The position numbers were made by a program, and so were the translations under genes. A stretch of 64,000 nt of DNA, from the NCBI GenBank assembly GCA_016871575.1, contig VHCW01000009.1, positions 1 through 64,000 of the forward strand. The letters run 5' to 3'. Positions 1 through 64,000 of this stretch are shown piece after piece. Source of the stretch: Verrucomicrobiota bacterium (GTDB taxonomy: Bacteria; Verrucomicrobiota; Verrucomicrobiia; Palsa-1439). The notes under the pieces are model-generated. The model was not told where the DNA came from. It did not search any database and was given only the letters and a program-made list of their open reading frames with translations. Position 1 is the stretch's first letter. The number at the start of each line of letters is the position of its first letter.

Positions 1-2907
1 AACTTTGAGAAGTTGCTGATCGTCCGGCGCAAACACGTCAAGCCTCCGGAGAAGAAGTGGAAAGAAGGCAACTGGGCTTGGTTGACGCACCAGGCCGGCA
101 AGGAACTTGGATTGCCGTCCAATCACGAGTGTTACCAGTCCACAACCAAGCTCGGTTGGGACAATGAGATTGTCACTCTCCCGCTCAAGCATCCCGAGGA
201 CGCTTCGACGACGGTGTTCCGTCCGTCCGATGGCGGTTGGGTCGGCGAGATCAAGCTGCACTGGGACGGACGTCGGATGCTGTTCACGCGCGCCGACGCC
301 GAGAACTGGAAGATTTGCGAGGTCAATGCCGATGGCTCAGGACTGCGGCAGGTGTCGCGGATGCCGGAGGACATTGATTGCATGGACCCGTGTTATCTGC
401 CCGACGGACGGATTGTCTTCGGGAGCACTGCGCCGATTCAGTCGGTGCCGTGCTGGCACGGGCTGCGGCGCGTGACGAACCTTTACCAGATGCAGGCCGA
501 CGGCTCAGGCGTGCGGCAGCTCTGTTTCGACCAAGACCACGACCTGCATCCGACGATGCTGCCGAACGGTCAGGTGCTTTACAATCGTTGGGAGTACACC
601 GCCGTCGCGCACATGTACCAGCGGACCTTGATGGTGATGAACCCCGACGGCACCGGCCAGCGCGGCATCTACGGGAGCAATTCGTATTACCCGAACGCGA
701 TTTACTTCGCGAAACCGTTGCCGGGCGACTCCGCCCGGTTCGTGTTCATCCTGTCGGGCTACCACGGGCCGCACCGGATGGGACAGTTGGTGGTGCTCGA
801 CACGACGCGCGGGTTCTATGAGGGCGAGGGAATCGTCTGCCGCGTCTCCGGCCGCGGCGAGCCGGCAAAACGCGAGGTCCGCGACAATCTGCTCGGCGAT
901 GATTGGCCGAAGTTCCTGAATCCTTGGCCGGTCACGGACAAACATTTCCTCGTCGCCTGCTGGCCGTCGGCGAAATCAAACTGGGGCATCTATCTCGCCG
1001 ACGTGTTCGACAATCTTGTGTTGCTGCGTGAAGAACCCGGTTACGCGCTGCTCGAACCGGTGCCGCTCACGCCGCTGCCGGTTCCGCCAATCTTGCCGGA
1101 CCGGATCGTGCCGGGCAGCAAGGACGCAACGGTCTATATCCACGACCTTCATTCCGGCCGCGGCCTCGAAGGCGTCCCGCGCAGCACGGTGAAGAGTCTC
1201 CGCGTGTTCGCGCATGATTTCGGTTATCCGGGACTCGCGGGACCGGACAAGATTGGTTTCCACGGCCCGTGGGAAGTCATGCGGATTCTCGGCACTGTGC
1301 CGGTTGAGTCGGACGGCTCGGCGTTCTTCCGCGTGCCGGCCAACACGCCCGTCGCGCTGCAAGCACTCGATGCCGACGGCCAAGCCGTCCAGTTGATGCG
1401 AAACTGGTTCACCGCGATGCCCGGCGAAAAAGTCTCGTGCGTCGGTTGCCACGAAACGCCGGGCGACACCACCAAGCCGCGTCCTGCGCTCGCCGCGAAG
1501 ATTACGCCACACGACCTGACGCCGTGGCACGGCCCGGCGCGCGGGTTCGATTTCGCGCGCGAAGTGCAGCCGGTGTTGGATCGTTACTGCGTCGGCTGCC
1601 ACGACGGCGGCGCAAAGGCACCGAAGATTGATCTGCGACCAGAAGAACAACGTCCTGACTACGCCGGTTCTTTGATCAGCCCGATGTCCCGCCAACGTCT
1701 CCACCCGCAAATGAAAGCCGCCACGGGCGGCCGCTTGAAATACACGCCGGCTTACGAGGCGTTGCGAGCGTTCGTCCGCGTGCCGGCAGTTGAGGACGAC
1801 GTCAGCATGCTCGTGCCCGGCGAGTTTCACGCCGGCACCAGCCCGCTCATCCAGATGCTCCGCAACGGCCACCAAGGTGTCCGACTCGACACCGAAGCGT
1901 GGGACCGGCTCGTGACGTGGATTGACCTCAACGCGCCGTGTCACGGCACGTGGAGCGAAGTATTTCCGATTCCCGACGGCGTTCACAAGCGTCGCCTCGA
2001 ACTCCGCAAACTCTACGGCGGCCCAACGGAAGACACCGAGGCTGATGCCGCACTCAAGCCCGCCGTCCTGAAAACTGCCATGCTCCCAAAAGCGTCCGGG
2101 ACGGACGCCACTACACAGTGTAGCAGCCGCCGTCCCGGCGGCTCCTTGCCCATCCCATCAGTTCGCGAACGCACCGTTGACCTCGGCTGCGGTGTCACAA
2201 TGAAACTTGTCTGGATTCCGAGCGGTTTCTGGATGAGCGCGTGCGAAGTGAGCAACGAACAGTTCCGCCGGTTCGATCCCGCGCACGACTCGCGTTACTA
2301 CGCCAAACGCCACGCCCGCAATGACGACGAGGGACTGACGCTCAACGACTCGCGCCAGCCGGCGGTGCGCGTCGCGTGGACACGTGCGATGGAGTTCTGC
2401 CGGTGGATGTCGGAGCGAACGGGATTGAAAGTGACGCTGCCGACGGAGGCGCAATGGGAACACGCCTGCCGCGCCGGCACCACGACGCCGTTGAACTACG
2501 GCACACTCGATACGGATTTTTCGGCGTGGGCGAACATGGGCGACGCGTCGTTCGCCGGCAAATCGCCCGTGGCCGGCATCTTCCAAATGACCGGCGGACT
2601 CGACCATCTCATCGTCGAAGGCGCCGCGCTGGCCGACGCGCGTTTCGACGACCGCGCCATCGTGACCGCGCCCATCGGCAGCTACAAACCGAACGCGTGG
2701 GACCTGCACGACATGCACGGCAACGCCGCCGAGTGGACGCTCTCCGACGACGGCCCGAGCAAAGTCGTGCGCGGCGGTTCGTTCTTTGACGCGCCGAAAC
2801 ATTGCACCAGCACGTCGCGCGCTTCCTATCCATCGTGGCAGCGCGTGTTCAACGTCGGCTTCCGCGTGATCTGCGAAGCGCCCGACCAAATCGCAACAAC
2901 CAAATAG
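1..2907 (+). CDS. Propeller / di-haem cytochrome / FGE-like fusion protein (5' truncated)
   Basis: The frame is open to the first base, so the true start lies upstream. Three parts are visible in about 968 residues. The first is a TolB/WD40-like propeller with repeated 'ADGSG' and 'PDGRIVFG' strands, resembling the hydrazine-synthase-alpha-like region of PVC proteins. The second is a cytochrome-like section with two CVGCH haem-binding motifs, near nt 1438 and nt 1588. The third is a C-terminal sulfatase-modifying-factor/FGE-like domain from about nt 2190, with 'WIPSGFWMS', 'LPTEAQWEHACRAGT', 'HGNAAEWT' and 'RGGSFFD'. The paired cysteines of true FGE are not both present after RGGS, so formylglycine synthesis is doubtful. 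The haem motifs imply export, but the signal peptide would be off the window. A REP-like palindrome pair (2089-2147) encodes the linker before the FGE-like part. It is 11 nt upstream of a sugar oxidoreductase gene and probably co-transcribed with it. Domain assignment is fairly sure; substrate is unknown. Confidence 0.8.
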   Translation, partial: NFEKLLIVRRKHVKPPEKKWKEGNWAWLTHQAGKELGLPSNHECYQSTTKLGWDNEIVTLPLKHPEDASTTVFRPSDGGWVGEIKLHWDGRRMLFTRADAENWKICEVNADGSGLRQVSRMPEDIDCMDPCYLPDGRIVFGSTAPIQSVPCWHGLRRVTNLYQMQADGSGVRQLCFDQDHDLHPTMLPNGQVLYNRWEYTAVAHMYQRTLMVMNPDGTGQRGIYGSNSYYPNAIYFAKPLPGDSARFVFILSGYHGPHRMGQLVVLDTTRGFYEGEGIVCRVSGRGEPAKREVRDNLLGDDWPKFLNPWPVTDKHFLVACWPSAKSNWGIYLADVFDNLVLLREEPGYALLEPVPLTPLPVPPILPDRIVPGSKDATVYIHDLHSGRGLEGVPRSTVKSLRVFAHDFGYPGLAGPDKIGFHGPWEVMRILGTVPVESDGSAFFRVPANTPVALQALDADGQAVQLMRNWFTAMPGEKVSCVGCHETPGDTTKPRPALAAKITPHDLTPWHGPARGFDFAREVQPVLDRYCVGCHDGGAKAPKIDLRPEEQRPDYAGSLISPMSRQRLHPQMKAATGGRLKYTPAYEALRAFVRVPAVEDDVSMLVPGEFHAGTSPLIQMLRNGHQGVRLDTEAWDRLVTWIDLNAPCHGTWSEVFPIPDGVHKRRLELRKLYGGPTEDTEADAALKPAVLKTAMLPKASGTDATTQCSSRRPGGSLPIPSVRERTVDLGCGVTMKLVWIPSGFWMSACEVSNEQFRRFDPAHDSRYYAKRHARNDDEGLTLNDSRQPAVRVAWTRAMEFCRWMSERTGLKVTLPTEAQWEHACRAGTTTPLNYGTLDTDFSAWANMGDASFAGKSPVAGIFQMTGGLDHLIVEGAALADARFDDRAIVTAPIGSYKPNAWDLHDMHGNAAEWTLSDDGPSKVVRGGSFFDAPKHCTSTSRASYPSWQRVFNVGFRVICEAPDQIATTK
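2089..2147. repeat. REP-like inverted pair inside the first gene
   Basis: Two imperfectly related palindromic monomers lie back to back around CTACA-CAG-TGTAG (2111-2123). The left one contains CGTCCGGGACGGACG and the right one GCCGCCGTCCCGGCGGC. Read on the minus strand, the left monomer (TGTAG, one variable base, GGCGTCCGTCCCGGACGC) is nearly identical to a monomer at 10273-10296 in cdsA. The element is in frame and encodes a Ser/Thr/Gly/Arg-rich linker. The paired-monomer layout resembles REP/BIME elements. Confidence 0.65.
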
Positions 2908-2918
2908 GACTCCAAACC

Positions 2919-4055
2919 ATGAGCATTCAAGTTCGCGCTGGCGTCATCGGCACCGGCTTCATCGGCCCCGTTCACCTCGAAGCGTTGCGCCGGCTCGGGG
3001 TCAACGTCACTGCACTCTGCGACCTGCCCGACCGCGTCCGCGCTGCCGCCGACAAGTTCGGCATCCCGGAAGCGTTCGACGATTACCGTGAGTTGCTGTG
3101 CTCGCCGAACGTGGACGTCATCCACATCACGTCGCCGAACCGGTTCCACTGCGAGATGTCGCTGGCCGCGTTGCGCGCCGGCAAACACGTCGTGTGCGAG
3201 AAACCGCTGGCGATGAACACGCGCGAGACGGCGCAGATCGCGAAGCTGGCGCGGAGCAGCGGCAAGGTGTTTGCCGTGAACTATAACGTTCGCTTTTATC
3301 CCGCCGTCCTCACGCTCCGGCAGATGGTCGCGCGCGGCGAACTCGGCGACATCATCCACGTCAACGGCTCGTACATGCAGGACTGGCTTTTCAAAGACAC
3401 CGACTACAACTGGCGCCTGCTCCCGCAGGAAGGCGGCAAGCTCCGCGCCGTCGCCGACATCGGGACGCACTGGATGGACACCGTCTCGTTCATCCTCGGC
3501 AGCGAGATCAAATCGGTGTTCGCCGACCTCGCGACGTGGCACAAGACACGGAAACGTCCGCTCGGCGAGGTGCAAACGTTCTCCAAAGCCGACACCGCGA
3601 TGAAATACGCAACGTATCCGGTCAAGACCGAGGATTTTGCCAGTGTGTTGCTGCAATTCGCCAACGGCGCGCGCGGCAATCTCGGCGTCTCCCAAGTCGC
3701 CGCCGGCCGGAAGAACTGCATTCGCATCGAGGTTTACGGAAGCAAGAAGTCGGCGTGGTGGTGCTCCGAAGTTCCGGAAATGCTCCGATTCGGAAATCGC
3801 GACGGCACAAACGAGATCGCTGTGCGTGCCACCCCCGCCTTTGGCGACGGTGCCGCCGGGTTCATGGATTATCCGCCGGGCCACGTCGAAGGTTTCCCCG
3901 ACACGTTCAAGATGCTATTCCGAAACATCTACGCCGCCATCGCAGGCGGCAAAGGCGAACGTTTCTTCGCCACCGCCGCCGATGGCCATCAAGAGGTCGC
4001 CGTCTGCGAAGCGATTATGAAGAGCAACCAAAAACGTCAGTGGACCAAAGTCTAG
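2919..4055 (+). CDS. Gfo/Idh/MocA family oxidoreductase
   Basis: A 378-residue NAD(P)-dependent sugar or cyclitol dehydrogenase family member. The N-terminal Rossmann motif GVIGTGFIG is at residues 8-16. The family's catalytic EKP is seen in 'VCEKPLAMN' (about residue 95), and the C-terminal domain has 'DIGTHWMDT', matching the family's conserved GxHxxD motif. There is no signal peptide, so it should be cytoplasmic, unlike the Tat-exported paralogue at 50471. The ATG at 2919 was chosen because it follows the previous stop by 11 nt and the Rossmann fold begins at once. It is followed 10 nt later by a TIM-barrel isomerase-like gene and then deoC, which suggests an oxidise/epimerise/cleave route for a sugar or cyclitol. 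The exact substrate cannot be read from sequence. Confidence 0.9.
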
Positions 4056-4065
4056 AAAGGACATC

Positions 4066-4980
4066 ATGAAACTCGGATTCGTCAGCGCCATATTGCCGGA
4101 GTTGTCGTTGGAGGAAGTGTTGAAGTTCGCGGCTGCCGAGCGGCTCGCGTGCGTCGAGATCATGTGCTGGCCCGTCGGCAAGGCCGAACGCAAATACGCC
4201 GGCATCACACACATTGACGTGACCGGCTTCTCGAAAGCGCAAGCCGACGATGTGAACGCTCTCTGCGCCAAGCACGGCGTCGGCATCAGCGGCCTCGGTT
4301 ATTATCCGAACCCGCTCGATCCGAACCTCGAAGGCGCGAAGGTGGCGGTGGAGCATTTGAAGAAGGTCATCGTCGCAGCGGAGAAGCTCGGCTTGAAGAA
4401 CGTCAACACGTTCGTCGGGCGCGACTGGACGAAGTCGGTTGACGACAACTGGCCGCGTTTCCTGAAGACGTGGAAGCCGCTCATTGCGTTCGCCGAGGAT
4501 CACGGCATCAAGATCGGTATCGAGAATTGCCCTATGCTCTTCACGCGCGACGAATGGCCCGGCGGCAAGAACCTGATGACGACGCCGGTCATCTGGCGGC
4601 GCGCGTTCAGCGATATTCCGAGCAAGAGTTTTGGACTCAACTACGATCCGTCGCACTTCATCCTGCAATGGATGGATCCGCTCTCGCCGTTGTGCGAGTT
4701 CAAGGACAAACTCTTCCACCTGCACGCGAAAGACGTCCGCATCCGTTGCGAGCGGATCAACGATGTTGGCGTGTTCGCGGTTCCCGTGGAATGGCACCAG
4801 CCGCGCATCCCCGGCTACGGCGACATCAACTGGGCGCGGTTCATGGCGGCGTTGATGAACATCGGCTACGACGGCCCCGTGTGCATCGAAGTCGAGGACG
4901 ACACCTTCGGCAAGACGCTCGAAGGACGCAAAGCGGCGGTGAAGGTCGCGCGCAACGTTCTCCAACCGTTCTTTGCCTGA
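4066..4980 (+). CDS. Sugar phosphate isomerase/epimerase (xylose isomerase-like TIM barrel)
   Basis: A 304-residue AP-endonuclease-2/xylose-isomerase-like TIM barrel. Metal-site motifs in strand order are 'IGIENCPM', 'LNYDPSHF', 'LHAKDVRI' and 'CIEVEDD', supplying the expected Glu, Asp/His, His and Glu ligands. Family members (IolE/IolI/Hyi-like) isomerise or epimerise small sugars, often beside Gfo/Idh/MocA dehydrogenases, as here. The ATG lies 10 nt after the dehydrogenase stop with AGAAAGGA upstream as a ribosome-binding site. It ends 2 nt before deoC, so translation is probably coupled. Cytoplasmic; substrate unknown. Confidence 0.9.
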
Positions 4981-4982
4981 CC

Positions 4983-5756
4983 ATGAAATATTCCTACGAA
5001 CAACTAGCCAAGATGATTGACCACTCGCTCCTGCATCCGACGATGACGGACAAGGAGTTGGAGGACGGCTGCAAGCTCGCCGCCAAATACGGCGTCGCGT
5101 CGGTCTGCATCAAACCCTACGCCGCCAAGCGAGCGGCTGAATTGCTCAAAGGCACCGGCGTCAATGTCGGCTGTGTCATCGGTTTCCCGCACGGCAACTC
5201 CTGCACCGAATCGAAACGCTACGAGACCGAACTGGCTTGCCGCGATGGCGCGGTCGAGATTGACATGGTCGCCAACGCCGGCAAGGCGCTCGGCGGCGAT
5301 TGGGACTACGTCGAGTGCGACGTGAAAGCTGTCTGCGACGAGGCGCACAAGCACGGCGCAAAGGTGAAAGTCATCTTCGAAAACGACTTCCTGCCGAACG
5401 ATGACATCAAGATCAAGCTCTGCCAGATTTGCGAGCGTTCCGGTGCCGACTGGGTGAAGACTTCCACCGGCTACGGCTTCGTGAAACAGAAGGACGGCAA
5501 CTACAACTACAAGGGCGCGACAGAACACGATCTCGCATTGATGCGCGCCAACGTCTCATCGAAAGTCCAAGTCAAAGCCGCCGGCGGCGTGCGCGACCTC
5601 GACGGCCTCATCAAAGTCCGCGATCTCGGCGGCAGCCGTTGTGGCGCGACGGCCACCGCCACGATGCTCGACGAATATCGTCGCCGCGAAGCTGCCGAGA
5701 AAGCCGGACAGAAGATCGAAAATAAAGGAACTGGAATCGGCTCCGGCGGATATTAA
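4983..5756 (+). CDS. deoC: Deoxyribose-phosphate aldolase
   Basis: A 257-residue class I aldolase of the DeoC/LacD family, which cleaves 2-deoxyribose-5-phosphate to acetaldehyde and glyceraldehyde-3-phosphate. The Schiff-base lysine is in 'WVKTSTGYG' (Lys159). Other DeoC hallmarks are 'VIGFPHG', 'EIDMVANAG', 'KVIFENDFL' and 'VKAAGGVRD'. Length is typical. It is the last gene of the first operon. Its context with an oxidoreductase and an isomerase suggests it may act in a dedicated sugar route rather than only nucleoside salvage. The TAA stop overlaps the convergent methyltransferase stop in a shared TTAA at 5753-5756, and no terminator is visible between them. Confidence 0.92.
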   Translation: MKYSYEQLAKMIDHSLLHPTMTDKELEDGCKLAAKYGVASVCIKPYAAKRAAELLKGTGVNVGCVIGFPHGNSCTESKRYETELACRDGAVEIDMVANAGKALGGDWDYVECDVKAVCDEAHKHGAKVKVIFENDFLPNDDIKIKLCQICERSGADWVKTSTGYGFVKQKDGNYNYKGATEHDLALMRANVSSKVQVKAAGGVRDLDGLIKVRDLGGSRCGATATATMLDEYRRREAAEKAGQKIENKGTGIGSGGY

Positions 5757-6547
5757 GCGTAAGCCACGGCTTTGAAGAACGTGTAGTTGAAGGTGCCGTC
5801 GGGCTGGTCGGCAACTTGATTCAAATCGTCAATGCCGTGCCGCCATGTTTGTTCGTCGGTCAAGCCGAGTTCGAGCGACTGCGTTTTCACGCCTTCGACC
5901 ATCGCAATGATGGTCTTGCGGACGAACCCGTCCACCCAGTCCTGACGGCTGGCGTCGCAATAAACAACGCGTGGCGATACTCGCACACCGGTGAAACCGG
6001 CCTCGGTCAATAGCGGAAAAAGCCGGCGTCCAATCAACGAATCGCCGCCGAGCCGGGCTTGTGCGCGGATGAGGCATTGCCAGACGATTTGCGAGGCCGG
6101 CGTTTCGGGATGCCAGTAAGCAGAGCCGTGGTCGCCCTCGATCACGGTGATCGTGCCGCCGGGTTTGAGGAGCGGGCGGAGTTTCCGGAGCGTGCCGACC
6201 GGATTGGTGAGATGTTCGAGCACGTGACAAACGAAGACGTGATCGAATGTCGCAGCGGAAAACGGCATCGCGAAGATGTCAGCCTGTTGGAACGTGACAT
6301 TGCCCAAGTTGTTTTCTTTGGCCTTGGCGAGCGACTCGGTGGAAATGTCCGTGCAGACAAACCGCGCGCGGGGATTGCGTGAGGCCAGCGTGACGGTCTT
6401 CGCTCCGACGCCGCAGCCCGCTTCGAGCACAAGGCTGCCGTCGGGATACGCGGTATCGCCGAGCAACAGGTCGCGCAACGTGACGGATTGATCGCAAAGC
6501 CGTTGGGCTTCGCGCTCGGAGTAGCCGTGGACGTAGTCGTTGTTAAT
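5753..6547 (-). CDS. Class I SAM-dependent methyltransferase
   Basis: About 264 residues if begun at ATT 6547. SAM-binding motif I is 'VLEAGCGVGAKT', followed by 'ARFVCTDIS', 'VTFQQADIFAMPF', 'FVCHVLEHL' and 'LLKPGGTITVIEGDHG'. The N-terminal segment 'DYVHGYSEREAQRL', which looks conserved from memory of related methyltransferases, lies upstream of the first TTG (6478), so that TTG would cut into the protein. No ATG, GTG or TTG exists between the ilvC stop (6554-6556) and this segment. The only options are ATT 6547 or ACG 6550. The frame is the same as ilvC, separated from it by that TGA. Likely co-transcribed with and translationally coupled to ilvC. Substrate unknown. Start uncertain, family call firm. 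Confidence 0.8.
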   Translation of the reverse strand: MNNDYVHGYSEREAQRLCDQSVTLRDLLLGDTAYPDGSLVLEAGCGVGAKTVTLASRNPRARFVCTDISTESLAKAKENNLGNVTFQQADIFAMPFSAATFDHVFVCHVLEHLTNPVGTLRKLRPLLKPGGTITVIEGDHGSAYWHPETPASQIVWQCLIRAQARLGGDSLIGRRLFPLLTEAGFTGVRVSPRVVYCDASRQDWVDGFVRKTIIAMVEGVKTQSLELGLTDEQTWRHGIDDLNQVADQPDGTFNYTFFKAVAYA

Positions 6548-6553
6548 CGTGGT

Positions 6554-7651
6554 TCAGCCCTGTCGGCCGGAGACGCCCTTGGTGCCGGCGGTGATGGCTT
6601 TGGCTTTCTGCTTCGGTCGCAAGGCGCGGACGGCGGCACCAGCCTGCCACATCTCGCTGTTGCGGATGGCGGCGAGTTCGGCGGCAACCTTCGCGGGATA
6701 ATCCTTCGCGCCGCAAACCTTGATGACGCGCTCGGCTTCCGCGCCGGTAGCGACGCGCTTGTAAAGCTCCTTGAACACCGGCAACACGGCCTTGCGGAAC
6801 TTCGGCTTCCAATCGAGCGCGCCGCGTTGGGCGGTGGCGCTGCAATTCGAGTACATCCAGTCCATCCCGTTCTCGTCCACGAGCCGGATCAATGACTGCG
6901 TGAGTTCCTCGACGGTTTCGTTGAACGCTTCGCTCGGGCTGTGGCCGTGGGCGCGGAGCACGTCGTATTGCGCCTCCATGACGCCCGCGAGGCAGCCCAT
7001 CAACACGCCGCGTTCGCCGGTGAGATCGCTGTTGGTCTCGTGCGGGAATGTCGTCGGGAAGAGATAGCCGGAGCCGATGGCAATGCCGACGGCGAGGCAG
7101 CGTTCTTCGGCGTGGCCGGTGGCGTCTTGAAAGACGGCGTAACTGGAGTTGATGCCGGCGCCGCTGAGGAAGTTGCGGCGGACGTTGAGGCCGCTGCCTT
7201 TCGGGGCGACCATGATGACGTCAATGTTCTTCGGGGGAACAACGCCGGTCTTCTTGTTGTAGGTGATGGAGAAGCCATGTGAAAAATACAACGCATCGCC
7301 GGGCTTGAGGTTTTTCTTGATCGTCGGCCAGACTTGGCGCTGGGCGGCGTCGGAGACGAGCAACTGGATGATGGTGCCGCGCTGGACAGCTTCCTCGATG
7401 GGGAACAGCGTTTTGCCGGGAACCCAGCCGTCGGCGACGGCGCGGTCCCAGTCGCGTTTGAACTCGGGCGCTTGGCCGATGATGACGTTGAAGCCATTGT
7501 CCTTCATGTTCAGCGCCTGCGCCGGGCCTTGGACGCCGTAGCCGATGACGGCGATGACTTCGTTTTTCAGAACTTGGCGGGCTTTTGCCAGCGAAAATTC
7601 CTTGCGGGTAATGACGGTTTCCTTGGTGCCGCCAAAATCAATCAGTGCCAT
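6554..7651 (-). CDS. ilvC: Ketol-acid reductoisomerase
   Basis: A 365-residue NAD(P)H- and Mg-dependent enzyme that isomerises and reduces acetolactate or acetohydroxybutyrate, the second step of valine/isoleucine synthesis. The Rossmann motif is 'VIGYGVQGPAQALNM'. The KARI domain shows 'SDLTGERGVLMG' and 'EAQYDVL' with the Mg-binding acidic residues, and 'NCSATAQRGALDW'. Slightly longer than the roughly 330-residue class I enzymes because of a basic C-terminal tail. An SD-like AGGAG lies about 12 nt before the start. It lies 25 nt downstream of ilvH; the matching large subunit ilvB is 30 kb away. Confidence 0.95.
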   Translation of the reverse strand: MALIDFGGTKETVITRKEFSLAKARQVLKNEVIAVIGYGVQGPAQALNMKDNGFNVIIGQAPEFKRDWDRAVADGWVPGKTLFPIEEAVQRGTIIQLLVSDAAQRQVWPTIKKNLKPGDALYFSHGFSITYNKKTGVVPPKNIDVIMVAPKGSGLNVRRNFLSGAGINSSYAVFQDATGHAEERCLAVGIAIGSGYLFPTTFPHETNSDLTGERGVLMGCLAGVMEAQYDVLRAHGHSPSEAFNETVEELTQSLIRLVDENGMDWMYSNCSATAQRGALDWKPKFRKAVLPVFKELYKRVATGAEAERVIKVCGAKDYPAKVAAELAAIRNSEMWQAGAAVRALRPKQKAKAITAGTKGVSGRQG

Positions 7652-7676
7652 AGTATTTATTGTCTCCTGTTGTGGT

Positions 7677-8150
7677 TTATTCTCTGGACATCGCGATCTT
7701 GCCCGTGCGGGTCAGGTCGCGGATGCCAAATGGTTGCATGAGTTCGAGAAACGCGGACACCTTGGACTCGGCGCCGGTGATCTCGATGGTAAGGGTCTTT
7801 TGCGCGACATCCACGATTTTGGCGCGGAAAATGTCGCAAATCTGCATGATCTCCGGGCGGGTCTTGGCGTCGGCGCCGACTTTGACCAGCAGCAACTCGC
7901 GGTCCACGTATTCGTCCTCGCGGAAATCCTGGATCTTGATGACATCCACAAGCCGGTCGAGTTGTTTGATGATTTGTTCGAGCACGGCCTCGTCGCCCTT
8001 GACGACGATGGTCATGCGCGATTGCGTGACGTCCTGCGTCGGGGCGACATTGAGCGTATCAATGTTGAAGCCCCGGCCGCTGAACAAGCCTGCGATGCGG
8101 ACCAGCACGCCGAACTTGTTTTCGACCAGCACGGAAATGGTGTGTCTCAT
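7677..8150 (-). CDS. ilvH: Acetolactate synthase small (regulatory) subunit
   Basis: A 157-residue ACT-domain regulatory subunit of acetohydroxyacid synthase. The N-terminus 'ISVLVENKFGVLVRIAGLF' and 'GRGFNIDTLNVAP' is the valine-binding ACT signature, followed by 'DREDEY'-type strands ('DFREDEYVDREL') and a C-terminal domain. Partner should be IlvB at 37985-39757. First gene of the ilvH-ilvC-methyltransferase unit. A promoter (8162-8190) ends 11 bp before the ATG, leaving essentially no leader. No attenuator leader peptide fits in that space, so classical ilv attenuation is unlikely here. Confidence 0.93.
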   Translation of the reverse strand: MRHTISVLVENKFGVLVRIAGLFSGRGFNIDTLNVAPTQDVTQSRMTIVVKGDEAVLEQIIKQLDRLVDVIKIQDFREDEYVDRELLLVKVGADAKTRPEIMQICDIFRAKIVDVAQKTLTIEITGAESKVSAFLELMQPFGIRDLTRTGKIAMSRE

Positions 8151-8161
8151 AAAGTGGGGCG

Positions 8162-8190
8162 TTTATACGGGAATCGTTCCCGCCAATCAA
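8162..8190 (-). promoter_or_regulatory. Promoter of ilvH-ilvC
   Basis: On the minus strand, TTGATT (8190-8185), a 17-bp spacer and TATAAA (8167-8162). The -10 ends 11 bp before the ilvH ATG, so the transcript should have a leader of about 4-5 nt or none. Confidence 0.6.
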
Positions 8191-8214
8191 CCTCTGATTT
8201 TGCGCGCTTGTTTC

Positions 8215-8243
8215 TTGCCAGCGGAGGCGTCGCCGGGTATTGT
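8215..8243 (+). promoter_or_regulatory. Promoter of purA
   Basis: TTGCCA (8215-8220), a 17-bp spacer and TATTGT (8238-8243). The -10 ends 11 bp before the purA ATG. Divergent from the ilvH promoter within a 104-bp gap. Confidence 0.5.
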
Positions 8244-8245
8244 GA

Positions 8246-9526
<1,281 letters not shown>

Positions 9527-9527
9527 C

Positions 9528-10262
9528 GTGAGCACGCCCGACGCCACGAAGATCCCCCGCCACGTCGCCATCATCATGGACGGCAATGGTCGCTGGGCCA
9601 AGCAGCGCAGCCTGCCGCGGCTCGAAGGCCATCGCGCCGGCGCCGAGAGCGTGCGCGCCATCGTCCGCGCCTGCGGCGAACTCGGGATCGGCTATCTGAC
9701 GCTCTACGCGTTCTCCAGCGAGAACTGGCGACGCCCGAAAGCGGAGGTCACGGCGTTGATGGCCCTGCTGGAATTCTACCTGCAACGCGAAGTGGCGGAA
9801 CTGGACAAGAACAACGTCCGCCTCGCGGCCATCGGGCGGATCCATGAGCTTCCCGAAAGCGCCCAGCGCCAGCTCGACAAGAGCATCGAGGCGCTTCGCA
9901 AGAACACCGGCCTCACGCTCGTGCTCGCGCTCAGCTACGGCGGCCGCACCGAGATTGTGGACGCGGTCCGCAGCATCGCCCGCGATGCCAAGACCGGCGC
10001 GCTCGACATTGCCGACATCAACGAGGAACTGATCTCGCAGCGGCTTTACACGCGCGACATCCCCGATCCCGACCTGTTGGTGCGGACCAGCGGCGAGCTT
10101 CGCGTCAGCAATTTCCTGCTCTGGCAGATTTCCTACGCCGAAATCCACGTCACCGACACGCTCTGGCCTGATTTCCGCAAACCGCAACTGCTCGCCGCGC
10201 TTGACGACTACAGCAAACGCCAGCGCCGGTTCGGCCGCGTCGCCCCACTGGAGGGCAATTGA
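9528..10262 (+). CDS. uppS: Isoprenyl (undecaprenyl diphosphate) transferase
   Basis: A 244-residue cis-prenyltransferase that extends farnesyl diphosphate to the C55 lipid carrier used for peptidoglycan synthesis. 'VAIIMDGNGRWAKQR' carries the catalytic Asp (Asp18). 'LTLYAFSSENWRRP', 'LALSYGGRTEI' and 'PDPDLLVRTSGELRVSNFLLWQ' match the family. The GTG start at 9528 lies 1 nt after purA; upstream in-frame codons have no family similarity and overlap purA. Its stop overlaps the cdsA TTG start (TTGA). In many bacteria the next genes are cdsA, dxr and rseP; here the run is broken after cdsA. Confidence 0.95.
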   Translation: MSTPDATKIPRHVAIIMDGNGRWAKQRSLPRLEGHRAGAESVRAIVRACGELGIGYLTLYAFSSENWRRPKAEVTALMALLEFYLQREVAELDKNNVRLAAIGRIHELPESAQRQLDKSIEALRKNTGLTLVLALSYGGRTEIVDAVRSIARDAKTGALDIADINEELISQRLYTRDIPDPDLLVRTSGELRVSNFLLWQISYAEIHVTDTLWPDFRKPQLLAALDDYSKRQRRFGRVAPLEGN

Positions 10263-11197
10263 GCAATGGCGATGTAGCGGCGTCCGTCCCGGACGCTAAA
10301 TCCGAACAAGCCGCCGGGACCGCGGCCTCTACACCCCGCACCGGCTTTCGCTGGCGGCTGGTCAGTTCACTGGTGCTCTGGGGCATCATGCTCGCCGTCG
10401 TTTTCTGGCTGCCACCGACGGGGTTGTACGTGTTCATGAACATTGTCGTCGCGCTGGCTGTCTGGGAGTTCTACAAAATCTGCGAGGCGAAAGGGCTGCC
10501 GTCGTTCAAGATCTGGGGCGTCATCGGCACCGTGTCGTTGATTTCGGGAAGCTGGTTTTTCTTCGGCTCGCACCGCTTTGAGAAACTCTCGTACGACTTC
10601 GACATTGTCATCCTCATCGTTTTTGCCGTCGGCGTGTTTATCCGCCAATTCCCGCAGAAACTGAATCCGCGCGGCATCGAGACGATGGCGGTCACGCTGT
10701 TCGGCCTGATCTACGTCGGCTGGCTGGCCAACTTCATCACCCGCATCAACTTCGCCTATCGCCCGACGGAAGATGGCCGTTATTTCGTCATGTTGCTCGT
10801 GGTGGCCACCAAATTCACCGACATCGGCGCCTACCTTGTTGGCACCACCTTGGGACGCCATAAAATGATGCCGCGTCTCAGCCCGAAAAAAACATGGGAA
10901 GGCACCATCGGCGGCATCGTGCTTGCCGTCTTCGGTTCCCTGCTTTGTTGCCTGTGGCTCACGCCGGAAACGATGAAATTGCGCGGCGTGACTCCGACAC
11001 ACGCAGTCATCATCGGATTGTTGCTTGGCGTTGCCGCTGTGATCGGCGACCTCGCCGAGTCGCTCATCAAACGCGAAGCCGGCGTCAAGGACTCCAGCAA
11101 CGTCCTGCCCGGCCACGGCGGTTGCCTTGATATGATTGACAGTCTCCTCTTCACCGCGCCGTTGCTGTACGTCTATATGCGGCTCGTGCTGCCGTGA
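10259..11197 (+). CDS. cdsA: Phosphatidate cytidylyltransferase
   Basis: A 312-residue membrane enzyme making CDP-diacylglycerol from phosphatidate and CTP. Several hydrophobic helices are visible, and the C-terminal signature 'SLIKREAGVKDSSN' followed by 'LPGHGGCLDMIDSLLF' holds the metal-binding Asp. The start is TTG at 10259 overlapping the uppS stop; the nearby ATG at 10266 is out of frame and stops after two codons. The first 25 or so residues (Ala/Ser/Pro-rich) are encoded by a REP-like pair at 10273-10333, so this N-terminus looks acquired. The first membrane helix begins right after it. Last gene of the purA-uppS-cdsA unit. Confidence 0.93.
   Translation: MSNGDVAASVPDAKSEQAAGTAASTPRTGFRWRLVSSLVLWGIMLAVVFWLPPTGLYVFMNIVVALAVWEFYKICEAKGLPSFKIWGVIGTVSLISGSWFFFGSHRFEKLSYDFDIVILIVFAVGVFIRQFPQKLNPRGIETMAVTLFGLIYVGWLANFITRINFAYRPTEDGRYFVMLLVVATKFTDIGAYLVGTTLGRHKMMPRLSPKKTWEGTIGGIVLAVFGSLLCCLWLTPETMKLRGVTPTHAVIIGLLLGVAAVIGDLAESLIKREAGVKDSSNVLPGHGGCLDMIDSLLFTAPLLYVYMRLVLP
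10273..10333. repeat. REP-like inverted pair inside the cdsA N-terminus
   Basis: Bounded by TGTAG (10273-10277) and CTACA (10329-10333). Inside are GCGTCCG-TCC-CGGACGC (10280-10296) and the related half GCCGCCGGGACCGCGGC (10310-10326). The first half matches, with about two differences, the minus-strand monomer at 2089-2115. The two monomers face each other here and are back to back at 2089-2147. Confidence 0.65.
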
Positions 11198-11198
11198 T

Positions 11199-12185
11199 TC
11201 AGCCCAGCGCGACTGCGGCGAACGTGAAGTAAAACAACAGCGTAAAAATATCCGCCAACGCCAGCGTCACCGGCCCGGCGGCAATCTTCGGGTCCAGCCG
11301 CCGCGCGTGCAGCAAGGCCGGCACACTCAACCCCAGCAGGCACGCCGAGCACAACGACAACAAGATGCTCCCGCCAATCACCACCCCGGCCAAGCCATCG
11401 CCGCGCCACGCCCACACGATCAGTCCAACTGTCCCCCCGCAGGCTGCGCCCAGCAACAGCGCCGTCCCCAGTTCCCGCCGCAACTCGGTCGCATACCAAC
11501 GCAACGTCGGTCGCATCGTGCGCAACGCCTGGATCGTCACCGTCATGGATTGCATGCTGACACTCTCGCCGAGTCCCAGCACCAACGTGAGGAAAAACGC
11601 CAGCACAATGCTCTCGGCGATTGTGACGGCAAAAAAGCTGGCGAGCAGCGCGCAAAAGATGCCGCTGGCAACGGTGGGGACCAACCACGGAAACCGGACC
11701 CGGAACGCCCGCCACGGGGAGGCGTGCCGCACCTGCGAGACACGGAAGCCGATCGCTTCAAACAATTCGTCCATCTTCTCCCACTCGGCCAAGTCGAGCA
11801 CTTCCTCCGTGAACAAATTCACGTCCACCACCCCGACAATCCGTTGCTGTTCGTCCACCACGGGGAACGCCAGGAACTTGTGCATCACAAACAACTCGCA
11901 CGCATCAAAGATCGTGGCCGTGTGGTGGAGCGACACCACCCGCCGGCTCATGATTTCCGACAATGGCTGGCCGGGCTGCGCCGTCAGCAGCGCCCGCGTG
12001 GAGACCACGCCCACAAGCCGTTCTTCTTCATCCGCGACATAAAAGTAAATAATCCCCTCGCTGGGGATCCGTTGGCGGATCTGTTCCACTGCCTCCGAGA
12101 CTGTCAATGAGGCGCGCAACGACGCGACATCCTTGCGGACACGCGGCAGCACCGGCTCGGAAAAATGTTGGCCTCCTTCGAGCAT
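11199..12185 (-). CDS. MgtE-like magnesium transporter with CBS pair, lacking the N domain
   Basis: A 328-residue protein. Residues about 20-135 form two CBS domains ('IIYFYVADEEERLVGVVS', 'FLAFPVVDEQQRIVGVVD'). From about residue 175 there are five membrane helices of the MgtE type, including 'LGLGESVSMQSMTVTIQALR' in place of the usual glycine-rich pore segment, and 'DPKIAAGPVTLALADIF' near the end, with the Asp that lines the MgtE pore. The roughly 130-residue cytosolic N domain of classical MgtE is missing. Mg2+ or Co2+ transport is inferred from family. It is antiparallel to cdsA, with its stop 1 nt from the cdsA stop, and divergent from the large helicase gene. Confidence 0.8.
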   Translation of the reverse strand: MLEGGQHFSEPVLPRVRKDVASLRASLTVSEAVEQIRQRIPSEGIIYFYVADEEERLVGVVSTRALLTAQPGQPLSEIMSRRVVSLHHTATIFDACELFVMHKFLAFPVVDEQQRIVGVVDVNLFTEEVLDLAEWEKMDELFEAIGFRVSQVRHASPWRAFRVRFPWLVPTVASGIFCALLASFFAVTIAESIVLAFFLTLVLGLGESVSMQSMTVTIQALRTMRPTLRWYATELRRELGTALLLGAACGGTVGLIVWAWRGDGLAGVVIGGSILLSLCSACLLGLSVPALLHARRLDPKIAAGPVTLALADIFTLLFYFTFAAVALG

Positions 12186-12194
12186 TCGGCGGAC

Positions 12195-12223
12195 AACCTA
12201 CCTGAGTTCGCATCACATGGGAA
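12195..12223 (-). promoter_or_regulatory. Promoter of the mgtE-like gene
   Basis: On the minus strand, TTCCCA (12223-12218), 17 bp and TAGGTT (12200-12195), ending 9 bp before the ATG. The -35 match is modest; the placement matches other short-leader promoters in the window. Confidence 0.4.
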
Positions 12224-12281
12224 GCAATAACCGTTTGATTCTCGACAAGCGCGCGGCGATGTGGTGCGATGTGCGCGACCA

Positions 12282-15200
12282 ATGCCAAGCACACAAGAAC
12301 TCCTGGAATGCAGCCGGCGTGAGTTGCTGGATCTGTCCACGCGCAACCGGTTGCTCGCCGTGCCCGTGCAATCGAAGTCGGCGCGGATCGTCCAAGTTCA
12401 TGATGAGTTGAGCGAGCAGGTGTTCCGTCTCCTGGTCACCGACAAGAAGACGCTGAGTTTCTTGCCCGGTCGCGCCGGCGCGGATGCGGAGACGACGAAC
12501 GATGACGAAGTCGGTTTGCCGCAACCCGAAGAGGACGAGGCGCGCGACGCCAACACCGGCCTGCCGAAACGCCACATGGACGCGCGGCTCCAGACTGCGC
12601 TCACGCCGGAAGGCCTGCAGCGGCGGTTGCTGGCGCTGTTCCGCGACGCGCAGACCATCATGGAGGAACAGGGCGTCAACATCCTCTTCCTCGCGCTCGG
12701 CCAACTGAAATGGTTCGAGCGGGACCAGCCCGACACGCCCCGCTACGCGCCGTTGGTGCTCGTGCCGGTCGAGTTGCACCGCGACAGCGTCGCGGACCGG
12801 TTTCATCTGCACTGGCGGGAGGAGGACATCGAGGAAAACCTCTCGCTCGTGGCGAAACTCAAGACCGACTTCGACAGCACATTGCCGGAGTTCCCGTCGG
12901 AGGAGGAGTTCAGCGTGGACCGCTACTGCGCAGCCGTGGCGCAGGCCGTGGCCGGGATGACGAGTTGGGAGGTCTTGCCGAACGCGGTCGTGCTCGGCTT
13001 CTTCTCGTTCGCAAAGTTTCTCATGTACCGCGACCTCGACCCGGCCAACTGGCCGGATGGCGAGAAGCTGCTGCGCGACCCGTTCCTGACCGCGCTGCTG
13101 CAGGACGGATTTCCGGCGGCAGAACCGATTTTTCCAGACGATGCGCCCCTGGACGCGCTGATCCCCGCCGCGCGCCTTGATCACGTTGTGGACAGCGACA
13201 GCTCGCAGACACAGGCCATCGAACTGGTCCGACAAGGACGGAGCGTTGTCGTCCAAGGCCCGCCCGGCACCGGCAAGAGCCAATCCATCACCAACATCAT
13301 CGCCGCCGCGGTGCTCGACGGGAAACGCGTGCTGTTCGTCGCCGAGAAACTGGCCGCGCTCGAAGTCGTGAAACGCCGGCTGGAGCGCGAAGGGCTTGGC
13401 CCGCTCTGCCTCGAACTGCACAGCAACAAGGCGAACAAGCGCGCCGTGATCGAGGAGATCGGGCGGACGTGGAAACTGGGTCGTCCCCGCTCGTCGGACC
13501 TGGAAGCGTTGGTGCCGAAGCTCGAAGAGAGCCGGACCGTGCTGAACCGCCACGCCGCGTCACTCCACGAACAACTCTCGCCGAGCGGACTGAGCGCGTT
13601 CGCCATCGTCGGGCAATTGACGGCGCTCGGTGAACGCGGCGCGGAAGCGTCGGGACTCGTTTTCACCGGGGCCGAGAGCTGGACGCCGGAGCAGCGCGCC
13701 GAGCGGCGGCGGCTGATTGAGGAACTGGTCGAGCGGATCGGGCAGATTGGCGTGCCCGCCCAACATCCGTGGCGCGGCGCGTGCCGGGGAACGGTGCTGC
13801 GGATTGATCTCGAACCGCTGGCCGCGTGCATCCGCACATTGCGCGACCGGCTCGCCGCGATGCGCGAGACTTCGCAATCGCTGGCAACGACGATCTCCCA
13901 GTATCCGCCGTCCACGCTGACGCTCACCGGGGACCAACAGGTCATCGCCGGGCTTGTTGCCAGCGCGCCGACGCTGGACAAGTCAGCGTTGTGTCAGGGC
14001 GTCTGGAGCACGGGGCTGGCCGGGCTGCGCGACTTGGTCGCCAGCGGACGGTTGTACGCGGAGACGATCTCGGCGCTCGGCAGCCGCGTGACGGCGCCCA
14101 CTTGGGAACAGGATTTCTCCGGTGTCCGTTCACACATCGCGGCGCACGGCAAGTCGTGGCTCCGGTTCCTGAACGGCAACTACCGTCGCGCCCTGGCTGA
14201 GTTGCGCGGTGTGCTGACCGGCGAATTGCCCGGCGGGTTTACCGAGCGGCTGGCGTTGGTGGACCAGATCGTAGCGGGCCAACGCGCGTTGCGTGTCGTG
14301 CGCGGAGCCGACGGGCAGTCGGCATTCGGCGCATTGTGGCAGCGCGAGAAGTCCGACTGGGCGAAGCTGGAAGCCGTTGTGAACTGGGTCAGCCGGCAAG
14401 CCGAGGCCGGGCTGGACGAATCGTTCCGTCGGATGTTCGTGGGCGTACAGGACACGGCGTTGGTCGGGCGTCTGGCGGAGACGCTTGCCGGGCAACTTGC
14501 CGGGGTGCGGGAGGCGGCGGCGCAGGTTGTGAGCGATCTGGCGTTGGACTGCGGCGCGGCCTTTGGCGTGGCGAAGATCGAGGACGTGCCGCTTGATGCG
14601 CTCGCGCAACGGTGCAGCGTGTGGCTGGCGGACATGGAATCGTTGTCGAAGTGGAACAGCTACTTCGTGCGCGCCCGCCGCTCGCGGGAACTCGGCTTGG
14701 GGCCGCTCGTGGACCGCATGGAACAAGGCAACGCGCCGGCGCTGGATTGTTTCGACCGGATCTATTTCAGCCAGATGCTGCGCGAGGTGGCGCGACTGAA
14801 ACCGGAGTTGATGCAGTTCGACGGCGTGTTGCACGAGCGTCGGATTGCCGAGTTTCGGCAGCTCGACCGCGACCGCCTGACGCTGGCGAAGCTGCGGACG
14901 TTGCTGGCGCACAGCCAGCGGATGCCGGCGTCGAATTCGGGCGTCGGCGCGACGGGGCTGGTGAAGAGCGAGATGGAGCGAAAGCGCGGCCACCGCACCG
15001 TCCGTCGGTTGCTCAAGGACGCGGGGTCGGTCGTGCAGGCGATCAAGCCGGTGTTCATGATGAGTCCGTTGTCGGTGGCGCAATACTTGGAGCCGGGGGC
15101 GATTGAGTTTGATTTGTTGGTCGTGGACGAGGCCAGCCAGGTGCAACCGGTGGATGCGCTGGGGGCGATTGCGCGCTGCAAGCAGATCGTCGTGGTCGGC

Positions 15201-16985
15201 GACAGCAAGCAATTACCGCCGACCCGGTTCTTCGCGCGCCTGACCTCGGAGGCTGGGGATGACGAGGTCGAGGAATCGCAGGCGGCGGAGGTGAAGGACA
15301 TCGAGAGCATCCTCGGCCTCTGCTGTGCGCGCGGGCTGCCGCAGACGATGTTGCGCTGGCATTACCGCAGCCGGCACCACACGCTCATCGCGGTGTCGAA
15401 CCACGAGTTCTACGAGGACCGTTTGGTCATCATTCCCAGCCCGCACTCGGCGGCGGCAGGGCTGGGGCTGAAGTTTCATCACATTCCCGAAGGCGTTTTC
15501 GACAGCGGCGCCTCCGGCACGAACCGCGTGGAGGCGAAGGCAGTCTGCCGGGCGGTCATCGAGCACGCGCGGCGGACGCCGGAGTTGAGCCTCGGCGTGG
15601 CGGCGTTCTCGGTGCGCCAGCAACAGGCGATCCTCGACGAACTCGAACTGCTCCGGCGCGAGAACCCGGAGACGGAGCCGTTCTTCAACGACCACGCGAC
15701 GGAACCGTTCTTCGTCAAGAACCTCGAGAACGTGCAGGGCGACGAGCGCGACGTCATTTTCATCTCGGTCGGCTACGGGCGCGACGTGCGCGGGTTCCTC
15801 GCGATGCGTTTCGGGCCATTGAGCAACGAGGGCGGTGAGCGGCGCTTGAACGTATTGATCTCGCGCGCAAAGAAACGCTGCGAGGTCTTCTCCTCGATCA
15901 CCGCCGACGAGATTGATTTGGAACGCGCGTCGGGACGCGGCGTGCAGGCGTTGAAGACGTTCCTCGGTTTCGCCCAGACGGGCCGTCTCGATGTCGCGGC
16001 GGCTGCCAGCCAGGAGAAGCCGTCGCAGTTTGAGGAGGCAGTGCGCAAGGCGGTCGCGTCGCTCGGTTACGAGGCGCACCCGCAAGTGGGGATTGCCGGG
16101 TGTTTCATTGATCTGGCGGTGGTGGACCGAGAACGCGAAGGGCGTTACCTGCTCGGCATCGAGTGCGACGGCCCGGCGTATCATGCCTCCCGATCGGCGC
16201 GTGACCGCGACCGTCTCCGTCAGGCCGTGCTGGAGGACCACGGCTGGATCATCCACCGGATCTGGAGCACCGACTGGTTTCAGCGTCCCGCCGAGCAACT
16301 CCGCAAAGTGGCCGAGGCGATTGAACGCGCGAAAGTCGCGCTGGCCGAGAAGACGCCGCCCCCCAGCGTCAAAGCCGAGGAGACCATCGAGCGCGAAACC
16401 ACCCTGGCGGTGGACGCGGGCGGGCTGAACGCGTTGTCCACGCCGTACAAGATGGCGCGCCTCGCCGTGCCGCGGAATCGCGACCCGCACGAGCTGGCGA
16501 CGCGCGAGCTGGCCGACATGCTTTTCATGGTGGTCGAAGAGGAAGGCCCGATCCACGAGGACGAACTGGTCGTCCGTGTGCGCGACCTCTGGAACCTCCA
16601 GCGCGCTGGCGCCCGTGTTCAGGATGCGGTGGCGCGGGGCGTGCGCTCGCTGCTGGTCACCCAACGCTGCGTGCGCGAGGACGGCTTCCTGTCGTTACCC
16701 GGCGCAGCCGTTCCAGTCCGCAACCGCAAAGATGCGGACTCCGCCACACTGCGAAAGCCTGACATGCTTCCGCCAGCCGAGATTCGCGCGGCAATCCTGG
16801 CGTTGATTGATGCCCACCACGGCGCCACGGTCAGGGAGACACCCGTCGCAGTGGCCCGGATTCTCGGCTTCAAGACGACCAGCGGACCGTTGCGGGCGGT
16901 GATCGAAGCGCAGATTGCGCGGTTGGTCCAGCTTGGCGCGCTTCAGGAAACGGAGGAAATGCTCCGTCGCAGCGTAAAAGCTTGA
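12282..16985 (+). CDS. DUF4011 helicase with Vsr/MTES-like nuclease and DUF3320 domains (putative defence protein)
   Basis: A 1567-residue multidomain protein. The N-terminus ('LLDLSTRNRLL', 'ILFLALGQLKWFE', 'APLVLVPVEL') is DUF4011. A superfamily-1 helicase core follows: Walker A GPPGTGKS (326-333), Walker B 'VVDEAS' (Asp949, Glu950), 'VVVGDSKQLPP', 'VQGDERDVIFISVG' and 'LNVLISRAKKRCEVF'. Residues about 1250-1340 resemble a Vsr/REase-MTES nuclease ('FEEAV', 'CFIDLAVV', 'LGIECDGPAYH'), and about 1390-1480 fit DUF3320. The ATG at 12282 was chosen because DUF4011 begins immediately; an in-frame GTG at 12261 is less likely. From memory, single-protein DUF4011-helicase-Vsr proteins occur in anti-phage systems (Hhe type). 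No HEPN gene or methylase sits nearby. Domains are clear; the defence role is inference. Confidence 0.85.
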   Translation: MPSTQELLECSRRELLDLSTRNRLLAVPVQSKSARIVQVHDELSEQVFRLLVTDKKTLSFLPGRAGADAETTNDDEVGLPQPEEDEARDANTGLPKRHMDARLQTALTPEGLQRRLLALFRDAQTIMEEQGVNILFLALGQLKWFERDQPDTPRYAPLVLVPVELHRDSVADRFHLHWREEDIEENLSLVAKLKTDFDSTLPEFPSEEEFSVDRYCAAVAQAVAGMTSWEVLPNAVVLGFFSFAKFLMYRDLDPANWPDGEKLLRDPFLTALLQDGFPAAEPIFPDDAPLDALIPAARLDHVVDSDSSQTQAIELVRQGRSVVVQGPPGTGKSQSITNIIAAAVLDGKRVLFVAEKLAALEVVKRRLEREGLGPLCLELHSNKANKRAVIEEIGRTWKLGRPRSSDLEALVPKLEESRTVLNRHAASLHEQLSPSGLSAFAIVGQLTALGERGAEASGLVFTGAESWTPEQRAERRRLIEELVERIGQIGVPAQHPWRGACRGTVLRIDLEPLAACIRTLRDRLAAMRETSQSLATTISQYPPSTLTLTGDQQVIAGLVASAPTLDKSALCQGVWSTGLAGLRDLVASGRLYAETISALGSRVTAPTWEQDFSGVRSHIAAHGKSWLRFLNGNYRRALAELRGVLTGELPGGFTERLALVDQIVAGQRALRVVRGADGQSAFGALWQREKSDWAKLEAVVNWVSRQAEAGLDESFRRMFVGVQDTALVGRLAETLAGQLAGVREAAAQVVSDLALDCGAAFGVAKIEDVPLDALAQRCSVWLADMESLSKWNSYFVRARRSRELGLGPLVDRMEQGNAPALDCFDRIYFSQMLREVARLKPELMQFDGVLHERRIAEFRQLDRDRLTLAKLRTLLAHSQRMPASNSGVGATGLVKSEMERKRGHRTVRRLLKDAGSVVQAIKPVFMMSPLSVAQYLEPGAIEFDLLVVDEASQVQPVDALGAIARCKQIVVVGDSKQLPPTRFFARLTSEAGDDEVEESQAAEVKDIESILGLCCARGLPQTMLRWHYRSRHHTLIAVSNHEFYEDRLVIIPSPHSAAAGLGLKFHHIPEGVFDSGASGTNRVEAKAVCRAVIEHARRTPELSLGVAAFSVRQQQAILDELELLRRENPETEPFFNDHATEPFFVKNLENVQGDERDVIFISVGYGRDVRGFLAMRFGPLSNEGGERRLNVLISRAKKRCEVFSSITADEIDLERASGRGVQALKTFLGFAQTGRLDVAAAASQEKPSQFEEAVRKAVASLGYEAHPQVGIAGCFIDLAVVDREREGRYLLGIECDGPAYHASRSARDRDRLRQAVLEDHGWIIHRIWSTDWFQRPAEQLRKVAEAIERAKVALAEKTPPPSVKAEETIERETTLAVDAGGLNALSTPYKMARLAVPRNRDPHELATRELADMLFMVVEEEGPIHEDELVVRVRDLWNLQRAGARVQDAVARGVRSLLVTQRCVREDGFLSLPGAAVPVRNRKDADSATLRKPDMLPPAEIRAAILALIDAHHGATVRETPVAVARILGFKTTSGPLRAVIEAQIARLVQLGALQETEEMLRRSVKA

Positions 16986-17010
16986 GCTAATCGCTCAGGA
17001 TTCGTATGCT
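16982..17010 (+). promoter_or_regulatory. Promoter of dxr-rseP-ispG
   Basis: TTGAGC (16982-16987, inside the helicase stop region), 17 bp and TATGCT (17005-17010), ending 12 bp before the dxr ATG. The envelope genes can thus be expressed independently of the helicase gene. Confidence 0.5.
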
Positions 17011-17022
17011 GCGCCCGTTTTG

Positions 17023-18165
17023 ATGAAACCCAAGAACATCGTCCTGCTCGGTTGCACTGGCTCCATTGGCGTCAGTACGCAAAAAGTCGTCGCCGATCTG
17101 CCGGAACATTTCCGGCTCATTGGCATCGCGGCGCGCGGCGGCGTTGACGGCGCGGAGAAGGCATTCCGCCAGTTCAAGCCGAAGACGGTTGCCATGACCA
17201 ACCACTCGAAGGCCAAGGAACTCGAAACGCGCATTGGCCAGCCGGTGCTGACAGGCGAGCGCGGCCTCGTCGAACTCGCCACGATGCCGGAAGCCGATGT
17301 CGTGCTCATCGCCATCGTCGGCACGGCGGGCCTCGAACCGGCGCTGGCGGCGATTCGGGCGGGGAAAGACTTGGCGGTCGCGTCGAAGGAAATCCTCGTG
17401 ATGGCCGGTGAACTCGTGATGAGCGAGGCGCGCAAGCACGGCGTGAAGGTGTTGCCGGTGGACAGCGAGCACAGCGCGATTTACCAGTGCCTCGAAGGCC
17501 GCGATCCGGCCGACGTGAAACGATTGATTCTCACGGCGTCAGGCGGGCCGTTCCGGCAGACGCCGCGCGAGCAGTTCGAGCAGATCACAGTCGAACAGGC
17601 GCTGAAACATCCAAGCTGGAACATGGGCCAGAAAATCACGATTGACTCGGCCACGCTGTTCAACAAGGGCCTTGAGATGATCGAGGCGCGCTGGCTCTTC
17701 AACATCGAGATTGATCGCGTGGACGTGGTGGTGCATCCGCAAAGCGTCATTCACTCGATGGTCGAGTTCCGCGATGGCTCGATTCTCGCGCAACTCAGCG
17801 TGCCGGACATGCGTTATCCGATCCAATACGCGCTCACCTGCCCCCGCCGGTTGCCGAACTCGATTCCGCCGACCGACCTCGCCAAGATCGCCGCGCTCAC
17901 CTTCGAGATGCCGGACCCGGGCAAGTTCACGTCGTTGCGGCTGGCGCGCGAAGCGGGACGCGCCTGCGGCACGATGCCGGCGGTGTTCAACGCGGCCAAC
18001 GAAGTCGCCGTGGCCCGGTTCGTGGACCGCCAGATTCAGTTCACGCAGATCTTCGAGACCGTCGAAAAGGTGATGGGGGCGCATCGCGTGGTTGCGTCGC
18101 CGTCGTTGGACGCTATATTGGAGGCCGACCAATGGGCCAGAAAGGAAGCAGCGCGTGTCATTTGA
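17023..18165 (+). CDS. dxr: 1-deoxy-D-xylulose 5-phosphate reductoisomerase
   Basis: A 380-residue NADPH- and metal-dependent enzyme making 2-C-methyl-D-erythritol 4-phosphate, the committed MEP-pathway step. 'LLGCTGSIGVSTQKV' is the NADPH-binding start, 'ASKEILVMAGELV' and 'VLPVDSEHSAIYQCL' carry the substrate and metal residues (Asp-Ser-Glu-His), and 'LTASGGPFR', 'HPSWNMGQKITIDSATLFNKG' (in two parts) and 'HPQSVIHSMVEF' complete the family signature. Start ATG 17023; a TTG just before it would add one residue. The end overlaps rseP by 11 nt. This is the second half of the conserved uppS-cdsA-dxr-rseP group. Confidence 0.96.
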   Translation: MKPKNIVLLGCTGSIGVSTQKVVADLPEHFRLIGIAARGGVDGAEKAFRQFKPKTVAMTNHSKAKELETRIGQPVLTGERGLVELATMPEADVVLIAIVGTAGLEPALAAIRAGKDLAVASKEILVMAGELVMSEARKHGVKVLPVDSEHSAIYQCLEGRDPADVKRLILTASGGPFRQTPREQFEQITVEQALKHPSWNMGQKITIDSATLFNKGLEMIEARWLFNIEIDRVDVVVHPQSVIHSMVEFRDGSILAQLSVPDMRYPIQYALTCPRRLPNSIPPTDLAKIAALTFEMPDPGKFTSLRLAREAGRACGTMPAVFNAANEVAVARFVDRQIQFTQIFETVEKVMGAHRVVASPSLDAILEADQWARKEAARVI

Positions 18166-19530
18166 ACTGATCATCAACATCATCACCAATTGGGTGTATC
18201 CCATCTTCCTGGTGGTGTTCTTCTTTGGTCTGACGATTTTCATCCACGAACTGGGCCATTTCCTCGTCGCAAAGAAACGCGGGATGAAGATTGAGCGGTT
18301 CTCCATCGGTTTCGGCCCCGCGATCTGGAAATGGACGCGCGACGGCATTGAGTATCGCGTCTCGTGGATTCCGTGCGGCGGCTACGTGATGTTGCCGCAG
18401 ATGGCGCCGATGGAAGCGCTCGAAGGCAAATCGGATGTCAAACCCGAGGAACTGCCGCCGGCTTCGCCGATGGACAAGATTCTGGTCTCGCTCGCGGGGC
18501 CGGCGTTGAACGTCGCGCTGGCGTGGCTGCTGGCGTGCGCGCTCTGGGCGTTCGGCACGCCGGCCAACCCTTCCGTCGTCGGCTGGGTTGAGCAAGGCAG
18601 CCCCGAGGAACTCGCCGGCATCAAACCCGGCGACCGCATCGCGCAAGTCAACGACCAGACAGTGAAGACGTGGGGTGAAATGATGGAGGCGGTCGCGTTC
18701 AGCCGGCAAACCACGGTGCAATTGCACATCGAGCGCGGCGCGCAGAAGCTCACCTTCGATGTCGAGACGCACCTCAACGAGAAGTTCAAAATCAAGACGC
18801 TGGATTTGTATCCGCGCGTCCGTCCGTATGCGCAGATGGTGTTGCCCAGCTCGCCCGCGGCGCGCGCCGGCGTGCGCGCGGACGACCGGTTCGTCTCCAT
18901 TGATGGTGTGCCGATTTACAGCCGCGAGCAGATGATGGAACTGATCAAAAGACGCCCCGAGCAGCCGATCCAGATCAAGGCGTTGCGCGACGGCAAGATG
19001 ATGACGCTGACCGCGGTGCCGGAGGTTGACCCGAAGGACAAGGTCGCCCGCATCGGTGTCAGCTTGGCCGAAGACTTGGAAATCATGCGCCCCGGTGCGA
19101 CGCCTGTCCAACAGTTCCACGAGGTGCTCGGCTCGATGTGGCGCCTCGCGAAGGCACTTGTCCATCACAAGGAAACCGGCGTCGGCCTCAACAGCGTCAG
19201 CGGGCCTGTCGGCATTTCCGTCGTTTGGTGGTATGCCATCGTCAGCGGCGGCATCCTGATGGGCATCAAGATCGCCGTCATGCTCAACATCAACCTCGCC
19301 ATCCTCAACCTCCTGCCGTTGCCCGTGCTCGACGGCGGCCACATCGTGTTCTCCGCCATCGAAGCCGCCATCCGCCGGCCGCTGAATCAAAAGTTCGTCC
19401 AAGTCAGCCAGACAGCGTTCGCCGCGTTGCTGATCGCGTTCATGCTCTACATCACCATCTTCTCCGACCTCCGCCGGTTCCTGCCCACAAAACAAACCAC
19501 CACCGAGACGCAGCCCGCGCCGTCGCCGCC

Positions 19531-19534
<4 letters not shown>
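18155..19534 (+). CDS. rseP: RIP (site-2) metalloprotease RseP
   Basis: A 459-residue intramembrane zinc protease that cleaves membrane anchors such as anti-sigma factors. The zinc motif HELGH is at residues 31-35 in the first membrane helix. The second conserved site is 'NLLPLPVLDGGHI' near the C-terminus. Two PDZ-like stretches lie between ('VVGWVEQGSPEELAGIKPGD' and 'LPSSPAARAGVRADD'). The GTG start at 18155 has AAAGGAAG about 7 nt upstream and overlaps dxr by 11 nt. Its stop overlaps the ispG ATG (ATGA). No sigma/anti-sigma pair is visible in this window, so its target is unknown. Confidence 0.94.
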
Positions 19535-21128
<1,594 letters not shown>

Positions 21129-21132
<4 letters not shown>

Positions 21133-21674
21133 TTCAGCCTTGGCCACGCAAATCCAGCGAGCAGAAGCTTGATTGCCGCATCTTCAAGGTGCGTAAGGAC
21201 GTCGTCGTCAACCCTCGCAACAACAGCCTGCACGACATGTACGCGCTGGACATGGACAACTGGGTGAACGTCATTCCGCTCACGCCCGACCAACAGATCA
21301 TCCTGATCCATCAATGGCGACACGGAACTCGCTCCGTTCAACTCGAAACTCCGGGCGGCCTGATGGATCATCCCGGCGAGACGCCCGAAGAATGCGCCCG
21401 CCGCGAACTGCTCGAGGAAACCGGCTACGAAGCCGGCGAACTCGTTCATCTCGGCAGCGTCCATCCCAACCCGGCCATTCAAGGCAACCTTCAGCACTAT
21501 GTACTGGCGACGAACTGCCGCAAGGTCGCGGGGCTGACGCTCGATCACGCAGAAGACATCGCCGTGACACTCGCGCCGCTGGCCGACATTCCGCGCATGA
21601 TCCGCGCCGGCGAGATCACCCACGGCATCGTCATCGGCGGCTTCTACTGGCTCGAACTGCACCGGCGCAAATGA
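21129..21674 (+). CDS. Nudix hydrolase (ADP-ribose pyrophosphatase-like)
   Basis: A 181-residue Nudix protein. The Nudix box is seen in 'GGLMDHPGETPEECARREL' followed by 'LEETGY', with the catalytic Glu-rich helix intact; the G-to-E spacing appears one residue longer than the standard GX5E. Upstream 'VIPLTPDQQIILIHQWRHG' is typical of ADP-ribose/NDP-sugar pyrophosphatases. GTG 21129 overlaps the ispG stop (GTGA); longer in-frame starts lie inside ispG. Its stop overlaps the next ATG. Probably a housecleaning enzyme hydrolysing nucleoside diphosphate derivatives. Substrate unproven. Confidence 0.85.
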
Positions 21675-22747
21675 AGATTACCCCCGACTGGGAGGCGCTC
21701 GTCCGCTGCATCCGGCGTGAAGGCACACCGAAACGCGTCCATCACATCGAACTGTATCTCGATGCCGAGGTGCAGGACGCGGTGTCGAAACGCTTCGGAC
21801 TACTCGACGGCCTCGACAGCGCCGATCCGTTGTTCACGCTGAAACGCAGTTTTCGCGTCCAACAGTTTCTCGGCTACGACTACGTCCGATGTGGGCTGGA
21901 CAATGTGCTGTGGGAATTTCGCCGGCAGACCGCGACGGACACCGCGGAATTGGCGCGCACCGGCGGGCGCAGTTACGTGGACGAACATACCGGGCCGATC
22001 ATGTCGTGGGAGGAGTTCGAACGATACCCGTGGCCGCAGCCGAGCCAGTGGAACAGCCGGTCACTGGAATGGCTGGAGCGGAATCTGCCGGACGGCATGT
22101 GCATCATCGGCAGCGCGGGGTTTGCTCATTTTGCCGAGCATCTCTCGTGGTTGATGGGATACGAGACTCTTTGCCTGGCGCTGTTCGACCAGCGCGATCT
22201 CGTTACCGCCATACGCGAGCGCCTGATCGAAATCTACCGGGTCATGCTGGAGCGCATCCTGCAATTCAAGCGCGTGAAGATCATCTGGGGCAGCGACGAC
22301 ATGGGCTTCAAGACCGGCCCGCTCATCAGCCCAGCCGACCTCCGCGAGTTCGTCCTGCCCGGCCACAAACTCATGGCCCAGATGTCGCATGCTGCCGGGC
22401 ATCCGTACCTGCTTCATTGCTGCGGCGACATCCACGCGATCATGCCAGACCTGATTGACGACGTGCAAATTGACGCCAAACACTCGTTCGAGGACACAAT
22501 TGAAGATGTCGTTGCCGCCAAGCAACGTTACGGCGACCGGATCGCGCTACTCGGTGGCATTGACATGGATTTTCTCTGCCGCAGCGACGAGGCGCAAATC
22601 CGTCAGCGCGTCCGTCGCACCTTGGAACGATGCCTGCCCGGCGGCGGTTACTGTCTCGGCACCGGCAACAGCGTCGCCAACTACGTCCCGCTCGATCATT
22701 ACCTCGCGATGCTCGACGAGGGAAACCGGTTCTTGCAGGCCGTGTGA
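21671..22747 (+). CDS. Uroporphyrinogen decarboxylase-family protein
   Basis: A 358-residue member of the UROD/MtaA superfamily. 'GSAGFAHFAEHLSWLMGYE', 'IIWGSDDMGFKTGPLISP', 'LHCCGDIHAIMPDLID', 'DAKHSFED' and 'LLGGIDMDFLC' are typical of PVC UROD-like proteins, many of which are thought to be corrinoid-linked methyltransferases rather than haem enzymes. 'HCCGD' supplies possible Zn ligands, which favours the methyltransferase branch. ATG 21671 overlaps the Nudix stop. Last gene of the dxr-rseP-ispG-Nudix unit. No corrinoid protein gene is nearby, so the role stays open. Confidence 0.8.
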   Translation: MKITPDWEALVRCIRREGTPKRVHHIELYLDAEVQDAVSKRFGLLDGLDSADPLFTLKRSFRVQQFLGYDYVRCGLDNVLWEFRRQTATDTAELARTGGRSYVDEHTGPIMSWEEFERYPWPQPSQWNSRSLEWLERNLPDGMCIIGSAGFAHFAEHLSWLMGYETLCLALFDQRDLVTAIRERLIEIYRVMLERILQFKRVKIIWGSDDMGFKTGPLISPADLREFVLPGHKLMAQMSHAAGHPYLLHCCGDIHAIMPDLIDDVQIDAKHSFEDTIEDVVAAKQRYGDRIALLGGIDMDFLCRSDEAQIRQRVRRTLERCLPGGGYCLGTGNSVANYVPLDHYLAMLDEGNRFLQAV

Positions 22748-22808
22748 CCTTACGCGGCGTTGGGGATTCGCAACTTGTTCATCTCCGCGGTGAGTGCTGG
22801 AACCATTG

Positions 22809-22837
22809 TTGACTTCGTTTCGTCGAAACCCTACGGT
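22809..22837 (+). promoter_or_regulatory. Promoter of the lipoprotein gene
   Basis: TTGACT (22809-22814), 17 bp and TACGGT (22832-22837), ending 10 bp before the ATG at 22848. This supports 22848 over the upstream in-frame candidate at 22794. Confidence 0.5.
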
Positions 22838-22847
22838 TTTGCCCGCA

Positions 22848-24188
22848 ATGAGAAATGTGATGAGGATAAAGTGGTTGTGTTTTGGCGTGGCAGTCGTTTC
22901 ACTGACGATGGCTGTTTGCCTCCAAGGTTGTTCTTTCACCAGGGAAGCGAAGAAGAGTTCACTTTCGTGGCAGGAGGAGGCAGTCACGCGTGCCCGCATC
23001 TTGTCGCGAGTGAAATGGACGCCGGTCGCCGCAACGATGCCGAACCGTCGGGGCGGTTATTTCGAGCAGGGAACCGAGTACACCGGAGTTCCGTATTCGA
23101 GCGTCAAGGCGGTGGGACGCTTCATCGGCTTCGACATCCATCTGAAGACGTTCCTGGCCGCCGTCGAGAATCCCCGTAGCGTCCTTTACACCGAGAATCT
23201 TTCCGGCAAGGTGTCCAATGCCGCGGCCTACTACGGCACGGTTTGCTCGGCGTTCACCGGCTACGCCTTGCAGTGCGCCAATCCCTATCGAAGCTCGCAC
23301 CACGGCCCGGAGTTCCGCAACGGCGTCATTCTCGTCGAGCCGCAATCGGCTCAGGCCGCGGAACCGGGCAATGTCATTTATACGCCGCCTGCCAAGCCCG
23401 GTGGAGGTTCTCATGTGGAACTTGTCACCGAAGTCGAACGAACCGGAGACCGCGTAACCGCCGTCCGCGTCGAGGAGAGCGCGCCGCCGACCACCCGAAA
23501 CACCCTTCGCAGCGCCTCAGACTTCAATTCCCATATTTCATCCCGGAACCGCAAACTGTATCGGATCACCGACTTCAATGCTTGGCGCGGACAGAACAAG
23601 GCCGAATCGTTTTTGTTTCCGAACTACAAGGAGGATTCCGCGACGCCTGTCATCAATCGAGTTCTGCTGCTCGACCGCGGAGACTGGGTTCCGTATTACC
23701 GGGACCAGCCCGTGAAATTCAATGTTATGGACAAGGACTCCAAAGGCGTCAAATCCCTCGTCATCAAGCGTGGCGCTACAGTCGTCGAACAGATCGCCGT
23801 GCAAGACCGGGGCGTAATCGAACGCTTCCTTCCCGTCTGCGGCGATTACACGGCGCATTGCGTCATGAGCGACGGTTCCCTGAGCCGGGCGTGCGAGTTC
23901 TCCGTGTGCGATCTGGCGTTCAGCCTTCCCACTGGGGCGCCAATGCGGGGCAAACCGTGGGAAATCACCTTCACCGCCAGCAACCTGAGCGTCATTGTCG
24001 TGCATCTCATGAACCCCAAGCCCCCCTACGAGCGCCACAGCATCTGGCTTACCGAGCAAGATCGCCATCGCGGGAAAGTAACCGTTCCCGCCGGCCTGCT
24101 TCGGGAAGCCGGCCTTATTCAAGTGTGGGTGGTTGCCGAAAACAAATACGGCAGACTGACCAAAGAGCAAGAGATCGTTGTCGAATAG
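22848..24188 (+). CDS. Lipoprotein with putative NlpC/P60- or papain-like cysteine hydrolase domain
   Basis: A 446-residue protein. An N-terminal hydrophobic stretch ends in the lipobox 'LQGC', indicating a lipid-anchored exported protein. Residues about 70-230 contain 'GVPYSSVK', 'NPRSVLYTENLSG', 'YYGTVCSAFTGYAL' and 'GSHVELVTEV', the spacing expected for a catalytic Cys and His of NlpC/P60-like folds. The C-terminal half looks like beta-sandwich material ('VKFNVMDKDSKGVKSLVIKR') and is unassigned. It stands just upstream of the Tad pilus promoter in the same direction, but has its own promoter. A wall-remodelling role is possible; not proven. Confidence 0.6.
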   Translation: MRNVMRIKWLCFGVAVVSLTMAVCLQGCSFTREAKKSSLSWQEEAVTRARILSRVKWTPVAATMPNRRGGYFEQGTEYTGVPYSSVKAVGRFIGFDIHLKTFLAAVENPRSVLYTENLSGKVSNAAAYYGTVCSAFTGYALQCANPYRSSHHGPEFRNGVILVEPQSAQAAEPGNVIYTPPAKPGGGSHVELVTEVERTGDRVTAVRVEESAPPTTRNTLRSASDFNSHISSRNRKLYRITDFNAWRGQNKAESFLFPNYKEDSATPVINRVLLLDRGDWVPYYRDQPVKFNVMDKDSKGVKSLVIKRGATVVEQIAVQDRGVIERFLPVCGDYTAHCVMSDGSLSRACEFSVCDLAFSLPTGAPMRGKPWEITFTASNLSVIVVHLMNPKPPYERHSIWLTEQDRHRGKVTVPAGLLREAGLIQVWVVAENKYGRLTKEQEIVVE

Positions 24189-24209
24189 CGGCTGGTAGAA
24201 GAATGAGTT

Positions 24210-24218
24210 CCCCCCCCC
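24210..24218. repeat. Homopolymeric C9 tract
   Basis: Nine consecutive C residues in the gap between the lipoprotein gene and the flp promoter, about 40 bp upstream of the -35 box. Such tracts can slip during replication. Length variation here could alter promoter-upstream spacing but no gene frame. Confidence 0.6.
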
Positions 24219-24258
24219 GTAAACCCGGATTCCTGCCAGACATGTGACAATGCTATGC

Positions 24259-24287
24259 TTGACTGCTTGGCCCGTCAGGCATAGGAT
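24259..24287 (+). promoter_or_regulatory. Promoter of the flp-tad operon
   Basis: TTGACT (24259-24264), 17 bp and TAGGAT (24282-24287). Start of transcription is expected near 24294, giving a leader of about 27 nt with the Shine-Dalgarno AAAGGGGG (24305-24312) before the flp ATG. One of the best matches in the window. Confidence 0.65.
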
Positions 24288-24320
24288 TACACCAACTTAA
24301 CATGAAAGGGGGTGAGTGGA

Positions 24321-24497
24321 ATGTTACAGAGACTGATCAAGAAACTGAATCGGAAGTCAGCCCAGAGCTTGGTGGAGTACACTCTGGTGTTGGCTTTGGT
24401 AATTGTCGTTTGCATCGCGCTATTGAAGGCGCTTGGCGGTGGAGTTCAGAATGCGTTGAACTCAGTGAACTCGGGGCTCGCCACCAGTGGTAGTTAA
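24321..24497 (+). CDS. flp: Flp/Fap-type pilin
   Basis: A 58-residue prepilin: basic leader 'MLQRLIKKLNRKSA', then the Flp signature 'QSLVEYTLVLALVIVV' and a short Gly/Asn/Ser tail. Glu19 and Tyr20 are the conserved +5/+6 pair, placing cleavage after Ala14, where most Flp pilins have Gly. It is the major subunit exported by the Tad system encoded downstream. ATG 24321 is preferred over the in-frame GTG 24312 because a strong AAAGGGGG lies 8 nt upstream. A hairpin lies between it and cpaB. Confidence 0.88.
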   Translation: MLQRLIKKLNRKSAQSLVEYTLVLALVIVVCIALLKALGGGVQNALNSVNSGLATSGS

Positions 24498-24768
24498 GAT
24501 TGGGCGTTTCTCCGCACGATTGAGGAGTTATGAACGCGAAGACAAGCAGCAGGGCAACGCAAGCATGTTCGTGGTATCATGAAATGCGGCCTGCTTCTTT
24601 GCCCTGCTGTTCTTCGTTTATGTAGTTTGTCCTCAACCCAGGGCAGGTGTTCCGGGTAATGGTGATGATGTAATTTGTCCAGGCTTGGGCCGAGGTTCCT
24701 GAGTCGCAGGACAAGAGTGCACCAGGACAGCAATCGAACGAACAAGAACGAGAAAGAGAGGACTTCCC
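24498..24768 (+). other. Intergenic region between flp and cpaB
   Basis: 271 bp without a supportable gene. It contains the hairpin at 24547-24609. An AGAGAGGA-like Shine-Dalgarno lies shortly before the cpaB ATG. No clear second promoter was found. Confidence 0.6.
24547..24609 (+). terminator. Hairpin after flp, possible partial terminator
   Basis: CAGCAGGGCAA (24547-24557) pairs perfectly with TTGCCCTGCTG (24599-24609), and an inner AAGCA/TGCTT pair (24561-24565 / 24592-24596) extends it. The next bases (24610-24619) are T-rich but not a pure T run. It could end most transcripts after flp or protect the flp 3' end, keeping pilin in excess over the machinery. Confidence 0.45.
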
Positions 24769-25638
24769 ATGGCAACCACAGGAAGTGGAGCGAAAATCTT
24801 GGTGGCAGGTCTGACGTTGGGCTTGATCACCGCAGTTTTGCTCTACACATATTTACGCCGCGTGAGTGAACTTCCCAAGCAGCACTGGAAACCCGTTGTT
24901 GTGGCCAAAACACAGATTGCTGCCAATACCAAACTTACGCAGAACATGGTCACTCTTGCGCTCATGCCACCGGAGACCATCGTGCCGAATGCGTTGCGCG
25001 ACATCAGATTGGTGGACACGAAACTGGCGCGTCGGGATTTGTTTCCCCAACAGCAGATTTTGGATCACGATCTGATGCTGGAGGGTGAGACGCCCAGTTT
25101 GGCCCTTCGCGTGCCGGAAGGCAAACGGGCCATTGCCATTGCGGCCAGCGAGGTCGTCGCTGTTGGCTCCGTCGTCAAACCCGGCGACCGCGTGGACGTC
25201 ATCGTCACCTACCGTGATCCTGTCAGCAACGACGAGACAACCCAGATGATTCTGCAGAACGTGCTCGTGCTGGCTGTTAATCAAGGCCAGACTGACCCTG
25301 CCAAGGCTGAAGGAGCCAAGACGTCCATGACCTTGGCCGTGGCGCCCGAAGACACCGAACGGCTTACCGCAGCCGATGTGGCCGGGAAACTGCGCATTTC
25401 ATTGCGGTCGCCCCATGACGCCACCGTGTACACCGGCGTGGGCGTGACCGTGAAGGACATTTCCGTCGGCAAGGTGCGCGTGACGGTTCCTCCCGCCGAC
25501 CTTGTGAAATCAGAACCACCGGTGCAAACATCGTTGCCGCCGGTGGTGATCACCATCACGAATGTCGTTCCAACGGCGGAGAAACCGCGGGAGATTTTGA
25601 TCTACCGCGGCACCGAAGTAAAGACGGTCGTTCCCTGA
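24769..25638 (+). CDS. cpaB: Flp pilus assembly protein CpaB/RcpC
   Basis: A 289-residue periplasmic pilus protein. One N-terminal membrane segment ('ILVAGLTLGLITAVLLYTYL') is followed by an SAF domain ('VVVAKTQIAANTKLTQNMV'), the unit thought to bind cell wall or the secretin, and the RcpC/CpaB domain ('LRVPEGKRAIAIAASEV', 'VKPGDRVDVIVTY'). Usual length. Sits between the pilin and secretin genes as in other Tad loci. It probably couples the outer-membrane secretin to the inner machinery. Confidence 0.9.
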   Translation: MATTGSGAKILVAGLTLGLITAVLLYTYLRRVSELPKQHWKPVVVAKTQIAANTKLTQNMVTLALMPPETIVPNALRDIRLVDTKLARRDLFPQQQILDHDLMLEGETPSLALRVPEGKRAIAIAASEVVAVGSVVKPGDRVDVIVTYRDPVSNDETTQMILQNVLVLAVNQGQTDPAKAEGAKTSMTLAVAPEDTERLTAADVAGKLRISLRSPHDATVYTGVGVTVKDISVGKVRVTVPPADLVKSEPPVQTSLPPVVITITNVVPTAEKPREILIYRGTEVKTVVP

Positions 25639-25675
25639 CAGCGCAAACCATACAATGAACGAAAGGACAACAACT

Positions 25676-27091
25676 ATGAAGACCAATATCGGCAATCGCG
25701 TCCCTCAACCACTGTGGGCGGCCCTGCTTATCCTCTGGTCCTTTACCGTCGCCATTGCCGCCCGTCCGCCTCAAGCGATTCAGGTCAACATCAGCGAAGC
25801 CGTCACACTGCCCGTCACCAATCTGTCCAAGGCGGCTATTGCCGACGCTGCGATTGCTGACGTTGTGGTGCTTTCGGAGACCGAGATCAGCGTCATCGGG
25901 AAAAAAATCGGCACAACAACCCTTACCCTCGCGCACACGGGAGGCATTCCCACCAAGAGTTACCGTGTCGAAGTCGGCGGAAACGGCGCCATCGTCAACG
26001 CCATCCGTTCGCTTATTACCGACCGATCCGTCACCGTGACGGAAGTCGGGGATGCCATTGTGCTCGACGGGCAAGTGCAGGATGAGATTCAGTTGAATCG
26101 CACGGTCCAAATCGCTGAAGCATTCAAGGTCAAACTCATCAATCTGCTGGAAGTCAAGAAGCCGCGCCAAGTCGCCATTCGCACGCGCGTCGCTGAAGTC
26201 AGTTCTACAGCGGCCCGAAAGGTCGGCTTCCGGTGGTTTGGCACCGCAGGCGAAGTCCAGTACGCGATGGATATGAAGAACCTCGACGACATCACCGACC
26301 AGATTCGTCACGGCTTTCTTCAGCCCAAAACCACCACTGCGGTTACGCCGACTTCATTCAGCCAGACTCCCAGCCTGGATGTGATTCTCCAGTTGTTGGT
26401 GGACAACAATTATGCGCGCTTGTTGGCGGAGCCTACCTTGATCACCAAAAGCGGCAGTGAGGCCTCCTTCCTGGTTGGTGAAGAGCGTCCCATCGTGCAA
26501 GTGCTCGCCAATTCCGTCACCGTGGATTACAAGAAAATCGGCGTTCACATGAAGATCAAGCCAACTGCCGACAGTCAAAATCGGATTGCCACGGTCATTC
26601 ATGCGGAAGTCAGCCAGGTCATCGGTGTCACGGCGACAGACCAGTACAGTCTTCCCATCATCGGCACCAAAACAGCCGACAGCACCCTGCACGTCAATGA
26701 TGGCCAGACGATTGTCATCGGTGGGTTGCTGGAGAACAACCTGAGTCGAGATTATTTACGCAAACTTCCCTGGCTGGCCGAGATTCCCGTCATTGGCCAT
26801 CTGTTCCGTCATCGCGAGCGGGAGTCCCAGCAACGAGAAGTGCTCTTTTTCATGACGCCTTCCATCGTCAAGGACGTGGATGCCAGCACTGCCGGGGCGG
26901 CACGGACCCCGCTCATGCAACAATGGAACGGTGCGACATTGGGTGAGAAGGTGCTGGAAGTGCCGCCGAAAGACGAGCCACCGCCCCTGAAACTGTTCAA
27001 AGAAAAGGCGACGACAGCAGAACCCGCGCCGGCGACACCGAAGAAAGCGCCGACCACCAACTTCGGCCCGGCGCGTTCCGGAGGAGAATGA
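25676..27091 (+). CDS. cpaC: Tad/Flp secretin CpaC/RcpA
   Basis: A 471-residue outer-membrane secretin. Signal peptide ('LWAALLILWSFTVAIAARP'), a pilus N domain ('IQVNISEAVTLPVTNLSKAA', 'SVIGKKIGTTTLTL'), a BON-like stretch, then the secretin core ('EPTLITKSGSEASFLVGEE', 'IIGTKTADSTLHVNDGQT', 'VIGGLLENNLSRDYLRKLPW', 'REVLFFMTPSIV'). ATG 25676 was chosen because GAAAGGA (25661-25667) lies just upstream; an earlier in-frame ATG at 25655 has no such site. The Pro/Ala/Lys-rich tail is unusual but not truncated. Confidence 0.93.
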   Translation: MKTNIGNRVPQPLWAALLILWSFTVAIAARPPQAIQVNISEAVTLPVTNLSKAAIADAAIADVVVLSETEISVIGKKIGTTTLTLAHTGGIPTKSYRVEVGGNGAIVNAIRSLITDRSVTVTEVGDAIVLDGQVQDEIQLNRTVQIAEAFKVKLINLLEVKKPRQVAIRTRVAEVSSTAARKVGFRWFGTAGEVQYAMDMKNLDDITDQIRHGFLQPKTTTAVTPTSFSQTPSLDVILQLLVDNNYARLLAEPTLITKSGSEASFLVGEERPIVQVLANSVTVDYKKIGVHMKIKPTADSQNRIATVIHAEVSQVIGVTATDQYSLPIIGTKTADSTLHVNDGQTIVIGGLLENNLSRDYLRKLPWLAEIPVIGHLFRHRERESQQREVLFFMTPSIVKDVDASTAGAARTPLMQQWNGATLGEKVLEVPPKDEPPPLKLFKEKATTAEPAPATPKKAPTTNFGPARSGGE

Positions 27092-27159
27092 CAGGCCGGT
27101 GACGCAACGGCGGAACAACCGGTGCCAGCAACGGCATTCAAGCGATTGACTCAACGACC

Positions 27160-28356
27160 ATGACAGGACCCATTACAGTGTTTATCGCCAACAGCCAGTT
27201 GGCGGAACGCGAGCGGTTGAGGAAACAACTAGCTGATTGCCCCGACATTCAGGTTGTCGGCGAGGCGCCGAATGACCGTGAATGCATTGAGGCGGTGTTG
27301 CGCCAGCGTCCGCAAGTGGTGCTCATACAGGAAGAACTTCCGGTGTCGGGCGGCCTGCAGGTTGCCCAGCAGCTTTCCGAGCGGGCCGGCGAAGTTTCGG
27401 TGATTCTCGTGCTCGTCAATCCCGCCGGCGAGGAGATGTGGCACAAGATGCTGCGCGACGGCATCCGGGAATTCATCACGCGCAGCACCCCCGCCGACTT
27501 GGTGGCGGAGGAAATACGGCGTGTGGCAAAACTACAAAGGCCACACACCGCTGCTGCGATTGCCGACGATGGCAAGCCGAAGAACCAAATCATCACGGTC
27601 GCCGCCCCGCGGGGCGGCACCGGCAAGACAGTCATCGCCACCAACCTGGCCGTGGCGCTCGCCTCGCGCCACGAAAACGTGGCCTTGCTGGACTTGAACC
27701 TGGTCGGCGGCGACGTGGCGGTGTTGCTGGACTTGATTCCCCAGCGAACATTGGGGGACCTCATGCCGACCTTTGTCGGCATTGACGATGACGTGATGGA
27801 CAGTGTGATGGTGAAACATGCCTGCGGATTGCGCGTGGTGCCGGCGCCGCTGAACGGCATGTACGACAGTTCCTTGATGTCACGTCCGCTGGTCCAGAAT
27901 ATCCTGCGGTTTCTGCGGATGCGCTGCAACTATACGGTTGTTGACACGGGTTACCCCAGCCTCGAAAGCACGCTTGCGGCGATGGATGCCTCGGACATCA
28001 TCCTGGTGGTGGTGGGCAATGATTTGCCGCGTTTGCGGGACGGCAAACAGTATCTGCGAAACCTGATTGCCGCCAACTATCCCAAGGAACGCATCCGCCT
28101 CATTGCCAACCGCACTGGTGTCACCAAGGAGATTCCCACGAAGGAAATCGAGTCCATCCTGAAGTTTCCCGTGACGGCCATGCTGCCGAATGACGATGAA
28201 CTGGTGGGCATGTCCGTCAATCTCGGCCAGCCATTCGTCTTGTCCTCGCCGAATAAATCGTTGTCGAAGATTCTGGCCAATCTGGCAGATAGTTTGTCGG
28301 TTGCCGCGGACGCAAACCAGAAGAAACGCAAATCGGTTTTCACGTTGTTTGCATGA
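27160..28356 (+). CDS. tadZ: Pilus localisation ATPase TadZ/CpaE
   Basis: A 398-residue protein. Residues 1-115 are receiver-like, but the phosphoacceptor position in 'VVLIQEELP' is Gln57 instead of Asp, so it is a pseudo-receiver. Residues about 145-370 are a ParA/MinD-type ATPase with 'VAAPRGGTGKTVIATNLAVA' (Arg151 in place of the signature Lys of KGGxGKT) and 'VALLDLNLVGGDV'. TadZ/CpaE proteins place the Tad machine at a cell pole. It is 68 nt after the secretin gene and 15 nt before tadA. Confidence 0.9.
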   Translation: MTGPITVFIANSQLAERERLRKQLADCPDIQVVGEAPNDRECIEAVLRQRPQVVLIQEELPVSGGLQVAQQLSERAGEVSVILVLVNPAGEEMWHKMLRDGIREFITRSTPADLVAEEIRRVAKLQRPHTAAAIADDGKPKNQIITVAAPRGGTGKTVIATNLAVALASRHENVALLDLNLVGGDVAVLLDLIPQRTLGDLMPTFVGIDDDVMDSVMVKHACGLRVVPAPLNGMYDSSLMSRPLVQNILRFLRMRCNYTVVDTGYPSLESTLAAMDASDIILVVVGNDLPRLRDGKQYLRNLIAANYPKERIRLIANRTGVTKEIPTKEIESILKFPVTAMLPNDDELVGMSVNLGQPFVLSSPNKSLSKILANLADSLSVAADANQKKRKSVFTLFA

Positions 28357-28371
28357 GAGAGATGAGTTGAC

Positions 28372-29679
28372 ATGACTCCGGGTCCAGAATTGATGAGCCA
28401 AATCTATATGGAGTCCAAGAACACGATCTTGGCTTATCTGATTGAAAACATTGACCCGGCGCTGCTGGAGAAAGGCGAGCCGGCGTTGTTGCGCCGACGC
28501 GTGGAAGAGCTGGTGGACGAGAAACTGCGCACCGACCGTCTTCCGTTTTCCCGCCAGATGCGCAACCACTTGGTCACCGACATCGCAGATGAGATTCTGG
28601 GGTACGGGCCCATTGAGCCGCTGCTGCGCGACCCGACGGTCACGGAGGTCATGGTCAACCGCGCCGATCAGGTGTATTGCGAGCGCTTTGGCAAACTGGA
28701 ACTGACCGATGTGAAGTTTCGCAACGACGAACACATCCGCCACGTCATAGACAAGATCGTCACGCCGCTGGGCCGTCGCGTGGACGAGTCCAGCCCGATG
28801 GTGGACGCGCGGTTGCCGGATGGGTCGCGCGTGAACGCGATTGTGCCGCCGCTTTCGATCAACGGCCCGGTCTTGACGATCCGCAAGTTTGCCGTGGACC
28901 CGTTTACCGTGGACGATCTGATCGGGTTCGGCACCATGACGGCGGGCATTGCGGCATTTCTGGCTGCTGCCGTCCGTGCGAAACTGAACATCTTGATTTC
29001 CGGCGGCACCGGTTCGGGCAAGACCACGCTGTTGAACGTGATCTCCTCGTTCATTCCCGCCAACGAGCGCGTCCTTACCATTGAGGATGCCGCCGAATTG
29101 CGCTTGAACCAGCCGCATGTGGTGCGCCTGGAGTCCCGTCCGCCCAACATTGAAGGGCGGGGCGAAATCACCATTCGGGATTTGGTGCGCAACTCCCTGC
29201 GGATGCGTCCCGACCGGATCGTGGTGGGCGAGGTGCGCGGCGGCGAGGCGCTGGACATGTTGCAGGCGATGAACACCGGCCACGAAGGATCCATCTCCAC
29301 GATCCACGCCAATTCGCCGTGGGATGCCTTGGCGCGGCTGGAGACGATGGTGATGATGTCGGGCATGGAATTGCCGTCGCGCGCCATTCGGGAGCAGATT
29401 GCCTCCGCATTGCATCTGCTCGTTCACGAAAGTCGATTGAGTGATGGGAGCCGGAAGATTGTTGGCATCAGTGAGATCCATGGCATGGAAGGCAATGTGC
29501 CGGTGTTGCAGGATCTCTTTGAGTTCCGCCAGAAAGGTTTGGGTGAGGGGGGGAAAGTGGCGGGCGCCATCCATCCGACAGGAATGGTGCCGCGATTCCT
29601 CGACGTGTTCACCGCGCGCGGGATCCATCTTCCGCGGGAAATTTTTGACCAGAACTATAAGGGGCCAAGCCGTGACTGA
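28372..29679 (+). CDS. tadA: Tad secretion ATPase TadA/CpaF
   Basis: A 435-residue hexameric ATPase of the type II/IV secretion superfamily that powers pilus assembly. Walker A GGTGSGKT at residues 211-218, Asp box 'VLTIEDAAELRL', Walker B 'RIVVGEVRGGEALDMLQAMN' and His box 'GSISTIHANS'. The N-terminal all-alpha domain shows 'LGYGPIEPLLRDPTVTEVM'. Its stop overlaps the tadB GTG by 8 nt. Cytoplasmic face of the inner membrane. Confidence 0.96.
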   Translation: MTPGPELMSQIYMESKNTILAYLIENIDPALLEKGEPALLRRRVEELVDEKLRTDRLPFSRQMRNHLVTDIADEILGYGPIEPLLRDPTVTEVMVNRADQVYCERFGKLELTDVKFRNDEHIRHVIDKIVTPLGRRVDESSPMVDARLPDGSRVNAIVPPLSINGPVLTIRKFAVDPFTVDDLIGFGTMTAGIAAFLAAAVRAKLNILISGGTGSGKTTLLNVISSFIPANERVLTIEDAAELRLNQPHVVRLESRPPNIEGRGEITIRDLVRNSLRMRPDRIVVGEVRGGEALDMLQAMNTGHEGSISTIHANSPWDALARLETMVMMSGMELPSRAIREQIASALHLLVHESRLSDGSRKIVGISEIHGMEGNVPVLQDLFEFRQKGLGEGGKVAGAIHPTGMVPRFLDVFTARGIHLPREIFDQNYKGPSRD

Positions 29680-30658
29680 TCTATTATTGGTAATTTGCGG
29701 GGGAGTTGCCATCATGCTGTTCGTGGTCGGTTTCTATACGTTGTCTGTCCGCCAGAAACAGCAACTGAAGAGCCGGATCCACACCTATGCGGAGACCGAG
29801 AAAGAAATGCTGCACGGCGGTCTGGATGAAGTTGAGGGTCACAGCTTGAGCGCGAGCATTTTGCGCGGTCTGATCGGGCGCTCCTACATGGAGCGGATTG
29901 CCAGGGATCTTGTTCAGGCAGATGTGCCGCTTCGTCCCTCTGAATATCTCTTCTTGCATCTGATGTTGGGCGCAGCGGGATTTCTGCTGGGATACTACGG
30001 GTTGGAATTTCTGCACAGCGGGTTGGTGCTCGGGCTGACAGGACTGGTGTTGCCGACAATCGTTTTGCGCATACGCCAAGGTCAACGCCGCGCCAAGTTT
30101 GCCCGCCAGTTGGCGGATGCGCTCATGTTGTTGGTCAGTTCGTTGCGTTCCGGGTACAGTTTCCTGAAGGGAATGGAACTGGTTGCGACGGAAATGGACG
30201 ACCCGATCTCCAAGGAACTGAAACGCACCTTGCGTGAAGTGCATCTCGGCACGACGGTGGACCAGGCGCTGCAGAACCTTTCCAACCGCGTCAACAACAC
30301 CGACCTCGAGATCATCGTGGGTGCCTTCCTGGTGCAGCGGGATGTGGGCGGAAACCTGACGGAACTGATGGAAAAAGTCGCCGAAACCATCCGCGAACGG
30401 CTGCGCATTCAGGGCGACATTCGCGTCCTGACCGCTCAAGGCCGGATCTCGGGTGTCATTGTCGCTGCGATTCCCTTTTTGATCTTTGGGCTCATCATGC
30501 TCATCAATCCGACCTATTTTGCCATCATGCTGGAGCCGCCCGCATTTCACGTGGGACCACTGGCTGTGCCGCTGGGGGTGGTTCTGTTGATCGTGGCGAT
30601 GATCCTTCAACTACTCGGCGTCCTCTGGATATTCCGAATCGTTTCCATCAAGATCTGA
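29672..30658 (+). CDS. tadB: Tad inner-membrane platform protein TadB
   Basis: A 328-residue type II secretion F-domain protein. An N-terminal helix, a paired hydrophobic region (about 85-135), the T2SSF core ('QLADALMLLVSSLRSGYSFL', 'LREVHLGTTVDQALQNLSNR', 'GGNLTELMEKVAETIRER') and two C-terminal helices. The GTG start at 29672 overlaps tadA; earlier in-frame codons overlap tadA and are not TadB-like. It forms the platform with TadC, encoded 4 nt downstream. Confidence 0.92.
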   Translation: MTDLLLVICGGVAIMLFVVGFYTLSVRQKQQLKSRIHTYAETEKEMLHGGLDEVEGHSLSASILRGLIGRSYMERIARDLVQADVPLRPSEYLFLHLMLGAAGFLLGYYGLEFLHSGLVLGLTGLVLPTIVLRIRQGQRRAKFARQLADALMLLVSSLRSGYSFLKGMELVATEMDDPISKELKRTLREVHLGTTVDQALQNLSNRVNNTDLEIIVGAFLVQRDVGGNLTELMEKVAETIRERLRIQGDIRVLTAQGRISGVIVAAIPFLIFGLIMLINPTYFAIMLEPPAFHVGPLAVPLGVVLLIVAMILQLLGVLWIFRIVSIKI

Positions 30659-30662
30659 ACTT

Positions 30663-31598
30663 ATGCTGGAACTCACCATCATCCTTTTGTTCGCCACCAT
30701 CCTCTTGCTGGTGCTGGGCTTTTTCTACAGCAGCCCCCAGAGGACAGTGAAACGCCGCTTGGACACCATGGTGACCACAAGCCCGGACAGGACAGTCGCG
30801 GAAGAACTGCAGATTCCGTTCTTCCAACGCGTGTTTGCGCCGCTCGGCGATGGAGTGGCGCGCCTGTTGAAGAATTACACTCCCCTCGAGTTTACCCAGC
30901 GAACCCAGAAACGCCTTCTCATGGCCAACATGGACGCCCGGTGGACGCCCAATCAATTCCAAGGATTTTGTTGGCTCGGCGGCGCCGGTGGCATGATCTT
31001 GATGCTGGCGATGATGTACAACGACAGCAGCGTGCGCAATCCCGACCATTCGATCAACATTGCCACTGCCGCCACGTATCTGTTGGTGGGCGCTGCCGCC
31101 GGCTACATTCTTCCCCAGTTCGCGCTCAGCCGTCGCATCCGGCAACGTCAGGAGCAAATCTTGGCGTCACTGCCTTACTCGCTGGATCTTCTCACCATCA
31201 CCGTCGAGGCCGGCCTCGGCTTTGACGCGGCGCTCGCGTATGCCATGCGCAAGATGAAAGGGCCGCTGATGGAGGAATTTGCCAAGACCCTCAACGAAAT
31301 CCGCCTCGGCAAACCCCGTCTGGACGCGCTTGAAGACTTGGGAGCGCGCACGGGCGTTGAGGATCTCAAGCTGTTTATCACGGCTGTGGTGCATGCCAGC
31401 CGGCTCGGCGCCAGCATTACCACGACCTTGCGGGTGCAGGCCGATGCCTTGCGCACGCGCCGCCGCCAACGCGTTCAGGAACTGGCCATGAAGGCTCCCG
31501 TCAAGATGACCTTCCCGCTGGTGTTTTTGATCTTCCCGGCGCTGTTTGTGGTGGTTCTTGGCCCCGGTTTTTTAAGCGTTATGAAGCTCCTCCGCTGA
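30663..31598 (+). CDS. tadC: Tad inner-membrane platform protein TadC
   Basis: A 311-residue T2SSF-domain protein paralogous to TadB. N-terminal helix ('ELTIILLFATILLLVLGFFY'), two central helices, the F domain ('LPYSLDLLTITVEAGLGFDA', 'LNEIRLGKPRLDALEDLGAR') and a C-terminal helix ('PLVFLIFPALFVVVLGPGFL'). Typical length. Last recognisable tad gene; TadV/CpaA prepilin peptidase, TadD, RcpB/CpaD and the pseudopilins TadE/F are not found in this window. Confidence 0.92.
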   Translation: MLELTIILLFATILLLVLGFFYSSPQRTVKRRLDTMVTTSPDRTVAEELQIPFFQRVFAPLGDGVARLLKNYTPLEFTQRTQKRLLMANMDARWTPNQFQGFCWLGGAGGMILMLAMMYNDSSVRNPDHSINIATAATYLLVGAAAGYILPQFALSRRIRQRQEQILASLPYSLDLLTITVEAGLGFDAALAYAMRKMKGPLMEEFAKTLNEIRLGKPRLDALEDLGARTGVEDLKLFITAVVHASRLGASITTTLRVQADALRTRRRQRVQELAMKAPVKMTFPLVFLIFPALFVVVLGPGFLSVMKLLR

Positions 31599-31606
31599 AA
31601 AGCCGC

Positions 31607-31987
31607 ATGATTGTACGGAACCTCACCAAGAACACATTGCTTTCTGAGCGGTGCTGGTTTGCGGATTCCTTTTGGAACCGATTGGTCGGGCTGATTGGCC
31701 GTCGTTTTTTTTCTGAAGGTGAGGGGATGATCTTCGACCGGTGCCGGGCCATCCACACGTTTGGCATGCGCTTCGCCATTGATGTGGTATGGCTGAACAA
31801 GGATTTCCAAGTGCTCCGAGCCGTCGAATCCCTTTTGCCCTATCGTGTTTGCGCCCAGCCGCGGGCGGCCTTCGTCTTGGAACTGCCGGAGGGGACAATC
31901 CGCCGCACGCACACCGCCGCCGGCGACAATGTCCACTTCGATCTCAACGGATGCGCAAACTCTCCGCAGCCGCCATGTCGGGAATAG
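31607..31987 (+). CDS. DUF192 family protein
   Basis: A 126-residue protein of the DUF192 (UPF0127) family: 'FWNRLVGLIGRR', 'IHTFGMRFAIDVVWLNKD' and 'VLELPEGTI' match the family core. No signal peptide. It starts 8 nt after tadC, so it is probably in the pilus transcript; DUF192 genes are often found at the end of tad operons. Function unknown. Confidence 0.82.
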   Translation: MIVRNLTKNTLLSERCWFADSFWNRLVGLIGRRFFSEGEGMIFDRCRAIHTFGMRFAIDVVWLNKDFQVLRAVESLLPYRVCAQPRAAFVLELPEGTIRRTHTAAGDNVHFDLNGCANSPQPPCRE

Positions 31988-32013
31988 GCGGCGAAAAAGA
32001 GTTCAAAAAACTA

Positions 32014-32042
32014 TCGAGCTAAGTCCGACAGGCTGCTAGGAT
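32014..32042 (+). promoter_or_regulatory. Probable promoter of lysA
   Basis: TCGAGC (32014-32019), 17 bp and TAGGAT (32037-32042), ending 13 bp before the ATG. The -35 is weak. The -10 overlaps a sequence (AAGTCCGACAGGCTGCTAGG, 32021-32040) that may be part of a dispersed element. Confidence 0.35.
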
Positions 32043-32055
32043 ACGCGCCACTGTT

Positions 32056-33303
32056 ATGAACGCATTTCAATACAAGTCGGGTCAGTTGCATTGTGAAGAT
32101 GTCTCCGTGGCGCGATTGGCGGAGGAATTCGGCACGCCGTTGTACGTCTATAGCCGCCAACATATCGTTGGACAATGGCAGGCGCTGGACAAGGCCATGA
32201 AGCCGCTGGAACATCTGGTCTGCTACGCCGTAAAAGCCAACAGCAATTTGTCGGTGCTCCGCGCGCTGGCGGAGGCGGGGGCTGGTTTTGACATTGTGAG
32301 TGGCGGCGAACTGGAGCGCGTGATCCGCGCCGGCGGCGACCCGACGAAATGCGTGTTTGCGGGCGTTGGGAAGACGGCGATGGAAATTGAACGGGCGCTG
32401 CGTTGCGGGATTGGCTGTTTCAACGTCGAGAGCCTGCCGGAATTGTTGCGAATCGCGTCAATCGCTGACGCGATGGGGCGGCGCGCGCCGGTGGCGTTGC
32501 GGGTGAATCCGGGGGTTGATCCCGACACGCACCATTACATCTCGACGGGCAAACACGAGAGCAAGTTTGGGATTGCCCTGCAAGATGCGTTGGCGGTCTA
32601 TCGCGCGGCGGCGGAGATGCCGGGCATTGAAATTCGCGGCGTCCAGACGCACATCGGCTCGCAGATTACCAAGACGGCGCCCTACGTGCTGGCCATCCGG
32701 AAAATGTTGCCGTTGATTCAGCAGGTGCGCGCGCTGGCGCCGCAGACGCTGGAGTTTTTTGACATCGGCGGCGGTCTGGGCATCCGGTACCGCAACGAGA
32801 GACCGCCGGCGGCGGCGGCGTTTGCGGCAGCGGTGAAGCCGTTGTTGCGAAATCTTGGCTTGCGGATTGTGTTGGAACCGGGACGGTTCATCGTGGGCAA
32901 CGGCGGCGTCCTGCTGACACGCGTGCAGTACGTGAAACAAACGCCGGTGAAACGGTTTGTGATCGTGGATGCGGCCATGAACGATTTGATCCGCCCCTCA
33001 TTGTACGAGAGTTATCACGAGATTGTTCCGGTGCGAAAGTTGTCGGCCCGACGGATGTTCCAGGCTGATGTGGTCGGGCCGGTGTGCGAGTCGGGGGATT
33101 TTCTGGCGCAAGACCGGCGCATGGCAGCGGTGGGTGAGGGGGAACTGCTGGCGGTGATGAGCGCGGGCGCGTATGGAATGGCGATGTCCTCAAATTACAA
33201 TTCGCGCGGGCGCGCCGCGGAGGTCTTGGTGGATGGTCGCCGTTACGCGTTGGCGCGCCGACGGGAGGGCGTGGGCGAATTGATGCAGGCCGAAATCAGC
33301 TAG
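32056..33303 (+). CDS. lysA: Diaminopimelate decarboxylase
   Basis: A 415-residue fold-type III PLP enzyme that makes lysine from meso-diaminopimelate. The PLP lysine is in 'VCYAVKANSNLSVL' (about residue 59). 'FDIVSGGELERVIRAGGD', 'GVQTHIGSQI', 'FFDIGGGLGI', 'LEPGRFIVGNGG' and 'GPVCESGDFLAQD' (with the specificity Cys-Glu) match LysA. Full length. It is convergent with the response regulator, sharing CTAG at 33300-33303 as overlapping stops. Confidence 0.95.
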   Translation: MNAFQYKSGQLHCEDVSVARLAEEFGTPLYVYSRQHIVGQWQALDKAMKPLEHLVCYAVKANSNLSVLRALAEAGAGFDIVSGGELERVIRAGGDPTKCVFAGVGKTAMEIERALRCGIGCFNVESLPELLRIASIADAMGRRAPVALRVNPGVDPDTHHYISTGKHESKFGIALQDALAVYRAAAEMPGIEIRGVQTHIGSQITKTAPYVLAIRKMLPLIQQVRALAPQTLEFFDIGGGLGIRYRNERPPAAAAFAAAVKPLLRNLGLRIVLEPGRFIVGNGGVLLTRVQYVKQTPVKRFVIVDAAMNDLIRPSLYESYHEIVPVRKLSARRMFQADVVGPVCESGDFLAQDRRMAAVGEGELLAVMSAGAYGMAMSSNYNSRGRAAEVLVDGRRYALARRREGVGELMQAEIS

Positions 33304-33716
33304 GCCAGGAGCTGGTTCAGGCAGTCAATGAGCTTCTGAACCGGGAACGGCTTCATCAAATACTTGGAGCCGCTCTTGCAAAGGAAGAGATTGATTTGCG
33401 GGTCGGCGGCGTAACCGGTGATGAAGATGAAACGGTCGGCCAGACGAGGGTGGAGGGTCACGGCTTTGTGATAGAACTCATCCCCGCGCAGGCGCGGCAT
33501 CATCACGTCACAAACAATCGCGTCGTACTTCACCTCTTTGATTCTGTCGAGGGCGTCTTGCCCGTCGAAGGCGACATCCACGAGGAAATTCTGGTCGGCG
33601 AGAATCCACTGCAACGTGGTGGCAAGTTGACGATCGTCGTCCACGAGAAGCACAGCCTTGAAGTCGAAGGACTGCGAGCCAGCTTCCTTATTATTAAGCT
33701 CAGGGTCCGAAGTCAT
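33300..33716 (-). CDS. Single-domain response regulator
   Basis: A 138-residue receiver domain only: 'AVLLVDDDRQLATTL' carries the acidic pocket, 'YDAIVCDVMMPRL' the phosphoacceptor Asp, and 'YLMKPFP' the conserved Lys. No output domain, so it acts by protein contact, CheY/SpoA0F-like. Start 33716 is chosen because TACAGT ends 6 bp upstream, as in other genes here. An alternative ATG at 33752 has AGGGA upstream, but the extra codons run through a palindromic GCAAGCTTGC that looks repeat-derived. No histidine kinase gene is adjacent. Confidence 0.85.
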   Translation of the reverse strand: MTSDPELNNKEAGSQSFDFKAVLLVDDDRQLATTLQWILADQNFLVDVAFDGQDALDRIKEVKYDAIVCDVMMPRLRGDEFYHKAVTLHPRLADRFIFITGYAADPQINLFLCKSGSKYLMKPFPVQKLIDCLNQLLA

Positions 33717-33722
33717 GCCCAC

Positions 33723-33751
33723 ACTGTAGCGGTAGCGGAGCAAGCTTGCCA
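33723..33751 (-). promoter_or_regulatory. Possible promoter of the response regulator
   Basis: On the minus strand, TGGCAA, 17 bp and TACAGT (33728-33723), ending 6 bp before ATG 33716. The -10 is the same hexamer as for uvrC; the -35 is weak. Confidence 0.35.
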
Positions 33752-33786
33752 TCAAAAAATCCCTAAAATCGCTTCCGCGCGAAAGG

Positions 33787-33815
33787 TTGTCATTGGCAGG
33801 AAACTGTTTTATCTT
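33787..33815 (+). promoter_or_regulatory. Promoter of the rhomboid gene
   Basis: TTGTCA (33787-33792), 17 bp and TATCTT (33810-33815), ending 7 bp before the ATG at 33823. Transcription would start at or next to the start codon. Confidence 0.55.
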
Positions 33816-33822
33816 CCGCCCC

Positions 33823-34638
33823 ATGCCTGAGATTTGGGGACAAACACACAACGCACGGCGTCCGGGCGCCATTTGGGAACCGTTCGGGTCGGTGACGCAA
33901 CTGCTGATCTGGATCAATGTGGGCGTCTTTTTGCTCCAGCTTGGCAGCGCGGTGTTTGGCGCCGGGTGGATCGAATGGGTGTTTGCGTTGCACAGCGGCG
34001 GCATTCGGCGCGGATTCCTCTGGCAGCCGCTGACCTACATGTTCCTGCACGGCGGCATCTGGCATTTATTGATCAACCTGTTGGTGCTTTGGTTTTTCGG
34101 GCGCGAGGTCGAATACTTTCTCGGCCCGCGACGGTTCGCATGGTTGTATTTTGGCGGCGGGCTTGCCGGGGCGATGTTGTGGCTGGCTTTCAACTTCAGT
34201 TCCTCGATGCCGGTTCTCGGCGCCTCGGCGGGGGTGCTTGCGTGCGTGATCGCGTTTGCGACAATGTTTCCGGACCGCGAAGTGACGCTGCTGGTGTTCT
34301 TCATCCTGCCGGTCCGGCTCAAGGCGAAACACCTCGCCTTGGTCGCCATTGCGTTTGACGCGGTGCCATTGTTGCAGGGCGCCTCCACCAACGTCGCGCA
34401 CCTTGCCCACCTCGGCGGCGCGGCGCTCGGCTGGTTTTTCGTCAAGGCGCTCGGTTATGGCCGCCCCTGGCGGATTCGACGCCCGCCACCGCCGCCACCG
34501 CCGAGCGAGGAGTTCATCGAGGAGGAGGTTGACCAGATTCTGGAAAAGATTTCCCGTCATGGGCTGCAGAGCTTGACGGCTCGCGAACGCAAGATTCTTG
34601 AATCGGCGCGCGACTTGTTGCACAAACGGCGGCGGTGA
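33823..34638 (+). CDS. Rhomboid family intramembrane serine protease
   Basis: A 271-residue membrane protein. 'FLHGGIWHLLINLLVLWFFG' holds the HxxxN-type motif, 'LGASAGVLA' the catalytic Ser (about residue 135), and 'NVAHLAHLGGAALGW' the catalytic His. Six helices are visible, then a Pro-rich stretch and a C-terminal acidic/helical tail ('EEVDQILEKISRHG', 'LTARERKIL') that recurs in PVC and Bacteroidetes rhomboids (DUF6576-like). ATG 33823 is chosen because a promoter ends 7 bp upstream; the longer frame from 33787 would overlap it. Its stop overlaps the glnE start. Substrates unknown. Confidence 0.88.
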   Translation: MPEIWGQTHNARRPGAIWEPFGSVTQLLIWINVGVFLLQLGSAVFGAGWIEWVFALHSGGIRRGFLWQPLTYMFLHGGIWHLLINLLVLWFFGREVEYFLGPRRFAWLYFGGGLAGAMLWLAFNFSSSMPVLGASAGVLACVIAFATMFPDREVTLLVFFILPVRLKAKHLALVAIAFDAVPLLQGASTNVAHLAHLGGAALGWFFVKALGYGRPWRIRRPPPPPPPSEEFIEEEVDQILEKISRHGLQSLTARERKILESARDLLHKRRR

Positions 34639-37600
34639 AACAGATGGCCGGCTCCACGCGCAAACCGTCGCTCAACCGCTTGCTCGGCGACCGCCCGTTG
34701 CCGAAGGCAGCGGCGGAAAAGATCTTGCGCGCGCACGGGTTTTGCGACGCGGCGCAAATCGCGGCGGCCTTGCCGCGGTTGCATACCAACGACCAGCAGC
34801 GCCGCAGCCTGCGGTTGTTGTTGCCGCGCGTCGTTCGGGCGTGCGCGGCGTCAGCGGACCCCGACCGTGCATTCGTTCATTTCGAGCGGCTGGCCGGCGC
34901 GCTGCCGCACCCGAACATGCTTTACCGTTACCTGCTTGATGCCCCCGATGCGCTCGATCTGTTGGTGACGGTGTTCGCCCACAGCCAGTCGCTTTCCGGG
35001 ACGCTGGCGCGCAACGCCGGGTACTTCCACTTCCTGATCAGCCCGGAAACACTGCGCGCGCCCCGCACGAAAGCCTGGCTTCACGCCGAACTGTCGCGCC
35101 TCTTGCTGGCCAGCCGCAACCCGGCAGACCGCTACGACATCGTTCGCCGGTTTCGCCGGCGGGAGACGTTGCGCATCGGCGCGCGCGACCTTGTCGGACG
35201 CGCCACCGTCGAGGAAACCACCCTCGAACTTGCCAACCTTGCCGATGTCTGCCTCGACGCTGTCTTCGAGATCGCGCAACGCAAACTCGCGGCGCAATTC
35301 AAACTCGACCCGGCAGCCGCCCGTCAATTTGTCGTCGTCGGGATGGGCAAACTGGGCGGACAGGAGTTGAACTACTCCAGCGATGTGGACGTGATCTTTG
35401 TTTACGACCGGGATGGCGAACTGACACCGTCGTTGTCCCGGCAGGAATTTTACACCAAACTGGCCGAGGAGATCGTCCATGCCGTTGGGCGTCAGACCGA
35501 GGAGGGAAGCATCTTTCGGATAGACCTGCGATTGCGGCCCGAAGGCGCCACCGGCCCGCTCGCATGGTCGCTGCACAACTGCGAGACCTACTATGCTGAG
35601 CGCGGCGAGACGTGGGAACGCATGGCGCTGCTCAAAGCCCGCCCCGTCGCCGGTGACGCCGAAGTGGGACGCCAGTTCCTGGAGCTTGTGCAGCCGTTCG
35701 TGTTCACCCGGCACGCCGGCGAAAACATCGTCCAGCAAATGGCCGCCATTAAAACGCGGATCGAACGGGAAATCGTCAGCGACGGGCGCTTGACCCGGCA
35801 CGTCAAGCTCGGCATCGGCGGCATCCGCGAGATCGAGTTCATCATTCAATCCTTCCAAGTCCTGCGCGGTTCGCGCCTCGCGTGGCTGCGCGAACGCAAC
35901 TCGCTCCGCGCGCTGCCGTTGCTGGTCAAGGCCAACCTGCTCGCCGCCGCCGAGGCCGCGGCGCTGGCCAACGCCTACCGTTTCCTCCGCAACGTCGAAC
36001 ACCGGCTCCAGATGGAGATGGAACTCCAGACGCACACCATCCCGAACGAGGAACAGGCGCTCATGCGCCTCGCCCGCAGCCTCGGCTTCCAAACGGCTGA
36101 TAATTTCTACGCCACCGAACAGAAACACACTGCCGCTGTCCGACGGATTTACGAAGCCGTGCTGGCCAATGCCGACCAGCACATCAGTCCTGCCGTCGCC
36201 CAGCTTGCTGACGACAAACTTCCGGATGCGCTTCGCGACGCCGGGTTTGTTGACGTGCCCGGCGCCCTTCGTCGTGTGGCCAGCCTTCTGCACGGCTCCG
36301 GTTTCATTCACATCTCGCAGCGCACCAAGGAACTGTTTGCCGGCGTGTTCGCCCATGTGCTCGACTGTTGCCGGAAACTGGCTGATCCCGACGCGGCGTT
36401 TTTGCACTTCGAGAAGTTCGTCGCGGCCTACGGTTCGCGCGGTCTGCTGTACGAACTCTTGTTGCGAAACCCGAAACTGATCGAGGTGCTGTTGCGTCTT
36501 GGCGATGCCAGCCGTTGTTTCTCCGAAACACTCCAGCGCGAGCCGGGATTGTTTGACGAGTTGTGCCGGGGCGGCGACTTGAATCAACCCAAGAACATTG
36601 ACCGGATGTGCGACGACTTGGTTGGCGCAGTCACCAACTGCCCTGACACCCCGGCGATGGACGTGGCCCGCCAGTGGAAACGCGCCGAACTGCTGCGGAT
36701 CGGCATCGAAGACATCATGGGATTGGTGGACATTGAGTTGTTGCATCGGGAAATCAGTTCGCTGGCGGAAGCTGCGCTGCGGTTCGGCCTCCATCAGTCC
36801 CGTCGGGAATTGGGATTGACCGCCCTGCCGTTCGCCGTCATTGCGATGGGCAAGTTCGGCGGCGAGGAACTCGGCTACGGCGCCGATCTCGACGTGCTGT
36901 TCGTCGGTGAACAACAATCCGACGCGATCCGTCTGGCGGCCAAGCTCATTGAGTTCCTGTCGGCCCCAACCGGCGCCGGCGTCATGTTTGCCGTGGACGC
37001 CCGCCTGCGGCCCGACGGCGAAAAGGGCGTGCTCGCCAACTCGTTGGAAGCGCACCGTGACTACTATCGCAGCCGCGCCCAACTCTGGGAGAGGCTCGCA
37101 TTGACCCGCGCCCGCTACGTTGCCGGCGATGAGCCGCTCGGACGCAAGTTCGTCGAGATGGTCCACAACGTCGTTTATGCCGCGCCGATCACCGATGTTG
37201 ATCTTGCGGAAATCAAACGGATGCGCCGGCGCATCGAGACCGAGCGCGGCGACCAATCCCGCGCCGAGTTCGAGTTCAAGACCGGCCCCGGCGGCATGAC
37301 CGACGTGGAGTTTCTTGTCCAATCGCTTCAACTCCGGCACGGCCACGCGCACTCCGCCGTTCGCAGTCCGCAGACACTCGCCGCGCTGAACCGCCTGACC
37401 GCGCTTGGCCTCGTTGACGAGAGCGACAGCTTCGCCTTGCGCCGTCATTATCTGTTTCTCCGGCGCATCGAATCGGTGTTGCGTCGCGCCGAGAACACCG
37501 GCGTCTCACGGCTGCCGGGCGACGAACGGGAACAAACGTTGCTGGCGCGCCGGCTCGGCTTCGCGAGCGCCGCCGATTTTCTCGGCGCCTATCGGCTTGC

Positions 37601-37643
37601 GACGCGCACCGTCCGCGACATCTACAACCGCGTGATGACTTGA
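34635..37643 (+). CDS. glnE: Bifunctional glutamine synthetase adenylyltransferase/deadenylase
   Basis: A 1002-residue two-headed nucleotidyltransferase that adds or removes AMP on glutamine synthetase according to nitrogen status. Two related halves are seen: 'VGMGKLGGQELNYSSDVDVI' from about residue 235, with 'RIDLRLRPEG', and 'IAMGKFGGEELGYGADLDVL' from about residue 735, with 'AVDARLRPDGEKG'. Each is followed by a helical GlnD-type domain ('KLGIGGIREIEFIIQ', 'KTGPGGMTDVEFLVQ'). GTG 34635 overlaps the rhomboid stop; ATG 34644 is an alternative. Neither glnA nor glnB is in the window. Confidence 0.94.
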   Translation: MKQMAGSTRKPSLNRLLGDRPLPKAAAEKILRAHGFCDAAQIAAALPRLHTNDQQRRSLRLLLPRVVRACAASADPDRAFVHFERLAGALPHPNMLYRYLLDAPDALDLLVTVFAHSQSLSGTLARNAGYFHFLISPETLRAPRTKAWLHAELSRLLLASRNPADRYDIVRRFRRRETLRIGARDLVGRATVEETTLELANLADVCLDAVFEIAQRKLAAQFKLDPAAARQFVVVGMGKLGGQELNYSSDVDVIFVYDRDGELTPSLSRQEFYTKLAEEIVHAVGRQTEEGSIFRIDLRLRPEGATGPLAWSLHNCETYYAERGETWERMALLKARPVAGDAEVGRQFLELVQPFVFTRHAGENIVQQMAAIKTRIEREIVSDGRLTRHVKLGIGGIREIEFIIQSFQVLRGSRLAWLRERNSLRALPLLVKANLLAAAEAAALANAYRFLRNVEHRLQMEMELQTHTIPNEEQALMRLARSLGFQTADNFYATEQKHTAAVRRIYEAVLANADQHISPAVAQLADDKLPDALRDAGFVDVPGALRRVASLLHGSGFIHISQRTKELFAGVFAHVLDCCRKLADPDAAFLHFEKFVAAYGSRGLLYELLLRNPKLIEVLLRLGDASRCFSETLQREPGLFDELCRGGDLNQPKNIDRMCDDLVGAVTNCPDTPAMDVARQWKRAELLRIGIEDIMGLVDIELLHREISSLAEAALRFGLHQSRRELGLTALPFAVIAMGKFGGEELGYGADLDVLFVGEQQSDAIRLAAKLIEFLSAPTGAGVMFAVDARLRPDGEKGVLANSLEAHRDYYRSRAQLWERLALTRARYVAGDEPLGRKFVEMVHNVVYAAPITDVDLAEIKRMRRRIETERGDQSRAEFEFKTGPGGMTDVEFLVQSLQLRHGHAHSAVRSPQTLAALNRLTALGLVDESDSFALRRHYLFLRRIESVLRRAENTGVSRLPGDEREQTLLARRLGFASAADFLGAYRLATRTVRDIYNRVMT

Positions 37644-37984
37644 CTGTCTTGTCGTGACGTTCAAGAAGAACTTCGCGAAAGGCGGGGCAACGGTTCCGGT
37701 TGTCCAATCATCGGCAATGGACAAGCTGGTAGCTTGTCCCATGTGGACGCTCGACCAGTGGAAGGACGGCCCGTGGGGCGAGTTCGCCAACGGCACCCGC
37801 ATCGGTCATTGCCGGTTGACGCGCGGCGCGAAGGTGACGACGAGCAAGGTTTGTCTCCGCATCCAATTGTTCCGTGAAAATCTTCCGAAGTCGTATCGGA
37901 ATATCTCGTGGGATGTCGGTCTCGGAAAAGAAGCGGAGATAGAAGTTGTCGTCGTCAAGACGCTCCCCTCCGGTAAAGTCTTGT
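37644..37984 (+). other. Region between glnE and ilvB
   Basis: 341 bp holding one weak reading frame (37654-37995) and the palindrome at 37719-37739. No clear promoter or T-tailed terminator was recognised, although two long genes converge here. Confidence 0.5.
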
Positions 37985-37995
37985 TTACTCGATGA
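37654..37995 (+). CDS. Hypothetical protein (doubtful)
   Basis: A 113-residue frame from GTG 37654, not recognised. Codon choice after nt 37740 looks like the neighbours ('[17 protein letters not shown]', '[19 protein letters not shown]'), so the second part may be real or a gene remnant. The first part spans a palindromic repeat and has no visible domain. The end overlaps the convergent ilvB stop by 11 nt. A shorter gene from the ATG at 37740 is possible. Confidence 0.3.
37719..37739. repeat. Perfect 9-bp palindrome downstream of glnE
   Basis: GGACAAGCT, loop GGT, AGCTTGTCC. No T run follows, so it is not a standard terminator. Its size and 3-nt loop resemble the in-gene palindromes at 20396 and 10280. 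From memory, 'GGACAAGCT...AGCTTGTCC' units are dispersed in PVC genomes. Confidence 0.5.
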
Positions 37996-39757
37996 TGATG
38001 TCCTTGACGGTCTTGCCGGCGGGGATCATCGGTAACACGTGCTCAGTGAAGGGGACGATGACGTCGAGGACGTAGGGTTCCTTGGAAGCGAGCATCCGTT
38101 TCATGGCCGGTTCGAGGTCGCTCTTGCGGGTGACGCGTTCGCCGGGGACGTTGTAGCCTTTGGCGATCTGGACGAAATCGGGATAGAGGATGTGCGGGTT
38201 GCGCGGGTCGCCCAGATAGGTGTTGCCGCGGACGCTCTTGTAGAAACGGTCTTCCCATTGGACAACCATGCCGAGGTGCTGGTTGTTCAGAATCATGGAT
38301 TTGGCAGCGATGCGCTCGATGTGGGCGGTCGCCAGTTCCTGAATGTTCATTTGGAACGAGCCGTCGCCGTCAATGCCGATGACTTGTTTGTTGGGGAAGG
38401 CGACTTTGGCGCCGAGCGCGGCGGGGTAGCCGAAGCCCATCGCGCCGAGGCCGCCGGAGGTGATGAGGGTGCGCGGATGGGTGAAGAGATAATACTGCGC
38501 AGTCCACATCTGGTGCTGGCCGACGCCGGTGGTGATGATGGCGTTGCCGCGGGTGAGTTTGTCGAGCAACTCGATGGCGTACTGCGGCATGATGATTTCG
38601 CTGGTGTCGCCGCCGAGGAATTCGCGGACGTATTGGGAGCGGAGAACTTCGTCGGTGACTTTGTAGCGGAGCGGATATTGGTTCTTCCACTCGGCGATCT
38701 TGGCGTGCCAGGCAGCATGTTTGCCGGGTTTGACGGTTTTCAGGATTTGCTGGAGGGCGTACTTGATGTCGCTCTGGATGGGAAGATGTGCGCGTTTGTT
38801 CTTGTTCAGTTCGCTTTCATCAATGTCAATGTGGACAATGGTGGCGTGTTTGCAGAATTCGCGAACGTTGCCGGTGACGCGGTCGTCAAAGCGCACGCCA
38901 AACGCGAGCAACAGATCGGATTGATCGGCGGCCATGTTGGCATAGACGGTGCCGTGCATGCCGAGCCAGTGGAGCGCGAGCGGATGATCCTGCGGAAACG
39001 CGCCCATGCCCATCAAGGTCGTGGTTACAGGAATCTGCGTCTTGACCGCAAACTCGCGCAACTCGTCGCTGGCATTGGCGCTGATGATGCCGCCGCCGCA
39101 GTAGATGACGGGGCGTTCGCTTTTCTCGACGAGCGCCGCGATGCGCTCGACATCGGCAGCGGCGATGCGTTGAACGGGATCGTAGCCGCGAAGCTGAACT
39201 TGTTCCGGAAAGGCTGCGGCGCACGAGGCTTGCTGAACGTCTTTCGGAATGTCAATGACAACGGGGCCAGGCCGTCCCGTGGTGGCGATGTGGAATGCTT
39301 CCTTGAAGATGCGGGGAAGGTCCTCGACATTCATGACGAGGTAGCTGTGCTTGACCATCGGCAGGGACATGCCGAAGACGTCAATTTCCTGGAAGGCGCT
39401 CTTGCCGATCATGGGGCGGTTGACTTGCCCCGTGATGGCAATGATCGGAACGGAATCCATGTAGGCATCGGCAAGGCCGCTGATGAGGTTTGTGGCGCCG
39501 GGGCCGCTGGTGGTCATACAGACGCCGCATTTGCCGGAGGCGCGGGCGTAGCCGCCGGCGGCGAAGATGCCGCCCTGTTCGTGGCGGGGCAGGACGACGC
39601 GGATGTTTTTGGAGCGCGCCAACGACTGGTGCAATTCGAGGCTGGCCCCGCCGGGATAGGCGAACACGACCTCGACGCCTTCGTTCTCAAGGCTCTTGAT
39701 GACGATATCGGCGCCGCGCATCGGCGCAGCCGGTTTCATGTTTGTCTGTTTGTCCAT
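37985..39757 (-). CDS. ilvB: Acetolactate synthase large (catalytic) subunit
   Basis: A 590-residue ThDP-dependent enzyme that condenses two pyruvates, or pyruvate and 2-oxobutyrate, for valine/leucine/isoleucine synthesis. '[17 protein letters not shown]' and '[16 protein letters not shown]' hold the catalytic Glu region, '[17 protein letters not shown]' and 'FQEIDVFG' follow, and the ThDP motif is '[17 protein letters not shown]' with '[10 protein letters not shown]'. The longer frame to 39796 would run into the tRNA gene. ATG 39757 is the first start clear of it, without a Shine-Dalgarno; ATG 39739 is also possible. The regulatory subunit is 30 kb away. Confidence 0.94.
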
Positions 39758-39768
39758 AAATGAAAAAT

Positions 39769-39855
39769 TGGTGCCGTCGGAGGGAATCGAACCCACACGG
39801 TATCGCTACCACTGGATTTTGAGTCCAGCGCGTCTGCCAGTTCCGCCACGACGGC
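39769..39855 (-). tRNA. tRNA-Leu (CAA)
   Basis: 87 nt including an encoded 3' CCA. The 7-bp acceptor stem GCCGTCG/CGACGGC is perfect, the anticodon loop CTCAAAA gives anticodon CAA (reads UUG), the T arm reads GTGGGTTCGATTCCCTC, and a long variable arm marks it as class II. It lies 11 nt upstream of the ilvB start on the same strand. Confidence 0.95.
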
Positions 39856-39874
39856 CCGTCGTAATGCGGCGCAC

Positions 39875-39902
39875 AATATAAGCATTCGCGCTTTTCAAGC
39901 AA
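39875..39902 (-). promoter_or_regulatory. Promoter of tRNA-Leu (and probably ilvB)
   Basis: On the minus strand, TTGCTT (39902-39897), 16 bp and TATATT (39880-39875), about 19 bp before the mature tRNA 5' end. No separate promoter can fit between the tRNA and ilvB except inside the tRNA itself. Confidence 0.45.
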
Positions 39903-39957
39903 TGTTATTTTGGCGCGCGAAAAAAAAGCGCCGGTTGGGCTGGTGTTTTTCGGGCGA

Positions 39958-40383
39958 TTACTTCTTTTGTTCCAATACCACCATTTGGCGGTCGCCGGTG
40001 TCGTACATGATCATGCAACGACACGATTCCTTGCCGGTGCGCGCCATGTGAGGCACGCCTTTGGGGAAGCGCATGGTGTCGCCGGCTTTCATCGGGACCC
40101 ATTTGTCGCCGACAAGCTGTTCGCACGAACCGCTGAGCACATGGATGTATTCGGCGGAATTCGGGTGCAGGTGGTACGGGTTCGTCTGGTTCGGCTCGAT
40201 ATGCACGATGCCGACGGTCATCTCGGCTTTCGGGTCCGTTTTGCTGTTCACCAGCCAACGGATCCATCCCCACGAGAACTTCACCACCGCTGCGTTGTCG
40301 TATCGTTGCAGCGTGACGCCTGACGGCGCAGCAATGGCGAGAGTTGCCGAGAGAACAAACAGACACACGGTTCGCGGAATCAT
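39958..40383 (-). CDS. Exported cupin-domain protein
   Basis: A 141-residue protein with an N-terminal signal peptide ('TVCLFVLSATLAIA') and one cupin_2 barrel: 'NPYHLHPNSAEYIHVLSG' supplies His/His/Glu metal ligands, and 'GDTMRFPKGVPHMARTG' the second motif. ATG 40383 was chosen over ATG 40389 because AAGGA is then 7 nt upstream. It follows the DUF1080 gene by about 10 nt. Small exported cupins may bind sugars or act as simple dioxygenases; no substrate can be read. Confidence 0.8.
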   Translation of the reverse strand: MIPRTVCLFVLSATLAIAAPSGVTLQRYDNAAVVKFSWGWIRWLVNSKTDPKAEMTVGIVHIEPNQTNPYHLHPNSAEYIHVLSGSCEQLVGDKWVPMKAGDTMRFPKGVPHMARTGKESCRCMIMYDTGDRQMVVLEQKK

Positions 40384-40393
40384 GGTCATATCC

Positions 40394-41773
40394 TTACTTC
40401 AGGGGTTTGATGGAGAGGTTGCGGAACTCCACAACATCGTTGTGCCCGGCGAAACCAAAGTGTCCTGAGAGACGGTCCTTGCCGGGATGGGGTTTGTTGC
40501 CCATGAACTCGGTAACTTTGCTGAGATCGGCATCGAGAATGACCGTGCCGTTCAACTCGACCTTGATGGTCGGGCCGACGACGGTGACTTCCTGATAGTT
40601 CCATTCGCCGATGGGGCGTTGGTAGCCGCGCGCGGCGGGCACCATGCCGTAGGCCGAGCCGTGCGCCTGGCGCGGGTCAAGCTTGACCGGCTTGCCGGTG
40701 AGTTTGCTTTTGTTCACCTCGTAGTTGTCGTCGAGCACCTGGCATTCGCACATGGCGTCGTACGCCGCGCCGCCCTTGCCGGAATACCGAATGGCGAGGC
40801 CGTTGTTGGCGCCGGGCGGCAGCTTGAATTCCATGCGCACGATGAAATCGGAGAACTCCTCGTTGGTGTAGAGCGTGCCGCCCTTCTTCGCCAGCCATGC
40901 AAGAACGCCGTCCTTCACTTCGCAGGCATCCACTGCCCCGGTCCAGCCGTCGAGGTTTTTGCCGTTGAAGATCGGCTTGAATCCATTGGGGTCCCTGTCG
41001 CGCAGCCGCCGGTTGGCTTCGGTGCCGGGGATCTCGCGGATGAAAATGTTGCGCCAGCGAATCTCGCCGCCGTGTGTCTGGAGTTGGATTGGGCCTTCGG
41101 GCGGAATCGGCGCAATCGGATCGGTCGCCGTGGGCGGCGGTGTTTTGGCTTTCCGTCGGGCGAAATAGTTTTCCATAAGCGCGCCATCAACCACCAGTTT
41201 GTTGTTCCACCAGACCCACGTGCGCGCGCCGCATTGGATGACGCGGACGTGGTTCCATTCGCCGAACGGTTTGTCGGCAAGGACGAGCGGGTCTTTGCCG
41301 GGCGCGCCGGGCGAGTTGTTCCAGAGGCCGCCGGAACCTTTGTCGGCGCCGATCTTCCATTTGCCGCCCGCCTCGGTGTAATCCCAGATTTGGACTTGCG
41401 GACAACCCTTGAGATAAATGCCGCTGTCGGCTTTCGGGACCGTCTTGTAATCAATCAACAACTCGTAGTCTCGGAAGTTCTTGTCGGTGGTCGCGTACAG
41501 CCCCTTGCCGTCGTTGACGAGTTCGCCGTTCTCGACGCGCCAGTGCTGTTTGATGTCTTCGATGCTCGCGGCGCGTTTTTTCTGGAACTCCTCCGTCGGC
41601 AACGCCATCCACTGGCGCGGGTCCTCCGTGGAAGCGCCCCACCAGCCGGCGAGGTCTTTGCCGTTGAATAACGCGGTGAATCCGGACGGCGGTTGGTTGA
41701 GCGCGGCGGTCGCGGCGCTGGTGAGGATCATCCACCCGGTGACAAGGCACGGCAAAACAGGGATTGTCTTCAT
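40394..41773 (-). CDS. Exported protein with two DUF1080 (3-keto-disaccharide hydrolase) domains
   Basis: A 459-residue protein with a signal peptide ('LVTGWMILTSAATAALN'). The DUF1080 start motif occurs twice, 'FTALFNGKDLAGWWG' near residue 33 and 'FKPIFNGKNLDGWTG' near 275, each followed by a concanavalin-like fold ('DYELLIDYKTVPKADSGIYL', 'FIVRMEFKLPPGANNGLAIR'). Some DUF1080 proteins hydrolyse 3-keto-glycosides; many are abundant exported proteins in PVC bacteria. ATG 41773 is preferred because the signal peptide starts there and a promoter ends 8 bp upstream. Confidence 0.85.
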   Translation of the reverse strand: MKTIPVLPCLVTGWMILTSAATAALNQPPSGFTALFNGKDLAGWWGASTEDPRQWMALPTEEFQKKRAASIEDIKQHWRVENGELVNDGKGLYATTDKNFRDYELLIDYKTVPKADSGIYLKGCPQVQIWDYTEAGGKWKIGADKGSGGLWNNSPGAPGKDPLVLADKPFGEWNHVRVIQCGARTWVWWNNKLVVDGALMENYFARRKAKTPPPTATDPIAPIPPEGPIQLQTHGGEIRWRNIFIREIPGTEANRRLRDRDPNGFKPIFNGKNLDGWTGAVDACEVKDGVLAWLAKKGGTLYTNEEFSDFIVRMEFKLPPGANNGLAIRYSGKGGAAYDAMCECQVLDDNYEVNKSKLTGKPVKLDPRQAHGSAYGMVPAARGYQRPIGEWNYQEVTVVGPTIKVELNGTVILDADLSKVTEFMGNKPHPGKDRLSGHFGFAGHNDVVEFRNLSIKPLK

Positions 41774-41781
41774 GGGGATGA

Positions 41782-41810
41782 AGTGTACCCGCTGGTTTTG
41801 CCGGTGACAA
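41782..41810 (-). promoter_or_regulatory. Promoter of the DUF1080-cupin genes
   Basis: On the minus strand, TTGTCA (41810-41805), 17 bp and TACACT (41787-41782), ending 8 bp before the ATG. Confidence 0.55.
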
Positions 41811-41828
41811 GAGCGCGGTGTGTGTGCG

Positions 41829-43490
41829 TTATCGCGGCTGGAGCAGGCGCGAGAAGTCCGGGTGACGCGGATCGAGGCGGGCCGCCTCGGCGAGATGATG
41901 GCGGGCTTTGGCCGTGTTGCCAAGTTGTGCGTGCGCGCTGGCAAGGCAGGCGTGCGCGTTGGCGTGTTGCGGCTTGTGACGGATCGCCTGCCTCAACTGG
42001 ATGACCGACTCGGGGAAACGTTTGGCCAAAAACAGCGCGAGACCGTAATTATAATAAAGCTCACCGTGTCCCGCCAGCAATCGAACGGCCTCCCGGAAAT
42101 GCTCGGTTGCTTCCGCCAGCCTGCCTTGGCGAATCAACGTTTTCCCCAAATTATTGTGTCCTTTGCCATAATTGGGATCCAATTCGATTGTGAGCCTGTA
42201 ATGTTTCAGCGCTTCGTCGTAGCGGCGCTGTTTGTCAAAGTGAACACCCAGGTTGTAGTGCGCCCGCGAGGCCTGTGGATTTCGCGCAAGGGTATCGTTC
42301 CAGAACCGCACTGGATCCTCGAAAACGCTTGCCCGTCTCCAACTCAACGCAGCCAACACGAGAAGGATGACAACCAGCAGGCTGTTGGCAGCCGCGCGCG
42401 GCAGACGCATGATCCCGGCCACCACCAGACTGATGACGCCGATGGTGGCAAGGTATTGAAGATGGTCGGTGACGACCGGCGAACGCCCGATATAGGGGGC
42501 GTCGAAAACGCCCAGCACCGGGAACAGCATTGCCCCACAATACAACATCGCAAACAAGAATGCTTTTCCCGCCCTTGCACGAAACCGCCAGCAAACACCG
42601 AGCAGAAGAATAATCGCCGCTGTTGGTGCCCAGAACCATGGCGTGACGGAAGCGAACCGCCACAACGGATAGACAGCCATCAGGTTGACCGGAAACAGCA
42701 CTTTGCCAACATAGAACCAGAACACGTGCCCGGCAGCGCCGATGCGAAACAATGGCGGGCGGTTTCCCAGGAAGAAAGACCTGGAGCCGATGGACTGCCA
42801 TTCTTGCACCCAGATGGTCAGCAACCCGAATCCAATCGCCAGCAGGAAAAACGGCGCAACCCGCAACAGATCCTTGCGATCAATGCTGTCCTTTCGCCAC
42901 CAGACACAGAGCAGCAACACCACCGGCAAACCGACTCCCGATGTTTTGCTCAACAACGCTGCCGCGAACGACGCGAAAGATGCCCAATACCAGCCTGATT
43001 TGCCGGTGCGATCAAAATGCAGAAACGTCAGCACCGTTAGCGCATAAAAAATCAGTGACAGCGTGTTTTTGCGTTCCGAGATCCAAGCGACCGATTCTGC
43101 GTTGACGGGGTGAATCGAAAAGATCAGCGCGGCCCACCAAGCACCGGGGATTCCCAGCGCGACCAGCGCGCGCCACACCAACAAGACGCCCAATACATGA
43201 AACAAAATGTTGGTCGCGTGATACCCTTTCGGATTCATGCCCCACAACCGCCATTCGATCCAGAACGATGTCCATGTGATGGGATAAAACTCGGAGTCCA
43301 GCGAAAACGACCATAGCTCCCGCAATCCATGAGGTGACTGAATCCGCTGGTTATCCGTCAACAGCAGGTCGTCATCCCAAATAAATCCCGCCTTCAATGC
43401 GGGGAGATAGACCAGCACGGTCACCAGCACCAGCAACGCTGCCCATGCCCACTGTTTTTTCTCCGGGGCATTCACGGCGTTGTCACACAC
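41829..43490 (-). CDS. Polytopic membrane protein with C-terminal TPR repeats (TMTC/GT-C-like)
   Basis: A 553-residue protein. The first 380 residues have about ten hydrophobic helices. 'GFIWDDDLLLTDN' after the first helix is the acidic loop of GT-C glycosyltransferases, and 'SIHPVNAESVAWISERKNTL' is characteristic of the TMTC/O-mannosyltransferase-like branch. The rest holds TPR repeats ('AHYNLGVHFDKQRRYDEALK', 'GHNNLGKTLIRQGRLAEATE', 'NAHACLASAHAQLGNTAKAR'). It probably transfers a lipid-linked sugar to exported proteins. GTG 43490 overlaps the MBL gene by 8 nt; GTG 43475 is an alternative. Confidence 0.8.
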   Translation of the reverse strand: MCDNAVNAPEKKQWAWAALLVLVTVLVYLPALKAGFIWDDDLLLTDNQRIQSPHGLRELWSFSLDSEFYPITWTSFWIEWRLWGMNPKGYHATNILFHVLGVLLVWRALVALGIPGAWWAALIFSIHPVNAESVAWISERKNTLSLIFYALTVLTFLHFDRTGKSGWYWASFASFAAALLSKTSGVGLPVVLLLCVWWRKDSIDRKDLLRVAPFFLLAIGFGLLTIWVQEWQSIGSRSFFLGNRPPLFRIGAAGHVFWFYVGKVLFPVNLMAVYPLWRFASVTPWFWAPTAAIILLLGVCWRFRARAGKAFLFAMLYCGAMLFPVLGVFDAPYIGRSPVVTDHLQYLATIGVISLVVAGIMRLPRAAANSLLVVILLVLAALSWRRASVFEDPVRFWNDTLARNPQASRAHYNLGVHFDKQRRYDEALKHYRLTIELDPNYGKGHNNLGKTLIRQGRLAEATEHFREAVRLLAGHGELYYNYGLALFLAKRFPESVIQLRQAIRHKPQHANAHACLASAHAQLGNTAKARHHLAEAARLDPRHPDFSRLLQPR

Positions 43491-44265
43491 TCAGCGTGGC
43501 AGTCGGTTCAAGCTGGCTGGAGACCGTCACTTGGACGTGGGTCGCGCCTGTTTGGAGGAGTTGAGTTGCCGCGGTTTTGTAGGCCAGTTCGGGCTTGTTG
43601 CAGTCCCGGCTCAGATGGGCGAGAACCAGATGGCGGAGACGGTCGGTCACAATCTCGCCCGCAAACCTGGCGGCGTCCTCATTGCTGAGGTGGCCGTGGC
43701 GGCTGAGGATGCGCTGTTTGGTTGCCCAGGGTCGATGCGGATTGTCCTGGAGCATTTTCACGTCGTGGTTGGATTCGAGCACGAGCGCATCAAGGGCGCG
43801 AAAACGGTCTGCCACCACGCGCGTGGCGTGGCCGAGGTCGGTGGCGAACCCGACGGAGGCGGTGCCGTTGTGGATGACGAAGCCGACCGGGTCCTGCGCA
43901 TCGTGCGGCACGCTAAACGATTCCACCGTGATGTCGCCGACCTGAAAACTCCGGCCGGTTTCAAAGACGCGCCACGCGACGCGCGTTCCGGCGTCGCGCG
44001 CAACAGCCTCGGCGGTGAAGCGGTTGGCGAAAACGGGAATGGCCCGGTGTTTGCAGAGCACCGCCAGCGCGCTGACATGGTCGCTGTGCTCGTGGCTGAG
44101 CAACACGGCATGAATGTTGTCGAGTGATCGCCCGACGGAGGCGAGGCGTTCCGCGATCTGGCGACAGCTCAGCCCCGCGTCCACGAGCAACGCGGTCGTA
44201 TCGGTCGCCACCAGCGCGCAGTTGCCTCCGCTGCCGCTGCCGAGCACTGTAATGTGAATCCCCAC
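43483..44265 (-). CDS. MBL-fold metallohydrolase (YycJ/WalJ-like)
   Basis: A 260-residue metallo-beta-lactamase-fold protein: 'ITVLGSGSGGNCALV' opens the fold, 'LLSHEHSDHVSAL' is the zinc motif HxHxDH, 'GFATDLGHAT' and 'ALVLESNHD' give later ligands, and 'LSRHGHLSNEDAARF' is typical of the YycJ group, thought to be a nuclease in DNA metabolism. GTG 44265 was chosen because 'GIHITVLGSGS' begins there and a promoter ends 7 bp upstream; ATG 44301 lies within that promoter. Co-transcribed with the TPR membrane protein gene. Confidence 0.88.
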   Translation of the reverse strand: MGIHITVLGSGSGGNCALVATDTTALLVDAGLSCRQIAERLASVGRSLDNIHAVLLSHEHSDHVSALAVLCKHRAIPVFANRFTAEAVARDAGTRVAWRVFETGRSFQVGDITVESFSVPHDAQDPVGFVIHNGTASVGFATDLGHATRVVADRFRALDALVLESNHDVKMLQDNPHRPWATKQRILSRHGHLSNEDAARFAGEIVTDRLRHLVLAHLSRDCNKPELAYKTAATQLLQTGATHVQVTVSSQLEPTATLSV

Positions 44266-44272
44266 GGCGCCG

Positions 44273-44301
44273 TTTGTAGCACAAGCGCCGCCGCGACTCA
44301 A
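44273..44301 (-). promoter_or_regulatory. Promoter of the MBL-hydrolase gene
   Basis: On the minus strand, TTGAGT (44301-44296), 17 bp and TACAAA (44278-44273), ending 7 bp before the GTG start. A clear leaderless arrangement with a GTG start. Confidence 0.55.
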
Positions 44302-44322
44302 GCACGAGTTGAATAGTTTATC

Positions 44323-44351
44323 TTTGCGTCGCGACGATGCGCGGGTATATT
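44323..44351 (+). promoter_or_regulatory. Possible promoter of rpoN
   Basis: TTTGCG (44323-44328), 17 bp and TATATT (44346-44351). The -35 is weak. The leader would be about 17 nt and contains AAAGGA before the ATG. Confidence 0.35.
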
Positions 44352-44374
44352 GGGTCGGATTGTAAAGGAAAAGA

Positions 44375-45820
44375 ATGTCTCAAGCCCCCGGATTACAACA
44401 AGTGCAGAGGCTGACGTTGCAGCAGGTGCTCGCGCCGCAACTTCAGCAGAGCCTGCATTTGCTCCAGGTCAACGCCTTGGAACTGGATGCCCTGGTGCAT
44501 GAGGAACTCCAGCAAAACCCCTTGCTGGAAGAGGAACCCAAGGACAAGCCGGAGGTGGACGTGGAGGCGGCGGCCGCGGAACGCGAGCCGCTGCCGGATG
44601 AGAGCGCGAGCGACGATGATTTCAAGCAAGAGTTCGAAGTGCTCTCGAAGCTCGATGATGAATGGCGCGAGTACTTTGCGCAGACCAACTCGTTCCGCGG
44701 TCGTTCCGTGGAACAGGAGGAGCAACACCAGCATTTCTTCGATTCCATCGTCGAGCGCGAATCGCTTTCCCAACACCTGCTCGGGCAAGTGGACGACACC
44801 GACCTGTCTGCCGAGGACCGCAAGGTGGCGGAACTGCTCATTGGCAGTCTCAACGATGATGGTTACCTCCTCACATCGCTGGAGGAACTCGCCGTCAACA
44901 CCGGCCTGCCGATGGAACAATTGGAACGGGTGTTGCACGTCATCCAGACGTTTCACCCGGTCGGCGTCGGCGCCCGCAACCTCCGTGAATGTCTCCTGAT
45001 CCAACTCGAACGGCTTGGAAAATCCGAGTCGCTGGAGGCCGCCGTCGTCAGCCGCCATCTCGACGACCTTGGGCGGAAACGCTACAACGACATCGGCCGG
45101 TCGCTGAACTTGACCATCGAGGATGTCCAGCGGATCGCCAACTTTATCTCCACCCTTGAACCAAAGCCCGGCCGGTTGTTCAGCCCGGAACAAGACCAGT
45201 ACGTTGCTCCCGACGTCATTGTGCAGGAAGTGGACGGCCACTACGTTGTGCTGCTCAACAATGATCAGGTCCCGCGTTTGCGCATCAGCAACACCTACAA
45301 GGAACTGATGGCCGGCGGCGAGCAGACCCGCGAAGCGCGCAGTTACATCCGCGAAAAAATCCGGGCAGGGAAGTTCCTCATCAAGTGCATCCATCAGCGA
45401 CAAGAAACCATTCACAACATTGCCAAGGTCATTGTCGAACATCAGAAGGGATTTCTCGACAACGGTCTTTCACATCTGAAACCGCTGACAATGAATCAGG
45501 TCGCCGAGAAAATTGGCGTCCACGAAACCACCGTCAGCCGCGCCGTGGCCAACAAATACATGCAGACGCCGCACGGGTTGTTCGAGATGAAATTCTTTTT
45601 CACGCCCGGTTTCGAGACGGCCGGCGGCGCGCTCAGCAATGCCAGCGTCAAGGAACAGATCGCCAAGCTCATCGAGCGCGAGAGTCCCACCACGCCGCTT
45701 TCTGACCAGGAAATTGTCGCCATCCTCAAGGAACAGGGCATCCCCATCGCCCGCCGCACCGTGGCCAAGTACCGCAGCGAATTGAACATCCTGCCCAGCA
45801 ACCTTCGCAAGACATTCTGA
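44375..45820 (+). CDS. rpoN: RNA polymerase sigma-54 factor
   Basis: A 481-residue sigma-54. The Gln/Leu-rich region I ('LTLQQVLAPQLQQSLHLLQV') binds enhancer-dependent activators. Then an acidic linker, the core-binding domain ('LIGSLNDDGYLLTSLEEL', 'FHPVGVGARNLRECL'), the helix-turn-helix ('MNQVAEKIGVHETTVSRAVA') and the RpoN box 'ARRTVAKYR' (about residues 459-467), which contacts the -24 element. Full length. No bacterial enhancer-binding protein gene is in the window. An EIIA-type regulator gene is 2 kb downstream, past two convergent aro genes. Confidence 0.96.
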   Translation: MSQAPGLQQVQRLTLQQVLAPQLQQSLHLLQVNALELDALVHEELQQNPLLEEEPKDKPEVDVEAAAAEREPLPDESASDDDFKQEFEVLSKLDDEWREYFAQTNSFRGRSVEQEEQHQHFFDSIVERESLSQHLLGQVDDTDLSAEDRKVAELLIGSLNDDGYLLTSLEELAVNTGLPMEQLERVLHVIQTFHPVGVGARNLRECLLIQLERLGKSESLEAAVVSRHLDDLGRKRYNDIGRSLNLTIEDVQRIANFISTLEPKPGRLFSPEQDQYVAPDVIVQEVDGHYVVLLNNDQVPRLRISNTYKELMAGGEQTREARSYIREKIRAGKFLIKCIHQRQETIHNIAKVIVEHQKGFLDNGLSHLKPLTMNQVAEKIGVHETTVSRAVANKYMQTPHGLFEMKFFFTPGFETAGGALSNASVKEQIAKLIERESPTTPLSDQEIVAILKEQGIPIARRTVAKYRSELNILPSNLRKTF

Positions 45821-45850
45821 AAACCGTCCCTCGCAGGACCGGAAGTGATG

Positions 45851-47131
45851 TCACCTGTCGAGCAGATGAATCTGCGCGCCGATTTGTTTCATGCAATCGG
45901 GAAACGTCGGGAAGGTGATGGTGGCAGACTCAGCGGTGCGGACAACGGTCTTGCCGGGGAGACTGCACCCGGCGATGGCCATGGCCATCGCGATGCGGTG
46001 GTCATGATGGCCGTCCACCGCGGCGCCGGTCAACGGGCCGCCTTCGATGACGAGGCCATCCGGCCGTTCGATCACTTTCGCGCCGAGTTTGGTCAACTCC
46101 GTGCGCATCGTGGCGATGCGATCCGTCTCCTTGATGCGGGCGTTGGCGACGTTGCCCAGCGTGGTTGTGCCCTCCGCAAAACAGGCCAGCACCGACATCA
46201 TCGGCAAGGCATCGGGCGTGGCGTTGAGGTCGAGATCGCAGCCTTTCAGGTTGCCGGGACGGACGCGGATGCCGCCGTCGGGCTGGACTTCGATCTGCGC
46301 GCCCATTTGTTTCAAGTAATCAATCACAGCCTTGTCGCCTTGTGTGTCGCCAAGATCAAGCCCGCGCACGGTCACATCGTTGTCGCCAATCGCGCCGGCG
46401 CAGAGGAAAAACGTCGCGGACGAAAAATCGGCGGGAATCCGGCGCGAGAATGCCTTGTAGTTTTGGCGGCCGGGGATGCGGAACTCGCTCAGGCCGGTGC
46501 GGTCGAGTTTGATGCCTTGGCGCGCCAGCCAGTCGAGCGTCATCTCAACGTACGGTTTTTCCTCCAGCAACGGCACTTTGATCACGGTGTCGCCATCGGC
46601 GAGCGGGCAATTGATGAGCAGGCTGGTCAGGTACTGGCTGGATTTGCATTCGATGCTGGTCGTGCCGCCCTTGAGCCGCCCGCGAATGACGATGGGCGGA
46701 CAACCGTTGCCGCGCGTGGACTCAGCCCACGCGCCGAGGTCGTTGAGCGACGCCAGCAACGCGCCGGACGGGCGACGCCGTATCTGATGGTCACCGGTCA
46801 ACACGGTGAACCCTTTGCGGACGAGCGCCGCGGCGCCCATGGCGATGTTGACCGTGGTGCCGGAGTTGCCGACGTCCACAACATCGTCAGGCGTGCGGAG
46901 TTCGCCGCCGGTGCCTTGGACCGTCCAGACATCCGCATCGCACTCAATCTTGGCGCCAAATGCCGTGAACACGCGGACGGAGGAACGCGCATCGCCGGAA
47001 TCAAGCGGCGCCTCGATGCGGCTCACGCCCGGCGCAAGGCTGGCGAGCGCGACGGCGCGAATGGTGTGCGACTTCGAGCCTGGAATGACGACGTCACCAC
47101 GCAACCGTGATTGTTGGCAGACGAAATTCAT
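45851..47131 (-). CDS. aroA: 3-phosphoshikimate 1-carboxyvinyltransferase (EPSP synthase)
   Basis: A 426-residue shikimate-pathway enzyme that joins PEP to shikimate-3-phosphate. 'PGSKSHTIRAVALASLA' holds the catalytic Lys/Ser/Arg near the start, 'VDVGNSGTTVNIAMGAAAL' and 'TGDHQIRRRP' follow the family pattern, and 'ARIKETDRIATM' with 'DHRIAMAMAIAG' closes the second domain. ATG 47131 has AAGGAGG upstream; the longer frame overlaps aroD. It overlaps the aroD stop by 4 nt, and the stop faces rpoN 30 bp away. Confidence 0.94.
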   Translation of the reverse strand: MNFVCQQSRLRGDVVIPGSKSHTIRAVALASLAPGVSRIEAPLDSGDARSSVRVFTAFGAKIECDADVWTVQGTGGELRTPDDVVDVGNSGTTVNIAMGAAALVRKGFTVLTGDHQIRRRPSGALLASLNDLGAWAESTRGNGCPPIVIRGRLKGGTTSIECKSSQYLTSLLINCPLADGDTVIKVPLLEEKPYVEMTLDWLARQGIKLDRTGLSEFRIPGRQNYKAFSRRIPADFSSATFFLCAGAIGDNDVTVRGLDLGDTQGDKAVIDYLKQMGAQIEVQPDGGIRVRPGNLKGCDLDLNATPDALPMMSVLACFAEGTTTLGNVANARIKETDRIATMRTELTKLGAKVIERPDGLVIEGGPLTGAAVDGHHDHRIAMAMAIAGCSLPGKTVVRTAESATITFPTFPDCMKQIGAQIHLLDR

Positions 47132-47811
47132 TGCAGTGCCTCCTTGAGTTGAGATGCGGCGACCTGTCCGGGCGCGATTGGCGCGTCGAGGTAGCCGTAG
47201 GTGAAACACGAGCCGAGACGCGGGAACTCGACACGCGTGCGCGGCCCGAGCGGCCCCATGCCGAGCAGGCAGACCGACGCGGAACATTGCTCGGCGAACA
47301 GCCCGCGGAGCGTGGCGACATCGTCCTCGGTGTTCGTGAGCGTCGCGATTTTGACGACGGTGCCGTAGTTGGCGCCAGTGCGGATGACTTGTTGAAGCTC
47401 GGCAAGCGGTGGCGTCCTCTCGAAGTCGTGGTACGAAATGATCAGCGCGCGCTGGTGACGGCAGGCGAGTTCCGAGACTTGTTTCATTAACGGACTGCGG
47501 TACTCGATGTCCACTGCGGTCGCGTGTTGCAGCGCCGCCTCAAACAACGGCAAGCGCGCCTCGTCGGGCTGCGCCCATTTGCCGCCCTCGTTGGTGAGGC
47601 GGATGGTGACGATGACGGGAAGCGCGATGTTGCGGATTTGATCCGTCCAGCCGGGCGTGTCGGCGCCGAGGAGATCGAGGCGCACTTCCACGATGTCGCA
47701 CGGAAATGCGGCGGGGTGCGCCAACGTCTCGCGACGCGAAATCGTGCCGACCACTTTGGGCGCAAGGCCGAGCGTCAGCGGGCCGAAACGTGTTTGGGGC
47801 CGGATGGGCAT
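47128..47811 (-). CDS. aroD: 3-dehydroquinate dehydratase, type I
   Basis: A 227-residue class I (Schiff-base) dehydroquinase of the shikimate pathway. 'CDIVEVRLDLLG' carries the Glu-Arg pair, 'ALIISYHDFERTPP' the catalytic His, 'YGTVVKIATLTNT' the Schiff-base Lys, and 'GPRTRVEFPRLGSCFTYG' the C-terminal binding loop. ATG 47811 is 18 nt after an alternative ATG at 47829; TACCAT (47823-47818) ends 6 bp before 47811, suggesting a leaderless start there. Coupled to aroA. Confidence 0.9.
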   Translation of the reverse strand: MPIRPQTRFGPLTLGLAPKVVGTISRRETLAHPAAFPCDIVEVRLDLLGADTPGWTDQIRNIALPVIVTIRLTNEGGKWAQPDEARLPLFEAALQHATAVDIEYRSPLMKQVSELACRHQRALIISYHDFERTPPLAELQQVIRTGANYGTVVKIATLTNTEDDVATLRGLFAEQCSASVCLLGMGPLGPRTRVEFPRLGSCFTYGYLDAPIAPGQVAASQLKEALQ

Positions 47812-47817
47812 GGCGGC

Positions 47818-47845
47818 ATGGTAGCGCATCGGGCTCAGCGGTGAA
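47818..47845 (-). promoter_or_regulatory. Possible promoter of aroD-aroA
   Basis: On the minus strand, TTCACC (47845-47840), 16 bp and TACCAT (47823-47818), ending 6 bp before the ATG. Matches are moderate; placement follows the short-leader pattern. Confidence 0.35.
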
Positions 47846-47856
47846 AGTTTTTTCCG

Positions 47857-47884
47857 TTGCGCTGCGCGGGAAAAGGTCTAGACT
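47857..47884 (+). promoter_or_regulatory. Promoter of the zinc-ribbon/EIIA gene
   Basis: TTGCGC (47857-47862), 16 bp and TAGACT (47879-47884), ending 8 bp before the ATG at 47893. Divergent from the aroD promoter. Confidence 0.4.
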
Positions 47885-47892
47885 GTCTTCCC

Positions 47893-48738
47893 ATGAAGAA
47901 CGTTCTGAATCAGTTGATCCAACTCCAGGAGTTGGATTTTGCATTGAGCGAAGGAAAAGCGTCCTCCACGAAGAAGCCGTTGGCGCAGTTGGAGGAATCC
48001 ATCGGGAAAATTCTCAAGAAACTGCCGGAAGAAGTTGCTGACCGGTATCAACGTTTGCGGAAACGTTATCCGATCGCGGTAGTGCCAGTCACCGCGGGCG
48101 GCTGCGCGCCATGCGGGATGGTGGTGCCGGTGGCGCTGGTGCAGGCGGTCAAGGCTTGCGACCAGTTGCAGACCTGCCCGCATTGCGGCCGGTTTCTCTA
48201 CCTGCCGGAGGCGGTGGCCAAACAACCCAAGAAAACAGTGTCACACTTCAACGGCGACCGCCCGGCGCCGGTGGGGATTGCGCGATTCTCCTCAGCGAAC
48301 CTGATGGTGCCGAAACTGGCTGCCACGACGCCGGAAGATGCCATTGGCGAATTGGCGCAAACATTGGCGCAACAAGGTTACATCGAAAATGCGGACGTGG
48401 TGACGGACCTCGCGTTGAAACGCGAAGCGATCATCGCCACGGCAGTGGAACACGGACTGGCATTCCCGCACGTGCGCGACGTGGAAGGCGGCGGACTCAC
48501 ACTGGCGTTGGGACTCAAGGAGAAAGGGATCAATTTTGACGCGCCCGACGGGAAGCTGACGAAAATCATTTTTCTCATCGTGATTCCCGCGCCGGCAACG
48601 GCCTTTTACCTGCGGTTGCTGGCCGGCCTGGTCAAGACGTTTGCGGAAACCGACGCGCGGAAGACGTTGTTGGAGAGCGAGACGCCGGCGCAAATGTGGA
48701 AGGCGCTCACGAAGTTGACGCGGACAACCATCCCTTGA
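47893..48738 (+). CDS. C4 zinc-ribbon / PTS EIIA (type 2, PtsN-like) fusion protein
   Basis: A 281-residue two-part protein. Residues 1-105 have a helical start ('LIQLQELDFALSEGK') and a C4 zinc ribbon, Cys71/Cys74 and Cys95/Cys98 ('GGCAPCGM', 'TCPHCGRF'). Residues about 130-280 are an EIIA-type-2 domain: 'KREAIIATAVEHGLAFPHVR' with the phosphorylatable His193, then 'LALGLKEKGINFDAPDGKL' and 'IIFLIVIPA'. No EIIB/EIIC sugar permease is nearby, so a regulatory PtsN role is more likely than sugar uptake; rpoN lies 2 kb away, a common partner region for ptsN. The zinc ribbon may bind nucleic acid or protein. Confidence 0.8.
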   Translation: MKNVLNQLIQLQELDFALSEGKASSTKKPLAQLEESIGKILKKLPEEVADRYQRLRKRYPIAVVPVTAGGCAPCGMVVPVALVQAVKACDQLQTCPHCGRFLYLPEAVAKQPKKTVSHFNGDRPAPVGIARFSSANLMVPKLAATTPEDAIGELAQTLAQQGYIENADVVTDLALKREAIIATAVEHGLAFPHVRDVEGGGLTLALGLKEKGINFDAPDGKLTKIIFLIVIPAPATAFYLRLLAGLVKTFAETDARKTLLESETPAQMWKALTKLTRTTIP

Positions 48739-48786
48739 TGGCTCTGCCGGGCGTGCGGGAGCAAAACGGGCGACTGGAGAACAGGC

Positions 48787-50415
48787 ATGGACGACGCAAG
48801 ACGTGCTGCGGAACAATTTGTCAATTGCGAGCGGCAGTTCCATCTCGGCGCGCTGCCGACGGAACAGTCGCATCCCAAGACGCGCGGTCTGGCTGAGACC
48901 ATCGCCAGGGATACGCGCGCCGGAATCCGAATGCTTCAAACCGTGGACGAGGACGTCACCACGGCGGCGCGGCGCGTGTTTGCGTCAGACGAGTTCCGAC
49001 GGCTGGCTGAATCTCTCAAAACTGCGCTGAATCGCGGCGGTCGCATCTGTTTCAGCGGGTGCGGAGCCACGGGACGACTGAGCATCTTGCTGGAGTCGGC
49101 TGCCCGGACCGCCGGCGCCGGTGATGCGGTGTGCAGCATCATGACCGGCGGCGATTACGCGCTGGTGCGCTCGGTGGAGTTCTTCGAGGACTACATGACC
49201 TTTGGCCGGCAGCAGGCTTTCGAGGCGAAGCTTGGGCGCGGCGACGTGCTGGTGGCCATCACCGAAGGCGGCGAAACGTCGTCGGTCATCGGCACGGCAT
49301 GGCAGGCATTGGAGGCGGGCGCAGAAGTGTTCTTTGCTTCCAACAATCCATCGGACGTGCTGGCCGCGCACGTCGAGCGGTCGCGTCGCGTGATTGAAGA
49401 ACCGCGCATCGTCAAGCTCGACCTGTCGAGCGGCCCGATGGCCATCGCCGGCTCGACGCGGATGCAGGCGACAACCTCGGAATTGTTGGTCATTGGCGCA
49501 GCACTGGAGATGGCGTTGGGAGGCGCAGAGGATTATGCAGAGCGGTTTTCGTCGCTGCTGCGCGATCTTGGCCGAGCACCGGCGGTGGACGCAATGGCGC
49601 GATGGGTAGAGAGGGAGGAATCCGTTTATCGCAGCAAGAACGCGATGACGTATTTCGGCAATGAACTCTTGCTAGACATCTTCACCGACACGACCGAGCG
49701 CGCGCCCACGTTCTCGTTGCCGCCGTTCCGCAAGTGTGACGACACGCGCTCACCGCGCCCGATGGCCTTTGTGAAGAACCCGCTTTGTTCCACGCCGGAA
49801 ACATGGCGGCGGATGCTCGGTCGCGAGCCACGCTGCCTGACATGGGACACCACGCAGTATCAGAAGATGGGCGCGGCGGAACACATCTGGCGCAACCCGC
49901 CGGTATTGAATCGCGCGGAACTGTTCAAGTTTCTTGTCGGCAACGAAGACGATCCCTCGCGTTATTCCAGCGCAGGCGACTGCGCCGCGAAAGTTGTCAC
50001 CAGTCGCGAGGGAGCAGCGTTGGACGAAGCGTTCGCTGCCGCATCGGCGCGGTTTCCATCGCGCGCCGTGCTGTCCGTGGGGCCGTCTTGCGAAGTGAGC
50101 TGCGAATTGCCGGCGTCGCCGATTCGTCTCTGGGAGCATCTCGCCATCAAACTCGTGTTGAATACGATTTCGACAGCGACGGCAGCCCGAATGGGGCGCG
50201 TAGTCAGCAACTGGATGGCTTACGTCGAGACGAGCAACAAGAAACTGATTGACCGCGGTACGCGCTTGGTGGCCGAGTTGGCGGGGTTGGATTATGCCGA
50301 GGCGTGTTATGAATTGCACAAGAGTCGCGCACAACTCGCTCAAACACCCGTGGTCGCCGGCGAACGTCTTTCGCCGGTGGCGGTGACGTTGGAGCGGCTC
50401 CGCAAGTCCGGATAA
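48787..50415 (+). CDS. SIS-domain protein of the MurQ/glucokinase-regulator (GKRP-like) family
   Basis: A 542-residue protein. 'HPKTRGLAETIARDTRAGI' resembles the MurQ/GKRP N-terminus, and 'GGRICFSGCGATGRLSILLE' is the sugar-phosphate SIS loop. 'LVAITEGGETSSVIGTAWQA' and 'MAIAGSTRMQATTSE' match MurQ/GKRP catalytic or binding segments. It is far longer than MurQ (about 300) and has a second half ending in 'LWEHLAIKLVLNTISTATAA', 'GRVVSNWMAYVETSNKKL', as in GKRP-like proteins. It may act on MurNAc-6-P or bind fructose phosphates as a regulator. It starts 48 nt after the EIIA fusion gene and may share its transcript. Confidence 0.75.
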   Translation: MDDARRAAEQFVNCERQFHLGALPTEQSHPKTRGLAETIARDTRAGIRMLQTVDEDVTTAARRVFASDEFRRLAESLKTALNRGGRICFSGCGATGRLSILLESAARTAGAGDAVCSIMTGGDYALVRSVEFFEDYMTFGRQQAFEAKLGRGDVLVAITEGGETSSVIGTAWQALEAGAEVFFASNNPSDVLAAHVERSRRVIEEPRIVKLDLSSGPMAIAGSTRMQATTSELLVIGAALEMALGGAEDYAERFSSLLRDLGRAPAVDAMARWVEREESVYRSKNAMTYFGNELLLDIFTDTTERAPTFSLPPFRKCDDTRSPRPMAFVKNPLCSTPETWRRMLGREPRCLTWDTTQYQKMGAAEHIWRNPPVLNRAELFKFLVGNEDDPSRYSSAGDCAAKVVTSREGAALDEAFAAASARFPSRAVLSVGPSCEVSCELPASPIRLWEHLAIKLVLNTISTATAARMGRVVSNWMAYVETSNKKLIDRGTRLVAELAGLDYAEACYELHKSRAQLAQTPVVAGERLSPVAVTLERLRKSG

Positions 50416-50421
50416 AACTGA

Positions 50422-50450
50422 TTGAGCCGCCGGCGCAGATTGATTAACAT
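50422..50450 (+). promoter_or_regulatory. Promoter of the glycan utilisation cluster
   Basis: TTGAGC (50422-50427), 17 bp and TAACAT (50445-50450), followed by a leader with AAAGGAGA just before ATG 50471. Unlike the short-leader promoters, this unit has a Shine-Dalgarno. Confidence 0.5.
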
Positions 50451-50470
50451 CCACAACAAAAGGAGAGACC

Positions 50471-51820
50471 ATGAGCGCAACCATTTCACGTCGGACATTT
50501 CTTCAGCGGTCAGCGGGAGCAGCGGTGGGATTCGGCGCATTGACGGCATTGCACGCCCAGAAAGTCCGCAGCGCAAACGAGCGGGTGAACGTCGCGATGA
50601 TCGGTTGCGGTGGGCGCGGCCGGTTTGTGATCCGCATGATGATCGAGGAGGCGGAAGCCAACTGCGTCGGTCTCTGCGATCTGAGCGAGCAAAAGATTGG
50701 CCAGACAGCCGAGTTCATCAAGGAAACCCAGAAGACGAAGCCGCAGTTCGAAAAGGATTACCGGAAGATTCTGGATTCGAAGGACGTTGACGCCGTGATT
50801 GTCGCCACGCCGGACAACTGGCACGCGCCGTTGACGATCATGGCCTGTCAGGCCGGCAAGGATGTGTATGTCGAGAAACCGCACTCGCACTGCATCTGGG
50901 AGAGCGGCAAGATGGTCGAGGCCGCGGCGAAATACAAAAAGATCGTGCAGGTCGGCACGCAGAACCGCTCGACCGAATACAATCACATTGCCCGCGATTA
51001 CATCCGCAGCGGCAAGCTCGGCAAGATCGGTCTGGTGAAAGTCTTCAACCTGAAAACCGGTTCGCCGTTCAAGCTCGGCGACGCCGGGACGCAGCCGGAG
51101 GGATTCGATTGGGATCGTTGGCTGGGCCGCGCGCCGTGGCGGCCATTTCATCAACGACTCATTCGCGGCGGCTGGCATTACTACTGGGACTTCTGCGGCG
51201 GCGACATGACGGATGACGGGATTCACCAGATTGATTTGGGGTTGATGTTGATGGACGACCCCGGCTTGCCGAAGAGCGTGCGCGCGCTCGGCGGCCGCTA
51301 TGTTCACAAGGGCGACGACGCCGAGGTGCCGGATGTGCTCAACGTCGCGTGGGACTTCGGCACGTTTGCAATGACGTTCGACATGAGCCAGTACCCGAAG
51401 TACATGGAAAAGAGCACCGACGCGATTCGCAAGAAGACGCTGGTGCCGGACTGGATGCAGAACGCCACCCGCATTGAGGTGTATGGCCAGGACCTTTTCA
51501 TGATCCTCGGCCGGCACGGCGGTGGATTTATTGTGGAGAAAGCGAGCAGCCAAGTGGTGGAGAAGGTGTTTGGCCAGGCGGGCGACTACGCGCACTACCG
51601 GAACTTCATCAGTTGCGTGAAGAGCCGGAAGAAACCGAATGCCGACATTTCCATCGCCCACGCCAGCAATGTCACGGCGCACATGGGCAACATCGCCCAC
51701 AAGATCGGCAACGTGGCGCTGAACTACAACGAGAAGAAAAACACGTTCGACAATCCCGAAGCCACCAAGCGGATCAAAGACACCTATCGCAAGGGCTACG
51801 AGATTCCCGACAAGGTGTAG
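50471..51820 (+). CDS. Tat-exported Gfo/Idh/MocA family oxidoreductase
   Basis: A 449-residue protein with a twin-arginine signal ('SRRTFLQRSAGAAVGFGAL'). The Rossmann motif is 'VAMIGCGGRGRF', the catalytic motif 'VYVEKPHSHCI', and 'GGDMTDDGIHQIDLGLMLM' carries the second-domain His. Such exported members are common in PVC and Bacteroidetes, export a bound NAD(P) cofactor, and some act as glycoside-cleaving enzymes in polysaccharide loci. First gene of a run reaching 61297, with 11 nt to the next. Confidence 0.9.
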   Translation: MSATISRRTFLQRSAGAAVGFGALTALHAQKVRSANERVNVAMIGCGGRGRFVIRMMIEEAEANCVGLCDLSEQKIGQTAEFIKETQKTKPQFEKDYRKILDSKDVDAVIVATPDNWHAPLTIMACQAGKDVYVEKPHSHCIWESGKMVEAAAKYKKIVQVGTQNRSTEYNHIARDYIRSGKLGKIGLVKVFNLKTGSPFKLGDAGTQPEGFDWDRWLGRAPWRPFHQRLIRGGWHYYWDFCGGDMTDDGIHQIDLGLMLMDDPGLPKSVRALGGRYVHKGDDAEVPDVLNVAWDFGTFAMTFDMSQYPKYMEKSTDAIRKKTLVPDWMQNATRIEVYGQDLFMILGRHGGGFIVEKASSQVVEKVFGQAGDYAHYRNFISCVKSRKKPNADISIAHASNVTAHMGNIAHKIGNVALNYNEKKNTFDNPEATKRIKDTYRKGYEIPDKV

Positions 51821-51831
51821 TCCCGCAGGGC

Positions 51832-54060
51832 ATGAAGCGAACACCGGCATCGTTGGTCTTAGGGGTCTTGCTGTTGTTGTTCGTTTCGTCGGCGTTTGGC
51901 GCCGATTCTCCGCTGATTCGCGTTGCGGATGACAAACTGCAAATCGGCCTCGACCCGTCCACTGGCGTCTTGCGCGAATTGGTTGGACTCGCAGACGGTT
52001 ACAACCAGCTTGCGGATGGTGCCGCGATGTTTGGGCTGTGGCAAATCTCAGCCGGCACAAACCAAGTGTTGAGCGCCGAGCGCGCTGGAGCGCCGAAGAT
52101 TGAGCGATTCGCCGGCGGCGTGCGGTTGGTTTGGGACAGGGTTGGAGAGCAACTGCGCGTGGAAGTTTCGGTGCGCCCCAGCCGATGGGAATTATCGGTC
52201 ACCAAGCCGAAACACCTTCCGCTCACACAGATCCGGTTTCCGCGAGTCTGCGGTCTGCGCGAACGTCCCAATGAAATTCTTGCTGTGCCCAGAGAATTGG
52301 GCGTCTTCACTCGAAACCCGCGCGATTTGTTGCAGGGAACGACCAAGAAGGGAATGCGAATCGCATGGGCGTATCCGCGCCCGTTGTCGGTGCAGTGTCT
52401 GGCTTTTTATCAGCAAGACGGCCCCGGTTTCTATGCGGCCTGTGAGGACATCGAGGGCTACCGCAAGGAATTCGCTGCTTGGGGCGACGGAAAAGGGCAG
52501 GTTCATTTTGAAGTCGTGCACGAGCCGGAGCAAGAGGCCGATGGGTTGACGGAATTTCGCCTCCCGTTCGCAGCGGTGCTCGGATCGTTTCACGGCGACT
52601 GGACAACGGCGGCACAGATGTATCGTGAATCGCCGACGGCCAAACACGTCGCTGCACGCGGGCGCCTTCATCGAGGGCTGACGCCGTCTTGGGTCTCGGA
52701 AACCGGGCTGTGGTTGTGGAATCGCGGACGTTCGCAACAGGTTTTGGAACCGGCAAAAATGATTCGGAAACACCTGCAAGCGCCGGTGAGCATCCTCTGG
52801 CACTGGTGGCATAGTTGCCCCTACGACGCCGGATTTCCGGAATATTTGCCGCCGCGCGAAGGGGTCGATTCGTTCAAGACGGCGCTGGCAGCGGCGGAGC
52901 GGCAGGACGTGCGCGCCATTCTCTACATGAACCAGCGTTTGTGGGGAACACAGACGCAAAGTTGGACGAATGAGTCCGCCGAGGTTCACGCCGTCAAGGG
53001 AAAAGACGGCAAGATTCGGACGGAAATCTATAACGTCTTCATGAAAGCGCCGTGCGCGCCGATGTGCATCGGCACCCGGTTTTGGCGCGACAAATACGCC
53101 GGCATCGCCGGCGAAGTCCTCTGCGGCTTGAAACCCGCCGGCATTTACATGGATCAAGTCGGTGTGATGGCGAGTTGTTACGATCCGAGCCACGGCCACA
53201 TCTTGGGGCCGGGCCGGTATTGGACGGACGGCTTGGCGATGCTGGCAACGGAGATTCGCGACCGCAGCTCAAGGCGAGGTCCCGTTGGCCTCGGCGGCGA
53301 ATTCTGCGGCGAGCCGTGGATGGGAAACATTGACATGACCTTGGCACTGAGCGTGAGCCACGACCGGATTGGCGGGTCGCTGGTGTGGGAGCCGATTCCG
53401 TTTTTTCAAGCGGTCTATCATGGACACACCGTTGTCTTCGGCAGCATGGCCGGATTGGTGTATCCGCCCTACGACGAGAAATGGCCGCAGGAACTCGCGC
53501 CGACAAACTGCTTGGCGCTCTTGGATCGAAAGTTTTCCAAGCAGTTCTATCTTGATCATGCGCGCACGTTTGTCTGGGGGATGCAACCGATGCAGGCCAA
53601 CTTCCTGCCGTCGCTGCTGAAGGAACGCGCGGAGGAGATGGATTTTGTCAACCGCATGGTTCGCACGCGCATGAAATCGCTCAAATATCTTCTCCACGGC
53701 ACATGGCTTCGACCGCCGCCGCTCAACGTGCCGCAGGAGGAGATTGATGTCTGCAAGGTTGGAAGCTACACGTTGCTGAAAGAGTCCAGGCGAACTTATC
53801 CCGTGGCATTGGCCGGCGCGTGGCGCGCGCCCGACGGCGACATGGGGATCGCGCTGGCCAGCATCAGCGACGAGAAGCTGAATCTGCGCCTGCCGATTGA
53901 CGCAAACGCATACGGCTTGAAAACCGGCTGCGCAATCTTTCACGCCGACGCGACCGGCCGCAAACGCATTGGTCGCTTTGACCTTCGCAATCCTGTTGTC
54001 CGGCTGGAGTTGCCTTCGCGCGCCGTCTGTGTGATAGAGTTCTCCTTCAACCCGCCATGA
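51832..54060 (+). CDS. Exported DUF6259-like protein (probable glycoside hydrolase fold)
   Basis: A 742-residue protein with a signal peptide ('LVLGVLLLLFVSSAFGA'). 'IGLDPSTGVLRELVGLADGY' looks like the N-terminal beta-domain seen in glycosidases, 'ILWHWWHSCPYDAGFP', 'ILYMNQRLWG' and 'KPAGIYMDQVGVMASCYDPS' resemble TIM-barrel strands with an acidic Asp, and the C-terminus is a beta-sandwich. I place it in DUF6259 from memory; enzyme activity is unproven. ATG 51832 starts the signal peptide 11 nt after the oxidoreductase. The stop overlaps the MFS ATG. Confidence 0.7.
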   Translation: MKRTPASLVLGVLLLLFVSSAFGADSPLIRVADDKLQIGLDPSTGVLRELVGLADGYNQLADGAAMFGLWQISAGTNQVLSAERAGAPKIERFAGGVRLVWDRVGEQLRVEVSVRPSRWELSVTKPKHLPLTQIRFPRVCGLRERPNEILAVPRELGVFTRNPRDLLQGTTKKGMRIAWAYPRPLSVQCLAFYQQDGPGFYAACEDIEGYRKEFAAWGDGKGQVHFEVVHEPEQEADGLTEFRLPFAAVLGSFHGDWTTAAQMYRESPTAKHVAARGRLHRGLTPSWVSETGLWLWNRGRSQQVLEPAKMIRKHLQAPVSILWHWWHSCPYDAGFPEYLPPREGVDSFKTALAAAERQDVRAILYMNQRLWGTQTQSWTNESAEVHAVKGKDGKIRTEIYNVFMKAPCAPMCIGTRFWRDKYAGIAGEVLCGLKPAGIYMDQVGVMASCYDPSHGHILGPGRYWTDGLAMLATEIRDRSSRRGPVGLGGEFCGEPWMGNIDMTLALSVSHDRIGGSLVWEPIPFFQAVYHGHTVVFGSMAGLVYPPYDEKWPQELAPTNCLALLDRKFSKQFYLDHARTFVWGMQPMQANFLPSLLKERAEEMDFVNRMVRTRMKSLKYLLHGTWLRPPPLNVPQEEIDVCKVGSYTLLKESRRTYPVALAGAWRAPDGDMGIALASISDEKLNLRLPIDANAYGLKTGCAIFHADATGRKRIGRFDLRNPVVRLELPSRAVCVIEFSFNPP

Positions 54061-55301
54061 ACAATCAACCTCGATACTACAAATGGGAGATGCTGGCGCT
54101 TCTTTGGATCGCGTTTTTCCTGCATCAGGGCGACCGTCAGATTTTCAACGCGGTCCTGCCGCTGATCAAAGCCGACTTTCAAGCGAGCGATGTCCAGTTG
54201 GGGATGGTCGTCACTGCGTTCACCTTGGTGTACGGCGTGTTTGTGCCGCTGGCCGGTTGTCTGGGGGATTTCGTCACGAAGAAATGGATCGTCTGCCTGA
54301 GCCTGCTGACGTTCAGCGCCGGCACGCTCTGCACCGGCTTCAGCACGAGCGTGCTGATGTTGCTGTTGTTTCGCAGCGCGGTGACCGGCGGCGGCGAGGC
54401 GTTTTACTATCCCGCCGCCAATTCGCTCATCGGCCTGTATCACCAGAACACCCGCGCGCAAGCGATGGCCGTGCATCAAAGCGCGCTGTACGTCGGCATC
54501 GTGGCCAGTAGTTGGATTGCCGGCTGGGTCGGCGAAGCGCACGGCTGGCGGTCAACCTTCTACGTGTTCGGCTCATTCGGGGTGTTGATGGCGGTGGTGG
54601 TGGCGATGCGGTTGCGAAATGAACGGCACGACTTCACTCCCGCCACGGCGCAAAGCGACGCCCCGTCGTTGCGTGAAGTGCTGCGAAACGTCCTGCGCAC
54701 GCCGACGTTGTATTTCCTGAGCCTCGCCTTCGGCGGGATGGTGTTCGCCGGCATCGGCTACATGACGTGGATGCCGACGTTCCTTCACGAGAAATTCCAT
54801 CTCTCCGTCAAAGACGCCGCACTGCACTCGATGTTGTGGCACTATATCTTCGCGTTCATCGGCGTGATGGTGGGCGGGCGCGTTTCCGACCGGCTGGCCG
54901 CCCGACGGCGGACGATCCGGATGGAAATGGAATACCTCGGCCTGCTGCTCGGCGCGCCGTTCATCTGGCTGATGGGCGCATCGTCCAACCTCACAATCGT
55001 CTATGTGGCGCTGGCGGCCTTCGGTTTCTTCCGCGGCATCTACGACTCAAACCTCTTCGCCGCGCTCTTCGACGTGATTCCGCCGCGCTACCGTTCGTCG
55101 GCGACGGGATTGATGCTCAGTTGCGCCTTCACCGTGGGCGCCACTTCGCCGGTGCTGCTGGGCTACGTGAAGCAACACGTCAACCTCAGCATCGGCCTGT
55201 CGTCGCTGGCGTTCGTTTATCTGGCGGGTGGCGCGCTGATCTTGGTCGCTACAAAGCTGTGTTTCCCGAAGGACTACATCCACGAAGCGAAATCAAAATG
55301 A
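54057..55301 (+). CDS. MFS transporter
   Basis: A 414-residue major facilitator protein with about 12 hydrophobic helices. 'FLHQGDRQIFNAVLPLIKAD' in helix 1 is typical of the anion:cation symporter/hexuronate (ACS) group, 'LGDFVTKKW' is the loop 2-3 motif, and 'YHQNTRAQAMAVHQSALYVG' is helix 4/5. Lying between DUF6259, GH2 and mannonate dehydratase genes, it probably takes up the sugar acid or oligomer they release. ATG overlaps the previous stop; 7 nt to the GH2 gene. Confidence 0.85.
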   Translation: MNNQPRYYKWEMLALLWIAFFLHQGDRQIFNAVLPLIKADFQASDVQLGMVVTAFTLVYGVFVPLAGCLGDFVTKKWIVCLSLLTFSAGTLCTGFSTSVLMLLLFRSAVTGGGEAFYYPAANSLIGLYHQNTRAQAMAVHQSALYVGIVASSWIAGWVGEAHGWRSTFYVFGSFGVLMAVVVAMRLRNERHDFTPATAQSDAPSLREVLRNVLRTPTLYFLSLAFGGMVFAGIGYMTWMPTFLHEKFHLSVKDAALHSMLWHYIFAFIGVMVGGRVSDRLAARRRTIRMEMEYLGLLLGAPFIWLMGASSNLTIVYVALAAFGFFRGIYDSNLFAALFDVIPPRYRSSATGLMLSCAFTVGATSPVLLGYVKQHVNLSIGLSSLAFVYLAGGALILVATKLCFPKDYIHEAKSK

Positions 55302-55308
55302 TCAACCG

Positions 55309-58140
55309 ATGACGAAACGAATCGCCCTTCTTCTGGCAGTCACGCTCGCCGTCGCATGTCAAGCCGACGCCGCGCCCGCTCCGGCGTCGCGGACGAATGT
55401 CGTCGGCAGCCTCTGGCAGCCTTATCGCATCACGCCGCGCGCTGGCGCGCAGCACATCGCGCTCGACGGGCCGTGGGAACTTGGCTGGCGCGACGCGGAG
55501 GTGCGCGACACGGCGGAACTGAAAACAGTGACCAACTGGTTCGCGGCGCGGGTGCCGGGCACGGTGCAGTGGGCGTTGCAGCGCGCGGGCAAGTGCGGGC
55601 ATCCCTACGAACACCTGAACTCGAAACAGTATGACTGGGTGGACCAAAAGGTCTGGTACTACCGGCGCACGGTTGAGTTGCCGCCGAAGAAAGGCGACGG
55701 CTGCGCGTTTCTCTGCTTCGACGGCATTGATTATTTCGCGCGCGTCTGGCTCAACGGCACAGTACTGGGCCGGCATGAAGGGATGTTTGGCGGGCCTGAC
55801 ATCGAGATCAGCAAGCACGCGAAATTCGGCGCGGCGAACGAACTCGTCGTCGAGGTGAAGGCCGGCAACTTTGGCAACAAGAAAACTTGGAAGCCTCGCG
55901 GGCCGGAGGGCGCGGTCATCAAGCCATGGGTCATCGCCGGTGGCACGGGTGGCGAGATGTTCTTCCCGCTCGGCATGTGGCGCGGCGCGCGCATCGAGAT
56001 CGTGCCGCTGGGCCACTTGGAGCGGCCGTTCCTGATGACCGAGGCGGCGGACGAAACGGCGGCGAGGTTGACGCTTGGCGCCGAGGTGTTTGCGGGCACG
56101 CACTCGCTGGAGTTGAGCCTGCATCCGTGGAAGAACGCGCAGTTGGTGGATGGCTCGCGCGGTTGGGCCGGCTCACAGCCCAGCAAGTCGCGTTTTGCGT
56201 TGCGCGTGGAACTCGCGGAGAAGGGTTCCGGCAAGATCGCCTTCGACCAAACCTACCCGCTCCAGACCTTTGCGGGCCGCAACTTCGTGAAGCAGTCATT
56301 CACCGTCGCCAAACCCAAACTCTGGTGGCCGAATGGCATGGGCGAGCCGAATCTCTACCGTGCCAGACTCACGCTCATCCGCGAGGGCAACGCCGAGGAC
56401 GCGTTGGAGTTCGACTTCGGCATCCGCACGATCCGAACGACGCCGACGCCCGGCCCGCGCACCACCGACCGCTGGGCCGACTGGCAGTTCGTCGTCAACG
56501 GCCGTCCGCTGTTCGTGAAAGGCATGAACTGGATGCCCGCCGACATTCTGCTCGACCTGCCGCGCGAGCGGTACCGTTGGCTCATCGGCGCGGCGAAGGC
56601 CGCTGGCATCCAGCTTTTCCGCATCTGGGGCGGCGGCATTTTGGAGACGGAGGAGTTTTACGACACCTGCAACGAACTCGGCGTGATGGTCTGGCAGGAT
56701 TTCCCCATCGGCAACCGCGACACGGCGGAGTGGCCGCAGGACGTGTGGGAGGCGCAGGTGATGCAGACGATCTTCCGCCTGCGAAACCATCCGTCGCTCG
56801 CGCTCTGGTGTGGCGGCAACGAGTTCAATCCCTACTCGCTCGGCAACGCGGCGACCCTCGGCATCTTCGAGCGTTGCGTGGCCGACTTCGACCCGACGCG
56901 GCCGATGCGGCGCACCAGCCCCGACGGCGGCAGCCTGCACGCCTATCCCGACATGGATCCCACGTGGTATGGGAAACTCTATCGCCTCGTGCCATTCATC
57001 GCCGAGACCGGCATGCACAACATCCCGGAGCCGTCCGGCATCCGAGAGACGGTGGCCGCGAGTGAACTCGACAAACCACTCGCCGGCATGTTTGAGAAGA
57101 CCTTTCCGTCGCAGCATCCGGAACTGATGCATCACTTTGTCGAATACAGTCCGAGCCGTGTCCCGCGGATGCTCAGCCGCGCGTCGCACATTGATGACAT
57201 GAGCGCGCCATCGCTGGAGGCGCTGGCCGAAGGCACACAGATCGGCGCGGGCGAGTTCTACCAAATCTTCTCCGAGCACGTGCAGGCAAACTATCCGGTC
57301 ACCGCCGGCCTGATGCCGTGGGTCTTTAAGCGCCCGTGGCCGGTCATCGCCATCATGCTGGTGGACGGTTTTGGCCAGCCGACCGCACCGTATTATTTCC
57401 TCAAGCGCACCTATGAGCCGACGCATGTGCTCGTGAAACTGCCGGAACTGATGTGGGCCAGAGGCGAACAAGTGCCGCTCGCCGTCCACGTCACTCACGC
57501 GCCCGCCGCCGCCCGAAAGGGACTGAAGGCATCGGTGGAAATCCTTGATGCCGGTTTCGCATCGCTGTGGCGCAAGACGCAACCCGTGAGCCTCCAGCCC
57601 GGCCCGTCGGTGGCCGCGCTCGACTTCGGCAGCTTCACGATTCCCGACAGCCTCAACGACAGGTTCTTCTTCATTGTCGCCGAACTGCGCGCCGGCGGCG
57701 GCCAACTCGTCTCGCGCTCGGTTTATTGGCCGCGTTGCCTGTCGCGGATGAGCGACGAAGCATTCCGCAGCAAATACCGGGCGACACCGCAGCCCGCGCT
57801 CGCGTTCGACAACGGCCCGTGGCTGAAACCGCAGACCGCGGCGCAGCCGACTTTGCTGACGGCGTTGCTCGTCGAGCAGAAGCCGCTCGCCGCCGACCGC
57901 CGCCAACTGCGCGTGCGCGTCAAGAACACCGGCGGCAAGCCCGCCTTCAACACGCGGCTCGACATCGAAGGCGCCAAGCGCGCGTTCTACGCCACCGACA
58001 ACTTCTTCTGGCTCGCGCCCGACGAGGAGCGTGAACTTCAGATCGAGGTTCTCTGGCGCGACCCCGGCCAGCGTGCGCAGCCGACGCTCACCGTCAGCGC
58101 GTGGAACGCAGAGGCCAAACGTGTGAGCATCGCGAAATGA
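55309..58140 (+). CDS. Glycoside hydrolase family 2 (beta-mannosidase-like)
   Basis: A 943-residue exported enzyme: signal peptide ('[20 protein letters not shown]'), a jelly-roll ('[10 protein letters not shown]', '[11 protein letters not shown]', '[14 protein letters not shown]'), Ig-like domains, and the TIM barrel with '[15 protein letters not shown]' and '[20 protein letters not shown]'. The acid/base Glu is in '[12 protein letters not shown]'. The nucleophile is probably the Glu of '[10 protein letters not shown]', where most mannosidases have SEFG. The domain order fits GH2 beta-mannosidases/exo-glucosaminidases. Its stop overlaps the mannonate dehydratase ATG. Confidence 0.85.
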
Positions 58141-59108
58141 AACTCGCTGAGTTCTTGCCTGCTGCGCCCAACCGCCTCTGGCAACTCGCCCGGCAGATGG
58201 GCGTGCGCTACGCCATCTGCAAGTGCGCGCCCGAACTGACCGGCCTGAACCCGCCGTGGGACATTGACGCGTTGCGAACCATCCAACGACGGTTTACCGA
58301 CGCCGGGTTCATGCTCTACGGACTCGAAGGCGATGAGTTCGACATGCGACGGATCAAGCTCGGCCTCGATGGGCGCGACGAAGACATCGACCGCTATTGC
58401 CAGATGCTCCGCAACATGGGCGAACTCGGCATCCCGTTGCTCTGTTACAATTTCATGGCCGGCATCGGCTGGCATCGCACGCACGGTGATGTGCAAACGC
58501 GCGGCGGCGCGCTCACGTCGCGGTTCGATGTCGCCGACGTGCCCGCCACGCTCACCGATGCCGGTGAAGTCAGCGAGGAACGCATGTGGGACAACTACGC
58601 TTACTTCATTCGCCGCGTCATGCCCGTCGCTGAAAAAGCCGGTGTGCGCATGGGCATGCATCCCGATGATCCGCCGTTGCCCAAGCTGCGCGGCATCGCC
58701 CGCATCCTTTACAAGCCGGAAAATTTCGAACGCGCCATGTCGCTTGCGTCCAGCCCGAACAACGGCGTCACGTTCTGTCAGGCAAACTTCAAGCTCATGG
58801 GCTGCGATGTCGCTGCGTGGGCGCGACGCTTCGCAGGGCAGGGGAAGATTTTCTTCGTCCATTTCCGCGACGTGCGCGGCACGGCGGAACGGTTCGAAGA
58901 AACCTTCCACGACGACGGTCCGACTGACATGCCTGCGATGCTTGAGCTTTACCACGACCTCGGCTACACCGGCCCCGTTCGCGTTGACCACGTTCCGACG
59001 ATGGCCGGTGAGAGCAACGAACAACCGGGCTACGAATCACTCGGTCGCCTGTTCGCCCTCGGTTACACCAAAGGCGTGATGCAGGCGCTGAAAATCCCCA
59101 TCGAATAA
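58137..59108 (+). CDS. Mannonate dehydratase (UxuA-like)
   Basis: A 323-residue TIM-barrel protein: 'LTGLNPPWDIDALRTIQRRF', 'GIPLLCYNFMAGIGWHRT', 'GVRMGMHPDDPPLPKLRG', 'GVTFCQANFKLMGCD' and 'IFFVHFRDVRGT' with 'FHDDGPTDM' match UxuA, which dehydrates D-mannonate to 2-keto-3-deoxygluconate in glucuronate catabolism. It is shorter than E. coli UxuA (about 394), as in many PVC homologues. ATG overlaps the GH2 stop. Next gene begins 3 nt later. It links the cluster to uronate use. Confidence 0.85.
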   Translation: MKLAEFLPAAPNRLWQLARQMGVRYAICKCAPELTGLNPPWDIDALRTIQRRFTDAGFMLYGLEGDEFDMRRIKLGLDGRDEDIDRYCQMLRNMGELGIPLLCYNFMAGIGWHRTHGDVQTRGGALTSRFDVADVPATLTDAGEVSEERMWDNYAYFIRRVMPVAEKAGVRMGMHPDDPPLPKLRGIARILYKPENFERAMSLASSPNNGVTFCQANFKLMGCDVAAWARRFAGQGKIFFVHFRDVRGTAERFEETFHDDGPTDMPAMLELYHDLGYTGPVRVDHVPTMAGESNEQPGYESLGRLFALGYTKGVMQALKIPIE

Positions 59109-59111
59109 AAC

Positions 59112-60527
59112 ATGAAAACAATCCTGACAACTGTGATTGCCTTGCTGTTGGCGGTTTCCGTCAATGCCGCCTCGAAGCTTCGCGCCGGGGCTGCTGCCGT
59201 GGACGTTTCGCCGCGCGAGTTCCCGATCAACATGCCGGGCGGATTCAGCGCGAACATGGCAGACGGAGTCAATGACCCACTCCACGCCCGCGCGCTGGTG
59301 CTCGACGATGGCGTCACCACGCTCGCGGTGGTCGTGGTGGACAACCTCGGCGTGGCCCGCGAAACGTGCGATGACGCGAAAGCCATCGCCGCGCAGCGGT
59401 GCGGCATCAAGCCGGACAAAGTCCTTGTGTGCGGAACGCACAGCCACTCGGCGCCGTCATCGAACTCCACCAACAGCGCTCCCGCCGCCGCGTACCGCAA
59501 GTTGTTGGTGGAAGGGATAGCCGAGTCCATTATTCGCGCCCACGCCGCGTTACAACCTGCATCGGTCGGTGTGGGGGTGCATCCGTTGCCGGAGGAAGTG
59601 TTCAACCGCCGGTGGTTCCTCAAGCCCGGCAAGATGCCGCTCAACCCGTTCGGCAAACTGGACCAGGTGAAGACGAATCCCGGCACGAATCCCGATGTTC
59701 TCGACCGGCCCGCCGGGCCGACCGATCCCGACATCACCGTGCTCTCGGTGAAAGACCCGAAGGGACGCAAGCCGCTCGCATTGCTTGCGAATTATGCCTT
59801 GCATTATGTCGGCGGCAGACCTCCGGGAAAGGTGTCGGCGGATTATTTCGGCGAGTTCGCTCGTCTCATGCCCTCGCGCGTCAACGGCGACACGAACTTC
59901 GTTGCGATGATGTCGAACGGCGCTTCCGGCGACATCAACAACATTCCGTTCCTCGTCACCCGGCCGCCGCGCGAGCCGTTCGAGCAGATTCGCATCGTCG
60001 CCAGCAAAGCCGCCGACGCGGCTTGGCTCGCGCTCCGGAAGATCGAGAAGCACAACCCCGACGTCCGTCTCGGCATGATTGAGCGCGAGATCACGCTCCG
60101 CAACCGGCGTCCGATGCCCGAACAGGTCGCGGCGGCCAAGGCCGTGCTCGCCATGAAGAAAGCAGATCGCCAGAAACTTCCGAACCGTGCCGAGAATTAC
60201 GCGCACAGCACCATCAGTGCCGCCGAGCGTGCGGAGGACACCTTGACGGTGCAGTTGCAGGCGATACGGATTGGTGATTTTGCGATCTGCGCCATTCCGT
60301 TCGAGGTGTTCGTGGAGATCGGTCTTGACCTGAAGAAGCGCAGCCCGTTCCCGCGCACCATGGTCATCAGCATCGCCAACGCCAAGCACGGCTATCTACC
60401 GACGCCCGAACAACACAAGCTCGGCGGCTACGAAACCTGGCTCGGCACCTGTCGCGTTCAGGAAGACGCCTCCGTCATCATCACCGATCACCTCCTCGAA
60501 ATGCTCAAGGAGCTTGCAACACCATGA
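59112..60527 (+). CDS. Exported neutral/alkaline ceramidase-like protein
   Basis: A 471-residue protein with a signal peptide ('LTTVIALLLAVSVNAAS'). 'GAAAVDVSPREFPINMPGGF', 'VVVDNLGVARETCDD', 'VLVCGTHSHSAPSS' and 'MMSNGASGDINNI' are the metal and Ser-containing motifs seen in neutral ceramidase N-domain-like proteins, which are frequent in PVC polysaccharide loci. True ceramide hydrolysis is not implied; many members are of unknown substrate. Overlaps the next start. Confidence 0.75.
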   Translation: MKTILTTVIALLLAVSVNAASKLRAGAAAVDVSPREFPINMPGGFSANMADGVNDPLHARALVLDDGVTTLAVVVVDNLGVARETCDDAKAIAAQRCGIKPDKVLVCGTHSHSAPSSNSTNSAPAAAYRKLLVEGIAESIIRAHAALQPASVGVGVHPLPEEVFNRRWFLKPGKMPLNPFGKLDQVKTNPGTNPDVLDRPAGPTDPDITVLSVKDPKGRKPLALLANYALHYVGGRPPGKVSADYFGEFARLMPSRVNGDTNFVAMMSNGASGDINNIPFLVTRPPREPFEQIRIVASKAADAAWLALRKIEKHNPDVRLGMIEREITLRNRRPMPEQVAAAKAVLAMKKADRQKLPNRAENYAHSTISAAERAEDTLTVQLQAIRIGDFAICAIPFEVFVEIGLDLKKRSPFPRTMVISIANAKHGYLPTPEQHKLGGYETWLGTCRVQEDASVIITDHLLEMLKELATP

Positions 60528-61297
60528 GTCATTTTATTCTCGTCCTTGCATTGACACTCGCTACGGCTCATGCCTCGGATTCACCGGGAAAGGGCCGGTT
60601 TCATCTCTACCTGCTCATTGGCCAGTCCAACATGGCGGGGCGCGGCAAGATTGCGCCGGAGTATGCCGTGTCGAGCGACCGCATCCTGAAGTTCACGAAG
60701 GAGAATGCGTGGGCGGCCGGCGTTGACCCGTTACACTTCGACAAACCCACCATAGCCGGTGTCGGACTCGGAACGAGCTTCGCTCGCGCGATGGCCGACG
60801 CGGCGCCGGGCGTGACCATCGGGCTGATTCCGTGCGCAGTGGGCGGCACGCCGTTGGAACGCTGGTGCAACGGCGGCGACCTCTACCAACAGGCGTTGGA
60901 ACGGGCGCAACTTGCGATGAAGGACGGCACGCTCAAGGGCATTCTCTGGCATCAAGGCGAAAGCGATTCCGTCACCGAAACAAAGGCGCGGAGCTACGGT
61001 GAACGGCTGGCGAAAATGGTCAGTGACTTGCGCTCTGATCTCGGCGCTGGCGACGCGCCGTTTGTGGCAGGCAAGCTCGGCGAGTTCCTGAAGCGGGAAG
61101 ACAAGTCGGGCAAGCCGAGTTTCTGGCCGGTGGTCAACGAACAGATTGCGTCATTGCCGAAGCGTGTGGCACGCGCGGCTGTGGTTGAGTCCAAAGGGCT
61201 GAAACACAAGGGTGATGACGTTCACTTTGACGCGCCATCGCTGCGCGAGTTTGGTAAACGCTACGCCGACGCGATGTCTCGGTTGCAAAGGCAATAG
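60524..61297 (+). CDS. Exported sialate O-acetylesterase-like (SASA/CE) esterase
   Basis: A 257-residue SGNH-type esterase with a signal peptide ('ILVLALTLATAHA'). The catalytic Ser is in 'YLLIGQSNMAGRG', 'IPCAVGGTPLERW' and 'GILWHQGESDS' give the oxyanion residues, and 'GDDVHFDAPSL' supplies the Asp-x-x-His pair. It probably removes acetyl groups from a plant or algal polysaccharide. ATG overlaps the ceramidase-like stop. Last gene of the cluster, facing uvrC 17 bp away. Confidence 0.85.
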   Translation: MSHFILVLALTLATAHASDSPGKGRFHLYLLIGQSNMAGRGKIAPEYAVSSDRILKFTKENAWAAGVDPLHFDKPTIAGVGLGTSFARAMADAAPGVTIGLIPCAVGGTPLERWCNGGDLYQQALERAQLAMKDGTLKGILWHQGESDSVTETKARSYGERLAKMVSDLRSDLGAGDAPFVAGKLGEFLKREDKSGKPSFWPVVNEQIASLPKRVARAAVVESKGLKHKGDDVHFDAPSLREFGKRYADAMSRLQRQ

Positions 61298-61314
61298 CGA
61301 CAACCGTGAGTGTT

Positions 61315-62787
61315 CTAACCTGCATCGCCAACCGGTTGCGCATTTCCGGCCAGAAATGTTCGCAACGCTGCCGCTTGTTTCGGTCCGATGCCCGGCACTG
61401 AGGCGATTTCCTCCTCAGTGGCCTGACGGAGGCGTTGGATCGAACCGAACCGCTGCAGCAGGAGTCGCTTCCGTTTTTCGCCAAGGCCCGGAAATTCATC
61501 GAGCACCGATTCCTGAATCCGCCGCTTTCGCAGCGTTTGGTGGTAGGCGTTGGCAAACCGATGCGCTTCGTCGCGCAAGCGCTGGACCAAGTGCAGGGCA
61601 GGGGAAGCGCGTTCCAAACGGATTGGCTGGGTTTCGCCGGGACGGTAAATCTCCTCGAATTGTTTCGCCAGGCCGATCACGGGAAGTTCCGTGATTCCCA
61701 GCGCGGTCAGCGCCGCCAGCGCCGCGTTCAGTTGTCCCGCGCCGCCATCCACCATCACCAGGTCCGGCAACCGTCCGCCTTCGTCGAGCACCCGGCGATA
61801 ACGCCGCCCGACGACCTCGGCGATGGATGCGAAATCGTCGCTGCCCGTCACGGTGCGGATCCGGTAATGGCGGTAATGCGCCTTGTGCGGTTTGCCGTCG
61901 CGGAAACAGACCGTCGAGGCCACGGACAATGTGCCGCTGATGTGTGAAATATCAAATCCTTCAATGTGAGATGGAACTGACGACAAACCGAGGACGCGCT
62001 GCAACTCCGCCATTTCGCCGGTGAGATCAATCTTCGGCGAGAGATTGCGCGCGAACTTTCGCTCCCGCGCTGTGCGGGCGATGTCGCGCAGGCTGTGGAG
62101 CACATCGCGCAGTTCCGCTGCCTTCTCGAATTGACGCAGTTTCGCCGCTTCGCGCATCTGCGACTCGATTTCGTCGTGCGCGTCCTTGTTGCCGCCTTCC
62201 AGGAATCCGCAAGCCAGTGCGACCCGTCGCAGGTATTCCTCGCGCGGCATATCGGCGAGCGGCACCGGGACGAGATAGTTCGAGTATTTCAAGTCCTTGG
62301 TTTTCGGCGCGCCGCCCTTGCCTTGGATGAGGACCCCGTATTTCTTGCGAATCCACTGCATCGCGAGTTTCACGGCGGTCGCGTGCGCGAACGGCCCGAA
62401 GTAGCGGGCGCCATCGTCCTTCTTCAGCCGGGCGAACTTGAACTGCGGATAATTCTCGCGCATGTCCACCTTGACCAGCAGGAAACGTTTGTCGTCCTTG
62501 AACAGGACGTTGTAGTGCGGCTTGAACTCCTTGATGAGTTTGCCTTCCAGAAGTGTCGCTTCGGCTTCGCTCTTGACGGTGAACGTCTCGAAATCGGCAA
62601 TCGAGTCAATCAACGCCGCTGTTTTCGGATTCCACCGCATTTTGCGTGACGCTTGAAAATACTGGCTGACCCGTTTGCGCAACGACCGGGCTTTACCGGC
62701 GTAGATGACGCGCCCCAGCCGGTCGCGCATCAGATAGACGCCCGGTTTGTTTGGCAGTTCGCGCGCTTTGGTTTTGAGACTCTGCAT
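61315..62787 (-). CDS. uvrC: Excinuclease ABC subunit C (short form)
   Basis: A 490-residue nucleotide-excision-repair nuclease. The N-terminal GIY-YIG nuclease is 'KPGVYLMRDRLGRVIYAGKA', the UVR motif 'KLRQFEKAAELRDVLHSL', the RNase H-like C nuclease 'EGFDISHISGTLSVAST' with 'DLVMVDGGAGQLNAAL', and a helix-hairpin-helix pair ('FPGLGEKRKRLLLQRFGS', 'VPGIGPKQAAALRTF') ends it. It is about 100 residues shorter than E. coli UvrC because the stretch between the UVR motif and RNase H part is reduced. ATG 62787 fits the family start and a promoter 7 bp upstream. Confidence 0.92.
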   Translation of the reverse strand: MQSLKTKARELPNKPGVYLMRDRLGRVIYAGKARSLRKRVSQYFQASRKMRWNPKTAALIDSIADFETFTVKSEAEATLLEGKLIKEFKPHYNVLFKDDKRFLLVKVDMRENYPQFKFARLKKDDGARYFGPFAHATAVKLAMQWIRKKYGVLIQGKGGAPKTKDLKYSNYLVPVPLADMPREEYLRRVALACGFLEGGNKDAHDEIESQMREAAKLRQFEKAAELRDVLHSLRDIARTARERKFARNLSPKIDLTGEMAELQRVLGLSSVPSHIEGFDISHISGTLSVASTVCFRDGKPHKAHYRHYRIRTVTGSDDFASIAEVVGRRYRRVLDEGGRLPDLVMVDGGAGQLNAALAALTALGITELPVIGLAKQFEEIYRPGETQPIRLERASPALHLVQRLRDEAHRFANAYHQTLRKRRIQESVLDEFPGLGEKRKRLLLQRFGSIQRLRQATEEEIASVPGIGPKQAAALRTFLAGNAQPVGDAG

Positions 62788-62794
62788 TGCCCAG

Positions 62795-62823
62795 ACTGTA
62801 CCGAAGAGCGGCAGCGCAATCAA
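62795..62823 (-). promoter_or_regulatory. Promoter of uvrC
   Basis: On the minus strand, TTGATT (62823-62818), 17 bp and TACAGT (62800-62795), ending 7 bp before the ATG. Leaderless arrangement. Confidence 0.55.
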
Positions 62824-62867
62824 TCGTGTGACCACCGAATCTGCGTTGCGTAGCCTTGATGAATCGC

Positions 62868-62896
62868 TTGCGTTGTGCGGTGACGTTCGTTAGGCT
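62868..62896 (+). promoter_or_regulatory. Promoter of the Ptb-Buk fusion gene
   Basis: TTGCGT (62868-62873), 17 bp and TAGGCT (62891-62896). The predicted leader carries GGAGG (62912-62916), 8 nt before TTG 62925. Confidence 0.45.
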
Positions 62897-62924
62897 TCGC
62901 GCCGCACGTGTGGAGGACAACAAA

Positions 62925-64000
62925 TTGCATCCGCTAACAATCGAACGCGTCTCCGATCTCGTCGTCGTGGCGGGAGCGTTGCGCCCGAAGACCGTCGTCA
63001 TCGCCGGCGGCGACCGACCCGAGGACATCCGGCTCGTTGAATCGGCGCGCGACCACGGCATCGTGGACCGCTGCATCCTCGTCGGCGACGGCCAGCGGAT
63101 CCGCCGCGCGTTGAAGGAAGTGAGAATCTCGGTGCGCGCCGAGGACATCATCGCCACCAGCAGCGACAAGGAAACGGCAGCGCGCGTCGTCGAATGCCAG
63201 CAGCAAGGCCGCGCCGACATCATCCTGAAGGGAAACATCTCCACGCCGGTGTTGAATCGGGCGATGTTGAAGATCGTGGTGCGCCCGACGATCAGTCTCG
63301 TGACGATGTTTGATCTCGCGCCGGTCCGCGGCGGGCGCCCGATGTTGTTGACCGACCCGGGCGTGACGACCGTCTGCAACTACGGGCGGATGGTCGGCTT
63401 GATCGAGAACGCGGTGGACGTGGCGCGCCACATCCTCGGCATCGAACAGCCGCGCGTCGCGTTGCTCTCGGCCAACGAGAAGGTGATTGATTCGTTGCCC
63501 TCGACGAAACTGGCCGAGGCGCTCACCCGACGGCGCTGGCCGGACGCGGTGGTGTACGGGCCGTTGTCGTTCGACCTCGCGGTCAGTGAGGAATCGGTCC
63601 GGCTGAAAGGAATGCCCGGCAACGAAGTCGCCGGGCACGCCGACATCCTCGTTTGCCCGAGCATTGACGCTGCAAACATCCTCTACAAGGTCATGATGGA
63701 GACGGTGAAATACGGCCTCGGCACGTTCGCCGGCATCACTGTCGGCGTCTCGGTGCCGTACGTGATTCTGTCGCGCGCCGACAACGTCGAGACGAAACTC
63801 CAGTCGGTCGCGCTGTGCAGCATCGCCGCCGAGTATTTGCCGATGAAACGCGCCACCGCGCCGGTGAAGGTTGCCGGGAGGAAATACCGCGTCTTCATCA
63901 TTAATCCCGGCGCTTCCTCGACGAAGCTGGCGCTGTTCGAGGGCGGACGCATGGCACAGGAGGTTGAGGTCGCGCACGCGCCGGAGGTCGAGGACCGGAG
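62925..64000 (+). CDS. Phosphate butyryl/acetyltransferase - butyrate kinase fusion (3' truncated)
   Basis: The frame runs off the window end after about 358 codons. Residues about 1-315 are a phosphate acyltransferase (Ptb/Pta): 'TVVIAGGDRPEDIRLVESAR', 'GRADIILKGNISTPVLNRAM', 'LTDPGVTTV', 'VALLSANEKV' and 'GPLSFDLAVSEESVRLKGM'. From about residue 322, 'RVFIINPGASSTKLALFEGG' is the phosphate-1 motif of an acetate/butyrate kinase. One protein would thus convert acyl-CoA to acyl-phosphate and then to acid plus ATP. TTG 62925 was chosen for the GGAGG 8 nt upstream; GTG 62910 and ATG 62859 are in frame, but the latter precedes the predicted transcription start. Confidence 0.85.
   Translation, partial: MHPLTIERVSDLVVVAGALRPKTVVIAGGDRPEDIRLVESARDHGIVDRCILVGDGQRIRRALKEVRISVRAEDIIATSSDKETAARVVECQQQGRADIILKGNISTPVLNRAMLKIVVRPTISLVTMFDLAPVRGGRPMLLTDPGVTTVCNYGRMVGLIENAVDVARHILGIEQPRVALLSANEKVIDSLPSTKLAEALTRRRWPDAVVYGPLSFDLAVSEESVRLKGMPGNEVAGHADILVCPSIDAANILYKVMMETVKYGLGTFAGITVGVSVPYVILSRADNVETKLQSVALCSIAAEYLPMKRATAPVKVAGRKYRVFIINPGASSTKLALFEGGRMAQEVEVAHAPEVEDR

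Follow-up and report, generated by a model that had tools for sequence, protein, structure and literature searches.

The stretch of DNA analysed here, called the window in the following, comprises 64,000 nucleotides of a Verrucomicrobiota genome, in which the genes purA, uppS, cdsA, an mgtE-like gene on the minus strand, the gene under study, dxr, rseP and ispG follow one another. The gene under study (12282..16985; positions are those of the window and on the plus strand unless stated otherwise) is an open reading frame without internal stop codons and encodes a protein of 1567 amino acids with DUF4011, helicase, nuclease and DUF3320 parts, which is PDC-S37/ProA-like and of the short-arm form described below. 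The upstream edge of the site is formed by cdsA (10259..11197, assigned by domain annotation) and the downstream edge by dxr (17020..18165), which follows the gene after a spacer of 34 bp, a junction that is common to the sister species.

Domain content and state of the protein

In a Pfam HMM search all domains of the protein exceeded their curated cut-offs and were found in the order DUF4011 (PF13195, 142 bits; residues 14-193, 12321..12860), a split helicase part of AAA_11/AAA_30 type that starts at about residue 303 and continues with a second piece at residues 940-981, the second RecA domain AAA_12 (PF13087; residues 1018-1203, 15333..15890), an MTES_1575 or Vsr-type nuclease (PF18741, 118.7 bits; residues 1250-1347, 16029..16322) and DUF3320 (PF11784, 51 bits; residues 1401-1448, 16482..16625), which was described as a winged-helix-type region (PMC3710099). 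The helicase carries motif I, GPPGTGKS (residues 326-333, 13257..13280), which is invariant among homologues, motif II, DEAS (residues 949-952, 15126..15137), assigned by motif reading and homologue conservation, as well as GDSKQLPP (973), GDERD (1153) and the arginine motif LISRAKKR (1192). Across 62 homologues the helicase motifs are invariant or nearly so, and the same holds for the acidic residues E1251, D1277, E1294 and D1296 of the nuclease. The original prediction, made by reading the letters of the window, had named a DUF4011 part, an SF1 helicase, a Vsr/MTES-like nuclease and DUF3320 and had regarded the helicase motifs and the nuclease acidic residues as intact, and both readings hold. 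In a Foldseek search, the top PDB neighbours of the helicase were Setx, Aquarius, Upf1, Sen1, Ighmbp2 and Dna2; showing both the SF1 motifs and a UPF1-like fold, it is a UPF1-like SF1 helicase that is split by a helical arm.

Comparison with the copy of the sister species resulted in a dN/dS of about 0.10 for the overall protein and of 0.03 for the second half of the helicase, values that are similar to or below those of the core neighbours and by which the protein is judged to be under strong purifying selection. Together with the conserved motifs and nuclease residues, this low dN/dS shows that it is a working protein. An inactive remnant hitch-hiking in the core operon, for which the isolation of the copy without partner genes could be brought forward, is very improbable in view of the intact reading frame, the conserved catalytic residues and the dN/dS of about 0.1 between the species. 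The synonymous divergence between window and sister is higher for the gene (pS 0.66) than for the flanking core genes (0.38-0.48), and the sister copy has a GC3 of 0.62 compared to 0.79 in the sister's dxr. This may reflect the exchange of a part or all of the gene by allele replacement, or a differing codon usage.

Insertion between cdsA and dxr

In the sister species, represented by the only further genome of this genus, the order purA-uppS-cdsA-[gene]-dxr-rseP-ispG is found without mgtE. On the same strand as these two neighbours, the sister copy is separated from cdsA by 84 bp and from dxr by 37 bp, and the gene-dxr junctions of both species align closely around the stop codon. For other genera of the family, a search with dxr found the locus in eight genomes, six of which carry cdsA as well as dxr on the stretch read, and a homologue of the gene is absent from the cdsA-dxr site in all six. 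In three of them the distance between cdsA and dxr amounts to 3, 3 and about 84 bp (L025, L026 and L027), and in the other three a gap of 0.6-1.7 kb holds unrelated content. A homologue search of nine other genomes of the family found none, except for a distant partial match in one of them (G003). The simplest reading of these gene orders is that the gene was inserted once, ahead of the split between the two species of the genus, and the claim of the original prediction that it was inserted between uppS-cdsA and dxr-rseP is borne out by the empty sites in the relatives. Universal presence at this place in the clade, with slow evolution and a nuclease motif that is not conserved, had been named as speaking against that prediction; both species of the genus do carry the gene at the site, yet the remaining family members lack it and the nuclease motif is conserved. 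The cdsA-dxr junction seems to accept insertions repeatedly.

The mgtE-like gene (11199..12185, minus strand) lacks the N domain, its match covering model positions 143-446 of 450, and is divergent from the gene under study, with 96 bp in between. It had been grouped with the insertion, which does not stand, because the sister species carries the gene without mgtE; either the window lineage acquired mgtE in a separate event or the sister lost it. As a partner of the gene it was rejected as well, as no match was found at the sister locus or at the family loci read. By eye, an ORF between cdsA and dxr in one relative (L021 3661-4405) is nitrilase-like, and an ORF of 575 residues at the same place in another (L022 3904-5634) apparently encodes a membrane protein.

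Family, distribution and probable function

The PADLOC model PDC-S37 (PDLC05009) matches the protein over its full length with 1839 bits (residues 4-1563 to model positions 6-1546 of 1550); the protein is of the same length class and differs from the family in none of the tested features. PDC-S37 is a candidate family only (PDC), its model covers long-arm forms too, and a literature search on PDC-S37 and ProA found no experiment on any PDC-S37 protein in the accessible papers. The NCBIfam model of the anti-phage protein ProA (NF058533) gives 1493.8 bits (residues 7-1531 to model positions 359-1902), 6 bits short of its curated cut-off of 1500, the protein being without the N-terminal approximately 358 residues of the model. 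The nearest homologues pass this cut-off with 1504-1644 bits, and a full ProA of the same class (L037, 2108 bits) has the extra N-terminal part, so that the protein of the window corresponds to its last four fifths. The N-terminal part of this ProA-type homologue (L037 6247-7416, minus strand) comprises 390 residues without a Pfam match and is transglutaminase-like by eye. Hhe proteins likewise unite DUF4011, an SF1 helicase and a nuclease in one protein; however, the NCBIfam score of 1012.6 bits (NF042953) reaches only about half of the curated cut-off of 2000, the PADLOC model PDLC02194 gives 763.9 bits, the best match is confined to the helicase-nuclease part, and identity with Hhe was rejected. 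The kinship to anti-phage families that had been suspected for the gene is thus correct, but not the assignment to the Hhe type: judged by these model matches, its nearest named family is PDC-S37/ProA, and the gene adds one more protein to an already known kind of family.

For MTES_1575-type giant proteins, of the architecture HEPN-transglutaminase-SF1 helicase-Vsr-2 wHTH, a direct recognition of invading DNA that needs no modification enzyme has been proposed (PMC3710099). They share the SF1 helicase, the Vsr-type nuclease and the DUF3320 winged helix with the protein of the window, whereas neither a HEPN nor a transglutaminase domain was detected in the latter.

Homologues are scattered over several phyla. 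A scan of named genomes located 71 loci, which belong to Verrucomicrobiota, Acidobacteriota, Pseudomonadota and a Nitrospirota MAG whose homologue shares 69% identity across 86% of the length; class-wide, 98 of 384 genomes contain any match and about ten a full-length one. The Acidobacteriota are separated into two groups in the homologue tree, of which one lies among Verrucomicrobiota. Matches were also found in 427 plasmid records, 16 of them over most of the length. In Tistrella mobilis (L111) and Mesorhizobium sp. WSM3860 (L121) the homologue is split into two ORFs, by frameshift or decay.

A PADLOC scan of the 48 other ORFs of the window resulted in no more than two isolated hits, one of CARF/LolE type and one to mad2; a defence island within the window was rejected, in agreement with the earlier description of the gene as isolated from other defence genes. 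In P. aeruginosa, a DUF4011 gene that borders a defence hotspot is core in every isolate examined (PMC10250203), which makes a gene standing alone among essential genes less odd. Pooled over the neighbourhoods of 14 homologue loci, and not assigned to single loci, defence-type matches to SspH, LmuB, HEC-09, MTase_II and PD-Lambda-2_B were found. Where annotated, full-length plasmid homologues are accompanied by SIR2 (L132), by DUF4297 and DUF87 (L133), by two DUF262 genes (L134) and by a RecD-like helicase and a WYL protein (L128). The position of plasmid homologues beside genes of defence type supports a defence role of the family, though the copy in the window is isolated.

Taken as a whole, we consider it probable, at roughly 70%, that the gene encodes a single-gene anti-phage defence protein of PDC-S37/ProA type, which was acquired once at the cdsA-dxr site before the two species of the genus split and was kept since. 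The retention in the core operon of both species suits a housekeeping role too, i.e., a domesticated protein for DNA repair, R-loop removal or plasmid clearance that is co-transcribed with isoprenoid/envelope genes. The common site and low dN/dS in both species, the operon-like spacing on the same strand in the sister, the UPF1/Dna2-like fold and the core status of the P. aeruginosa gene (PMC10250203) would agree with such a role. It is nevertheless unlikely, as the nine other genomes of the family manage without the gene, its distribution across the class is patchy, plasmid homologues adjoin known defence genes and conservation of the arm falls far below that of the remaining protein, which is unusual for a housekeeping enzyme. 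The locus offers a clear example of a defence candidate that stands alone, has become fixed within a core operon and can be compared with an empty site.

For such a defence protein, the UPF1-like helicase would load onto DNA of foreign origin, or onto an aberrant intermediate of single-stranded or forked structure, and then translocate, recognition of the target or gating of the enzyme would be the task of the variable arm and of the winged-helix-type region at the C-terminus, and the Vsr-type nuclease would cut the DNA. UPF1-like helicases include RNA enzymes (Setx, Aquarius and Upf1, next to Dna2), so that RNA might be the substrate as well. The CnuH helicases of CoCoNuT systems, UPF1-like enzymes with a predicted action on RNA, contain a large insertion of helices downstream of Walker A and are fused to a Vsr-like effector in type III-B (PMC11090510). 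These likenesses, and the predominance of RNA helicases among the best fold neighbours in the PDB, speak for a CoCoNuT-like system with a helicase acting on RNA and a Vsr-like nuclease that cuts it. In contrast to CoCoNuTs, the window holds a single gene with DUF4011 and DUF3320, and partners of the McrB-type GTPase or McrC type were recognised neither among the near neighbours (Pfam) nor among the other ORFs of the window (PADLOC). Moreover, the fold neighbours include Dna2 as well, and the best-known members of the Vsr-type nucleases are DNA enzymes. Targeting of RNA is accordingly quite unlikely, and translocation along DNA coupled to cutting by the C-terminal nuclease is the favoured mechanism.

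A helical arm of variable length and tip

Between helicase motifs Ia and II, an all-helical arm of about 450 residues (approximately 441-890, 13602..14951) is predicted by AlphaFold2 with a mean pLDDT of 81.6, a feature overlooked in the original prediction. Its conservation across the family is low, and the helicase region reaches its minimum of conservation within this stretch. According to the homologue alignment, it contains an ascending segment (residues 487-556, 13740..13949) and a descending segment (residues 728-800, 14463..14681), both present in a single copy in the window and duplicated in long forms, with the tip in between (residues 557-727, 13950..14462).

Homologues comprise either about 1560-1625 or 1810-1900 residues, with 1727 for the sister copy. 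Long and short forms differ by two inserts, near residues 544 and 714-742 of the window protein, that flank the tip, and 73 of 73 homologues have both inserts or neither, the window protein being short. The sizes of the inserts as pairs are (72,72) residues in the sister, (104,132) in L066, (118,157) in L075 and about (118,145) in a large Pseudomonadota clade. A quick likelihood tree, calculated with the arm columns left out and without bootstrap, requires four changes of the arm state, and since all deep branches carry the short arm, about four independent gains, always paired, are the simplest count.

Each insert resembles the adjoining segment of the arm. In the sister copy, residues 489-560 match 562-632 (44%) and residues 806-860 match 873-927 (42%); in L066, 516-620 pair with 624-724 and 770-902 with 893-1033. 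These repeats were sought with fragments, as a plain self-BLAST masks repeats lying inside the self-match, and fragment BLAST found no internal repeat in the window protein itself. Compared to the arm of the window, the outer copies of the sister arm are 59-63% identical and the inner copies 41-47%. In the predicted structure of the long sister arm the outward helices repeat (208-238 and 247-266, then 281-311 and 319-333, in model numbering), as do the return helices (500-527, then the second half of 546-595). A search for structural neighbours of the long arm gave weak and uninformative matches to SMC/MukB-type coils only. We infer that the arm is a two-stranded antiparallel structure with a tip, the strand packing being predicted, which is lengthened by nested duplication.

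Between window and sister the tip is 45-47% identical, compared to 91% for the helicase. Homologue pairs with 90-93% identical helicases have tips with an average identity of 71% (sd 10), and the value for window and sister (45%) is the lowest among 28 such pairs. Nor does the sister tip resemble that of any other homologue more closely (41-47%). For the inner cassette of the sister the GC3 is 0.51, whereas the remainder of the gene has 0.64 (p 0.0002 by block permutation), and the stretch of low GC3 extends past the inner cassette into the outer descending segment. These data fit a replacement of the tip by the whole arm of an unsampled homologue, which would have brought in both inserts at once; alternatively, the tip may have diverged fast following duplication.

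For the exchange reading, an incoming arm with ascending strand, tip and descending strand from another family member would replace the resident tip, giving a matched pair of segments plus a new tip, and the arm would be diversified through cassette exchange, comparable to restriction specificity subunits. The wider idea that the arm is a telescoping, exchangeable module, in which one recombination swaps the resident tip for a whole new arm and which senses phage or the state of the DNA, is tentative, and we hold it to be possible rather than probable. Paired growth of the arm matters more than the placement of the gene: if the arm lengthens only on both strands together, and repeatedly with a new tip, it would be a good candidate for the sensor in a group of DUF4011 defence proteins.

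The sister copy (L007 7466-12649, also L081 4320-9500) is 160 residues longer than the window protein by means of its longer arm, next to its divergent tip and lower GC3. Another long-arm homologue (L106) has about 160 extra residues at its C-terminus, which by eye look like a domain of Schlafen/AlbA type.
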